From NCBI GenBank assembly GCA_002171735.1, contig NHDO01000094.1:1-32774 (forward strand): a stretch of DNA of 32,774 bases, given 5' to 3'. The DNA comes from Proteobacteria bacterium TMED61 (GTDB taxonomy: Bacteria > Pseudomonadota > Gammaproteobacteria > Arenicellales > UBA868). Position numbers and translations under genes: made by a program. Shown in pieces: positions 1-32,774 of the stretch. Within the stretch, counting starts at the first letter, position 1. Each line of letters starts with the position of its first letter. Under the pieces are notes generated by a model. It saw only the letters and a program-made list of their open reading frames with translations. It was not told where the DNA came from and did not search any database.

Positions 1-257
1 CATGCTGATACGATAGTAAATGTATGATCTTGCACGAATGAATTAGATTTTCGTGTGATATCTACAACCCAATCAACAATAGTATCAATAGCGGGAGATT
101 CCACCCACCATTTAGACATTTGTTGTACTTGTACTGCTGACACATTCATATCACGTGGTTTCTCATTATCAGCATCAATGATTAATTGTTTATTGATAGA
201 GAGATCAGGATATACAGCAGTAATCACATTAATATCTTCTTTATGTTTTATGATCAT
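1..257 (-). CDS. 2OG-Fe(II) oxygenase-like protein, 3' part outside the window
   Basis: This is the first 85 codons of a minus-strand gene that runs off the left edge. It starts at an ATG overlapping the stop of the upstream cupin gene (ATGA). Seen: the N-terminus reads MIIKHKEDINVITAVYPDLS, followed by a region with QQMSKWWVESPAIDTIVDWV. It aligns by eye with the N-terminal half of the oxygenase at 838-1362, sharing DLSIN, an NV.A..MS.W block and an I...W(V) helix. Known: this N-terminal layout precedes the double-stranded beta-helix core in small phage 2OG-Fe(II) oxygenases. The iron-binding core itself lies outside the window, so the function is inferred from the similarity and from four related enzymes nearby. 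Confidence 0.75.
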   Translation of the reverse strand, partial: MIIKHKEDINVITAVYPDLSINKQLIIDADNEKPRDMNVSAVQVQQMSKWWVESPAIDTIVDWVVDITRKSNSFVQDHTFTIVSA

Positions 258-841
258 CGTTTGTAATGCCAATTGTAAGAGAAGGTAACACGTGGACCAA
301 AGATTTTAGGTGCATGATATAATCCTCTTGGAATATAGATGGCATCACCTGGATCAAGTTGATGAATTGAATCATCTTCAAACTCATATTGAATCATACC
401 TATACATTGTATGATGAGAAGAGAATGAGGATCACGATGAGATTTAAAGAGAAATGATTCAGCAAGGACATTACTGTAGATGTGTAAGTTTTTAAGGTTT
501 AAGTCATATGCTTCTTGGCATATGTTAACAGTATTAGGATCAAGGAAGTCTTGAGTATGTGTAATGAATGTTGGTATCAGTACTTGTCTATCAATCTCCA
601 ATGCTAAATCAGGGTTATCAGTTTCACCTTCATAATCAATGGGGTTTTCATGTACTTGATGATTATCTGGTGTCAAGCATCTTAAGTAATCATGATTACG
701 TTCTTGTTGCCAGAGGGGGACAATATTATCCCAAGTAATTGTTGCATGTTGAGGAAAACGTCCACGAAATACTTTAACTTCATCACCCCATTCAATGGTA
801 GGATCATAGGTTGTAGGAGTAATTTCAAATTGTGCTTTCAT
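254..841 (-). CDS. Cupin/JmjC-like (cupin_4 type) Fe(II)-binding protein
   Basis: The protein has 195 residues. The C-terminal half is a cupin barrel: H135-R-D137 within SHRDPHSLLIIQCIG, then QLDPGDAIYIPRGLYH ending at H176. This matches the HxD...H metal triad and the PGD/PRG turn of cupin_4/JmjC-like hydroxylases. Known family members use Fe(II) and 2-oxoglutarate to hydroxylate proteins or small molecules. The substrate here is unknown, and a non-catalytic cupin remains possible. The ATG overlaps the stop of the upstream oxygenase gene (ATGA), and the gene ends in an ATGA overlap with the next oxygenase, so it sits in a translationally coupled string of iron enzymes. Confidence 0.8.
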   Translation of the reverse strand: MKAQFEITPTTYDPTIEWGDEVKVFRGRFPQHATITWDNIVPLWQQERNHDYLRCLTPDNHQVHENPIDYEGETDNPDLALEIDRQVLIPTFITHTQDFLDPNTVNICQEAYDLNLKNLHIYSNVLAESFLFKSHRDPHSLLIIQCIGMIQYEFEDDSIHQLDPGDAIYIPRGLYHAPKIFGPRVTFSYNWHYKR

Positions 842-1362
842 TTGATATTACCTGCGAGGACAACTCTATTTGTACATTGATTGATTGGTACATAATGATC
901 TATGTTACCAGGGAAGATGACCACTTTACCTGGAGTGGGAGTGATTTCTTTATTAGATGTAGGGAAATATAATGATGATGATCCTTCAGGTGAATGAATA
1001 AAGTAAACAAAAGAGAATGGTACAAATTTATGATCATGACATCGTGTACTATCACCATCATTATACTTAGCAAACCATGCTTCATGCAACTCATATAGAT
1101 CTATAGGTAAATCATGATGAGTGTTACGTAGTAATGTGAGTACCCATTCATAGATCGTGTTAATATTATCTGATTTCGTTTTCCAATCAGACATCATAGC
1201 ACCAACATTTGTCTTATAAGACATAGGCCAATTAATGTCTTCTAATTCCTGCATGAATCTATCATTAATAGACAGATCATGATAGGTATCAGTGATGATT
1301 TGATGTCGTTCACGGATAAAGAATCTATTCATTTGTTTGTGCTTTTGATTTCGTATGATCAT
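838..1362 (-). CDS. 2OG-Fe(II) oxygenase family protein
   Basis: From the chosen ATG the protein has 174 residues; the frame could also start at a GTG one codon upstream or at Met11. An AGG sequence about 7 nt upstream favours the ATG at 1362. Seen: a barrel core with HDH at 109-111, strands FVPFSFVYFI and SLYFP, PGKVVIFPGNIDH with distal H156, and R166 in NRVVLAGNI, which fits the 2-oxoglutarate carboxylate-binding Arg. This is the pattern of the short oxygenases common in T4-like cyanophages (PF13759-like). The substrate is unknown. It overlaps the preceding small gene by about 38 nt and the following cupin gene by an ATGA. The truncated gene at the left edge appears to be a paralogue. Confidence 0.85.
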   Translation of the reverse strand: MIIRNQKHKQMNRFFIRERHQIITDTYHDLSINDRFMQELEDINWPMSYKTNVGAMMSDWKTKSDNINTIYEWVLTLLRNTHHDLPIDLYELHEAWFAKYNDGDSTRCHDHKFVPFSFVYFIHSPEGSSSLYFPTSNKEITPTPGKVVIFPGNIDHYVPINQCTNRVVLAGNIK

Positions 1363-1561
1363 CACGAGACCTATTCTTAATTACAATAAATGCATCCTTA
1401 TTATACTTACGATGACCTTTAGGTGATGACCACTTCTTATTATATCCTTCTGGTTGTTCAATACCAGAAACTACAGTACCACCAACCTCAAGTACAATAT
1501 CATCATTTCTTACATCCCAACCAAGAGTATGCATCATATGCCATAGTTCATCTTGAGTCAT
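1325..1561 (-). CDS. Small hypothetical protein (78 aa)
   Basis: The product is unrecognised. The N-terminal half resembles a compact fold (MTQDELWHMMHTLGWDV, then a strand-like DIVLEVGGTVVSG). The C-terminal half is basic and polar with many K, R, S and D residues. The ATG forms an ATGA overlap with the stop of the upstream 47-residue gene, and the 3' end overlaps the start of the oxygenase at 838-1362. Those overlaps and the absence of any competing frame support it as a real gene. No function can be assigned. Confidence 0.65.
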   Translation of the reverse strand: MTQDELWHMMHTLGWDVRNDDIVLEVGGTVVSGIEQPEGYNKKWSSPKGHRKYNKDAFIVIKNRSRDDHTKSKAQTNE

Positions 1562-1701
1562 TTACCAACTCCATAATCAGGTGCTTGCTCTTCTAGTTTA
1601 CGAATACCATCATGTAGTTTCTTTAATGCAGCACGAGTTTCAGGAGTTTCTTCATACTCCCAGATATCACCTTTCTTATTCACCATTTTCTTCTTAGTCA
1701 T
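1558..1701 (-). CDS. Very small hypothetical protein (47 aa)
   Basis: This short gene reads MTKKKMVNKKGDIWEYEETP and then a charged, helix-like stretch (ETRAALKKLHDGIRKLEEQ). It fills the gap between its neighbours exactly: its ATG overlaps the stop of the oxygenase at 1698-2354 (ATGA), and its TGA overlaps the ATG of the 78-residue gene (ATGA). The double overlap is the main evidence that it is expressed. Function unknown. Confidence 0.6.
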   Translation of the reverse strand: MTKKKMVNKKGDIWEYEETPETRAALKKLHDGIRKLEEQAPDYGVGK

Positions 1702-2354
1702 TTCCATTGCCTCTCTATTGGTTTTGGTTTAAGAGTTTTTAATAGAATATTACCTGATACAGTAATACGTTGCTCATCACAATTATAGTATGGATAGACC
1801 ATATGATTTAACTGTGATGGAAAGAATAGTAATGTACCCTCATAATCCGGATTCATTTTGTATATTGTAGGTCTTTGATTACCAAAGATGTCCAACGTAG
1901 TAATTACAAATGAAGAGTTATATGGATGCCGTGCGCCAGCACTATTACTATGCTGTGCTTGTTCTTCAAACTTTGTGGGAATCTTCATGAATATCACAAA
2001 TGAATACACACCACCATGAGTATGAATTGGATTATATTCATGTTGTTTCTGATAGTTCACCCAAAAACTATCCAGTTTATAGTCCATTGGATCATTAGTC
2101 ACCAATGAAATATGTGACGATCCCCATTCTCTAACATATTGATAGATGCATGGTTCTATAACATTATTCCACAGTTTATCATCAATGTCTTCAATTTGAA
2201 ATGATTTATCAATTTGTCCAACCAAATTTGGTTTAAATGATTTACCCTGTGTTTGTTCAATACATGTCCATACATGTTGAAACAGATCATCATTGAGTTT
2301 AGACTCAATCCAACCACAATTTGGTGGTGTTTGAAACTTAATACTGTTCTCCAT
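1698..2354 (-). CDS. 2OG-Fe(II) oxygenase family protein
   Basis: From Met at 2354 the product has 218 residues. A GTG-initiated frame extends to 2408, but its extra 18 residues overlap the upstream small gene and look non-conserved. Seen: HTH at 111-113 in NPIHTHGGVYSFVIFMKIP, then YEGTLLFFPSQLNH with distal H184, and R196 in QRITVSGNI. This matches the phage 2OG-FeII_Oxy_5-type core (HxH, FPS.L.H, R.S.SGN). The N-terminal 100 residues carry the usual helices (CIEQTQGK..., LWNNVIEPCIYQYVREWG). Members couple Fe(II)/O2/2-oxoglutarate to hydroxylation; the substrate is unknown. The stop overlaps the next gene (ATGA). Confidence 0.88.
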   Translation of the reverse strand: MENSIKFQTPPNCGWIESKLNDDLFQHVWTCIEQTQGKSFKPNLVGQIDKSFQIEDIDDKLWNNVIEPCIYQYVREWGSSHISLVTNDPMDYKLDSFWVNYQKQHEYNPIHTHGGVYSFVIFMKIPTKFEEQAQHSNSAGARHPYNSSFVITTLDIFGNQRPTIYKMNPDYEGTLLFFPSQLNHMVYPYYNCDEQRITVSGNILLKTLKPKPIERQWK

Positions 2355-2493
2355 CTTTTGCTTTAGGGAAAGAATGCACAATCTCAACGATGGTTTGAAC
2401 CATCTCACCTTGTGTGGCAGTAGGCATTGCAGTCACGTACAATAACCCAATGCCACATAATGTAGTTGTCAATAACCAAAAACGGTTGCTCAT
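2338..2493 (-). CDS. Small membrane-anchored hypothetical protein (51 aa)
   Basis: It reads MSNRFWLLTTTLCGIGLLYV and then a polar tail ending in SFPKAKDGEQY. Residues about 5-22 form a single hydrophobic segment after one Arg, so an N-in membrane anchor or uncleaved signal is likely. The 3' end overlaps the oxygenase start at 2354 by 17 nt. The 35 nt upstream are AT-rich with TATAAT-like sequence (around 2510-2522) but give no clear promoter. Function unknown. Confidence 0.55.
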   Translation of the reverse strand: MSNRFWLLTTTLCGIGLLYVTAMPTATQGEMVQTIVEIVHSFPKAKDGEQY

Positions 2494-2528
2494 GATATAG
2501 GTTGGTTACTCTGTTATTATAACACAGA

Positions 2529-3134
2529 TCACCAGTGTTCAGGATTGCTTATGCCAGTTGTAATAGTGGTCACATTCGGGATGATTTTGTTGATATGGAA
2601 GTTAATATTCAATACGACACGACGTACTCCCTCTGTGAATGGTGTTGCAGCATGCTCATACGTAGAAGGGAATTGAATAAACCGATTCTCCTTAGTCTCT
2701 ACTTCAATTTGCTCATTTGTACCATCTCTGAATACTGTGCAACCATCACTATCATGCATATAATATATGCCAGATTGACATGCAAATGGTACATCCGTGT
2801 GCCAATCACGTTGTTGCATCTTATCATCAGTACGCCAATTACAATTAGCGCGGACACGAATCAATGATGCTGGTTGAAGACGCGCAATGACAGGATCAAT
2901 TGCTCTGAATGCAGTTGTATTCACCATTGGTGTACCAACATGTAGTTCAGGTCCTCTCTTCTCAGAGTAAAATACATGCTCCATCAATGGATAACCACCA
3001 GCATAGTTACCAACCCAATACCAGGACATTTGATGTCCTAAGATATAGTCTCGTACAATTGCAAAGTCTTTCTCTGGTAGGAAATCATCTGTTACAATGA
3101 TCTTACTCTCGTCTATTGGTTCTGGTTGTAACAT
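2529..3134 (-). CDS. 2OG-Fe(II) oxygenase (prolyl-4-hydroxylase-like)
   Basis: From the ATG at 3134 the protein has 201 residues; a GTG two codons upstream is an alternative start. The opening motif KIIVTDDFLPEKDFAIVRDY is typical of P4H-like phage oxygenases (xxxDxFLxxxxF). The catalytic core shows H112-T-D114 in RDWHTDVPF, distal H161 in FPSTYEHAATPF, and R171/R172 in GVRRVVLNINF. That is the full HxD...H...R set needed for Fe(II) and 2-oxoglutarate binding. The substrate is unknown. It is separated from the following small gene by about 35 nt, so it may end a transcription unit. Confidence 0.9.
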   Translation of the reverse strand: MLQPEPIDESKIIVTDDFLPEKDFAIVRDYILGHQMSWYWVGNYAGGYPLMEHVFYSEKRGPELHVGTPMVNTTAFRAIDPVIARLQPASLIRVRANCNWRTDDKMQQRDWHTDVPFACQSGIYYMHDSDGCTVFRDGTNEQIEVETKENRFIQFPSTYEHAATPFTEGVRRVVLNINFHINKIIPNVTTITTGISNPEHW

Positions 3135-3265
3135 AAACACTTATAATCTTTGATTGGATAGAGGTTATACCTCGTGACATATTTAATCACATGATCTTCA
3201 CACTGAAACCAGCACTTCTTGTTATCTTCCTTACGATTTTCTAGAAACCATGGGAATGTCTCCAC
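3113..3265 (-). CDS. Possible small hypothetical protein (50 aa, GTG start)
   Basis: Between the AbrB-like gene and the oxygenase at 2529 a minus-strand frame encodes a protein-like stretch: ENRKEDNKKCWFQCEDHVIK, then YVTRYNLYPIKDYKCLCYNQ. No ATG exists in this frame; a GTG at 3263-3265 is the most plausible start, but it has no Shine-Dalgarno. The frame is open further upstream across the AbrB gene, where it becomes a low-complexity K/S/T-rich shadow. Composition rich in aromatic and charged residues and the fit into the gap support a real gene. Function and exact start are uncertain. Confidence 0.4.
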   Translation of the reverse strand: METFPWFLENRKEDNKKCWFQCEDHVIKYVTRYNLYPIKDYKCLCYNQNQ

Positions 3266-3302
3266 GTGAGGAAATAGATTTAACTTACGTGAATTCTGAT
3301 AC

Positions 3303-3587
3303 CTAAACTCTGTTGCTGGTGTACTCTTGCCCTTCGCTTTCGCTGTTGTACCAGAAGTCTTGGTAGTCTTCTTGCGTGGCGTCACTGATGTTAACGCTTT
3401 GATATTCTCCTCTAGTTTTCTTTGAGTAGTTCGTGAGGATGATTTGTTCGTTGACGACTGTCCAACTGATTTCGTCCCCTTCTTGCCAGTTGAGTTCGTT
3501 GATGATTTCTTCTGGGATTTCAATGTAGTAGTCCTCTGTGTCTTTGTACTGTTGTACTTTAGTGATGTACTTATTTGATGAATCCAT
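3303..3587 (-). CDS. AbrB/MazE-like SpoVT-fold DNA-binding protein
   Basis: The protein has 94 residues from the ATG at 3587, chosen because GGAG lies 6 nt upstream; an ATG at 3605 lacks such a site. The N-terminal half (YITKVQQYKDTEDYYIEIPE then EIINELNWQEGDEISWTVVN, EQIILTN) matches the swapped-hairpin AbrB/MazE pattern: a strand, I/P-P-E helix, LNWQEGD turn and paired strands. Such proteins are dimeric DNA-binding regulators or antitoxins. The C-terminal part is acidic and polar (DATQEDYQDFWYNSESEGQE). No toxin partner is apparent beside it, so a phage transcription regulator is the likelier role. It overlaps the end of the metalloprotease gene by 17 nt. Confidence 0.7.
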   Translation of the reverse strand: MDSSNKYITKVQQYKDTEDYYIEIPEEIINELNWQEGDEISWTVVNEQIILTNYSKKTRGEYQSVNISDATQEDYQDFWYNSESEGQEYTSNRV

Positions 3588-4275
3588 TGTTCTCCAACCA
3601 TTCACGTGTCATAGGAGTTGGTTCATAATCCAACCACATTGTTCCTGCTGCACAACTCTCAAGTGCTTTCAATGTCATTCCTTCTGTCTTACCTGCCCAT
3701 GTTGCTTCTTTCTCCCACGGAATTGCTCCTGGTTGCAATACATATGTCCGCTTCACCATCTCTTGCCACAACATTGGCACATCATCTTCAGGCATAATGA
3801 TAGCAATCATACTATTGTCAATCGTACCTGCCATACAATCCTGCGCTGCATGCCATCCTTCATGACGCATGACACTCATGAGTGTGTTAGGACGACTCAT
3901 AAATGCCTTGTTCAAGAAGAAGTTATTACTCACAGTATGATAGACACCACGATGTCCTACAGGGAAATACTTCTCATCCGCAAGATATACTCTGACACCG
4001 ACTTGATTCAATGCTACAAGCATATGATTGAATTCATTGGCAACAGGATAGAAAGAATCTGTGTTGTCATGCTGAGAAGAAACATCCAACAGGGAGAACA
4101 CTTCAGTTACATCATCAGTACACTCCTGAAGAAGCATACATCCCATGGAATGATTAGAATAGTAGTCATCATCTGTAAGAGGATCTGCAATTGCAGGAGT
4201 GCCTACATTGGCAGCAAGTGCTACTACAGTACCAACGACAGCATTAATCAGTTTAGTTTGAATGGGCATAACCAT
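3571..4275 (-). CDS. Exported HExxH metalloprotease-like protein
   Basis: The product has 234 residues (232 if it starts at the second ATG, 4269). The N-terminus PIQTKLINAVVGTVVALAAN with TPAIADPL following is a classical signal peptide, with likely cleavage near AIA-DP. Residues 136-140 from MPIQ are HEGWH, a perfect zinc-peptidase HExxH followed by AAQDCMAG. A downstream PWEKEATWAG could give a third Glu ligand, as in gluzincins. Known: HExxH enzymes hydrolyse peptide bonds with Zn(II). Inferred: a secreted or periplasmic enzyme acting on the cell envelope or host surface proteins, or a virion-associated protease. It contains several Cys residues consistent with an exported protein. Confidence 0.7.
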   Translation of the reverse strand: MVMPIQTKLINAVVGTVVALAANVGTPAIADPLTDDDYYSNHSMGCMLLQECTDDVTEVFSLLDVSSQHDNTDSFYPVANEFNHMLVALNQVGVRVYLADEKYFPVGHRGVYHTVSNNFFLNKAFMSRPNTLMSVMRHEGWHAAQDCMAGTIDNSMIAIIMPEDDVPMLWQEMVKRTYVLQPGAIPWEKEATWAGKTEGMTLKALESCAAGTMWLDYEPTPMTREWLENNGFIK

Positions 4276-4439
4276 GTGTCATAATCAGTTTGTTCAATTC
4301 TACCATCATTATATAAAATGTCAAGGAACTTACTCCAATACTCTTGCTTTGCAGGTATGTTACCGCGTAATTCCGGATGCCATACCTTAAGCATCTTTCG
4401 GCAGATCCATACTGCCTCCTTCTTTGTTAGGTATTCCAT
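4248..4439 (-). CDS. Small hypothetical protein (63 aa)
   Basis: It is a small basic, aromatic-rich protein (MEYLTKKEAVWICRKMLKVW, then HPELRG, YWSKFLDILYNDGRIEQTDY). The helical pattern resembles small phage proteins of unknown role. It overlaps the next gene's start by about 28 nt and the upstream 65-residue gene by 53 nt. The long upstream overlap means one of the two starts may be wrong; Met16 (4394) is an alternative. No function assigned. Confidence 0.55.
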   Translation of the reverse strand: MEYLTKKEAVWICRKMLKVWHPELRGNIPAKQEYWSKFLDILYNDGRIEQTDYDTWLCPFKLN

Positions 4440-4584
4440 AGTTGTGAATAAAATAGAGAAAACTTTTGAGTGAACGTTTGATACCCAAACTCTGTTTAAT
4501 CTCCAACCAATCTTGATACTCTTGTTCTAGAGTATCAATCAGGGGAATCTTCGCTACAAAGGGCTTTGATTTTGTTGATGTCAT
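4387..4584 (-). CDS. Small hypothetical protein (65 aa)
   Basis: It reads MTSTKSKPFVAKIPLIDTLE, QEYQDWLEIKQSLGIKRSLK, then SFLYFIHNYGIPN. The pattern of a polar N-terminus followed by two helices is plausible for a soluble protein. There is an AGAAG sequence about 8 nt before the ATG. It overlaps the 44-residue gene upstream by 50 nt and the 63-residue gene downstream by 53 nt. Not recognised. Confidence 0.5.
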   Translation of the reverse strand: MTSTKSKPFVAKIPLIDTLEQEYQDWLEIKQSLGIKRSLKSFLYFIHNYGIPNKEGGSMDLPKDA

Positions 4585-4669
4585 ACAGAATCTTCTCTGC
4601 TAGCGCGTGATCTTTCTTGTTTTCCGCTTCCATGTACAACAATATCAATTCCTTGATTTGTTCATCCAT
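4535..4669 (-). CDS. Very small hypothetical protein (44 aa)
   Basis: The sequence is MDEQIKELILLYMEAENKKD, then HALAEKILYDINKIKALCSE, ending DSPD. It is almost entirely helix-forming and could make a short coiled coil. Its ATG overlaps the stop of the upstream 75-residue gene by 8 nt, a coupling arrangement seen across this region. Its 3' end overlaps the next gene by 50 nt, which lowers confidence. Function unknown. Confidence 0.5.
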   Translation of the reverse strand: MDEQIKELILLYMEAENKKDHALAEKILYDINKIKALCSEDSPD

Positions 4670-4889
4670 GTTGGAGCGATTTGTAGAGTTCTGCGAGCTC
4701 ATCTTCGTCGTAAAACAAAGTTTGCTCGTTTATGTAGCCCTCTGGATCCATCCATTCAAACCACTCATCTGCAAAATGCAGTGCATCATCAACACGATCA
4801 TCTGCAATTAGTTCACGAAAGCGAGTCATCATCCATTCACAAATGTCATCGCGTTGTTCGGATATCCGAAGAGCATCAACGTTATTCAT
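4662..4889 (-). CDS. Small acidic hypothetical protein (75 aa)
   Basis: The protein is strongly acidic and rich in aromatic residues (DDICEWMMTRFRELIADDRV, DDALHFADEWFEWMDPEGYI, then DEDELAELYKSL). It is predicted to be mostly helical. Small acidic phage proteins of this kind often bind and inhibit host proteins, but that is inference only. The ATG overlaps the stop of the 97-residue gene upstream (ATGA). Confidence 0.6.
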   Translation of the reverse strand: MNNVDALRISEQRDDICEWMMTRFRELIADDRVDDALHFADEWFEWMDPEGYINEQTLFYDEDELAELYKSLQHG

Positions 4890-5179
4890 AGTTTGATAAG
4901 AGTCAGTTTGTTGTTGAGGTGATCGTAAGAGACAAATTTAACGTCTCTAGGCAAAGATTGCATCAATGCTTTGGTAAATTCAAGAGTGTAATGACCATGA
5001 TAACGCCAGAAGCGTCTGTATTCGTCTGTAAGGGGTTCTGCCGTGGTTGTGACAGGTACACTGTACTCACCTCTGCTATAATGCGTTGGAAGCGGTTTTA
5101 AGAGGGTCTTGATATCTGCTACAATTAATGGAGCAGCATGTTGGGGTTTCGTTTTAGTATATCGGGACAAGTAAATCAT
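4886..5179 (-). CDS. Hypothetical protein (97 aa)
   Basis: It begins MIYLSRYTKTKPQHAAPLIV and contains EYRRFWRYHGHYTLEFTKAL and a strand-like end (VKFVSYDHLNNKLTLIKL). The start forms an ATGA overlap with the acidic gene upstream, and the end forms an ATGA overlap with the next gene. No family is recognised. It probably belongs to the transcription unit started by the promoter at 5429-5457. Confidence 0.6.
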   Translation of the reverse strand: MIYLSRYTKTKPQHAAPLIVADIKTLLKPLPTHYSRGEYSVPVTTTAEPLTDEYRRFWRYHGHYTLEFTKALMQSLPRDVKFVSYDHLNNKLTLIKL

Positions 5180-5406
5180 TTGACGAAGACCTCCTGAATT
5201 TGTTCTTGAGATAGTTGTTGTGCTTGTTTGAGTAGATTACACATGTGTGCAACATACTCAACATCCTCTTCATCTGGACTGAATTCATAAGAACCAGACC
5301 AATCCACGCTGCCGTCATCATTAACAGCAGCACCAAACATATAACCGTCATCTTCAATGGCAAATGCATTACCATCAGCAACGAGATAGAACAGGGGAGC
5401 AGACAT
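5176..5406 (-). CDS. Small acidic hypothetical protein (76 aa)
   Basis: The chosen frame encodes MSAPLFYLVADGNAFAIEDD, GYMFGAAVNDDGSVDWSGSY, EFSPDEEDVEYVAH and a Gln-rich helix (LLKQAQQLSQEQIQEVF). It was chosen over the overlapping frame at 5154-5381 because it is acidic like its neighbours, overlaps the next gene by ATGA and sits just downstream of a near-perfect sigma70 promoter. It has no clear Shine-Dalgarno and would be the first gene of that transcript. Function unknown. Confidence 0.65.
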   Translation of the reverse strand: MSAPLFYLVADGNAFAIEDDGYMFGAAVNDDGSVDWSGSYEFSPDEEDVEYVAHMCNLLKQAQQLSQEQIQEVFVK

Positions 5407-5428
5407 GAGATAAGATCGGATGAACTAC

Positions 5429-5457
5429 AGTATACTATGTATGAAGTGGGATGTCAA
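5429..5457 (-). promoter_or_regulatory. Strong sigma70-type promoter
   Basis: On the minus strand TTGACA (5452-5457) is followed by a 17-nt spacer and TATACT (5429-5434). The -35 box is exact and the -10 box differs from TATAAT at one position. Transcription would start near 5422, about 15 nt before the ATG at 5406, so the leader is very short. It overlaps the 3' end of the gene at 5454-5912 by a few bases. Known: cyanophage early genes use host-sigma promoters of this form. It should feed the genes from 5406 down towards the metalloprotease. Confidence 0.8.
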
Positions 5458-5912
5458 CCGGTGTAACCAGCATTGCGATAGAGGTAACCACCGGCCCAGT
5501 CAGCGTTTTCAAGCATAAACTCACGCTCTTTGATGATCAACATGTTGAAACGAACACCCTTGGCAGGTGCTTTGATGGATGCTGGTTTGTATACTTCACC
5601 AGTGGTCTTGTTCACGAAAGCATGAACACTACGATTACCACCATCAGTGGTCATCATTACCTTGTGATACTTGCGACCAGTGTCCACAGTGAACTGATAT
5701 GTACCGATGTTATGCTGAAGATCCGCAATCTTCTGCTCATGATACTCTTTGTTCTCCGCAGATACCAGAAAGAACTGTTGACGACGGATGCTCTCCTTAA
5801 CAAAGTTCTGCTCAAGTGCTTGACACAGCGCGAATGTATGACCTAGGATCGCTTGTGCGATGTCGTTACGTGCTTCAGCAGATGCAGCGTAGTCAGCGAA
5901 GGTGGTGGTCAC
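5454..5912 (-). CDS. Conserved phage hypothetical protein (152 aa)
   Basis: The protein starts at a GTG (AAAGGAA lies about 9 nt upstream). It has a helical N-terminal region (TTTFADYAASAEARNDIAQA to NIGTYQF) and a strand-rich C-terminal region, KYHKVMMTTDGGNRSVHAF, VNKTTGEVYKPASIKAPAKG, VRFNML. The motif V-H-A-F-V-N-K-T-T-G-x-V-Y-K-x-A-S-x-K-A-P-A-K-G-V-R is, from memory, a recurrent phage-borne domain of unknown function. Base composition is less AT-rich than its neighbours, in keeping with a highly expressed, conserved gene. A TATACT box 28 nt before the start may be its own promoter. Confidence 0.75.
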   Translation of the reverse strand: MTTTFADYAASAEARNDIAQAILGHTFALCQALEQNFVKESIRRQQFFLVSAENKEYHEQKIADLQHNIGTYQFTVDTGRKYHKVMMTTDGGNRSVHAFVNKTTGEVYKPASIKAPAKGVRFNMLIIKEREFMLENADWAGGYLYRNAGYTG

Positions 5913-5939
5913 AGTGGTGGTTTCCTTTGGTATGAATAT

Positions 5940-5967
5940 AGTATAGGCTGGATCAGAGCAGATCCAA
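5940..5967 (-). promoter_or_regulatory. Possible sigma70-type promoter
   Basis: TATACT (5940-5945, minus strand) lies 28 nt before the GTG of the gene at 5454-5912. TTGGAT sits 16 nt further upstream (5962-5967), a weak -35 match. The -10 hexamer is identical to that of the promoter at 5429. An inverted repeat (TGGATC / GATCCA, 5949-5966) overlaps the spacer and could be an operator. Confidence 0.4.
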
Positions 5968-6087
5968 TGCCTCCTGTGACAGTTCTTCGGTTGGCATGTC
6001 CTTGTTAAGGTCCATGTTCATGTCATCATTGATCTCGTCAATTTGCTCTAGGAGCCAACGATCAAGCATTACTTCAGCAATAGTCAT
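5953..6087 (-). CDS. Very small acidic hypothetical protein (44 aa)
   Basis: It reads MTIAEVMLDRWLLEQIDEIN, DDMNMDLNKDMPTEELSQEA, LDLL. It is highly acidic and helical. The ATG overlaps the TGA of the membrane-protein gene upstream (ATGA). This appears to be the last gene of its cluster: the stop is followed by a promoter-like sequence for the next gene. Function unknown. Confidence 0.6.
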   Translation of the reverse strand: MTIAEVMLDRWLLEQIDEINDDMNMDLNKDMPTEELSQEALDLL

Positions 6088-6290
6088 TTAGTTTCAGTAG
6101 CGATGGTTTCAGAAATGTTAGCGATAACGCTAAAAGTTTTGTGAATGAACACACGAATCTTGTCATTCACATCGTTGTCAATCCATGCATGATAGATGAA
6201 TTGAGAGACAGCAACAATAACTGCAGCTACAGTAACAACGTAGTATGCAATTAAGTTGATGTATTTGTTATTTGTTTGTAATAATTTCAT
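6084..6290 (-). CDS. Small single-pass membrane protein (68 aa)
   Basis: The sequence MKLLQTNNKYINLIAYYVVT continues VAAVIVAVSQFIYHAWIDND. Residues about 11-33 are a clear transmembrane helix with a short basic N-terminal tail and a longer polar C-terminal domain. An N-in/C-out orientation is likely. The start overlaps the upstream gene's stop, and the end overlaps the 44-residue acidic gene (ATGA). It could be a small inner-membrane effector or holin-like accessory, but nothing specific identifies it. Confidence 0.6.
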   Translation of the reverse strand: MKLLQTNNKYINLIAYYVVTVAAVIVAVSQFIYHAWIDNDVNDKIRVFIHKTFSVIANISETIATETK

Positions 6291-6469
6291 AGGTGTGTAT
6301 TCTCCATAAGGAGAAGTTCATCTACAGTAACTTCTAGTTCTGCCGCTTTTAGTTCAAGATGATCACAACATGTGTCATCATCATGAAGATCAATCATGTC
6401 AGTATCAACATGACTGAAGAGTTTGTTAAAGAGATCGTCAACGAACTCTTTGTTGGATTGTTGAGTCAT
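6287..6469 (-). CDS. Small acidic hypothetical protein (60 aa)
   Basis: It reads MTQQSNKEFVDDLFNKLFSH, VDTDMIDLHDDDTCCDHLEL, KAAELEVTVDELLLMENTHL. The centre holds an Asp/His/Cys cluster (DLHDDDTCCDH) that could bind a metal, though this is too short to assign. The gene overlaps the membrane-protein gene downstream by 4 nt and the 44-residue gene upstream by 32 nt. Confidence 0.55.
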   Translation of the reverse strand: MTQQSNKEFVDDLFNKLFSHVDTDMIDLHDDDTCCDHLELKAAELEVTVDELLLMENTHL

Positions 6470-6572
6470 AGTAGTTCATCATTTTGGAATCACGCTGTGC
6501 TAAGAATAGCAGGTAGCATGTGAGAGCAACGACAGTAAAGATGCCGCCTAGGAGATACTGAGTTACTTTCAT
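6438..6572 (-). CDS. Very small membrane protein (44 aa)
   Basis: The sequence is MKVTQYLLGGIFTVVALTCY, LLFLAQRDSKMMNYYDSTIQ, QRVR. Residues 5-25 form a single hydrophobic helix and the C-terminal tail is basic. Its ATG overlaps the TAA of the upstream gene (TAATG). The other frame in this region (6490-6684) shows no such coupling and is treated as a shadow. Function unknown. Confidence 0.55.
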   Translation of the reverse strand: MKVTQYLLGGIFTVVALTCYLLFLAQRDSKMMNYYDSTIQQRVR

Positions 6573-6730
6573 TAGTTGTTCTCACCAAACATTTCGTTGA
6601 ATAAGTTGCGACCATCATTGTCCATGTTACGCTCACGATTGGCATATGCTTCCATACGTTGGCGAGCAGTGTACTTATCAACATTGTAGGGCAAGTAGAG
6701 CATTGTACCGTTGGGGAGTTGCTGGAGCAT
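6572..6730 (-). CDS. Small hypothetical protein (52 aa)
   Basis: It reads MLQQLPNGTMLYLPYNVDKY, TARQRMEAYANRERNMDNDG, RNLFNEMFGENN. The start resembles a short beta strand followed by a long charged helix. TAATG overlap links it to the 44-residue membrane protein downstream. A TATAAT hexamer lies 23 nt upstream (6753-6758), so it may be first in its transcript. Confidence 0.6.
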   Translation of the reverse strand: MLQQLPNGTMLYLPYNVDKYTARQRMEAYANRERNMDNDGRNLFNEMFGENN

Positions 6731-6752
6731 GGTGTTGGTTGCTTATGTGCTT

Positions 6753-6758
6753 ATTATA
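6753..6758 (-). promoter_or_regulatory. Possible promoter -10 box
   Basis: TATAAT on the minus strand lies in the 31-nt gap before the gene at 6572-6730. No -35 hexamer is recognisable at 16-18 nt (CGCTCC there), so this is only a tentative promoter. Confidence 0.25.
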
Positions 6759-6761
6759 GGG

Positions 6762-6926
6762 TCATTCCTCCACCTGGAGCGCGTACCTGTGCCACTTCTC
6801 TAAGTGGTCATACAGAAACGCATCATCAACATGCTTATGGTATACATGGTCTTTAGGATACTTCATCATCATATCCATTACAAATTTCATTTGTTCCGCA
6901 GTGAACGGAACTCTTACAATAGTCAT
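6762..6926 (-). CDS. Small hypothetical protein (54 aa)
   Basis: It reads MTIVRVPFTAEQMKFVMDMM, MKYPKDHVYHKHVDDAFLYD, HLEKWHRYALQVEE. It is rich in Met, His and Tyr and looks mostly helical. AGGAG lies directly upstream of the ATG, and the ATG overlaps the preceding stop (ATGA), so initiation is well supported. Function unknown. Confidence 0.6.
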   Translation of the reverse strand: MTIVRVPFTAEQMKFVMDMMMKYPKDHVYHKHVDDAFLYDHLEKWHRYALQVEE

Positions 6927-7084
6927 TCTCCTAATACGGGGATAACATCTACAGTACTCACATTAGGATCTTCTTTAATGTTCTTCACCAAATGCAGTAC
7001 ATCAACATCATTGAACAAGACAACAGATTGCCTACTGCTATATCCTTTCTGCTTACGCTTCCACCATTCAACACGGTATTTCAC
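6923..7084 (-). CDS. Small hypothetical protein (53 aa, GTG start)
   Basis: The gene starts at a GTG that overlaps the TGA of the gene upstream (GTGA), with GAGGA about 7 nt before it. The protein is MKYRVEWWKRKQKGYSSRQS, VVLFNDVDVLHLVKNIKEDP, NVSTVDVIPVLGE. It has a strand-helix-strand pattern (YRVEWWKR, DVLHLVKNIK, VSTVDVIPV), like a half ferredoxin fold. It ends in an ATGA overlap with the next gene. No function assigned. Confidence 0.6.
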   Translation of the reverse strand: MKYRVEWWKRKQKGYSSRQSVVLFNDVDVLHLVKNIKEDPNVSTVDVIPVLGE

Positions 7085-7419
7085 AATGAAGATCCTCGCT
7101 GGAATTTAGTAACGTCACCAAGAGTAATATGAGCAGCATAACCATATGATGTGCTACCATCATCGTTATGAACAGGATCTTGCTGCTTAATATTCTTTCT
7201 ATAATATAGATCAGTATCAAAATCCTGATCAACTGACATCAAGCACCTCAACTCCTCTGCACGATTCGCTACTCTACCATGTACATCAATCACATCCTGG
7301 ATGCAAGATATAATCTCTTCATACGCTTGTCGTGCTGATACTTTATCATCTTGGAGATAATCATCAATCGCATCTTGCATACGAAATTTGCGTTGGTGCT
7401 CATAAGATCCATCTTGCAT
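7081..7419 (-). CDS. Hypothetical helical protein (112 aa)
   Basis: Translation most likely starts at the ATG at 7419, which overlaps the upstream stop as TAATG; the frame is open further upstream but inside the preceding gene. The protein is charged and helical (DAIDDYLQDDKVSARQAYEE, IISCIQDVIDVHGRVANRAE, ELRCLMSVDQ), followed by a polar tail that ends AAHITLGDVTKFQRGSSL. The general appearance is that of T4-like cyanophage proteins of unknown function. No motif identifies a role. Confidence 0.6.
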   Translation of the reverse strand: MQDGSYEHQRKFRMQDAIDDYLQDDKVSARQAYEEIISCIQDVIDVHGRVANRAEELRCLMSVDQDFDTDLYYRKNIKQQDPVHNDDGSTSYGYAAHITLGDVTKFQRGSSL

Positions 7420-7610
7420 TAGTTGAACTCCTGTTGGCGACGTTTTTGTAAGTATTGGAGAATGTCTTGTCTCCATTCTATTAGTTCGTTGTAACATTCT
7501 TGGTTATGGGCACATTTACGTAACTCATGATCAGGTTTCAGCACACTTTCATAGAACAAACCAAATGCATCCTTACGCTTTTGCTGCTTTAAATCATAAT
7601 ACTCAGACAT
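7419..7610 (-). CDS. Small hypothetical protein (63 aa)
   Basis: It reads MSEYYDLKQQKRKDAFGLFY, ESVLKPDHELRKCAHNQECY, NELIEWRQDILQYLQKRRQQ. Two long charged helices are joined by a short Cys-containing loop (KCAHNQEC). It is the first gene after an extended -10 promoter at 7637-7645 and is coupled to the next gene by TAATG. Confidence 0.6.
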   Translation of the reverse strand: MSEYYDLKQQKRKDAFGLFYESVLKPDHELRKCAHNQECYNELIEWRQDILQYLQKRRQQEFN

Positions 7611-7623
7611 GAATCACACTTTC

Positions 7624-7645
7624 AGTATACAATGTAATTATACCA
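7624..7645 (-). promoter_or_regulatory. Extended -10 promoter upstream of the gene at 7419
   Basis: On the minus strand TGG-TATAAT (7637-7645) is an extended -10 element, and a second TATACT follows at 7624-7629. The segment TATAATTACATT is repeated exactly before the gene at 9225-9833. No consensus -35 is seen, as expected for an extended -10 promoter. Its start would lie about 20 nt before the ATG at 7610. Confidence 0.5.
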
Positions 7646-7649
7646 CAAC

Positions 7650-7967
7650 TCAATTCAAAAAATTGAGTATTGATGGTCTAAATGGTTTGAGTATCTGCAT
7701 CGCAGTATAAGGACGAGTATCACTAATACAAACTTCTTTACCTATCTTATTTGAGTTGATGGGGGCATGGTAAGTGTGCGTAGTGCTTCTCTTCGTTCGC
7801 TTGAACTTGACGAATCCCCAGATGGTACGAATAGGACTATCAGTAGTATAAGCATAACTTTGAGTGTTACAAAGCCATATAGCAACCACATTACGTTTGA
7901 AATCCTGACAATCATAGTAATAGTGCTCGGGTGCTTTATGTGGAAAATCTGGGGGTAGTTCTATCAT
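7650..7967 (-). CDS. Hypothetical protein (105 aa)
   Basis: The ATG at 7967 overlaps the stop of the upstream gene (TGATG). The protein starts MIELPPDFPHKAPEHYYYDC and contains QDFKRNVVAIWLCNTQSYAY and KIGKEVCISDTRPYTAMQIL, ending in a basic, Pro-rich segment. Several aromatic residues and a Cys-rich core are visible, but no known motif. Its final codons form a small inverted repeat (CTCAATT / AATTGAG, 7651-7669) that is not followed by a U-run. Confidence 0.55.
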   Translation of the reverse strand: MIELPPDFPHKAPEHYYYDCQDFKRNVVAIWLCNTQSYAYTTDSPIRTIWGFVKFKRTKRSTTHTYHAPINSNKIGKEVCISDTRPYTAMQILKPFRPSILNFLN

Positions 7968-8209
7968 CAACCTACTGCCATGGGAGCGTACTCAGAGCGA
8001 GGCATCTGATCCATGTTGTAACCAGTGACCTCAGCACCGTTAGCAAGGCGTGTCTCCCACTCATTACGTGCTGTGAGCATGGTCACAGTGCTGTAGGACT
8101 TTGTACCATTGTTGAAGGTGACACGCTTCTGGAAACGCTTGACACCCTCGTCAGCGATGAATGCCTCAGGGAAGAAGTCAACTGTACAGACGTTGTTTGA
8201 GAGTTGCAT
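7967..8209 (-). CDS. Hypothetical protein (80 aa) behind a structured leader
   Basis: It reads MQLSNNVCTVDFFPEAFIAD, EGVKRFQKRVTFNNGTKSYS, TVTMLTARNEWETRLANGAE and ends near MPRSEYAPMAVG. The composition is less AT-rich than its neighbours. A 9-bp hairpin plus U-tract ends 8 nt before the ATG, and no Shine-Dalgarno is visible. The leader may therefore be a terminator for the upstream gene or an attenuator for this one. Function unknown. Confidence 0.6.
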   Translation of the reverse strand: MQLSNNVCTVDFFPEAFIADEGVKRFQKRVTFNNGTKSYSTVTMLTARNEWETRLANGAEVTGYNMDQMPRSEYAPMAVG

Positions 8210-8216
8210 GTTAAGG

Positions 8217-8249
8217 AAAAAAAGGTTTGCTAGTCCCTAGGAGACTAGC
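8217..8249 (-). terminator. Terminator-like hairpin with U-tract
   Basis: The minus-strand RNA has a 21-nt hairpin at 8229-8249 (GCTAGTCTC / GGGACTAGC, one wobble, loop CTA), followed by AAACC and seven consecutive T residues (8217-8223). This is a rho-independent terminator or attenuator pattern, placed between the gene at 8336 and the ATG at 8209. The five-base gap before the U-tract makes it imperfect. Confidence 0.55.
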
Positions 8250-8256
8250 GCGTGAC

Positions 8257-8276
8257 GTGGAAGGTCTCCCCTCCAC
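8257..8276 (-). other. Leader hairpin with GNRA-type tetraloop
   Basis: The minus strand reads GTGGAGGG, GAGA, CCTTCCAC: an 8-bp stem with one G-U wobble closed by a GAGA tetraloop. It lies 7 nt upstream of the terminator-like hairpin. The two stems fill most of the 126-nt gap between the genes at 8336 and 8209; the remainder (8277-8335) has a TATATT box but no convincing -35. Confidence 0.5.
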
Positions 8277-8335
8277 TCATCTAATATACACGGTTATGGG
8301 GTGCTGTGCTGGTTTGGTGGACAGTTCAGCAACTG

Positions 8336-8989
8336 TCATAAAGCAATGAGTTTTTGGTAGAATGGATGGCATATTTTATACTGTCCCTTGACGTGACTCT
8401 TACCAATAAGATCTTTATTGATATAGTGTACAGTCAATGATGGATGATCAATCCAATCTGTATATGTCCATGATGCAGATCGTACATATTGATTGCCTCC
8501 TTCTTCACATTTTTTTCTTATTTGTGAATCAAGTTTATGTGCTACAGCATCAATAGTAAACTCTACAACGTAATGTAGTATGCCATGAACAAACAACCCA
8601 TGAATAATAGGAAGATTGACGTTAGTGTCCTTAACATATCTTGCTCTAGTATAATCGTTGAAGCACCCGCTACCATTAGTAGTCTTATTAGTATAGTTCT
8701 TTGGTTTAATCTCTTTCTCTATGTTAGTCCCAATTTGGATTGCATCTCTGCCAAGCTTACCAGGAAGAGGGTTACATCCAGCAACACGAGCAACAATATG
8801 CTCACGCAAAGTGGAGCTATTAGAGTCGTTGATGTAGACTTCATACAATTCCTCAAAAAGATCACATTCTGTTTGTGTGGGATGACCTAGTGCTCGGTCA
8901 GTTGCAAGCGAAATTAATTGTTCGGAGAACATTGGATTGATGGACAACTCATACAGTATGGCACATGTGTTTGAGTATGTCAAGGTCAC
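8336..8989 (-). CDS. Possible PD-(D/E)xK-type nuclease (217 aa)
   Basis: The protein starts at a GTG at 8989; Met20 (8932) is the first ATG. Its middle contains PGKLGRDAIQIG, TNIEKEIKPKN: D82, then E93-x-K95 after a strand. This spacing and the EIKP strand resemble the catalytic core of PD-(D/E)xK endonucleases, including restriction-type enzymes. The rest is mixed alpha/beta (LFVHGILHYVVEFTIDAVAH, SLTVHYINKDLI). The assignment is inferred from this motif only; a structural protein is not excluded. It lies alone between a small unknown gene and a terminator-like hairpin. Confidence 0.45.
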   Translation of the reverse strand: MTLTYSNTCAILYELSINPMFSEQLISLATDRALGHPTQTECDLFEELYEVYINDSNSSTLREHIVARVAGCNPLPGKLGRDAIQIGTNIEKEIKPKNYTNKTTNGSGCFNDYTRARYVKDTNVNLPIIHGLFVHGILHYVVEFTIDAVAHKLDSQIRKKCEEGGNQYVRSASWTYTDWIDHPSLTVHYINKDLIGKSHVKGQYKICHPFYQKLIAL

Positions 8990-9000
8990 TGTGACAGTTA

Positions 9001-9228
9001 TTAATCGTCCACTGTATCAACCGACTCAATATCGCACACTGGCACTTCATGCTCACCACCAATCATGTACCAGTGCATTAACTGTCCATGATATTCAGGA
9101 TGTGCAACGTATTCTGTAGTATACTCACGTTCACCACAATACAACAACTCACTCTCAGGAATACAATGCTCTTTCAACATTGCTTGCAGTTGCATATGCT
9201 GCAATTCTACTTTTGATGGTACTTTCAT
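9001..9228 (-). CDS. Small hypothetical protein (75 aa)
   Basis: It begins MKVPSKVELQHMQLQAMLKE, HCIPESELLYCGE and contains EYTTEYVAHPEYHGQLMHWY followed by an acidic end (VPVCDIESVDTVDD). His and Cys residues are frequent, but no zinc motif is complete. The ATG overlaps the stop of the PKHD-type hydroxylase (ATGA), which suggests coexpression with it. Confidence 0.6.
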   Translation of the reverse strand: MKVPSKVELQHMQLQAMLKEHCIPESELLYCGEREYTTEYVAHPEYHGQLMHWYMIGGEHEVPVCDIESVDTVDD

Positions 9229-9833
9229 TTAAATAATGGTCCCCACACCCACGATACTAGTACATTTCTAACACCACTTGTAACTGGTTTTACTCTATGC
9301 TCCATAAGTGAAGGAAATATTAATATATCACCATAATCTAGATTGATCTCTTTTGTATTAAGTTGACCAGCACGTACACTTGCAAACTCAAACTCCCCAC
9401 CTTCATAATCTTCTTTATGACTGAGCATCAACGTCATTGACAATTTTCTTGTCATTGGATCATTTTTATCATCACTTATCATCATATCATTATGCCAATC
9501 AAAATGATCATCACCACCATTATATCTTAAATATTGAACATTTTCAAAATATGAGAGATTGAATTGCCAAATATCAGTAGCAGGATTTACTTCATTAAAT
9601 TGAGCGAAGACGAATTTCATAACATCGTCATTTTCAATGACTGACATTTTACATTTTCTTCTATCAGAAAGATATGCAGACATATCTTCCTCAGGAGATG
9701 TTGATCCTGTTACTCGTGCGTCATTTAATTCTAAGTTAGAAGCATCTATATTATTCTCTAGATCTTCCATTAATTGTTTAGGTATGGTAGTTCTTCTAAA
9801 ACTAAAGAACTGACTATTATATTGTAAACTCAT
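9225..9833 (-). CDS. PKHD-type 2OG-Fe(II) hydroxylase
   Basis: The protein has 202 residues. Seen: YLRYNGGDDHFDWHNDMMIS with H114-N-D116, a middle SMTLMLSHKEDYEGGEFEFA typical of PKHD/P4H enzymes (xxYxGGELxF), YGDILIFPSLMEHRVKPVTSG with distal H179, and R189 in GVRNVLVSWVWGP. All four catalytic positions (H, D, H, R) and the EGGEF turn are present, so it should be an active hydroxylase. The substrate is unknown. It is likely expressed from the AT-rich extended -10 promoter at 9850-9863 and is coupled to the 75-residue gene downstream. Confidence 0.92.
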   Translation of the reverse strand: MSLQYNSQFFSFRRTTIPKQLMEDLENNIDASNLELNDARVTGSTSPEEDMSAYLSDRRKCKMSVIENDDVMKFVFAQFNEVNPATDIWQFNLSYFENVQYLRYNGGDDHFDWHNDMMISDDKNDPMTRKLSMTLMLSHKEDYEGGEFEFASVRAGQLNTKEINLDYGDILIFPSLMEHRVKPVTSGVRNVLVSWVWGPLFK

Positions 9834-9843
9834 TTCATATCAG

Positions 9844-9863
9844 AATGTAATTATATTATATCA
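9844..9863 (-). promoter_or_regulatory. Extended -10 promoter upstream of the hydroxylase
   Basis: The minus strand reads TGATATAAT (9855-9863) running into a second overlapping TATAAT (9850-9855) and then TACATT. The 12-mer TATAATTACATT is identical to that before the gene at 7419. The transcript would start close to the ATG at 9833. It overlaps the stop codon of the gene at 9861. Confidence 0.5.
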
Positions 9864-10217
9864 TGAAGCAGCAACTTTATTTGTATATGGAATAGATCCT
9901 GCTGGTGTTACTACATATGCTTCAACAAAGTAATCAGAATCCTCTAACTCTTTTAGTAAGGGGAACCAATTACGTGCAGTATCAATAGCAACTGTTTGTG
10001 TGTCAAATTTATAGAATGTTAATGTATTTGAGAATATCTCTTGTACTTCATCCTCGTCAATGATATCATCATCATAGAATGCTAGAATTTCTTGCTGTTT
10101 CTCGGATGAAAGATAACACCAGTTAGTATTATCAATGACTAGAATGTATTTGTTTTCTGCTTTTGCATAGTACGAGACCAATTCATATAGTCTCTCTGGA
10201 TTCATTGATACTAACAT
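9861..10217 (-). CDS. Hypothetical protein (118 aa) of the fibre-assembly unit
   Basis: It starts MLVSMNPERLYELVSYYAKA and has KYILVIDNTNWCYLSSEKQQ, EILAFYDDDIIDEDEVQEIF and WFPLLKELEDSDYFVEAYVV. It is acidic with an alternating strand/helix pattern. The ATG overlaps the stop of the tail-fibre assembly protein (TAATG), so it is probably cotranslated with it and may help in fibre maturation. No family was recognised. Confidence 0.6.
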   Translation of the reverse strand: MLVSMNPERLYELVSYYAKAENKYILVIDNTNWCYLSSEKQQEILAFYDDDIIDEDEVQEIFSNTLTFYKFDTQTVAIDTARNWFPLLKELEDSDYFVEAYVVTPAGSIPYTNKVAAS

Positions 10218-11155
10218 TAGATCTCTCCGTTTTCAATTCTTGTTATCAAAGTTTTTATGTACGCTTCTGGGTCCGCTGCAGGATGAGATACTTCTACAGC
10301 ATCTACACTATCTGATCTCATTCCAGTATCAGTCATTAAGTTTATAGTTTGATCTCTAAATTTTCTAACTGGTCTTACACCAGATAGTTTAGCATCTTCA
10401 TCTAATATAGATTTCATTGTCACATAAATTGCCATCTTTTGTGCGAAACTATTAACAGCAGGAGATGTTAGTTTCCAGAAATGATATTCACTGAACAAAT
10501 ATTCCTCGTCTACACCTTGAGTACCAAGTGCTTCAACATTTACTGCCGGAATGTCTAATGTTTTTCTGTGCAAGTATTCTTTAGGAGTGATTGGAAAACA
10601 TACATCGTATGGTAATTCTACCTGATTTTGATTAAACAATTCACGTAAATATGTTCTATATTTTTGATATAATACTTTTTCCTCTGCTGTTACTGGAGCA
10701 TCTTCTACTTGAGTCCAATCAGATTCATCTAGTAAGAATTTTCTAACTAACTTTACCTTGTCCCAGTTTAATGTAGCATCTGCTCTAAACTTTTGTTGAA
10801 GTGCTTTTTCATATTCTGCTTCACCAATTTCTTTATATTGGATAAACTTCTCTGATATACTATTGAATAAATCTTCAACTGGTACGAAGTCAGTGATTGC
10901 TGCTGGATCAAACTCATAAGATACCCACTTACCATCTTTGGTTTTAAAGTTTCTTACATACTTATTTCTTTGCACCAAATAGGTTCTATCCTCTTTGTAT
11001 ACAAACAATTCCAGTCTATCCTTAGGAGTATCCCATGTAGGTGTGATAATAGGAGCAATTTCTCTCTCCCAATAATCATCATTAATAGTTTTTGAAATAC
11101 CTTTATAATTAATTGTCTTATTAAAGGCATTCAAAGTCAATAAAGATTTTGACAT
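10217..11155 (-). CDS. Tail-fibre assembly/chaperone-like protein
   Basis: The protein has 312 residues. Residues about 136-174 (KLVRKFLLDESDWTQVEDAP, then an EEK..YQKYRTYLREL helix) match the phage tail assembly chaperone domain (RxxLLxxtDWTQ..D.p...kk..y..YRqxLR). The N-terminal 100 residues are beta-rich with basic loops. Known relatives help fold or attach tail fibres. It lies directly downstream of the fibre genes and has its own T4-type late promoter at 11180-11187, consistent with late expression alongside them. Confidence 0.7.
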   Translation of the reverse strand: MSKSLLTLNAFNKTINYKGISKTINDDYWEREIAPIITPTWDTPKDRLELFVYKEDRTYLVQRNKYVRNFKTKDGKWVSYEFDPAAITDFVPVEDLFNSISEKFIQYKEIGEAEYEKALQQKFRADATLNWDKVKLVRKFLLDESDWTQVEDAPVTAEEKVLYQKYRTYLRELFNQNQVELPYDVCFPITPKEYLHRKTLDIPAVNVEALGTQGVDEEYLFSEYHFWKLTSPAVNSFAQKMAIYVTMKSILDEDAKLSGVRPVRKFRDQTINLMTDTGMRSDSVDAVEVSHPAADPEAYIKTLITRIENGEI

Positions 11156-11179
11156 TTGGATAATCTTAAGTGCATGAAG

Positions 11180-11187
11180 TATTTATC
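11180..11187 (-). promoter_or_regulatory. T4-type late promoter (GATAAATA)
   Basis: GATAAATA on the minus strand fits the NATAAATA late promoter recognised by the gp55/gp33/gp45 system in T4-like phages. It lies 25 nt before the ATG of the assembly-protein gene and overlaps the stop codon (TAG) of the 1828-residue fibre gene. Confidence 0.65.
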
Positions 11188-14100
11188 TAGAACGCCTTAA
11201 TCAAGTATTTTGCTCTATGATACCTTGTAATCAAAGGTATAGTTTCTTGTACTCGTGCTGATGCAGTTACAGATATTGGAGTGGATGACGACAATTGGAA
11301 TTGTCCATCAGAGAATCTCATATTACTCTTAGCTGCACTAACTGTTCTTCTAAGACGATCAATTCCATCATCAGGACCACAATCACCTATATTACTAGGA
11401 AGAGTAGCATCTACTGATGGGACAAAGTTTTGCTGTACTGCAGGGTCATAATTAAATCCAAATTGAGCTAGTCCCCAGTTATCATTAGTATCTCCCGTTC
11501 CTGCCTCATCATTATCTCCCGTACCCACAGGACGATTTTGACGAAGAATTAGATAAATTCCGTTAGCTCTGGCATTATTATTATCATCAATTACAGTAGA
11601 ATAATTCACATATCCACTTGCACTATCAGTAGGTCCGGCAATTTGTGATAATAATGTTTCTGAAGTTGCCTCAAGCGAAGTCTTATAGTATAAGAAAAGT
11701 CCTTCTTCGGGAGCATCACCACCATTAGTATTATTTCCTCTAATAACAGTAAAGGTTGCTTGATTTACATTTGTTAGGTTAAATGGTCCTAATTGTAAAT
11801 ATCTACTTCCAGCACCACTAAACAAGACATACTTTGTTGCTTTACTTCCACTCAATGTTGATGCAACTGGGAAATTTGCTCCTGTTGCGTTGGTTACCTC
11901 AACTCCAAGACTTGAAGAATGCCATACATCACCACCAACTGTATTTGGAGTAGCAGGGAAAGCTGGAGTATTTGATGGGAAATTATCAACTTCGTAGTAT
12001 CTTCCTGCAGGAGATGTAATTCCAATTACATTATCATCACCCTCAATTACTTCATATACTGATACGGTAACCGTTCCTGATTCGCCACCGCCACCGCCAC
12101 CTGAACCACCGCCACCAGCATTTCCAACTGAACAAGCAATAGCAGTAGGATCACCTGTATAACTGAAATATACTTGAGATCCTGATCCACCGCCGCCACC
12201 ATCTGGATTATCAACTGGTTGTTGATAACTAACGGTAAAGTTAGCGTATCCACTACCACTAGAACCAGAAGATTCAGAATAACCAGAAACATAATTACTA
12301 TTCACAGCAGATCTACCTGCATAACCACCAGATCCTGATCCAGTGTTAACGTGACCAGCACCAGCTTGACCACCTAAACCGCCGTTACCACCGCCATTAG
12401 GACCAGCACCACCACCACCTCCGCCTCCGCCGCCAGCAGTACAACCAGAAGCACTACCAGCACCACCACCAGTGAAACCAATAGAAGCTGCTGCATAAAG
12501 TCCTTGTGATGGTCCAAGACCAGGACCACCAGTCCAACATGGGTCAGTGACAGAACCACCATTGTTTCCACCACCGTTACCGCCGCCGCCTCCACCGCCG
12601 CCAGCGCCCATTAAGTTACCAACACCACTAGAAAGTTGAGTAGCACCACCGCCACCACCTCCTGATCCGCCATTACCCCATGCGCCGCGGCCACCAGTAC
12701 CACCCTGAGCAGCACCACCACCGCCAGACGTTGTAGTTTCTGCAGTAGATCCAGCATGAATGTTTTGACCAGTGCCACCTTTTTGACCAATGGTGAAACT
12801 TAGACTTCCAATAGAAGAAATACTGCCAGTTACTCTTCTACCACGAGATCCAGTACCACCAGTTGTACCACATCCTGCAGTACCATTTCCAGGTCCATTA
12901 CCTCCTCCACCACCAGATATATCTGCATATACTGATGTTATACTGCCACCACTAGGAACTACAGATGAAGGATTGAATGATCCACTACCATTAAAACTTC
13001 TATAAGCGGTACTTGATTGCATACTATCTTCATCACCACCAGCACCGCCAGCAGCACCACCACCCTGACCACCATTTGTACCAGATCCTGCAGTTCCAGC
13101 CTGTGTTACATCAAAATTAAATCTATCATCATTTAACAAAGCAGCAGGAATAGAATAAGTTCCTCCTCCACCTGCTCCACCACCACCATTACCAGAAGAA
13201 CCACCTTGACCACCATTAGCAGTAATAGTATAGTTGATACCATCAACTGTAAGAGTAGCACTTGCACTCCCACCGTTGCCGCCACCGCCAAAGGATCCGC
13301 CACCGCCACCACCAGGAGCTAATAAGGTTACTTCATAACCACTTACTGTGCTTGAATTGTTAGGACGCGCAGGAACATTTAATGTTCCACTATTAATTGA
13401 TTGATTATATATTTCTTGTCCAAGATCTGCATCAGATGCAATGATCTCTTTACCACCAATAGTTGTAACATTATCAACAACCCAAACTCTAGGTTGATTT
13501 TGAACTTGAGACTCTACAAAATATCCACCTGCCTCTCTAATTGTTCCACCACTTACACTTCCAGCACCTATAGCAGGTTGAGGTTGTAATCTAACTTGAT
13601 TATTACTAAAACCTAATTCTTCTACTGTATAAGTTCCATCAAAAGTGTTAGTTAAAGCAATTGTGACAGCATCTCCAATAGCAAATCCATGATCTGTAGC
13701 TGTAGTAACAGTAAGAAATGTACCATCACTAGTAGTACTACTAATCTGGACCGTTGGTGGTGTTGTGACATTATAATTATAACATCCATCCCAAGTTACA
13801 TTTGGTTGTGTGCCACCTGTTAATCCAACTTGTGCAACTCCAATACTGTCATAAGCATTGGGGTTTGCAGCATCAAGGGTTTCATCAATGAATTCAGTCG
13901 GACTTGTTCTACTATCAATAACTTGATGCAAGTCAATTCTTACGTTAGACGTTTGATACTGCGGGGGGATATCAACTACCAGTCTCTTCCAGAATGCATA
14001 TGCCGCATCAAATTCGTCAAAACTTAAACCAGAATCATCTTTAGAAGGTAAAAGAGGATATGTACTACCATCTGGCCAGATTAATGTCAATCCTTCACCT

Positions 14101-16673
14101 GCATGGTTAGGACGTTCTCCACCATTGTAGTCATTACCTGCGATAGCAAGAATAAATAGTTTTGTATAATTACTACAATCTATATCAAATACAAGACCTC
14201 TATCAACTGCCAAGTCATTTTGTAATGTTGTTCCCAAACTAGAATATGATGCATATTTTGTTTGTTCTAAACCAGGATTAGCGAATCCACCAGTTTCACC
14301 AGCACCACTACCCCATTCAGTAAGAAAAATATCATTATAATCAAAAGTCATCTCAATGAAAGTTGGATCATCTACTGCATACACTTTATCTGGTAAGTAG
14401 TTTGATGGTTTCTTTTCACCAATACCATCAGTATTACCATAAGTAGCGATAGCTGAATTGGCAGGTCTTGATCCTGCTAATCCATGAGAGTGACCTAATG
14501 CACCACCGTCTCCAGCAGGACCACCGGGAACAAAGTCAAGAACACCACCATTATAATTTACATATTGTGTAGTAAATGTATCTACACCTCCAAGGGTTGC
14601 AAGTGTTCTCTCTAAAACAAGACTTCCTAAAATATAGTGATTATGTTGTGCAGGACGTGCAAAAATATAATCTTCTGTAGGTCCTACTCTATATGTTTTT
14701 TCTCCGGTAGCATATGCACTAATATCTGATATTACATCACTATATCCAGTAGTAACAACATCACTAATTTCATAAAATTCTTGAGGAGATTCTAATGTAG
14801 ACGTTGGAATATACCATTGTCCACCAATATCACCAATATTCATGGTGATTCTATCACCTACTAGTGGACTACCAGATCCTTCAATACCTTCACCATATCC
14901 AATTAGTTTTCTATCTCTATAATCTGGAACTCTAAAATCACCTAAAATATATGGATAGTCAGATAGTTCAAATCCCTTTCTAATTCTAATCTCAGGTTGA
15001 TTTGTTAGATCTCCAATCTTAATATTTAAACTAGTGCTAGTAATTCCAGATCCTGTTCCCGTGATGTCATAATTATCTGTATATGCTGGTGATCCATAAT
15101 CAGGAATTAACTGACCAGATCCAGCAGCAAAATCCATATGAGTAACTAAGGTTTGCTGATTAGTTAGATTTGCAATAACATGAAGTCTATACTTATGCTT
15201 TTCACCATCAGGAGGTTGTGGACCAGAATATCCATTATTAACCCATTCTGGACTGGATCCAATTGATTGCTGCTCAACACTGTTAGTTAATTTCGTTACA
15301 CCATTTGGGAGTGGTTCATTAACACTCATTCCGGTTTTTGATGATGGAATATTTTTGATATTCCACAATACAAATGATTGAATTGATAAATCTTCTAAGT
15401 AAACTTCATATGTATCTACGCTAACACCCTGAGGCATTCCAAATAAATTGCCCCAAGAGATCTGCATCGTATCATTACGAGCACCTTGATCTTTATATTG
15501 AGTGAAGTTTGTTGGATATCCACCACCAGTTAAAGGATCATAAGTACCAGGATCAATTGCAGGAACTGTACCATAATGAGCTATAGCAAGATCATTAAGT
15601 GTATCTGGTGATGCTAATACTGATGATGAACTAATACTCCATGTTACAGTTGCTCCAGGAGTTCCTGTAGTATTATCAGTAGGGTCATAATTTACAAGTA
15701 GTCTATAAACATGAGTATCAGATCTTTCTGCTAAATTTTGATAAAAAGAAGCATATGATAAATTATACTCTTTATTTTCTTGAACTACACCTTCTGATGA
15801 AGTGTTAGCAACATTAGAAGTTGTTGCCCATACATCCACATTATTAGAATCATCATAGATTCTAATAGCAATACCACCAGGATTATTAGCCCAATCTTCA
15901 CCAGCACCGTTAGTAACACTAAATGAAAATGGATATGATCCAGCAGAAACATTTCCTAAATCTACTGTGTTATCTTGCCCTTCTTCAAATGAAGAACCAC
16001 TACTATAAGTAGTGCCATTAAATGTTATAGTGCCTGTATTATCAGTCGCATATTGAATTTTATAATTGCCAGTTGAAGGAATATCAACAACAGCACCAGT
16101 ATAAGTATGAGCAGTTCCACCCAACGATTGGTTCGTTGATACGTATACTGAATACGACTTCATGAACTCACTCCAGACAGAAGCGTAAGGTTGCACTGCC
16201 TTTCTCCAAACTCTAGATCCAGGAAAATCCTTTAATTCACGAAATGATAATGTCGCATTATGAGGAACTACTCTATCATAGGATGTTACCCCATTAGATT
16301 TAATTATTTCTTTGCCATAAATTTCTGCATATACATTGCCACCATCTACAAAAGTTCTGTATACTGTTCCTGCTGGTCCTGCTGCAGTTTGAATGATAGC
16401 ATTTGCAGAAATTCTTTCATTACCATTAGCACCAGATCTTTGTAAGTACCCATTACCTAAATTTTCATACAATAAAGGATAATCTTTGATAGAATACTTA
16501 CTGCCATCACAATATAAGTATCCACGATGAGAATAATGTGGATCTTGTGTTGGTAAATTATTCGTCGGATCAGAATTATTGTCTACTAAAACTGGTACAA
16601 TAGCACCAATCTGAACATATGACCCGCCTTTATCGGAATAAAAATTTGGGAGAGTGGATCTGTAATTTGCCAT
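11187..16673 (-). CDS. Giant tail-fibre/adhesin with collar and glycine-rich domains
   Basis: The protein has 1828 residues. The N-terminus (residues 51-70, GYLYCDGSKYSIKDYPLLYE) is a phage tail-collar domain, completed by a DFRVPDYRDRKLIGYG segment near residues 575-590. Fibronectin-like and other beta domains follow (for example around PLPNGVTKLTNSVEQ). Residues about 1115-1540 are extremely glycine-rich, with runs of 4-9 Gly separated by N, S, A and T, resembling polyglycine-II adhesins such as the gp38 of some T-even phages. Clusters QHNHY and GHSHG lie between. The C-terminus ends KYLIKAF, as in the two neighbouring fibre proteins. It is probably a receptor-binding fibre. TGATG overlap couples it to the upstream fibre gene. 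Confidence 0.8.
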   Translation of the reverse strand: MANYRSTLPNFYSDKGGSYVQIGAIVPVLVDNNSDPTNNLPTQDPHYSHRGYLYCDGSKYSIKDYPLLYENLGNGYLQRSGANGNERISANAIIQTAAGPAGTVYRTFVDGGNVYAEIYGKEIIKSNGVTSYDRVVPHNATLSFRELKDFPGSRVWRKAVQPYASVWSEFMKSYSVYVSTNQSLGGTAHTYTGAVVDIPSTGNYKIQYATDNTGTITFNGTTYSSGSSFEEGQDNTVDLGNVSAGSYPFSFSVTNGAGEDWANNPGGIAIRIYDDSNNVDVWATTSNVANTSSEGVVQENKEYNLSYASFYQNLAERSDTHVYRLLVNYDPTDNTTGTPGATVTWSISSSSVLASPDTLNDLAIAHYGTVPAIDPGTYDPLTGGGYPTNFTQYKDQGARNDTMQISWGNLFGMPQGVSVDTYEVYLEDLSIQSFVLWNIKNIPSSKTGMSVNEPLPNGVTKLTNSVEQQSIGSSPEWVNNGYSGPQPPDGEKHKYRLHVIANLTNQQTLVTHMDFAAGSGQLIPDYGSPAYTDNYDITGTGSGITSTSLNIKIGDLTNQPEIRIRKGFELSDYPYILGDFRVPDYRDRKLIGYGEGIEGSGSPLVGDRITMNIGDIGGQWYIPTSTLESPQEFYEISDVVTTGYSDVISDISAYATGEKTYRVGPTEDYIFARPAQHNHYILGSLVLERTLATLGGVDTFTTQYVNYNGGVLDFVPGGPAGDGGALGHSHGLAGSRPANSAIATYGNTDGIGEKKPSNYLPDKVYAVDDPTFIEMTFDYNDIFLTEWGSGAGETGGFANPGLEQTKYASYSSLGTTLQNDLAVDRGLVFDIDCSNYTKLFILAIAGNDYNGGERPNHAGEGLTLIWPDGSTYPLLPSKDDSGLSFDEFDAAYAFWKRLVVDIPPQYQTSNVRIDLHQVIDSRTSPTEFIDETLDAANPNAYDSIGVAQVGLTGGTQPNVTWDGCYNYNVTTPPTVQISSTTSDGTFLTVTTATDHGFAIGDAVTIALTNTFDGTYTVEELGFSNNQVRLQPQPAIGAGSVSGGTIREAGGYFVESQVQNQPRVWVVDNVTTIGGKEIIASDADLGQEIYNQSINSGTLNVPARPNNSSTVSGYEVTLLAPGGGGGGSFGGGGNGGSASATLTVDGINYTITANGGQGGSSGNGGGGAGGGGTYSIPAALLNDDRFNFDVTQAGTAGSGTNGGQGGGAAGGAGGDEDSMQSSTAYRSFNGSGSFNPSSVVPSGGSITSVYADISGGGGGNGPGNGTAGCGTTGGTGSRGRRVTGSISSIGSLSFTIGQKGGTGQNIHAGSTAETTTSGGGGAAQGGTGGRGAWGNGGSGGGGGGATQLSSGVGNLMGAGGGGGGGGNGGGNNGGSVTDPCWTGGPGLGPSQGLYAAASIGFTGGGAGSASGCTAGGGGGGGGGAGPNGGGNGGLGGQAGAGHVNTGSGSGGYAGRSAVNSNYVSGYSESSGSSGSGYANFTVSYQQPVDNPDGGGGGSGSQVYFSYTGDPTAIACSVGNAGGGGSGGGGGGESGTVTVSVYEVIEGDDNVIGITSPAGRYYEVDNFPSNTPAFPATPNTVGGDVWHSSSLGVEVTNATGANFPVASTLSGSKATKYVLFSGAGSRYLQLGPFNLTNVNQATFTVIRGNNTNGGDAPEEGLFLYYKTSLEATSETLLSQIAGPTDSASGYVNYSTVIDDNNNARANGIYLILRQNRPVGTGDNDEAGTGDTNDNWGLAQFGFNYDPAVQQNFVPSVDATLPSNIGDCGPDDGIDRLRRTVSAAKSNMRFSDGQFQLSSSTPISVTASARVQETIPLITRYHRAKYLIKAF
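12060..13320 (-). repeat. Glycine-rich low-complexity segment in the 1828-aa fibre
   Basis: In the fibre frame this segment codes for alternating Gly runs and short polar spacers (GGGGGGSFGGGGNGG, GGGGAGGGG, GGGGGGGG). On the plus strand it appears as accacc/ccgcc-rich triplets. The region is interspersed with ordinary beta segments, so it may form several stacked polyglycine sheets separated by loops. It is a likely site for slippage and variation. Confidence 0.8.
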
Positions 16674-18031
16674 CAGAACTTAATTAGGTATTCCGTTACA
16701 ATGTAAGGCTGTATGTATTTATCTGCCTTTTTCTCAGTATTAATATCAATCACAATTTGAGAATCTAGTCCAGTATCAGCTCTTGCCTGTGCTGCTCTAG
16801 TTATCATTTTATACGTATGCGGATCATCAGCTTCAAGTGGTATTCTATGTCTATGAATTCCTTCATCTCCAAAGTCACCAGATAAAATTGATATGTTAGA
16901 CACTGACCCATATCCTGTAGGATAATATTCTTCGTCTAACATTGTGAATGGTAAGTTTTCACCTAGTCCTTCAAAATTAGTCAAAGTGTCAGAATTAACT
17001 ACATTAGTATCAATACCATTTGGGCAACCTATGCCCAATGGACATACACAATCAACTGTCCAAGTTGGATCATAAGTTACATTACTAAATGTAGTAGTAT
17101 CTCCGTTGTTACCTTGTCCTACGTTACAATCAGATTCTAATCTAATATTCCAATCCTTATTAACTACTTCTCCATCTCCAGGACAGTTAGAAGTTGCAGG
17201 CCATAAGCAATATCCCTGAGTAGTAAACGATCCACAAGCAAACCAACATGCTCCATACTGGTTAATTTCATTAGGTGGTCCAAGCATTGTAGATACATCA
17301 TTTTGCCCTGGTCCGACTCCATCCCTATCTTTTGCCGATGCTGTTGTTATCTGCCAATAACAAAGTTCCTGTCTCGTATTTGCCCACCATTGACAAACAT
17401 TAAGTGAAGACATGGATCTAATAGAATTATTTTGATTTGCAGAAAAATGATTTCCACTTCTATCAAATTGTCTGGCACGACTAGTTGTAGTTCTGTGTAG
17501 GTGAGGTTGGAACATATTATTCTGAACACCCGTTTCAAACGTATATGCTCCCGTTTCAAGTGAAAATGACGGTTCTCCTCTCAACTCTTGTGTTTGTGGA
17601 GGAATATAAAACTCACCATTATATGTTAACTTAAATGGACTTTCAATGTTTTGAATTACATCTAATCCAACACCAGCTTTTATAACTTGATTACCATTAA
17701 CATCAGTTACATATAAATCATTGTATAAACCAATGTTAGCAGATGTTGTTGCCCTGATATGTTTACTTCTTAAGTCAGGTATCTGAAACTCATTTGCTGC
17801 TAATATAGTATCGGGTTTTTTATAACGACAACTGTCACCAACTCCCAGAACAGAAGCTAATAAAGGATATTCAGAAGCAAATAATACACTACCATCACAT
17901 CTTAGATAACCTGCAGGTAACAAATCTACATTATCTTTAGGTTCATTAGTAGGAAGTTGTGTAGCAAATGATATGATAGTTCCAGTAAGAGACCCTAACT
18001 TACCTCTCTCTCTGTTATAGAATACTGCCAT
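16673..18031 (-). CDS. Tail-collar-domain fibre protein (452 aa)
   Basis: Residues 41-63 (GYLRCDGSVLFASEYPLLAS) and 82-92 (FQIPDLRSKHI) form a tail-collar domain as in many short phage fibres. HLHR and HRHRIP clusters resemble metal-binding fibre-tip motifs. The middle is Cys-rich for a phage protein (CYWQ, CWFACGS, NCPGD, DCVCPLGIGCPNG). It ends EYLIKF, like its neighbours. It is encoded 3 nt after the 460-residue fibre gene and overlaps the 1828-residue gene (TGATG). Inferred role: a minor or adhesin-type tail fibre. Confidence 0.8.
   Translation of the reverse strand: MAVFYNRERGKLGSLTGTIISFATQLPTNEPKDNVDLLPAGYLRCDGSVLFASEYPLLASVLGVGDSCRYKKPDTILAANEFQIPDLRSKHIRATTSANIGLYNDLYVTDVNGNQVIKAGVGLDVIQNIESPFKLTYNGEFYIPPQTQELRGEPSFSLETGAYTFETGVQNNMFQPHLHRTTTSRARQFDRSGNHFSANQNNSIRSMSSLNVCQWWANTRQELCYWQITTASAKDRDGVGPGQNDVSTMLGPPNEINQYGACWFACGSFTTQGYCLWPATSNCPGDGEVVNKDWNIRLESDCNVGQGNNGDTTTFSNVTYDPTWTVDCVCPLGIGCPNGIDTNVVNSDTLTNFEGLGENLPFTMLDEEYYPTGYGSVSNISILSGDFGDEGIHRHRIPLEADDPHTYKMITRAAQARADTGLDSQIVIDINTEKKADKYIQPYIVTEYLIKF
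16716..16723 (-). promoter_or_regulatory. Possible late promoter (GATAAATA)
   Basis: GATAAATA occurs 43 nt before the ATG of the 1828-residue fibre gene, inside the last codons of the preceding fibre gene. It has the same form as the box at 11180. Because it lies in coding sequence the match could be chance. Confidence 0.4.
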
Positions 18032-18034
18032 TTT

Positions 18035-19417
18035 TTAAAACGCCCTAATAATATACATTATGGTTAGTGATGGTGTATTTGGATTAACTGCAATTGTTAA
18101 TGCGGTGTCAACACTAACAGGAACTGTAGTACCAGTAGAAACATTATTAACTAATACCGTTGTTGGTAACGCAAGACTTCCACGATTCATCGTCACCTCC
18201 ATCGCATCATGGGTATGTGACTTCAATGTAGTATTTAGCCACCGATCGGACTCGTGGTCTAGTGTTGAAGGAAAAGTATCAGTAACACCCAGAGCTATTG
18301 GTTGTGGTTCTCCGACCTGAAAAGGTGGATCATTTACATACGCCTGTGGCATATCCACTCCTCTATGATAATCAGGGACATCTGGGGATGGATAATAATT
18401 TCTTCGTCCTTGATATCTTCCTGCAGGAGGAAATGGTCCGGTGTGTGCTTGTGTTTGAATATTTGGTATTGCTAGACCATTATCTTCATATCCCTGCTCA
18501 ATTTTATTTACCTTAGGTATATCTCTAGCCTGCTGCTGAGGAACAAGTGCCATACTAAATGGAATTGTTACCTTTTTGTCTAGAATTGGAGTAGTAAGAC
18601 CCCCATCATTCTCATCATACCATGTAACATCACGCTCTCCACGTAAAAATGTATGTGGAATAGAATTAGCACCTCGGTTTCCAATAGCAGTAACACTCGT
18701 AACCCTACCGGGATTATCAGGTAATGCAGTTCCTGGTTGGAATTCCATTAGAGGATTTGCAATAGGTTGCACACCGGTAAATTTATCAAACTCACTGTCA
18801 GTAGCTGGTCTATGTGTATGTGCTGGAGTATGATCATTACCAAGTTTTCTTGGTAAAACATATACTGTATCACTGTAAATTGGATCTGATAATGTAATGC
18901 CAGTAATTCTACCGGAAAGGTTATCGGATGGTTCTACTGTAAAAGTAACATCAACATCAACATCTGGTTCTGTATCTGGTAAATCACCTTCTGTTCCATT
19001 TTTACTAAGATATGTTCCCAATTCAAGTAAAACATCAGTTGCTATTCTAGATGGTTCAATATCAACTAATGCAACCTGATTTAAATTAGGTAATGCAAAC
19101 AGATCTACATGTTTTGATGCATCATGACGATCACTATCAGAATTAGGATTGTAAGGAAAACCATTTACAATACCAAAATTTACTCCCATGACTGATGTAG
19201 TATCAGTTGGTTCAGGAAACGGTCCATATGTATTTCCAATCACATTAGCAAGTAATGGATAATCTGCAGCATTTAATGCCTGAGTAGCAGCATTACATAT
19301 AATCCAACCTCTTGGTATGTTATCATTACTTTCCCCAATCGCTGAACCACCACCCCATGGCATAATTGTGCCAATTGGGGCGATTTTTGTTGATTTAATT
19401 CTACCGTAATTTGCCAT
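18035..19417 (-). CDS. Tail-collar-domain fibre protein (460 aa)
   Basis: The start APIGTIMPWGGGSA, then IPRGWIICNAATQALNAADY and PLLANVIGN (residues 13-61), is a tail-collar domain with the consensus W.xCnG region slightly altered (CNAAT for CDGS). Two HTH clusters (PAHTHRP, KSHTHDAM) resemble the fibre-tip metal sites seen in T4 gp37-like tips. The C-terminus reads MYIIRAF. The ATG is preceded by a perfect AAGGAGGT Shine-Dalgarno. It is the first of three paralogous fibre genes downstream of the giant structural protein. Confidence 0.8.
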   Translation of the reverse strand: MANYGRIKSTKIAPIGTIMPWGGGSAIGESNDNIPRGWIICNAATQALNAADYPLLANVIGNTYGPFPEPTDTTSVMGVNFGIVNGFPYNPNSDSDRHDASKHVDLFALPNLNQVALVDIEPSRIATDVLLELGTYLSKNGTEGDLPDTEPDVDVDVTFTVEPSDNLSGRITGITLSDPIYSDTVYVLPRKLGNDHTPAHTHRPATDSEFDKFTGVQPIANPLMEFQPGTALPDNPGRVTSVTAIGNRGANSIPHTFLRGERDVTWYDENDGGLTTPILDKKVTIPFSMALVPQQQARDIPKVNKIEQGYEDNGLAIPNIQTQAHTGPFPPAGRYQGRRNYYPSPDVPDYHRGVDMPQAYVNDPPFQVGEPQPIALGVTDTFPSTLDHESDRWLNTTLKSHTHDAMEVTMNRGSLALPTTVLVNNVSTGTTVPVSVDTALTIAVNPNTPSLTIMYIIRAF

Positions 19418-19420
19418 TTA

Positions 19421-22400
19421 TCAGACCTCCTTGAGCCACCATCCAGTTACAGAAGAAGAAACAATTGTTCCTTGCGAGTCTGTAGATCCTAGGTAGATCA
19501 AGGTAAACGCTGCATTTGGTGTTTGTACAACTAGTTCACCAGCATTGTATGGAGTGGATCCACCTAATCCAATTGTTGTTCCTGAATTGTCACCTTGAAC
19601 TCTAACCTGTGATCCCAATGCTCTAATGACTAGAGATGTATCGTAAGTTAGATTCCCACCAACCTCAATGATTTCAACTCTATCTCCACTTTGAGCATTC
19701 TCTGGTAGGAATAGAATCATTTCATCTTGGTTTGTTACGTTAACAAAGTAAGTAATGTTAGATTTCAGATTCTTATCATCAGCATCAGATCCAGTAGATA
19801 CATATCTGGCATGTCTACCACCACTATTGGTGTAGAAATTGTTGATGCCAAATGCGTCAATAGAATTATCTTGATTAACTACGAACTTATCAGCACCGTT
19901 AATACCAAGATTTTCAACAGATAGTTTCGGTGCCTTCGGTGGAGACTCTTCTGGAGATCCAACAACCGACCAAGTATTACCAACTAAACCATTACCAAAT
20001 GTATCAATCTTAAATGATGGTTCACATGACTGTGCGTCTGTAACAACGTTTTCTGGACAAGTTGCTGGGAAGAGAGTAATATTACCTCTTCCAATAACAC
20101 CTGCATCAAAGAAAATAGATCCGGAATGATCTGCATGACCATCATCATTAACAACTCTCAGGATATTTGTCTTACCGACAGAATCCTTCATGGTAATGTT
20201 ACCACCAAACATGGTGAAGTCTTTGTTAAGAACTAGATCACCGTTTCTATGAGTAACATTACCATCTTGGAGTGTTTCATCCATAGAAGGTGTGTGGTAT
20301 TTTCCTAGTAAACCTCCATTAACAAGGAATACCTTACCATCTGGATCAGATGCACTAGTAATTCTTACAAAGTTTGTGTAATCAAGTTTTGTTTGAACAA
20401 TTTGTCCCTTATCAATAATTACAGAAGCGTAAGGAGTATTAGTTCCATTAACATCACGAGTTCTTTCTTCAATATCAATCATTGAAGAAACCATAGGATG
20501 CTTCAGAATTCTAACAACACTAGTCGTAGTTGCTGGGTAAGTTGATAATCCATTTGCAGTTGTTCCTTCTTGAGCAGGAAGACATCTCAAAATATTTGCG
20601 GTGGTATCAACTACCAAAACTTTCATGATTTCCCAATCAGTTCCAGTTGTTCCCTTAGCATTAATCTGAGATGTATTACCAACCAGAACTAAATCATCAA
20701 CAGCAAATCTGCCAGATCCAAGACCCAATTCAGCAACAGTTAGATAAACAGATCCAGCAATAGCACCAGTATTTGCAGTTGCAGTTAACGTTGTAACTGG
20801 ACCATTAGCATTAGTTGTTTGAGGATCAACCCAATAAGAATAAATCTTTTGATCTTCTTCACTTCCACTATAAGCAGCTACAGTATCTGCAGCAGACTCT
20901 GATCCAGGAAGAATTCTACTAATATCAATTCTTCTGATTTGGTTACCAATTTCAAGAGCGGCACTACAGGTATCAAAGTAAAGAGTGTTTTGCTCTTTAC
21001 CGTTAGTAATGATAAACTCTTCGTTTTTAGTAACACGGAATACTATGTTTGTCAGAGATGCAGTGGAAACAATATTCTTATTAAGTCTAATAAAGTCTGT
21101 TCCGATCTCAATAATTCTAGTGTTACCGAACAGATCTGCATTAATTCCACCAACATTAAATTTAACAGTATCATTAAGTTTAACCTTAGCAATGTCAGTA
21201 GCACTGATATTGGTAATTGTGTCTACTAGAATGCTTGGAGCAACAGGTGTAATATTACCAGTGATTGTTCCTCTATCTGTAGTAGAGCAACCACCATTCA
21301 TATTGATGGAGTTTTCAATTGTTACCGTACCACCGATATAAGTATCACCATTTGTAGAATCAACAATGAAGACATCATTGTCTGGACTTCCACAGTCAGA
21401 AATTCTAAACTTCTGAACCTCTTGATTGAGTGATGTTAGAACCTTAAGGATTTCACCTTGATCAAAGGTGCCATCACTATTAGTATCTTCACGATCAACA
21501 ATTACATAATCACTGACATTTAGATCTCCACCAAACTCTGCAAGATATACATTATCTTCAGGTCCATTTGCATCTAATTGTTGTTCGGTCCATGTAGAAT
21601 CAAACTGTACATTAACCTTATAAATTGGTGTTGTATCTGGGTGTGTGTCTACTTGTCCAGTAAATGTACCGAAAGGTTTACGCTCAACTTTAATATAATA
21701 TGGTGCAGTATTGATTCTAGTTAACTCTAGAACTTTCAAGAATTCTGGATATCCAGTTGTTGTAATTACTGGACTATCAACAATAATATAATCATTTTCA
21801 ACAAAGTATGGATTACCATCTGCCTTTTCTGGTTTATTTTTAAGAGGTAAGTAGAATTCATTACCACTTAAGACCGGCAATCCAATGCTTTGATCATCTT
21901 GATATGAACTAGAACCCCAATTTCCAGAACCAGCACTATCAATTTGGTTATATCCAGTATCAGTAGTTGCAAGACGTGTGACATTTAAGATGTCAATATT
22001 CTTATTGAACTGAAGATCTGCAACGATAACTCCATCATCATGTGCAGAAATTGTTGTTCCACTCTGTCCTCTAGATGCACTGAATGCGAAGGATGCAAGT
22101 CCACCACACATATGCATGTTGCCGTTGAACTTAGCAGATGCAATAACTTCCAACTGGTTGTTGATAGTAGTCTTACCACCCTGACCAGCGATGTTAACTT
22201 CAGATGCATTTAGACCGAAGTTAATAGTAGATGCAGAACCAGAGTCAGAGAAGAAGCTAACTGTACCAGCAGTAGTAGATAGTCTTACACTATCTGTAAT
22301 AGTACGCCTAGTTCCTAACTGAAGATCGCCATTAACTTTCAGAGACTTAGTTTTAACCTCAGTGTATGATTGAGATTCATTGTTATTATATGCACCACCG

Positions 22401-25400
22401 ATCTCAATCTTGGAAATATTTCCAAGAGGAGTGTCTGGAGTAGATCCGATAAAGATATTACTATTAAGGGATTTGGTGCCTATCTTAACATATTGTTCTC
22501 CTTCAGTTTGATTGCCAATTTCAATATTCTGTACCGAACCAGCAATTTTGAGACCACTACCATTAGCAACACCAACAAATGTGCTATTCATTAAGAAGTT
22601 AAATGTGCCTGAAGTAATATCAGTTCTGATTTCAGCAGTGTTAGTGCCACCACCACCATGAACTTCAATATCCTGTTGGAATCTAGCATCGTCAGTGAAT
22701 CTAGATGTGCCATCAACAACTAATGCTCTGTCTAGTTCAGCATCAGTTACATTAATACCGACACGACCACTGTTTGTAGTTGCAACTCTAAGCGTTGCTT
22801 CATTTGCTGGTGTTGCACTATCACCACCAACTAATAATGCATAATCAGAAGTTGTTTCTGTTCTATTGGCAAATGCAGCATTGTCTAAGTAATCAGAAAT
22901 AATCTTACCACTGATAAATGCATTACCAACAACATCAAGGTTTGCACGAGGAGCAGTTGCAACATCAACAAATGCAGTCTTATATGCATCATGTTCAGAT
23001 CTTGCGACTGTGTTAATACCAAGTTTGTAGTTACCAATCTCTTCAGTATCAGTTCTAATTGTTTCAGCACCAAGAACTCCAAATTCTTTCCAAGAAGAAT
23101 TAGAGAACTCTAGTCTTACATCATTTCCAAGTGCAACTTCATCACCCCATAGGCGTGGGTTATCATTAGCAACATTAGATCTATTCTCAATGAGAGCAAT
23201 CTGACATGTGTTGGCAGTAGATGTAAATCCATTACCGATGATCTGCCACAGACCATTAAATCCAGGATCACTAAAGTTACTAATTCTAATTTGTGATCCG
23301 CTAGTAATACCAAGTTGTTGGTTGCTTAGATTGTTACCCCAGGTAATGGTGATGACAGTGCTACCATTCATTGTGAAGTGAAGGATATTTGCTGTTGCAA
23401 TTTCACCAAAGAAGTTAGCATAAATCCAACCTAATGATCCGGAACCACCAACTTCAGATCCCTTAAGAAGGATATCTCCAGCTAATGGAACTATAGATCC
23501 ATACAATACATTTTGAGTAGCATCAAGTGTAGTTCCAAGACCTGTGTTATACAAAGGACTTTGATTGGGTGTGATATTTGACCCAAGGCTTCCAACTACA
23601 TGATTTTGAATCTTATAACCTTGTGCAGCACCATTTGAACCACGTGGATTAAACTGGAATACAGAAGCAGCAACTCGGTTTCTTGCAATTACAATATCAC
23701 CAAAAGTATCTTGATTGAGGAACTGATTAGTCTTATCAAGTGATGCGTCATCGCCATCACTAGGTGATACATTAGAAACTACAGTAAATGCATATTCTCT
23801 AACTCTACCCAGAACATTAATAGTCACAGGAGAATTAAATGTACTCATGCGATCCTGTTGATCACCACCATTAACAGTGATGTACTCATTGAATGTTACA
23901 GGAGTATCAAAAGTAGTAACAAGACTACCGATATCTTCAGTATCATCTTCAGAATCAACTAACTGTGCAGATTCTAGGAACTCTTCCTCACCTGTGATAG
24001 CATCAATCTTACGGTTACCAATGTATAGGTCACCATTAGAGTTCAGACCAGTGTAGAATACTAAACCACCATCTTGCTTCTTAGACTGTGCATAGAAGTC
24101 TTGAGTTGGTGTTAGAACGATCTCCTGACGGGCAGGAAGACCGGTTGAATAGTTACCAGGACCGAATCCAAGATACTCAAACGTGTGGTTACCTGCACGA
24201 GCAATAGAAGGTCTTCTAAGTTCAACATAGAGACGCATATCAGACATTACAGTGCTGTCACCAGCAATAGGAATGCGACGATCTTCAGATCCAGATGCAG
24301 CATTACCCTTCTGCGCTCTCAATCTGTTGTCAATATTAGAATTGACTTGAGTGTAAGTATTTTGTATAAGTGCTTGCTGACTCGTAAAGTCAAGCATTGC
24401 TTCACGAGTCATTGAACCCTTGAAGTCATTAACTCTTACAAGACCGTGAGTATAGTTATCTGCAGCAGAGTATGTTGCAGGAACATCAAGTTGGGTGTTA
24501 TCTAACTGCTTAAACCAAAGAGGATCATTCTTATAGTTCAGTGGATACAGTTTGCTGATTGGTTGAGAGAACTTAAAGTTACGGAAGTTACCTTGGTTAC
24601 CAGCACCAGTTGGGAATGGGGAGATGTTACCACGAACAGCAGTTAGATAGTAAATACCATCTTGCTGACCGTATATACGGCGTTGAATCTCTTCAACATC
24701 AAAGATATAGAAGGTATCATCAAGTTCCCCAGTATCGGTTACAGAATCTACGTAGAACTGAACGTTTGCATCGTCAGTGATAATATCACCAGGAGTGATA
24801 GTATAAACTTTAGATCCAAGTTGTCTGTAGTAATATTCTGGATAGTTCTTACGAATAAGATCTTTAATGTATAGAGACTTACCAAAGTCTTCATCAGTCA
24901 GTAGGTCAGCAAATACTGCACCTTGAGCAAATCGGATATTTTCAAAAGCTGAATAGTCAATCTTACCAGAAATACCCTTAAGGATTAAATACCAGTCACT
25001 TGTATTTGGAACATTGAGTACCGCATGCACAAATGCATAACCCGAAGAATTACCATACCAATCAACTCTATTTGTGGAATTTGATTGAGTCTTATTAGCA
25101 ACGAAAGAACCACCCTGAGGTGAAGTAATCTTAACTGTGGTAAACGTCTCATTCAACAATCCAACGTTTGTAATACCTAAGTCAAATACAGTCAGTTCTA
25201 ATAGTTCGTCACCACTTTGTGTATCATTAAAGTATCTACCAGACTGAATAGTCATTGAGACATAATTAGAAGTCTCAATACTCTTAGCGTACTGAGTTGT
25301 ACCTACAACATCTCTCTTGTATGGATCATATGCAGTCTCTTCATTTAGATTATTACTAAGGAAATCTGCCTTAGTGAAACCAATAACTTCATTTGCTTGT

Positions 25401-28400
25401 ACTGGGTTGAAGAACCTTGCTTTTGTTACAGAACCAGATACTGGTTTAAGTACAAGTTTTTGTGGCAGAAGTTTTCTAGTTTCATCCTTACGAACTTTAA
25501 TAGAGAATCCATTAATAGGATCACGAACTGCTTGTAAGTAATCAGGAATAACATAACGAAGACGATAGATACGATCATCTTTATCTCTTTCATCCTTGAT
25601 CCTTTCAAACCAAGCATCGTTAGTCTTATCTTGACCAGAGATATCGCTATAAGTATTCTCATGCAGTCTAGTCAAGATACTTTCATCATACCTAGGATCA
25701 TTAACATTAGAAGAATGATCCTCAACCTGCATATACCACTTACCATAAATTGCTGGTGTAGTATTTGGATTTAAATATGACGGATCATATTTTACAGGTG
25801 ATTCACGCTTATCTGCAAATGTTGAGAAGTCGTAAGAACCAGTCTGGAATGTAATTGCATTAATATCAGCAATTGCATCTGACTTTGTTGCGTGAATAGT
25901 GAAAGTTTTTTCAGTTTGATATCTTGCCCAGAAGAATTTATCTCCACGAATTCTACCATTGCTATCAGAGATAGAACTATCTCCAGCATAGTTAGAACCT
26001 ACAAGAGGAACACTTCCACCTTCATTTGCTCTAAAGAATACCTGATGACCAGAAATATCTGCAAAAGGAACATCAAAGATATGTGGTACATCAGTACGAA
26101 TCTTAGAGTTAGTATTTGCCTCTAGGATACAATTGTACTGATGCAAATCATAATTATCATCTAATACAAATTGATATACATCAATTTCAATATCAGGATC
26201 AATAGACTCTACTTCAGCAGAGTGAATATAGATACCTGCTGCAGCATTTTCTTTGCTGTTTGCAAGCATAATTTTTGTTTGATCTGTTCCGTTAAAGACT
26301 GAAGTTCCTTCGTAAGGTTCGGGTTTTGTCTTTCTTGCAGGAGCAATTACATAATACTCTTCGTTGGTTTCAAAACCATTTGGAAGTCTAATCTTTCTCT
26401 TATCAACATCAACATAAGAGTTGGTTACGCTATCATAACGAGGACGTGGAACCAATCTAATTGGTGTGCCAGTTTCTAGGTTATGTGGGTTGGCACCAGC
26501 ACCTGTTCTAAGAGTCCAAGTTGTTGCTCTAGAAGCAAGTTGTGTGGTAAGTTGAGAAGGTTCTACTCTAGGAATAGTATTCAGACCGGTCTGAATAATC
26601 GTTGAGATATTAGTAAAGAACTGACGAATAGCAGAAGCTTGATCAGCACACTCTGGATAAGAGGTATGTTGAGTAATGGTATCGTCAACAGTTGGTGAGA
26701 ACTCAGATGTATATACGCCTGAAGTTAAAGTGAAGTATAGGTAGGAGTTTGTGGTGGTTGCGTTTGCATTTACCGATGGACCAAATGCAAGTCCGAGTGG
26801 AGACTCAACTCTATCAACTGACTGTAAGTATCCAGGATTTGCAATTGTATTATTAACAATCTGGAACAGAGTAGTAACAGCAGATGCTACATTCTGACAA
26901 GATCCGTTAGATACAGTTCTAAGAACAGATGAAAGTGATGTTGGCGTTAATACTGCATTCTGAACAATAGTAAAGAGTGTAGTAATAGTCGTTCTAGCAT
27001 CCTCACATGATCCAACAGACAAAGTTCTTGCAACGTTAGCAAGGGAAGATGGTGTGTTGATAGCAACAGTAACTAGATCAGTGAACGTTGTCAGAGCTGA
27101 TTTAACATCATTACATGAGGCATTAGATAAAGTACGGGTAATACCATATAGTAAATTACCAGAGGTAATGGTATTAGTAAGAACTTGAATCAACGTGGTG
27201 ATCGTAGCTGCCTGTGAAGCACAAACAGGTGATCCATCAGCAGTAATCGTTAAGTCTTTAGATTGAGTTAATGTTGTATGACCACCGATAGTTACATTTT
27301 CGTTTCTCATGACCTCAATCATGAGAGCACGTGCTTCAGTAAACGCGAAGATTGTTTCGTTTACAGATCCCGAAGCATGTCCCCCAGTAGCATAGAAGTT
27401 AGCAGCATCCCATACTCTGTCATTACCACCATATGCTAAGTTATGTGAAACAACTTCTACAACGTCCTTAATGTCATCAAGACAATCATCAGTTGTATAT
27501 CCAGTAGGAGATGTATATGTTGGGAAGTTTGCTAACATTCTACCCAAAGCAATCTCAGAAATAAAGTCTTTGTTTGCTAGGATTAAGTTTCTTGCATCTG
27601 CAGACTTATTATCTACAGGTGTAGGAGCATCAACTGTAATAGTTGTATCTTTTGTCTGGGTTAAACCATGACTACCAATAAGGAGCATGGTTTCATTTCT
27701 CATTGCTTGGACCATTAGGTCTCTAGCATACTCAAACGCCTGAGTAGTTTGTAGTTCTTCACCTACAACATGTTGTCCTACAACATATAGGTTTGCCATG
27801 TCCCAAACCCTATCATTTCCACCAAATGCTAGGTTATAAGAAACTTCATTGACAAAATCTAGAATATCATCAATACAATCCTGCGGACCATATCCAGTTG
27901 GATGGACATATCCAGGATTCTCAGCCATCATTCTTTCATATGCTTCAGCAGCAATCAATGCCTTATTGGAAATGATTAAGTTGCGAGCATCACCATTACG
28001 ATCAATTACTGGATCTGGTAGGTCATATGTAACATTATCAAACCCAGAATTAGCAATACCAACATTAACTGTAATTGTATTTGCAGTTACAGCACTAATG
28101 TTTACAGCAGTATCATATGCGGGGTCACCTGATCTAGGATAAGTATGTTGAGATGCATTTCCATCCTGACTACAAGTGAATGTTAATGAGTTAGCAGCAA
28201 TTTTAATACTTGTCCCTGCAGTCAGTGTGTGAGCACCAATTGTCAATACCATTAGACCAGTTGCTGCATCATAAGTTGCATTCGTAACATCATGATTTAC
28301 AATCGGTGATGCACCTACGTTTATAGTAAAGGTATCTGTGGTTGTTGCTGTGATAGCAATATTCTGTCCAGATACGGGGTCTGTAGATCTTGGATATGTC

Positions 28401-31400
28401 TTGGTTGCTGTATTACCATCCATTGCACAGGTAAAGGTTAGTGCATTATCAACAATAGAAATTGTATTTGATGTTGTTAACCCATGCCCAGTAGAGGTGA
28501 TAGTCATATCACCAGTTGTTGCAGTATATGCTACATCTGTAACTGCGTTTGGTAAGTTACCTGCACTTGACGTAACTCCATTTGTTGCAGAAGATACGAA
28601 TGTATGTGTATAGTTGCCACCAGATGATACAGCAGCGGCAAGAGCAGATACAAAGGTGTGTACAGAGTTACTATAAGTTTGAGTTAAACCATGCGATCCG
28701 ATAGAGAGAACTTTTTGGTTTCTCATTACCTGAGCAGCCATTTCTTTTGCTTGTTCAAAAGCATAATTTGTTTCTGCTTCTTCGCCTACTACATGAGCAC
28801 CTTTAACATATGAATAAGCAGCATCCCAAGTTTTATCGTTACCACCATATGCTAAGTTATCAGCGACTGCTTCTAGCAGATCTCTAACATCATCAACACA
28901 ATCGGCAGAAGTATAACCAGAACCATACGTATGGGCAGGGTACACATTCATCATTCTTGCTACTGCTTCTTCAGCAATAAGTTCTTTGTTAGCAAGAATT
29001 AGATTACGAGCATCGCCATAACGATCTTTTACTAGTTCAGGTGCTTCATATGTAATAGTAGTATCTTTCTGTTGTGCTAAACCATGAGATCCGAAGATGA
29101 ATACATCTTCATTACGCATGACTTGGATACACATATCTCTAGCATATGTGAATGCTTTGATAGTCTCATCTTCTTCACCAGCAACATGAGCACCGGTTTC
29201 ATATAAGTATGCTGCATCATAAGTAACAGCATTACCACCAAAGGCGGTATTTTCTGCAACTGCTTCAATTACATCAATAATATCATCTTTACAATCCTGT
29301 GGATTACCCGTAGGAGTAACAAATCCAGGGAAGTCAAGGACCATGCGATCATATGCTTCAGCAGCAATGAATGCTTTATTGAGAAGGATTAAATCTTTTG
29401 CGTCTCCATAACGATCAGATACTAGTTTCTTCTCACTATATACTGCTTTTTGACCCAACTCAATTGTAGTTGCATCAATAACACGCTTAACATAGGTGTT
29501 ATCTGGGATGGCAGGAGCATTAGGACGTGAAGCTCCAGCATTTAACTTACCATCAGTAAACTCAGAGGGATCGTAATCTGCAACGATCATACCCTGAGAA
29601 ATACCAGAAGTATCACCAATGTCTACAATAGAAGATGCTGCTGTAGTAGAAACACCTTGACGCAGATATGCGAAATTACGCATTGCTGCAATTGCTAAAT
29701 CTCTTGCGTAGTTATATCCTTCTAAAGTTTCTGATAGTTCTCCGGTGATATAAGAAAGATTATTTCCAACATAATAAGACTCTGCTGCCTGAATAGTATT
29801 AATATTACCACCAAGACGGAGATCCTGTACCGTGGCATCAATTAGATATCCAATATCGCGACGACACTTCTCAATACTAATACCAGATTTAACTACGAGA
29901 CTTGGATACTTTCCAGTAATATATCCATATGCTTCAGCAGCAATGAAACTCTTATTTTCTTCAATTCTATCTGCTGCATCAAGATCCTTATTATTAAGTA
30001 CAAGACTACTAGGATTAAGGATAGATGCAGTTGCAGTAAATTTTCTAAATCCATTTGGTGATAACGTAGCATCAAAGATGTTACTAGCACCAGCACTTCT
30101 TGGAGTTAATTTTACATATAATTTTTCATTACTTCTTGCACCAATTCTAAATCCATCAATTGATGCTGCAGGTCTCTTAGCAGGATCATATGCTTCATCA
30201 TCACCAAAGTAAATTTTACTGTGATTATTAGGATCATTAGATGCTTTTACATCAATGGTGTAATAAGCATTCTTCTTGGTATTTCCTTGTGTCTCAGGGA
30301 TAGTTTTTGGAGGAACAATATCCGTGATATAACCACCCTTATCTTGATTAAAGGCAAATCCTTTAAAACCAATAGCATGCAGTGATGTATTACCAAAGTT
30401 GGAGTTTGAGTTCGTGATGGACATATCACCACCACTTTCCATCAGGAAGTGATCAGCAAAACCAACAGCGAATATAGAAACGTTCTGAATGAATGCGTCA
30501 TCTGATGCACGAACGTGGAAGTTTCTCCAGTCATCCTTCCAATATGCATCACCTTTGGTGTGATATGGAACAGTAGCAAATGCATCAGTTAGTGATGCCT
30601 GATTAAACGTGTTAGAATACTCATCATAACGAATGAATGCTCTATCATCTTTCTGCAATGAAACGCCCGTATACTGAGCGATAACCATTGATTTGAATCC
30701 AGTCGCCTTAAGACCGTTTGCCCAGATTCCGCAAATACCCCAGGTAGAGCGAATAGAGCAGTTAAAGACATACGGAGACGCGGATTCAACAGAATCAACT
30801 TCCGCTTTAACTACAGCATTTGCACTCAATCCACTTTGAGCCGTATATACTGTTCCACTAACTAAACTTATACTAGTTCCAAGAGATGCAACAGTTCCGG
30901 GAATTTTATAAGTGAACTTTCTACCATCTACTAGATCAATATCTTCTACAGGGAAAGTACCGTTTAATTGATCATCCAACCCATTGTTTTCAATAGAAAC
31001 AAACTGGTTCTTGAAATAACCATGGTTTACTTTAGTGGTAATATTAACACTAATTGTTCCTGCAGGCGAGGAATCTACACACTCAATGCTCTCAATAGAG
31101 CGAATGTCTGATAGAGGACCAACAATTCTGGTTTCTTGAATTCTTTCAGTGAATTCACCAGGATCGTCAATTGTTGGTTGATACTGAGAAAATGCCTTAG
31201 CAATCTTCTGATAGTATAGACCTAATTCTTCTTTGTCTGCATATTCAAATACAGTTAGTTTATGGTGAGAATAGTTAGGAATTGCTAGTTGATCCCAGTA
31301 TCCATTCTGATAATATACTTTACCTACACCTTCGTTCTTATTGTAGAGAGGAGAAGAAGGTTCTAGATCACCATCTTTAATCGTAAACTGCCAGAAATAA

Positions 31401-31915
31401 CATGCACCAGTTACATTAAAGATAGCAGAACGCTTCTCTAACCTATCTGCAGGATCTGGAACATATAAAGGACGTACAACAGTTCTACGAAGGTCATAAC
31501 CTACGAGAGATGAACCCCTAGGTAGAATTGCACCACCTTCAGTGTTATTAAATCTATAAAGAATATTATTTGGATCTGAGATATCAAGATTAGAGTTATC
31601 TTCCCACTCATTTAATGCTTGATTGAATGCAAATGCATCAATACCTGTAGTTCCAACAATGCCAGGACGGTTATCAATATAATGATTACCAGGCATCAAC
31701 ATGATCGTGAACTGGTCAAAACGATCATTATCAGGACCAGGAAGGTATGAATACCTCGCAATTTCCAAGAATGCTCTCTGAATAGACTTAAATGGTCTAA
31801 TTGGGGAATTTCCCCTGTTGTTCAACTCATCCGAAGCATTAAAATCATCGGGGGAGACATACAAATACTTACCAGTTTTACTACTAATAAGATTGTCAAG
31901 TCTAGTCAAAGCCAT
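19421..31915 (-). CDS. Giant repeat-rich virion structural protein (about 4,164 aa)
   Basis: An uninterrupted 12.5-kb frame. The listed start is the ATG at 31915 (MALTRLDNLISSKTGKYLYV); a TTG three codons upstream is the alternative. The N-terminus (SPDDFNASDELNNRGNSPIR, PFKSIQRAFLEIARYSYLPG) is, from memory, characteristic of large T4-like cyanophage structural/fibre proteins and looks like a beta-helix start. Residues about 645-1560 hold five helical repeats of about 115-125 residues plus an inserted beta-repeat pair, then 36-residue repeats. The second half is beta-rich with trimeric-fibre-like segments and ends in a probable fibre tip (TYFVNVTNQDEMILFLPENA). Inferred: a long tail fibre or baseplate-associated fibre shaft. 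A TATAAATA late promoter lies 41 nt upstream of the ATG. Confidence 0.8.
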   Translation of the reverse strand: MALTRLDNLISSKTGKYLYVSPDDFNASDELNNRGNSPIRPFKSIQRAFLEIARYSYLPGPDNDRFDQFTIMLMPGNHYIDNRPGIVGTTGIDAFAFNQALNEWEDNSNLDISDPNNILYRFNNTEGGAILPRGSSLVGYDLRRTVVRPLYVPDPADRLEKRSAIFNVTGACYFWQFTIKDGDLEPSSPLYNKNEGVGKVYYQNGYWDQLAIPNYSHHKLTVFEYADKEELGLYYQKIAKAFSQYQPTIDDPGEFTERIQETRIVGPLSDIRSIESIECVDSSPAGTISVNITTKVNHGYFKNQFVSIENNGLDDQLNGTFPVEDIDLVDGRKFTYKIPGTVASLGTSISLVSGTVYTAQSGLSANAVVKAEVDSVESASPYVFNCSIRSTWGICGIWANGLKATGFKSMVIAQYTGVSLQKDDRAFIRYDEYSNTFNQASLTDAFATVPYHTKGDAYWKDDWRNFHVRASDDAFIQNVSIFAVGFADHFLMESGGDMSITNSNSNFGNTSLHAIGFKGFAFNQDKGGYITDIVPPKTIPETQGNTKKNAYYTIDVKASNDPNNHSKIYFGDDEAYDPAKRPAASIDGFRIGARSNEKLYVKLTPRSAGASNIFDATLSPNGFRKFTATASILNPSSLVLNNKDLDAADRIEENKSFIAAEAYGYITGKYPSLVVKSGISIEKCRRDIGYLIDATVQDLRLGGNINTIQAAESYYVGNNLSYITGELSETLEGYNYARDLAIAAMRNFAYLRQGVSTTAASSIVDIGDTSGISQGMIVADYDPSEFTDGKLNAGASRPNAPAIPDNTYVKRVIDATTIELGQKAVYSEKKLVSDRYGDAKDLILLNKAFIAAEAYDRMVLDFPGFVTPTGNPQDCKDDIIDVIEAVAENTAFGGNAVTYDAAYLYETGAHVAGEEDETIKAFTYARDMCIQVMRNEDVFIFGSHGLAQQKDTTITYEAPELVKDRYGDARNLILANKELIAEEAVARMMNVYPAHTYGSGYTSADCVDDVRDLLEAVADNLAYGGNDKTWDAAYSYVKGAHVVGEEAETNYAFEQAKEMAAQVMRNQKVLSIGSHGLTQTYSNSVHTFVSALAAAVSSGGNYTHTFVSSATNGVTSSAGNLPNAVTDVAYTATTGDMTITSTGHGLTTSNTISIVDNALTFTCAMDGNTATKTYPRSTDPVSGQNIAITATTTDTFTINVGASPIVNHDVTNATYDAATGLMVLTIGAHTLTAGTSIKIAANSLTFTCSQDGNASQHTYPRSGDPAYDTAVNISAVTANTITVNVGIANSGFDNVTYDLPDPVIDRNGDARNLIISNKALIAAEAYERMMAENPGYVHPTGYGPQDCIDDILDFVNEVSYNLAFGGNDRVWDMANLYVVGQHVVGEELQTTQAFEYARDLMVQAMRNETMLLIGSHGLTQTKDTTITVDAPTPVDNKSADARNLILANKDFISEIALGRMLANFPTYTSPTGYTTDDCLDDIKDVVEVVSHNLAYGGNDRVWDAANFYATGGHASGSVNETIFAFTEARALMIEVMRNENVTIGGHTTLTQSKDLTITADGSPVCASQAATITTLIQVLTNTITSGNLLYGITRTLSNASCNDVKSALTTFTDLVTVAINTPSSLANVARTLSVGSCEDARTTITTLFTIVQNAVLTPTSLSSVLRTVSNGSCQNVASAVTTLFQIVNNTIANPGYLQSVDRVESPLGLAFGPSVNANATTTNSYLYFTLTSGVYTSEFSPTVDDTITQHTSYPECADQASAIRQFFTNISTIIQTGLNTIPRVEPSQLTTQLASRATTWTLRTGAGANPHNLETGTPIRLVPRPRYDSVTNSYVDVDKRKIRLPNGFETNEEYYVIAPARKTKPEPYEGTSVFNGTDQTKIMLANSKENAAAGIYIHSAEVESIDPDIEIDVYQFVLDDNYDLHQYNCILEANTNSKIRTDVPHIFDVPFADISGHQVFFRANEGGSVPLVGSNYAGDSSISDSNGRIRGDKFFWARYQTEKTFTIHATKSDAIADINAITFQTGSYDFSTFADKRESPVKYDPSYLNPNTTPAIYGKWYMQVEDHSSNVNDPRYDESILTRLHENTYSDISGQDKTNDAWFERIKDERDKDDRIYRLRYVIPDYLQAVRDPINGFSIKVRKDETRKLLPQKLVLKPVSGSVTKARFFNPVQANEVIGFTKADFLSNNLNEETAYDPYKRDVVGTTQYAKSIETSNYVSMTIQSGRYFNDTQSGDELLELTVFDLGITNVGLLNETFTTVKITSPQGGSFVANKTQSNSTNRVDWYGNSSGYAFVHAVLNVPNTSDWYLILKGISGKIDYSAFENIRFAQGAVFADLLTDEDFGKSLYIKDLIRKNYPEYYYRQLGSKVYTITPGDIITDDANVQFYVDSVTDTGELDDTFYIFDVEEIQRRIYGQQDGIYYLTAVRGNISPFPTGAGNQGNFRNFKFSQPISKLYPLNYKNDPLWFKQLDNTQLDVPATYSAADNYTHGLVRVNDFKGSMTREAMLDFTSQQALIQNTYTQVNSNIDNRLRAQKGNAASGSEDRRIPIAGDSTVMSDMRLYVELRRPSIARAGNHTFEYLGFGPGNYSTGLPARQEIVLTPTQDFYAQSKKQDGGLVFYTGLNSNGDLYIGNRKIDAITGEEEFLESAQLVDSEDDTEDIGSLVTTFDTPVTFNEYITVNGGDQQDRMSTFNSPVTINVLGRVREYAFTVVSNVSPSDGDDASLDKTNQFLNQDTFGDIVIARNRVAASVFQFNPRGSNGAAQGYKIQNHVVGSLGSNITPNQSPLYNTGLGTTLDATQNVLYGSIVPLAGDILLKGSEVGGSGSLGWIYANFFGEIATANILHFTMNGSTVITITWGNNLSNQQLGITSGSQIRISNFSDPGFNGLWQIIGNGFTSTANTCQIALIENRSNVANDNPRLWGDEVALGNDVRLEFSNSSWKEFGVLGAETIRTDTEEIGNYKLGINTVARSEHDAYKTAFVDVATAPRANLDVVGNAFISGKIISDYLDNAAFANRTETTSDYALLVGGDSATPANEATLRVATTNSGRVGINVTDAELDRALVVDGTSRFTDDARFQQDIEVHGGGGTNTAEIRTDITSGTFNFLMNSTFVGVANGSGLKIAGSVQNIEIGNQTEGEQYVKIGTKSLNSNIFIGSTPDTPLGNISKIEIGGAYNNNESQSYTEVKTKSLKVNGDLQLGTRRTITDSVRLSTTAGTVSFFSDSGSASTINFGLNASEVNIAGQGGKTTINNQLEVIASAKFNGNMHMCGGLASFAFSASRGQSGTTISAHDDGVIVADLQFNKNIDILNVTRLATTDTGYNQIDSAGSGNWGSSSYQDDQSIGLPVLSGNEFYLPLKNKPEKADGNPYFVENDYIIVDSPVITTTGYPEFLKVLELTRINTAPYYIKVERKPFGTFTGQVDTHPDTTPIYKVNVQFDSTWTEQQLDANGPEDNVYLAEFGGDLNVSDYVIVDREDTNSDGTFDQGEILKVLTSLNQEVQKFRISDCGSPDNDVFIVDSTNGDTYIGGTVTIENSINMNGGCSTTDRGTITGNITPVAPSILVDTITNISATDIAKVKLNDTVKFNVGGINADLFGNTRIIEIGTDFIRLNKNIVSTASLTNIVFRVTKNEEFIITNGKEQNTLYFDTCSAALEIGNQIRRIDISRILPGSESAADTVAAYSGSEEDQKIYSYWVDPQTTNANGPVTTLTATANTGAIAGSVYLTVAELGLGSGRFAVDDLVLVGNTSQINAKGTTGTDWEIMKVLVVDTTANILRCLPAQEGTTANGLSTYPATTTSVVRILKHPMVSSMIDIEERTRDVNGTNTPYASVIIDKGQIVQTKLDYTNFVRITSASDPDGKVFLVNGGLLGKYHTPSMDETLQDGNVTHRNGDLVLNKDFTMFGGNITMKDSVGKTNILRVVNDDGHADHSGSIFFDAGVIGRGNITLFPATCPENVVTDAQSCEPSFKIDTFGNGLVGNTWSVVGSPEESPPKAPKLSVENLGINGADKFVVNQDNSIDAFGINNFYTNSGGRHARYVSTGSDADDKNLKSNITYFVNVTNQDEMILFLPENAQSGDRVEIIEVGGNLTYDTSLVIRALGSQVRVQGDNSGTTIGLGGSTPYNAGELVVQTPNAAFTLIYLGSTDSQGTIVSSSVTGWWLKEV
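19425..19432 (-). promoter_or_regulatory. Perfect Shine-Dalgarno for the 460-aa fibre gene
   Basis: AAGGAGGT lies 7 nt upstream of the ATG at 19417, within the last codons of the giant fibre gene. It is the strongest ribosome-binding site noticed in the window, so this fibre gene is probably well translated. Confidence 0.7.
26800..27223 (-). repeat. 36-residue (108-nt) tandem repeats in the giant fibre
   Basis: Four consecutive units, each beginning with Cys: CASQAATITTLIQVL..., CNDVKSALTTFTDLV..., CEDARTTITTLFTIV..., CQNVASAVTTLFQIV.... The first three are exactly 36 residues, with a conserved TT-L/F-x(2)-V core and RTLS/RTVS-N/G near the end. A fifth, diverged unit (CADQASAIRQFFTNI...) occurs after an insertion of about 50 residues. 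They probably form a helical solenoid or coiled shaft. Confidence 0.8.
27265..29980 (-). repeat. Five ~120-residue repeats in the giant fibre
   Basis: Each unit has the outline D/N-x-D-A-R/K-N/D-L-I, A/S-N-K-x-x-I-A-E/A-E-A, P-x-Y/G-P-T-G, D-C-x-D-D-I, a G-G-N-x-x-x-D-A-A block, G-E-E-x-E-T-x-A-F-x-x-A-x-x-M-x-x-x-V/M-R-N and S-H-G-L. Units lie near 29660-29980 (diverged), 29075-29430, 28680-29035, 27665-28015 and 27270-27620. The region between units 3 and 4 holds the inserted pair at 28050-28550. The units are diverged at DNA level, so the duplications are old. Confidence 0.8.
28050..28550 (-). repeat. Inserted pair of beta repeats (TYPRSxDP type)
   Basis: Two copies of a roughly 80-residue unit: a G-H-G/G-A-H-x-L-T loop, L-T-F-T-C-x-x-D-G-N-x-x-x-x-T-Y-P-R-S-x-D-P, then I-x-A-x-T-x-x-T-x-T-V/I-N-V-G. 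They interrupt the series of helical repeats between units 3 and 4. The YPRS.DP motif is shared by other cyanophage structural proteins, as I recall, and may be a mobile fibre domain. Confidence 0.7.
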
Positions 31916-31955
31916 ATTACTCAACCGCTGCGGTTACTAAGATCTGATCTCAGAT

Positions 31956-31963
31956 TATTTATA
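31956..31963 (-). promoter_or_regulatory. Perfect T4-type late promoter (TATAAATA)
   Basis: TATAAATA on the minus strand lies 41 nt before the ATG of the giant structural gene and just downstream of tRNA-Asn. It is an exact T4 late consensus. Directly after it come an inverted repeat ATCTGA-GA-TCAGAT (31942-31955) and a small hairpin AACCG-CAG-CGGTT (31923-31935), giving a structured leader. Confidence 0.8.
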
Positions 31964-31966
31964 CAA

Positions 31967-32038
31967 CTCCCGAGGCAGGATTTGAACCTGCGACCGAGTG
32001 ATTAACAGTCACCAGCTCTGCCACTGAGCTACTCGGGA
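31967..32038 (-). tRNA. tRNA-Asn (GUU)
   Basis: A 72-nt cloverleaf can be folded: acceptor TCCCGAG / CTCGGGA with discriminator G, D-arm AGCTCAGTGGCAGAGCT, anticodon loop CTGTTAA (anticodon GTT) and T-arm GCAGG-TTCAAAT-CCTGC. No CCA is encoded. Asn tRNAs are frequent in T4-like cyanophages and suit an AT-rich codon bias. It is the last gene of the RNA cassette and is preceded by a short hairpin. Confidence 0.9.
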
Positions 32039-32043
32039 TTAAA

Positions 32044-32058
32044 GAGGTATTTCACCTC
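32044..32058 (-). other. Hairpin between the tmRNA and tRNA-Asn
   Basis: GAGGT-GAAAT-ACCTC forms a 5-bp stem five nt before the 5' end of tRNA-Asn. It may be a processing signal or spacer in the polycistronic RNA precursor. Confidence 0.4.
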
Positions 32059-32330
32059 AAGGATTAAGAAAGGGGCATCTCACCCCCCAGAACTACTTGG
32101 TTAACAAGGCTAGTTTAACCCCGATCTCCCATTCAGGCAGTCGCGAGTTCGCGAGTGCGGGAGAATGCAACGATATTATTCGCTGCGGTGTCAGATGTTT
32201 TTGCATCTATGGTTTGCTTATCCAAGCAGGTTTCAGTAACACTCCTTATACCCCGTCTAAACCATGGCACCCCCATGAATGGAGGTGAGGGGAATTGAAC
32301 CCCTGTCCGACATATCGGTGGCGTCACCTA
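32059..32330 (-). ncRNA. ssrA: Circularly permuted (two-piece) tmRNA
   Basis: The gene order is acceptor piece then coding piece, as in permuted tmRNAs. Acceptor piece (about 32280-32330): ends with T-arm AGGGG-TTCAATT-CCCCT, acceptor strand CACCTCC and discriminator A (32280). A 5-nt linker (32275-32279) separates it from the coding piece, which starts GGGGGTGCCATGGTTTAGAC at 32274. GGGGGTG pairs with CACCTCC in 7 bp including G3-U70, the alanyl-tRNA synthetase identity pair. GTGTTAC near the 5' end of the coding piece pairs with GTGACGC of the acceptor piece (helix P2, two wobbles). A TGCTT-GGAT-AAGCA stem fits PK1. The tag frame (32133-32183) encodes ANNIVAFSRTRELATA then TGA, flanked by TCTCCC/GGGAGA (P5). 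CCA is not encoded. Exact 5' and 3' ends are approximate. With SmpB it would rescue stalled ribosomes. Confidence 0.92.
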
Positions 32331-32346
32331 TTCCACAAAAGTGGAA
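32331..32346 (-). other. Hairpin between tRNA-Thr and the tmRNA acceptor piece
   Basis: TTCCAC-TTTT-GTGGAA is a perfect 6-bp stem with a four-base loop, immediately adjacent to the 3' end of tRNA-Thr and just before the tmRNA acceptor piece. It may separate the two precursors for nuclease processing. Confidence 0.5.
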
Positions 32347-32419
32347 AGCCAAACACAGGACTTGAACCTGCGACCTGATCTTTACAAAAGACCTGCTCTA
32401 CCAGCTGAGCTAGTTTGGC
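32347..32419 (-). tRNA. tRNA-Thr (UGU)
   Basis: A 73-nt cloverleaf: acceptor GCCAAAC / GTTTGGC with discriminator T, D-arm AGCTCAGCTGGTAGAGC, anticodon stem GGTCT / AGATC with loop TTTGTAA (anticodon TGT), and T-arm GCAGG-TTCAAGT-CCTGT (one G-U). No CCA is encoded. A minus-strand protein frame reads into the first half of this gene (see the partial CDS at 32382). Confidence 0.9.
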
Positions 32420-32774
32420 GTTTAAACTCTAAGTGTCCCCATTGAGAACCCCAAAGTTTTTTTCCAGTCTCAGGATCAATTCCCGAATCCATAACCTTGT
32501 AATCATTATAACCTAAAATTATGCTGTTTGTCAAGTAAGTTTTAATTCCTTTCCAAATAACCCAGCAAGTACACTCAGTATTACTACCATGATATCTGTT
32601 CCCAATTAATTCAAATAACGTATCACATCCTTCTTTATATACGCCTTTTAGGTCATAATTTTTGACGCGAATTTTTTCCCCTTCTGGGAAAATACGAATT
32701 AGAAATTTCCTGTAGGGTTCTCTTTTATGAAAAGATTGGGTTCCCTCAAACCAATCACCACCGATCCACTTATG
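32382..32774 (-). CDS. Unidentified protein, 5' end outside the window, overlapping tRNA-Thr
   Basis: A minus-strand frame is open from the right edge for 130 codons and stops inside the tRNA-Thr anticodon arm. The visible part is rich in W, Y, K and G (HKWIGGDWFEGTQSFHKREP, YRKFLIRIFPEGEKIRVKNY, then CTCWVIWKGIKTYL and MDSGIDPETGKKLWGSQWGH), which is not typical of a chance frame. The last 12-13 residues (QTSSAGRAGLL) come from the tRNA sequence and are probably not ancestral. The natural stop may have been lost when the tRNA/tmRNA cassette was placed here. No family is recognised. Overlap with a tRNA gene makes expression of the full frame doubtful. Confidence 0.5.
   Translation of the reverse strand, partial: HKWIGGDWFEGTQSFHKREPYRKFLIRIFPEGEKIRVKNYDLKGVYKEGCDTLFELIGNRYHGSNTECTCWVIWKGIKTYLTNSIILGYNDYKVMDSGIDPETGKKLWGSQWGHLEFKRQTSSAGRAGLL

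Follow-up and report, generated by a model that had tools for sequence, protein, structure and literature searches.

Two-piece tmRNAs have been described in phages before. Among 133 unique phage tmRNAs, 53 have two-piece structures, 50 of these being from marine or aquatic phages, and the legend of Fig. 5 in the same paper presents the major tmRNA lineages, Cyanobacteria included, as common to hosts and phages (PMC9004378, Buchholz et al. 2022). AG-345-P14, which is also in our sample (L131), is named there, and Melnitz and Mosig are further two-piece cases from marine phages. A 2025 survey has 79 phage sequences among 97,179 (PMC11915505). It also reports a tRNA-Ala inside the intervening sequence of a permuted tmRNA, in the nominally archaeal GCA-2688965 sp002688965, and calls the case unique. 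The phage two-piece tmRNA examined here is of an already published kind, going by the excerpts of PMC9004378 used for comparison; it departs from what they describe by the end of its tag, and its kin do so by tRNAs within the linker.

A permuted tmRNA gene in a tRNA array

The window, by which we mean the whole stretch of 32,774 nucleotides that was analysed, has a complete match to cyano_tmRNA (RF01851, model positions 1-288) on its minus strand, scored by cmscan at 141.7 bits (gathering score 70, E 7.4e-39). The tmRNA_permuted model (RF04321) matches at 32133-32328 (-) with 85.2 bits against a cut-off of 47, and ARAGORN called a tmRNA* at 32042-32369 (-) with the tag given as AKTSDTAANNIVAFSRTRELATA. 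A sequence-only reading of this DNA had proposed a complete circularly permuted tmRNA of the cyanobacterial type and had named a covariance-model search as the check; the search returned a high-scoring match onto which the predicted pieces could be mapped. Chance is ruled out as a source of the match by the RF01851 E-value of 7e-39. A standard one-piece tmRNA was also rejected, RF00023 reaching only 25.7 bits at the site.

The sequence, ARAGORN and the model mapping agree on the order of the two pieces that had been read from the letters, with the T-arm and acceptor 3' strand first, then a 5-nt linker and then the acceptor 5' strand (Table 1). The alanine-identity pair G3-U70 is likewise present (32272/32283). 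The limits first proposed for the gene, 32059-32330, take in the pieces that had been named and leave the leading hairpin outside. All seven acceptor pairs are standard in the window, as are all 12 of the acceptor and T stems together, and CCA is not encoded after A73. The element GGTTTAGAC is present, listed between the acceptor 5' strand and the tag frame. Homology with host genes puts the resume codon at GCG 32181-32183. ARAGORN instead placed it at GCA 32202-32204, a candidate we rejected; of its three bases, the first belongs to the stem of the hairpin found in phages and the other two to the loop. Judged from its sequence, the gene very probably encodes a functional two-piece tmRNA.

Table 1. 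Features of the tmRNA locus in the window, and tRNAs found in the linkers of related phage copies
Feature	Position	Strand	Basis or remark
CpeT-like antenna protein gene, cyanophage marker	32382..32774	-	phrog_488, E 3e-23; cut at window end
tRNA-Thr (UGU)	32347..32419	-	ARAGORN; directly upstream of tmRNA, same array; same place in ACG-2014j
Permuted tmRNA, covariance-model extent	32072..32362	-	first ~15 positions inside tRNA-Thr; gene proper from about 32346
Leading hairpin of acceptor piece, UUCCAC/GUGGAA	32331..32346	-	RF01851 structure mapped on window; starts right where tRNA-Thr ends
Long helix of acceptor piece, 5' strand	32308..32328	-	partner is 32235-32255
T-arm	32288..32304	-	model structure; T stem paired in 42/42 unique phage sequences
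Acceptor stem 3' strand, CACCTCC	32281..32287	-	U70 is 32283; then A73 at 32280
Linker TTCAT, 5 nt	32275..32279	-	tRNA-Tyr or tRNA-Asn at same place in relatives
Acceptor stem 5' strand, GGGGGTG	32268..32274	-	coding piece begins here; G3 is 32272
Long helix, 3' strand	32235..32255	-	RF01851 structure, phage pairing counts
Hairpin AGATG(CAAAAA)CATCT, 5' of resume codon	32193..32208	-	phages only among sampled segments
Tag frame ANNIVAFSRTRELATA + TGA	32133..32183	-	resume codon by homology with host genes
Hairpin in 3' half of tag frame	32138..32157	-	RF01851 structure
3' pseudoknot region, GGTTAA/TTAACC and AACTA/TAGTT stems	32092..32129	-	second stem 5/5 pairs in phage variants
Last hairpin, GGGGUG/UGCCCC	32072..32086	-	RF01851 structure, phage pairing counts
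tRNA-Asn (GUU)	31967..32038	-	cmscan 69.1 bits, ARAGORN; downstream of tmRNA, same array
Linker tRNA-Tyr (GUA) in relatives	L035, L041, L082, L262, L272, L276, L278, L280, L288, L256; e.g. L082:11661-11743		close kin of the window's phage
Linker tRNA-Asn (GUU) in relatives	L260:2878-2949; L292:1488-1559	+; -	79-nt linker, 2 rows; contig names point to one sample

The suggestion that the gene is owned by a cyanophage is upheld by its surroundings. The CpeT-like gene adjoins it, and the nearest records are Synechococcus phages, placed in the Kyanoviridae where they are classified. Among the other proteins of the window are matches to phage families of tail fibre, tail assembly and 2OG-Fe oxygenase proteins. 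In the assembly the window forms contig C9 of a MAG (G000) of 2.6 Mb, 84% complete and 6.65% contaminated, which has SmpB and lacks archaeal L15e. With the same stricter filters, cyano_tmRNA was found in none of 40 relatives of the MAG, whereas in a picocyanobacterial family 68 of 81 genomes had it, and on these grounds a tmRNA native to the MAG's genome was rejected. Because of these counts and the phage neighbours, the contig is most likely a piece of cyanophage misbinned into a non-cyanobacterial MAG. Such wrong binning would mislead host assignment.

The region is syntenic with the phage ACG-2014j (L491:1504-1654). At the same CpeT–tail fibre junction that phage lacks a tmRNA and has only 3 nt between tRNA-Thr and tRNA-Asn, so the tmRNA is a cassette, gained or lost, that lies between two tRNAs of a phage array. 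Right after the array, an open frame of 4167 aa starts from TTG (19421-31924, -). In ACG-2014j this position is taken by a 12 kb gene annotated as a short tail fibre protein, and the frame probably encodes a giant tail-fibre protein. Between tRNA-Asn and this frame lies TATAAATA, the core of a T4-type late promoter (31956-31963, -); it occurs once in the window against 3.1 expected by chance, and only its position is suggestive.

Conservation and ancestry of the phage copies

To compare the gene across phages and hosts, we gathered loci by motif, host and phage totals being among the matches listed. Rows were kept if a T-arm was present and the tag fitted a core motif, leaving 74 genome rows, drawn from at least 117 genome loci, and 56 phage rows, which come from IMG/VR and from named phages; no row was lost for lack of the acceptor motif. 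Two loci, L001 and L124, duplicate the window; the cut contig L256, together with L266 and L407, stands outside the counts. A loose gap-pattern scan yielded a tmRNA in four of 114 new loci among the matches listed, two of them permuted according to ARAGORN.

Over 63 model pairs and 42 unique phage sequences, 2113 of 2460 cells (85.9%) hold a standard pair, the pairing structure being a model fitted to one of the scored phage sequences; with partners slid by 1-3 columns as a control, 44-53% do. Some model pairs fail, with mispaired columns in the tag hairpin and in a small hairpin at positions 134-166. The seven acceptor and five T-stem pairs are formed in 42/42 unique phage sequences, with compensatory exchanges (C-G/U-A, C-G/G-C and A-U/G-C). 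U70-G3 is invariant in the same 42, most loci having been fetched by motifs that fix U70, C71, C72, A73 and the inner T-stem bases. The pairing can also be judged on the 19 unique sequences that came from BLAST or the tag motif, with no acceptor motif involved. All 19 have 12/12 standard pairs and G3-U70 too, and exchanges occur at five of the 12 acceptor/T positions. The tRNA-like domain is conserved in the phage copies.

Two further helices vary in sequence. The second stem of the 3' pseudoknot, which is absent from the Rfam model, has 5/5 pairs in seven sequence variants, including AACTA/TAGTT, AGTTA/TAACT and GACTA/TAGTC, among the 35 of 56 phage rows fitting a motif in which one of these pairs is fixed and two are restricted. 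The hairpin preceding the resume codon ranks as the best in 21 of the 33 unique segments from phages and in none of the 50 from hosts. It too shows compensatory changes (AGATG/CATCT, ATCTG/CAGAT and the like).

The pairing bears on whether the tmRNA gene is a passenger, carried along by a mobile tRNA array without being of use at present. Its presence or absence at one site, as at the ACG-2014j junction, and the gain and loss of linker tRNAs (see below) would be in keeping with this. However, compensatory stem changes run across a deep phage group, and we regard a mere passenger as extremely unlikely.

We built two trees, both without the tag columns and with no root inferred. One has 64 rows (42 phage and 22 host) and the other 74 (34 phage and 40 host, without the eight longest-branched phages). 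Phage and host sequences are split by a 100/100 branch in both. The 64-row tree carried a long-branch warning at the host side, and in the 74-row tree warnings arose only elsewhere. When a host gene was the query, 17 phage records were matched, each over 33% of the query or less. Given this poor coverage and the 100/100 branch, the phage copies look like an old phage lineage with no fresh capture. Capture from a host, as the sequence-only reading had it, thus finds no backing, the gene being moreover a cassette of a phage tRNA array. The window's own tag end is ATA, not VAA, and its position in the tree is not among host sequences.

Some picocyanobacterial genomes have second, weaker or degraded tmRNA copies (L202:7538-7569; G057:C8:15487-15781; G076:C11:308429-308665). 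In L202 and G057, perhaps one genome, some 3.2 kb separate the second copy from the main one. The extra copies are perhaps traces of elements inserting at the tmRNA gene.

Altered tag ends and tRNAs in the linker

Host tags are uniform. There are eight unique ones, all of 16 aa, and they end in VAA in 74/74 rows and 30/30 unique coding sequences. The 22 unique phage tags range from 14 to 24 aa, and the ends in the 56 phage rows are ATA (21), VAA (19), VAV (9), QTV (3), VTA (2), AVA (1) and VLA (1). VAA ends 11 of 30 unique phage coding sequences, and 11 of the 38 phage rows left when those newly added by the tag-motif scan are set aside. Two further phage tags excluded by the motif, those of L266 (PVVA) and S-CRM01 (L407, VAAL), are not VAA-ended either. 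Most non-VAA phage ends retain the final Ala. Changes in the VAA state number at least 10 on the 64-row tree and seven on the 74-row tree, and all non-VAA tips are phages; summed branch lengths in the 74-row tree are similar, 12.4 for phages and 11.3 for hosts.

The window's tag shares the core ANNIVxFSR with the host and ends in ATA. Part of the core's conservation is built in by the row filter, which fixes F at tag residue 7 and R at residue 9 and limits residues 1-5. Residues 1, 2, 4 and 5 nonetheless keep their amino acid despite the allowed letters, with synonymous codons such as GTT/GTA/GTC. All 56 phage rows have A or V as their final residue, which argues that the tag frame is read.

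In E. coli the Ala-Ala end is the most important element for ClpXP, and altering either alanine raises KM (PMC7652416). Tags in Synechocystis rank LVA > AAV > ASV, the latter two being weaker (review PMC3446811). On the strength of these papers and the loss of the terminal Ala-Ala, the phage tag is predicted to be a weaker or redirected degron with ribosome rescue retained. The literature search, over open-licence papers, mostly at listing level and without supplements, found no treatment of cyanophage tag ends. The sequence-only reading had raised the retagging of incomplete proteins as one use of a viral copy, an idea that gains weight because the phage tag differs from the host's at its C-terminus. 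The weakened or redirected degron may well be a selected feature, although we stop just short of calling this probable.

Alternatively, the phage may only supply a supplementary dose of tmRNA as messages degrade. The change in tag end would then reflect relaxed constraint or an effect of the tag hairpin, with the chains still destroyed or their fate immaterial. Conservation of the RNA part fits such a role, VAA is retained in 19 phage rows so that its loss is not universal, the final residue is still A or V throughout, and the tag end lies within a hairpin where base pairing may have driven the changes. Yet the Rfam model built on hosts has the same hairpin while every host row ends in VAA, and the repeated changes of tag end on the tree are all in phages. 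We hold a purely supplementary role to be possible, if doubtful.

SmpB was found in 0/5 phage genomes versus 3/3 host genomes. The phage result would suit a decoy, an RNA that competes with the host tmRNA or soaks up SmpB and so dampens trans-translation, a role also suggested for the tag-less RNA of DS6A. An RNA like that of DS6A, which has the tRNA-like domain only, inhibits tmRNA (PMC4131195). For a decoy, however, a resume region, a 3' pseudoknot and a tag frame with A or V as its last residue would be superfluous; the phages have kept all three, making a decoy highly unlikely.

Phage linkers are 4-6 nt in 45/56 rows and host linkers 5-55 nt in the 74 rows. Nine of the 56 phage rows have an 89-nt linker with a complete tRNA-Tyr(GUA) in it; a tenth contig, L256, which is cut at its end, has an identical insert. 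Since the ten inserts are identical, they are probably one event. Two other rows hold a tRNA-Asn (Table 1). One insert of each kind was scored with Rfam, giving 58.4 bits for tRNA-Tyr and 70.8 for tRNA-Asn against 29. Among 206 permuted ARAGORN calls (all loci, two window copies counted) a linker tRNA is present in 11, all cyanophage, and a search for linker tRNAs in tandem had no match. L276, a contig of 192.8 kb, is 94-96% identical to the window around the tmRNA gene; among its 10 tRNA matches there is no other tRNA-Tyr, and the contig may be a fragment. In the tree the window falls among the tRNA-bearing copies, but a grouping of those copies apart from the window is not rejected (p-AU 0.413; 0.427 for the tRNA-Asn pair).

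A tRNA within the linker is as expected if the linker is excised. Linker excision would best explain these inserts, which on sequence grounds support two-piece processing in the window's lineage. They are also a natural test of whether permuted precursors are processed like tRNA arrays. A bolder reading is that trans-translation has been reprogrammed, rescue being uncoupled from destruction by the repeated loss of Ala-Ala, and that in some relatives the split tmRNA also releases a tRNA and acts as a carrier for tRNA genes. We think this rather unlikely.

Proposed working and known systems

The reading we favour, as somewhat probable, is a working two-piece tmRNA owned by the phage, from an old lineage of Kyanoviridae cyanophages, that rescues ribosomes while destruction of the tagged chains is slowed or redirected. 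RNase P, CCA addition, AlaRS and EF-Tu have general roles in tRNA and tmRNA biology. The tmRNA would be transcribed together with the phage tRNA array, its precursor cut at the linker by host tRNA enzymes (RNase P and a 3' enzyme) and CCA added. G3-U70 would let host AlaRS charge it, and its delivery to ribosomes stalled on broken messages would fall to host SmpB and EF-Tu. The tag ANNIVAFSRTRELATA would then be appended to the unfinished chain. The ribosome would be freed, and a chain ending in ATA would be destroyed more slowly or be redirected since the terminal Ala-Ala is gone.

If a cyanophage tags without a destruction signal, the phage would regain ribosomes without feeding the protease. 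The predicted weakening of the degron is directly testable by reporters in Synechococcus, for example with the ends ANNIVAFSRTRELATA, ANNIVAFSRSTVAA and ANNIVRFSRQAAPVAA.

Like Melnitz, Mosig and AG-345-P14, the window's phage is a marine phage with a permuted ssrA. The excerpts of PMC9004378 used here do not treat tag sequences or linker tRNAs, and the window itself has no riboswitch match at the gathering threshold (cmscan). Homologous permuted tmRNAs are present in each of Sf-FS3 (L129), S-CAM1 (L130), S-CAM3 (L132), S-SSM7 (L133) and S-CRM01. The nearest named phage is Sf-FS3, with 87.0% identity over 88% of the query, and it shares the ATA end; the tags of S-CAM1 and S-CAM3 end in VAA, that of S-SSM7 in VTA and that of S-CRM01 in VAAL. 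The records of these five phages have no tmRNA feature at the site, which is blank or given to short hypothetical proteins. Because the gene is unannotated in the named-phage records examined, the distribution of cyanophage tmRNA is probably under-counted.

The ssrA of Synechococcus, Prochlorococcus and Cyanobium shares with the window the permuted order, the Rfam family and the tag core ANNIV/ANKIV-x-FSR. It differs in its constant VAA end (74/74), its linkers of 5-55 nt, the AGATG/CATCT hairpin (0/50 unique segments) and its place on the other side of the 100/100 branch, and the host gene L136 scores 320.6 bits with RF01851 compared with 141.7 for the window. The permuted tmRNA of GCA-2688965 sp002688965 resembles those of the window's relatives in having an intact tRNA gene within the linker. 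There the case is a single tRNA-Ala, whereas cyanophage contigs have tRNA-Tyr in ten and tRNA-Asn in two, and the window's own linker is a plain 5 nt.
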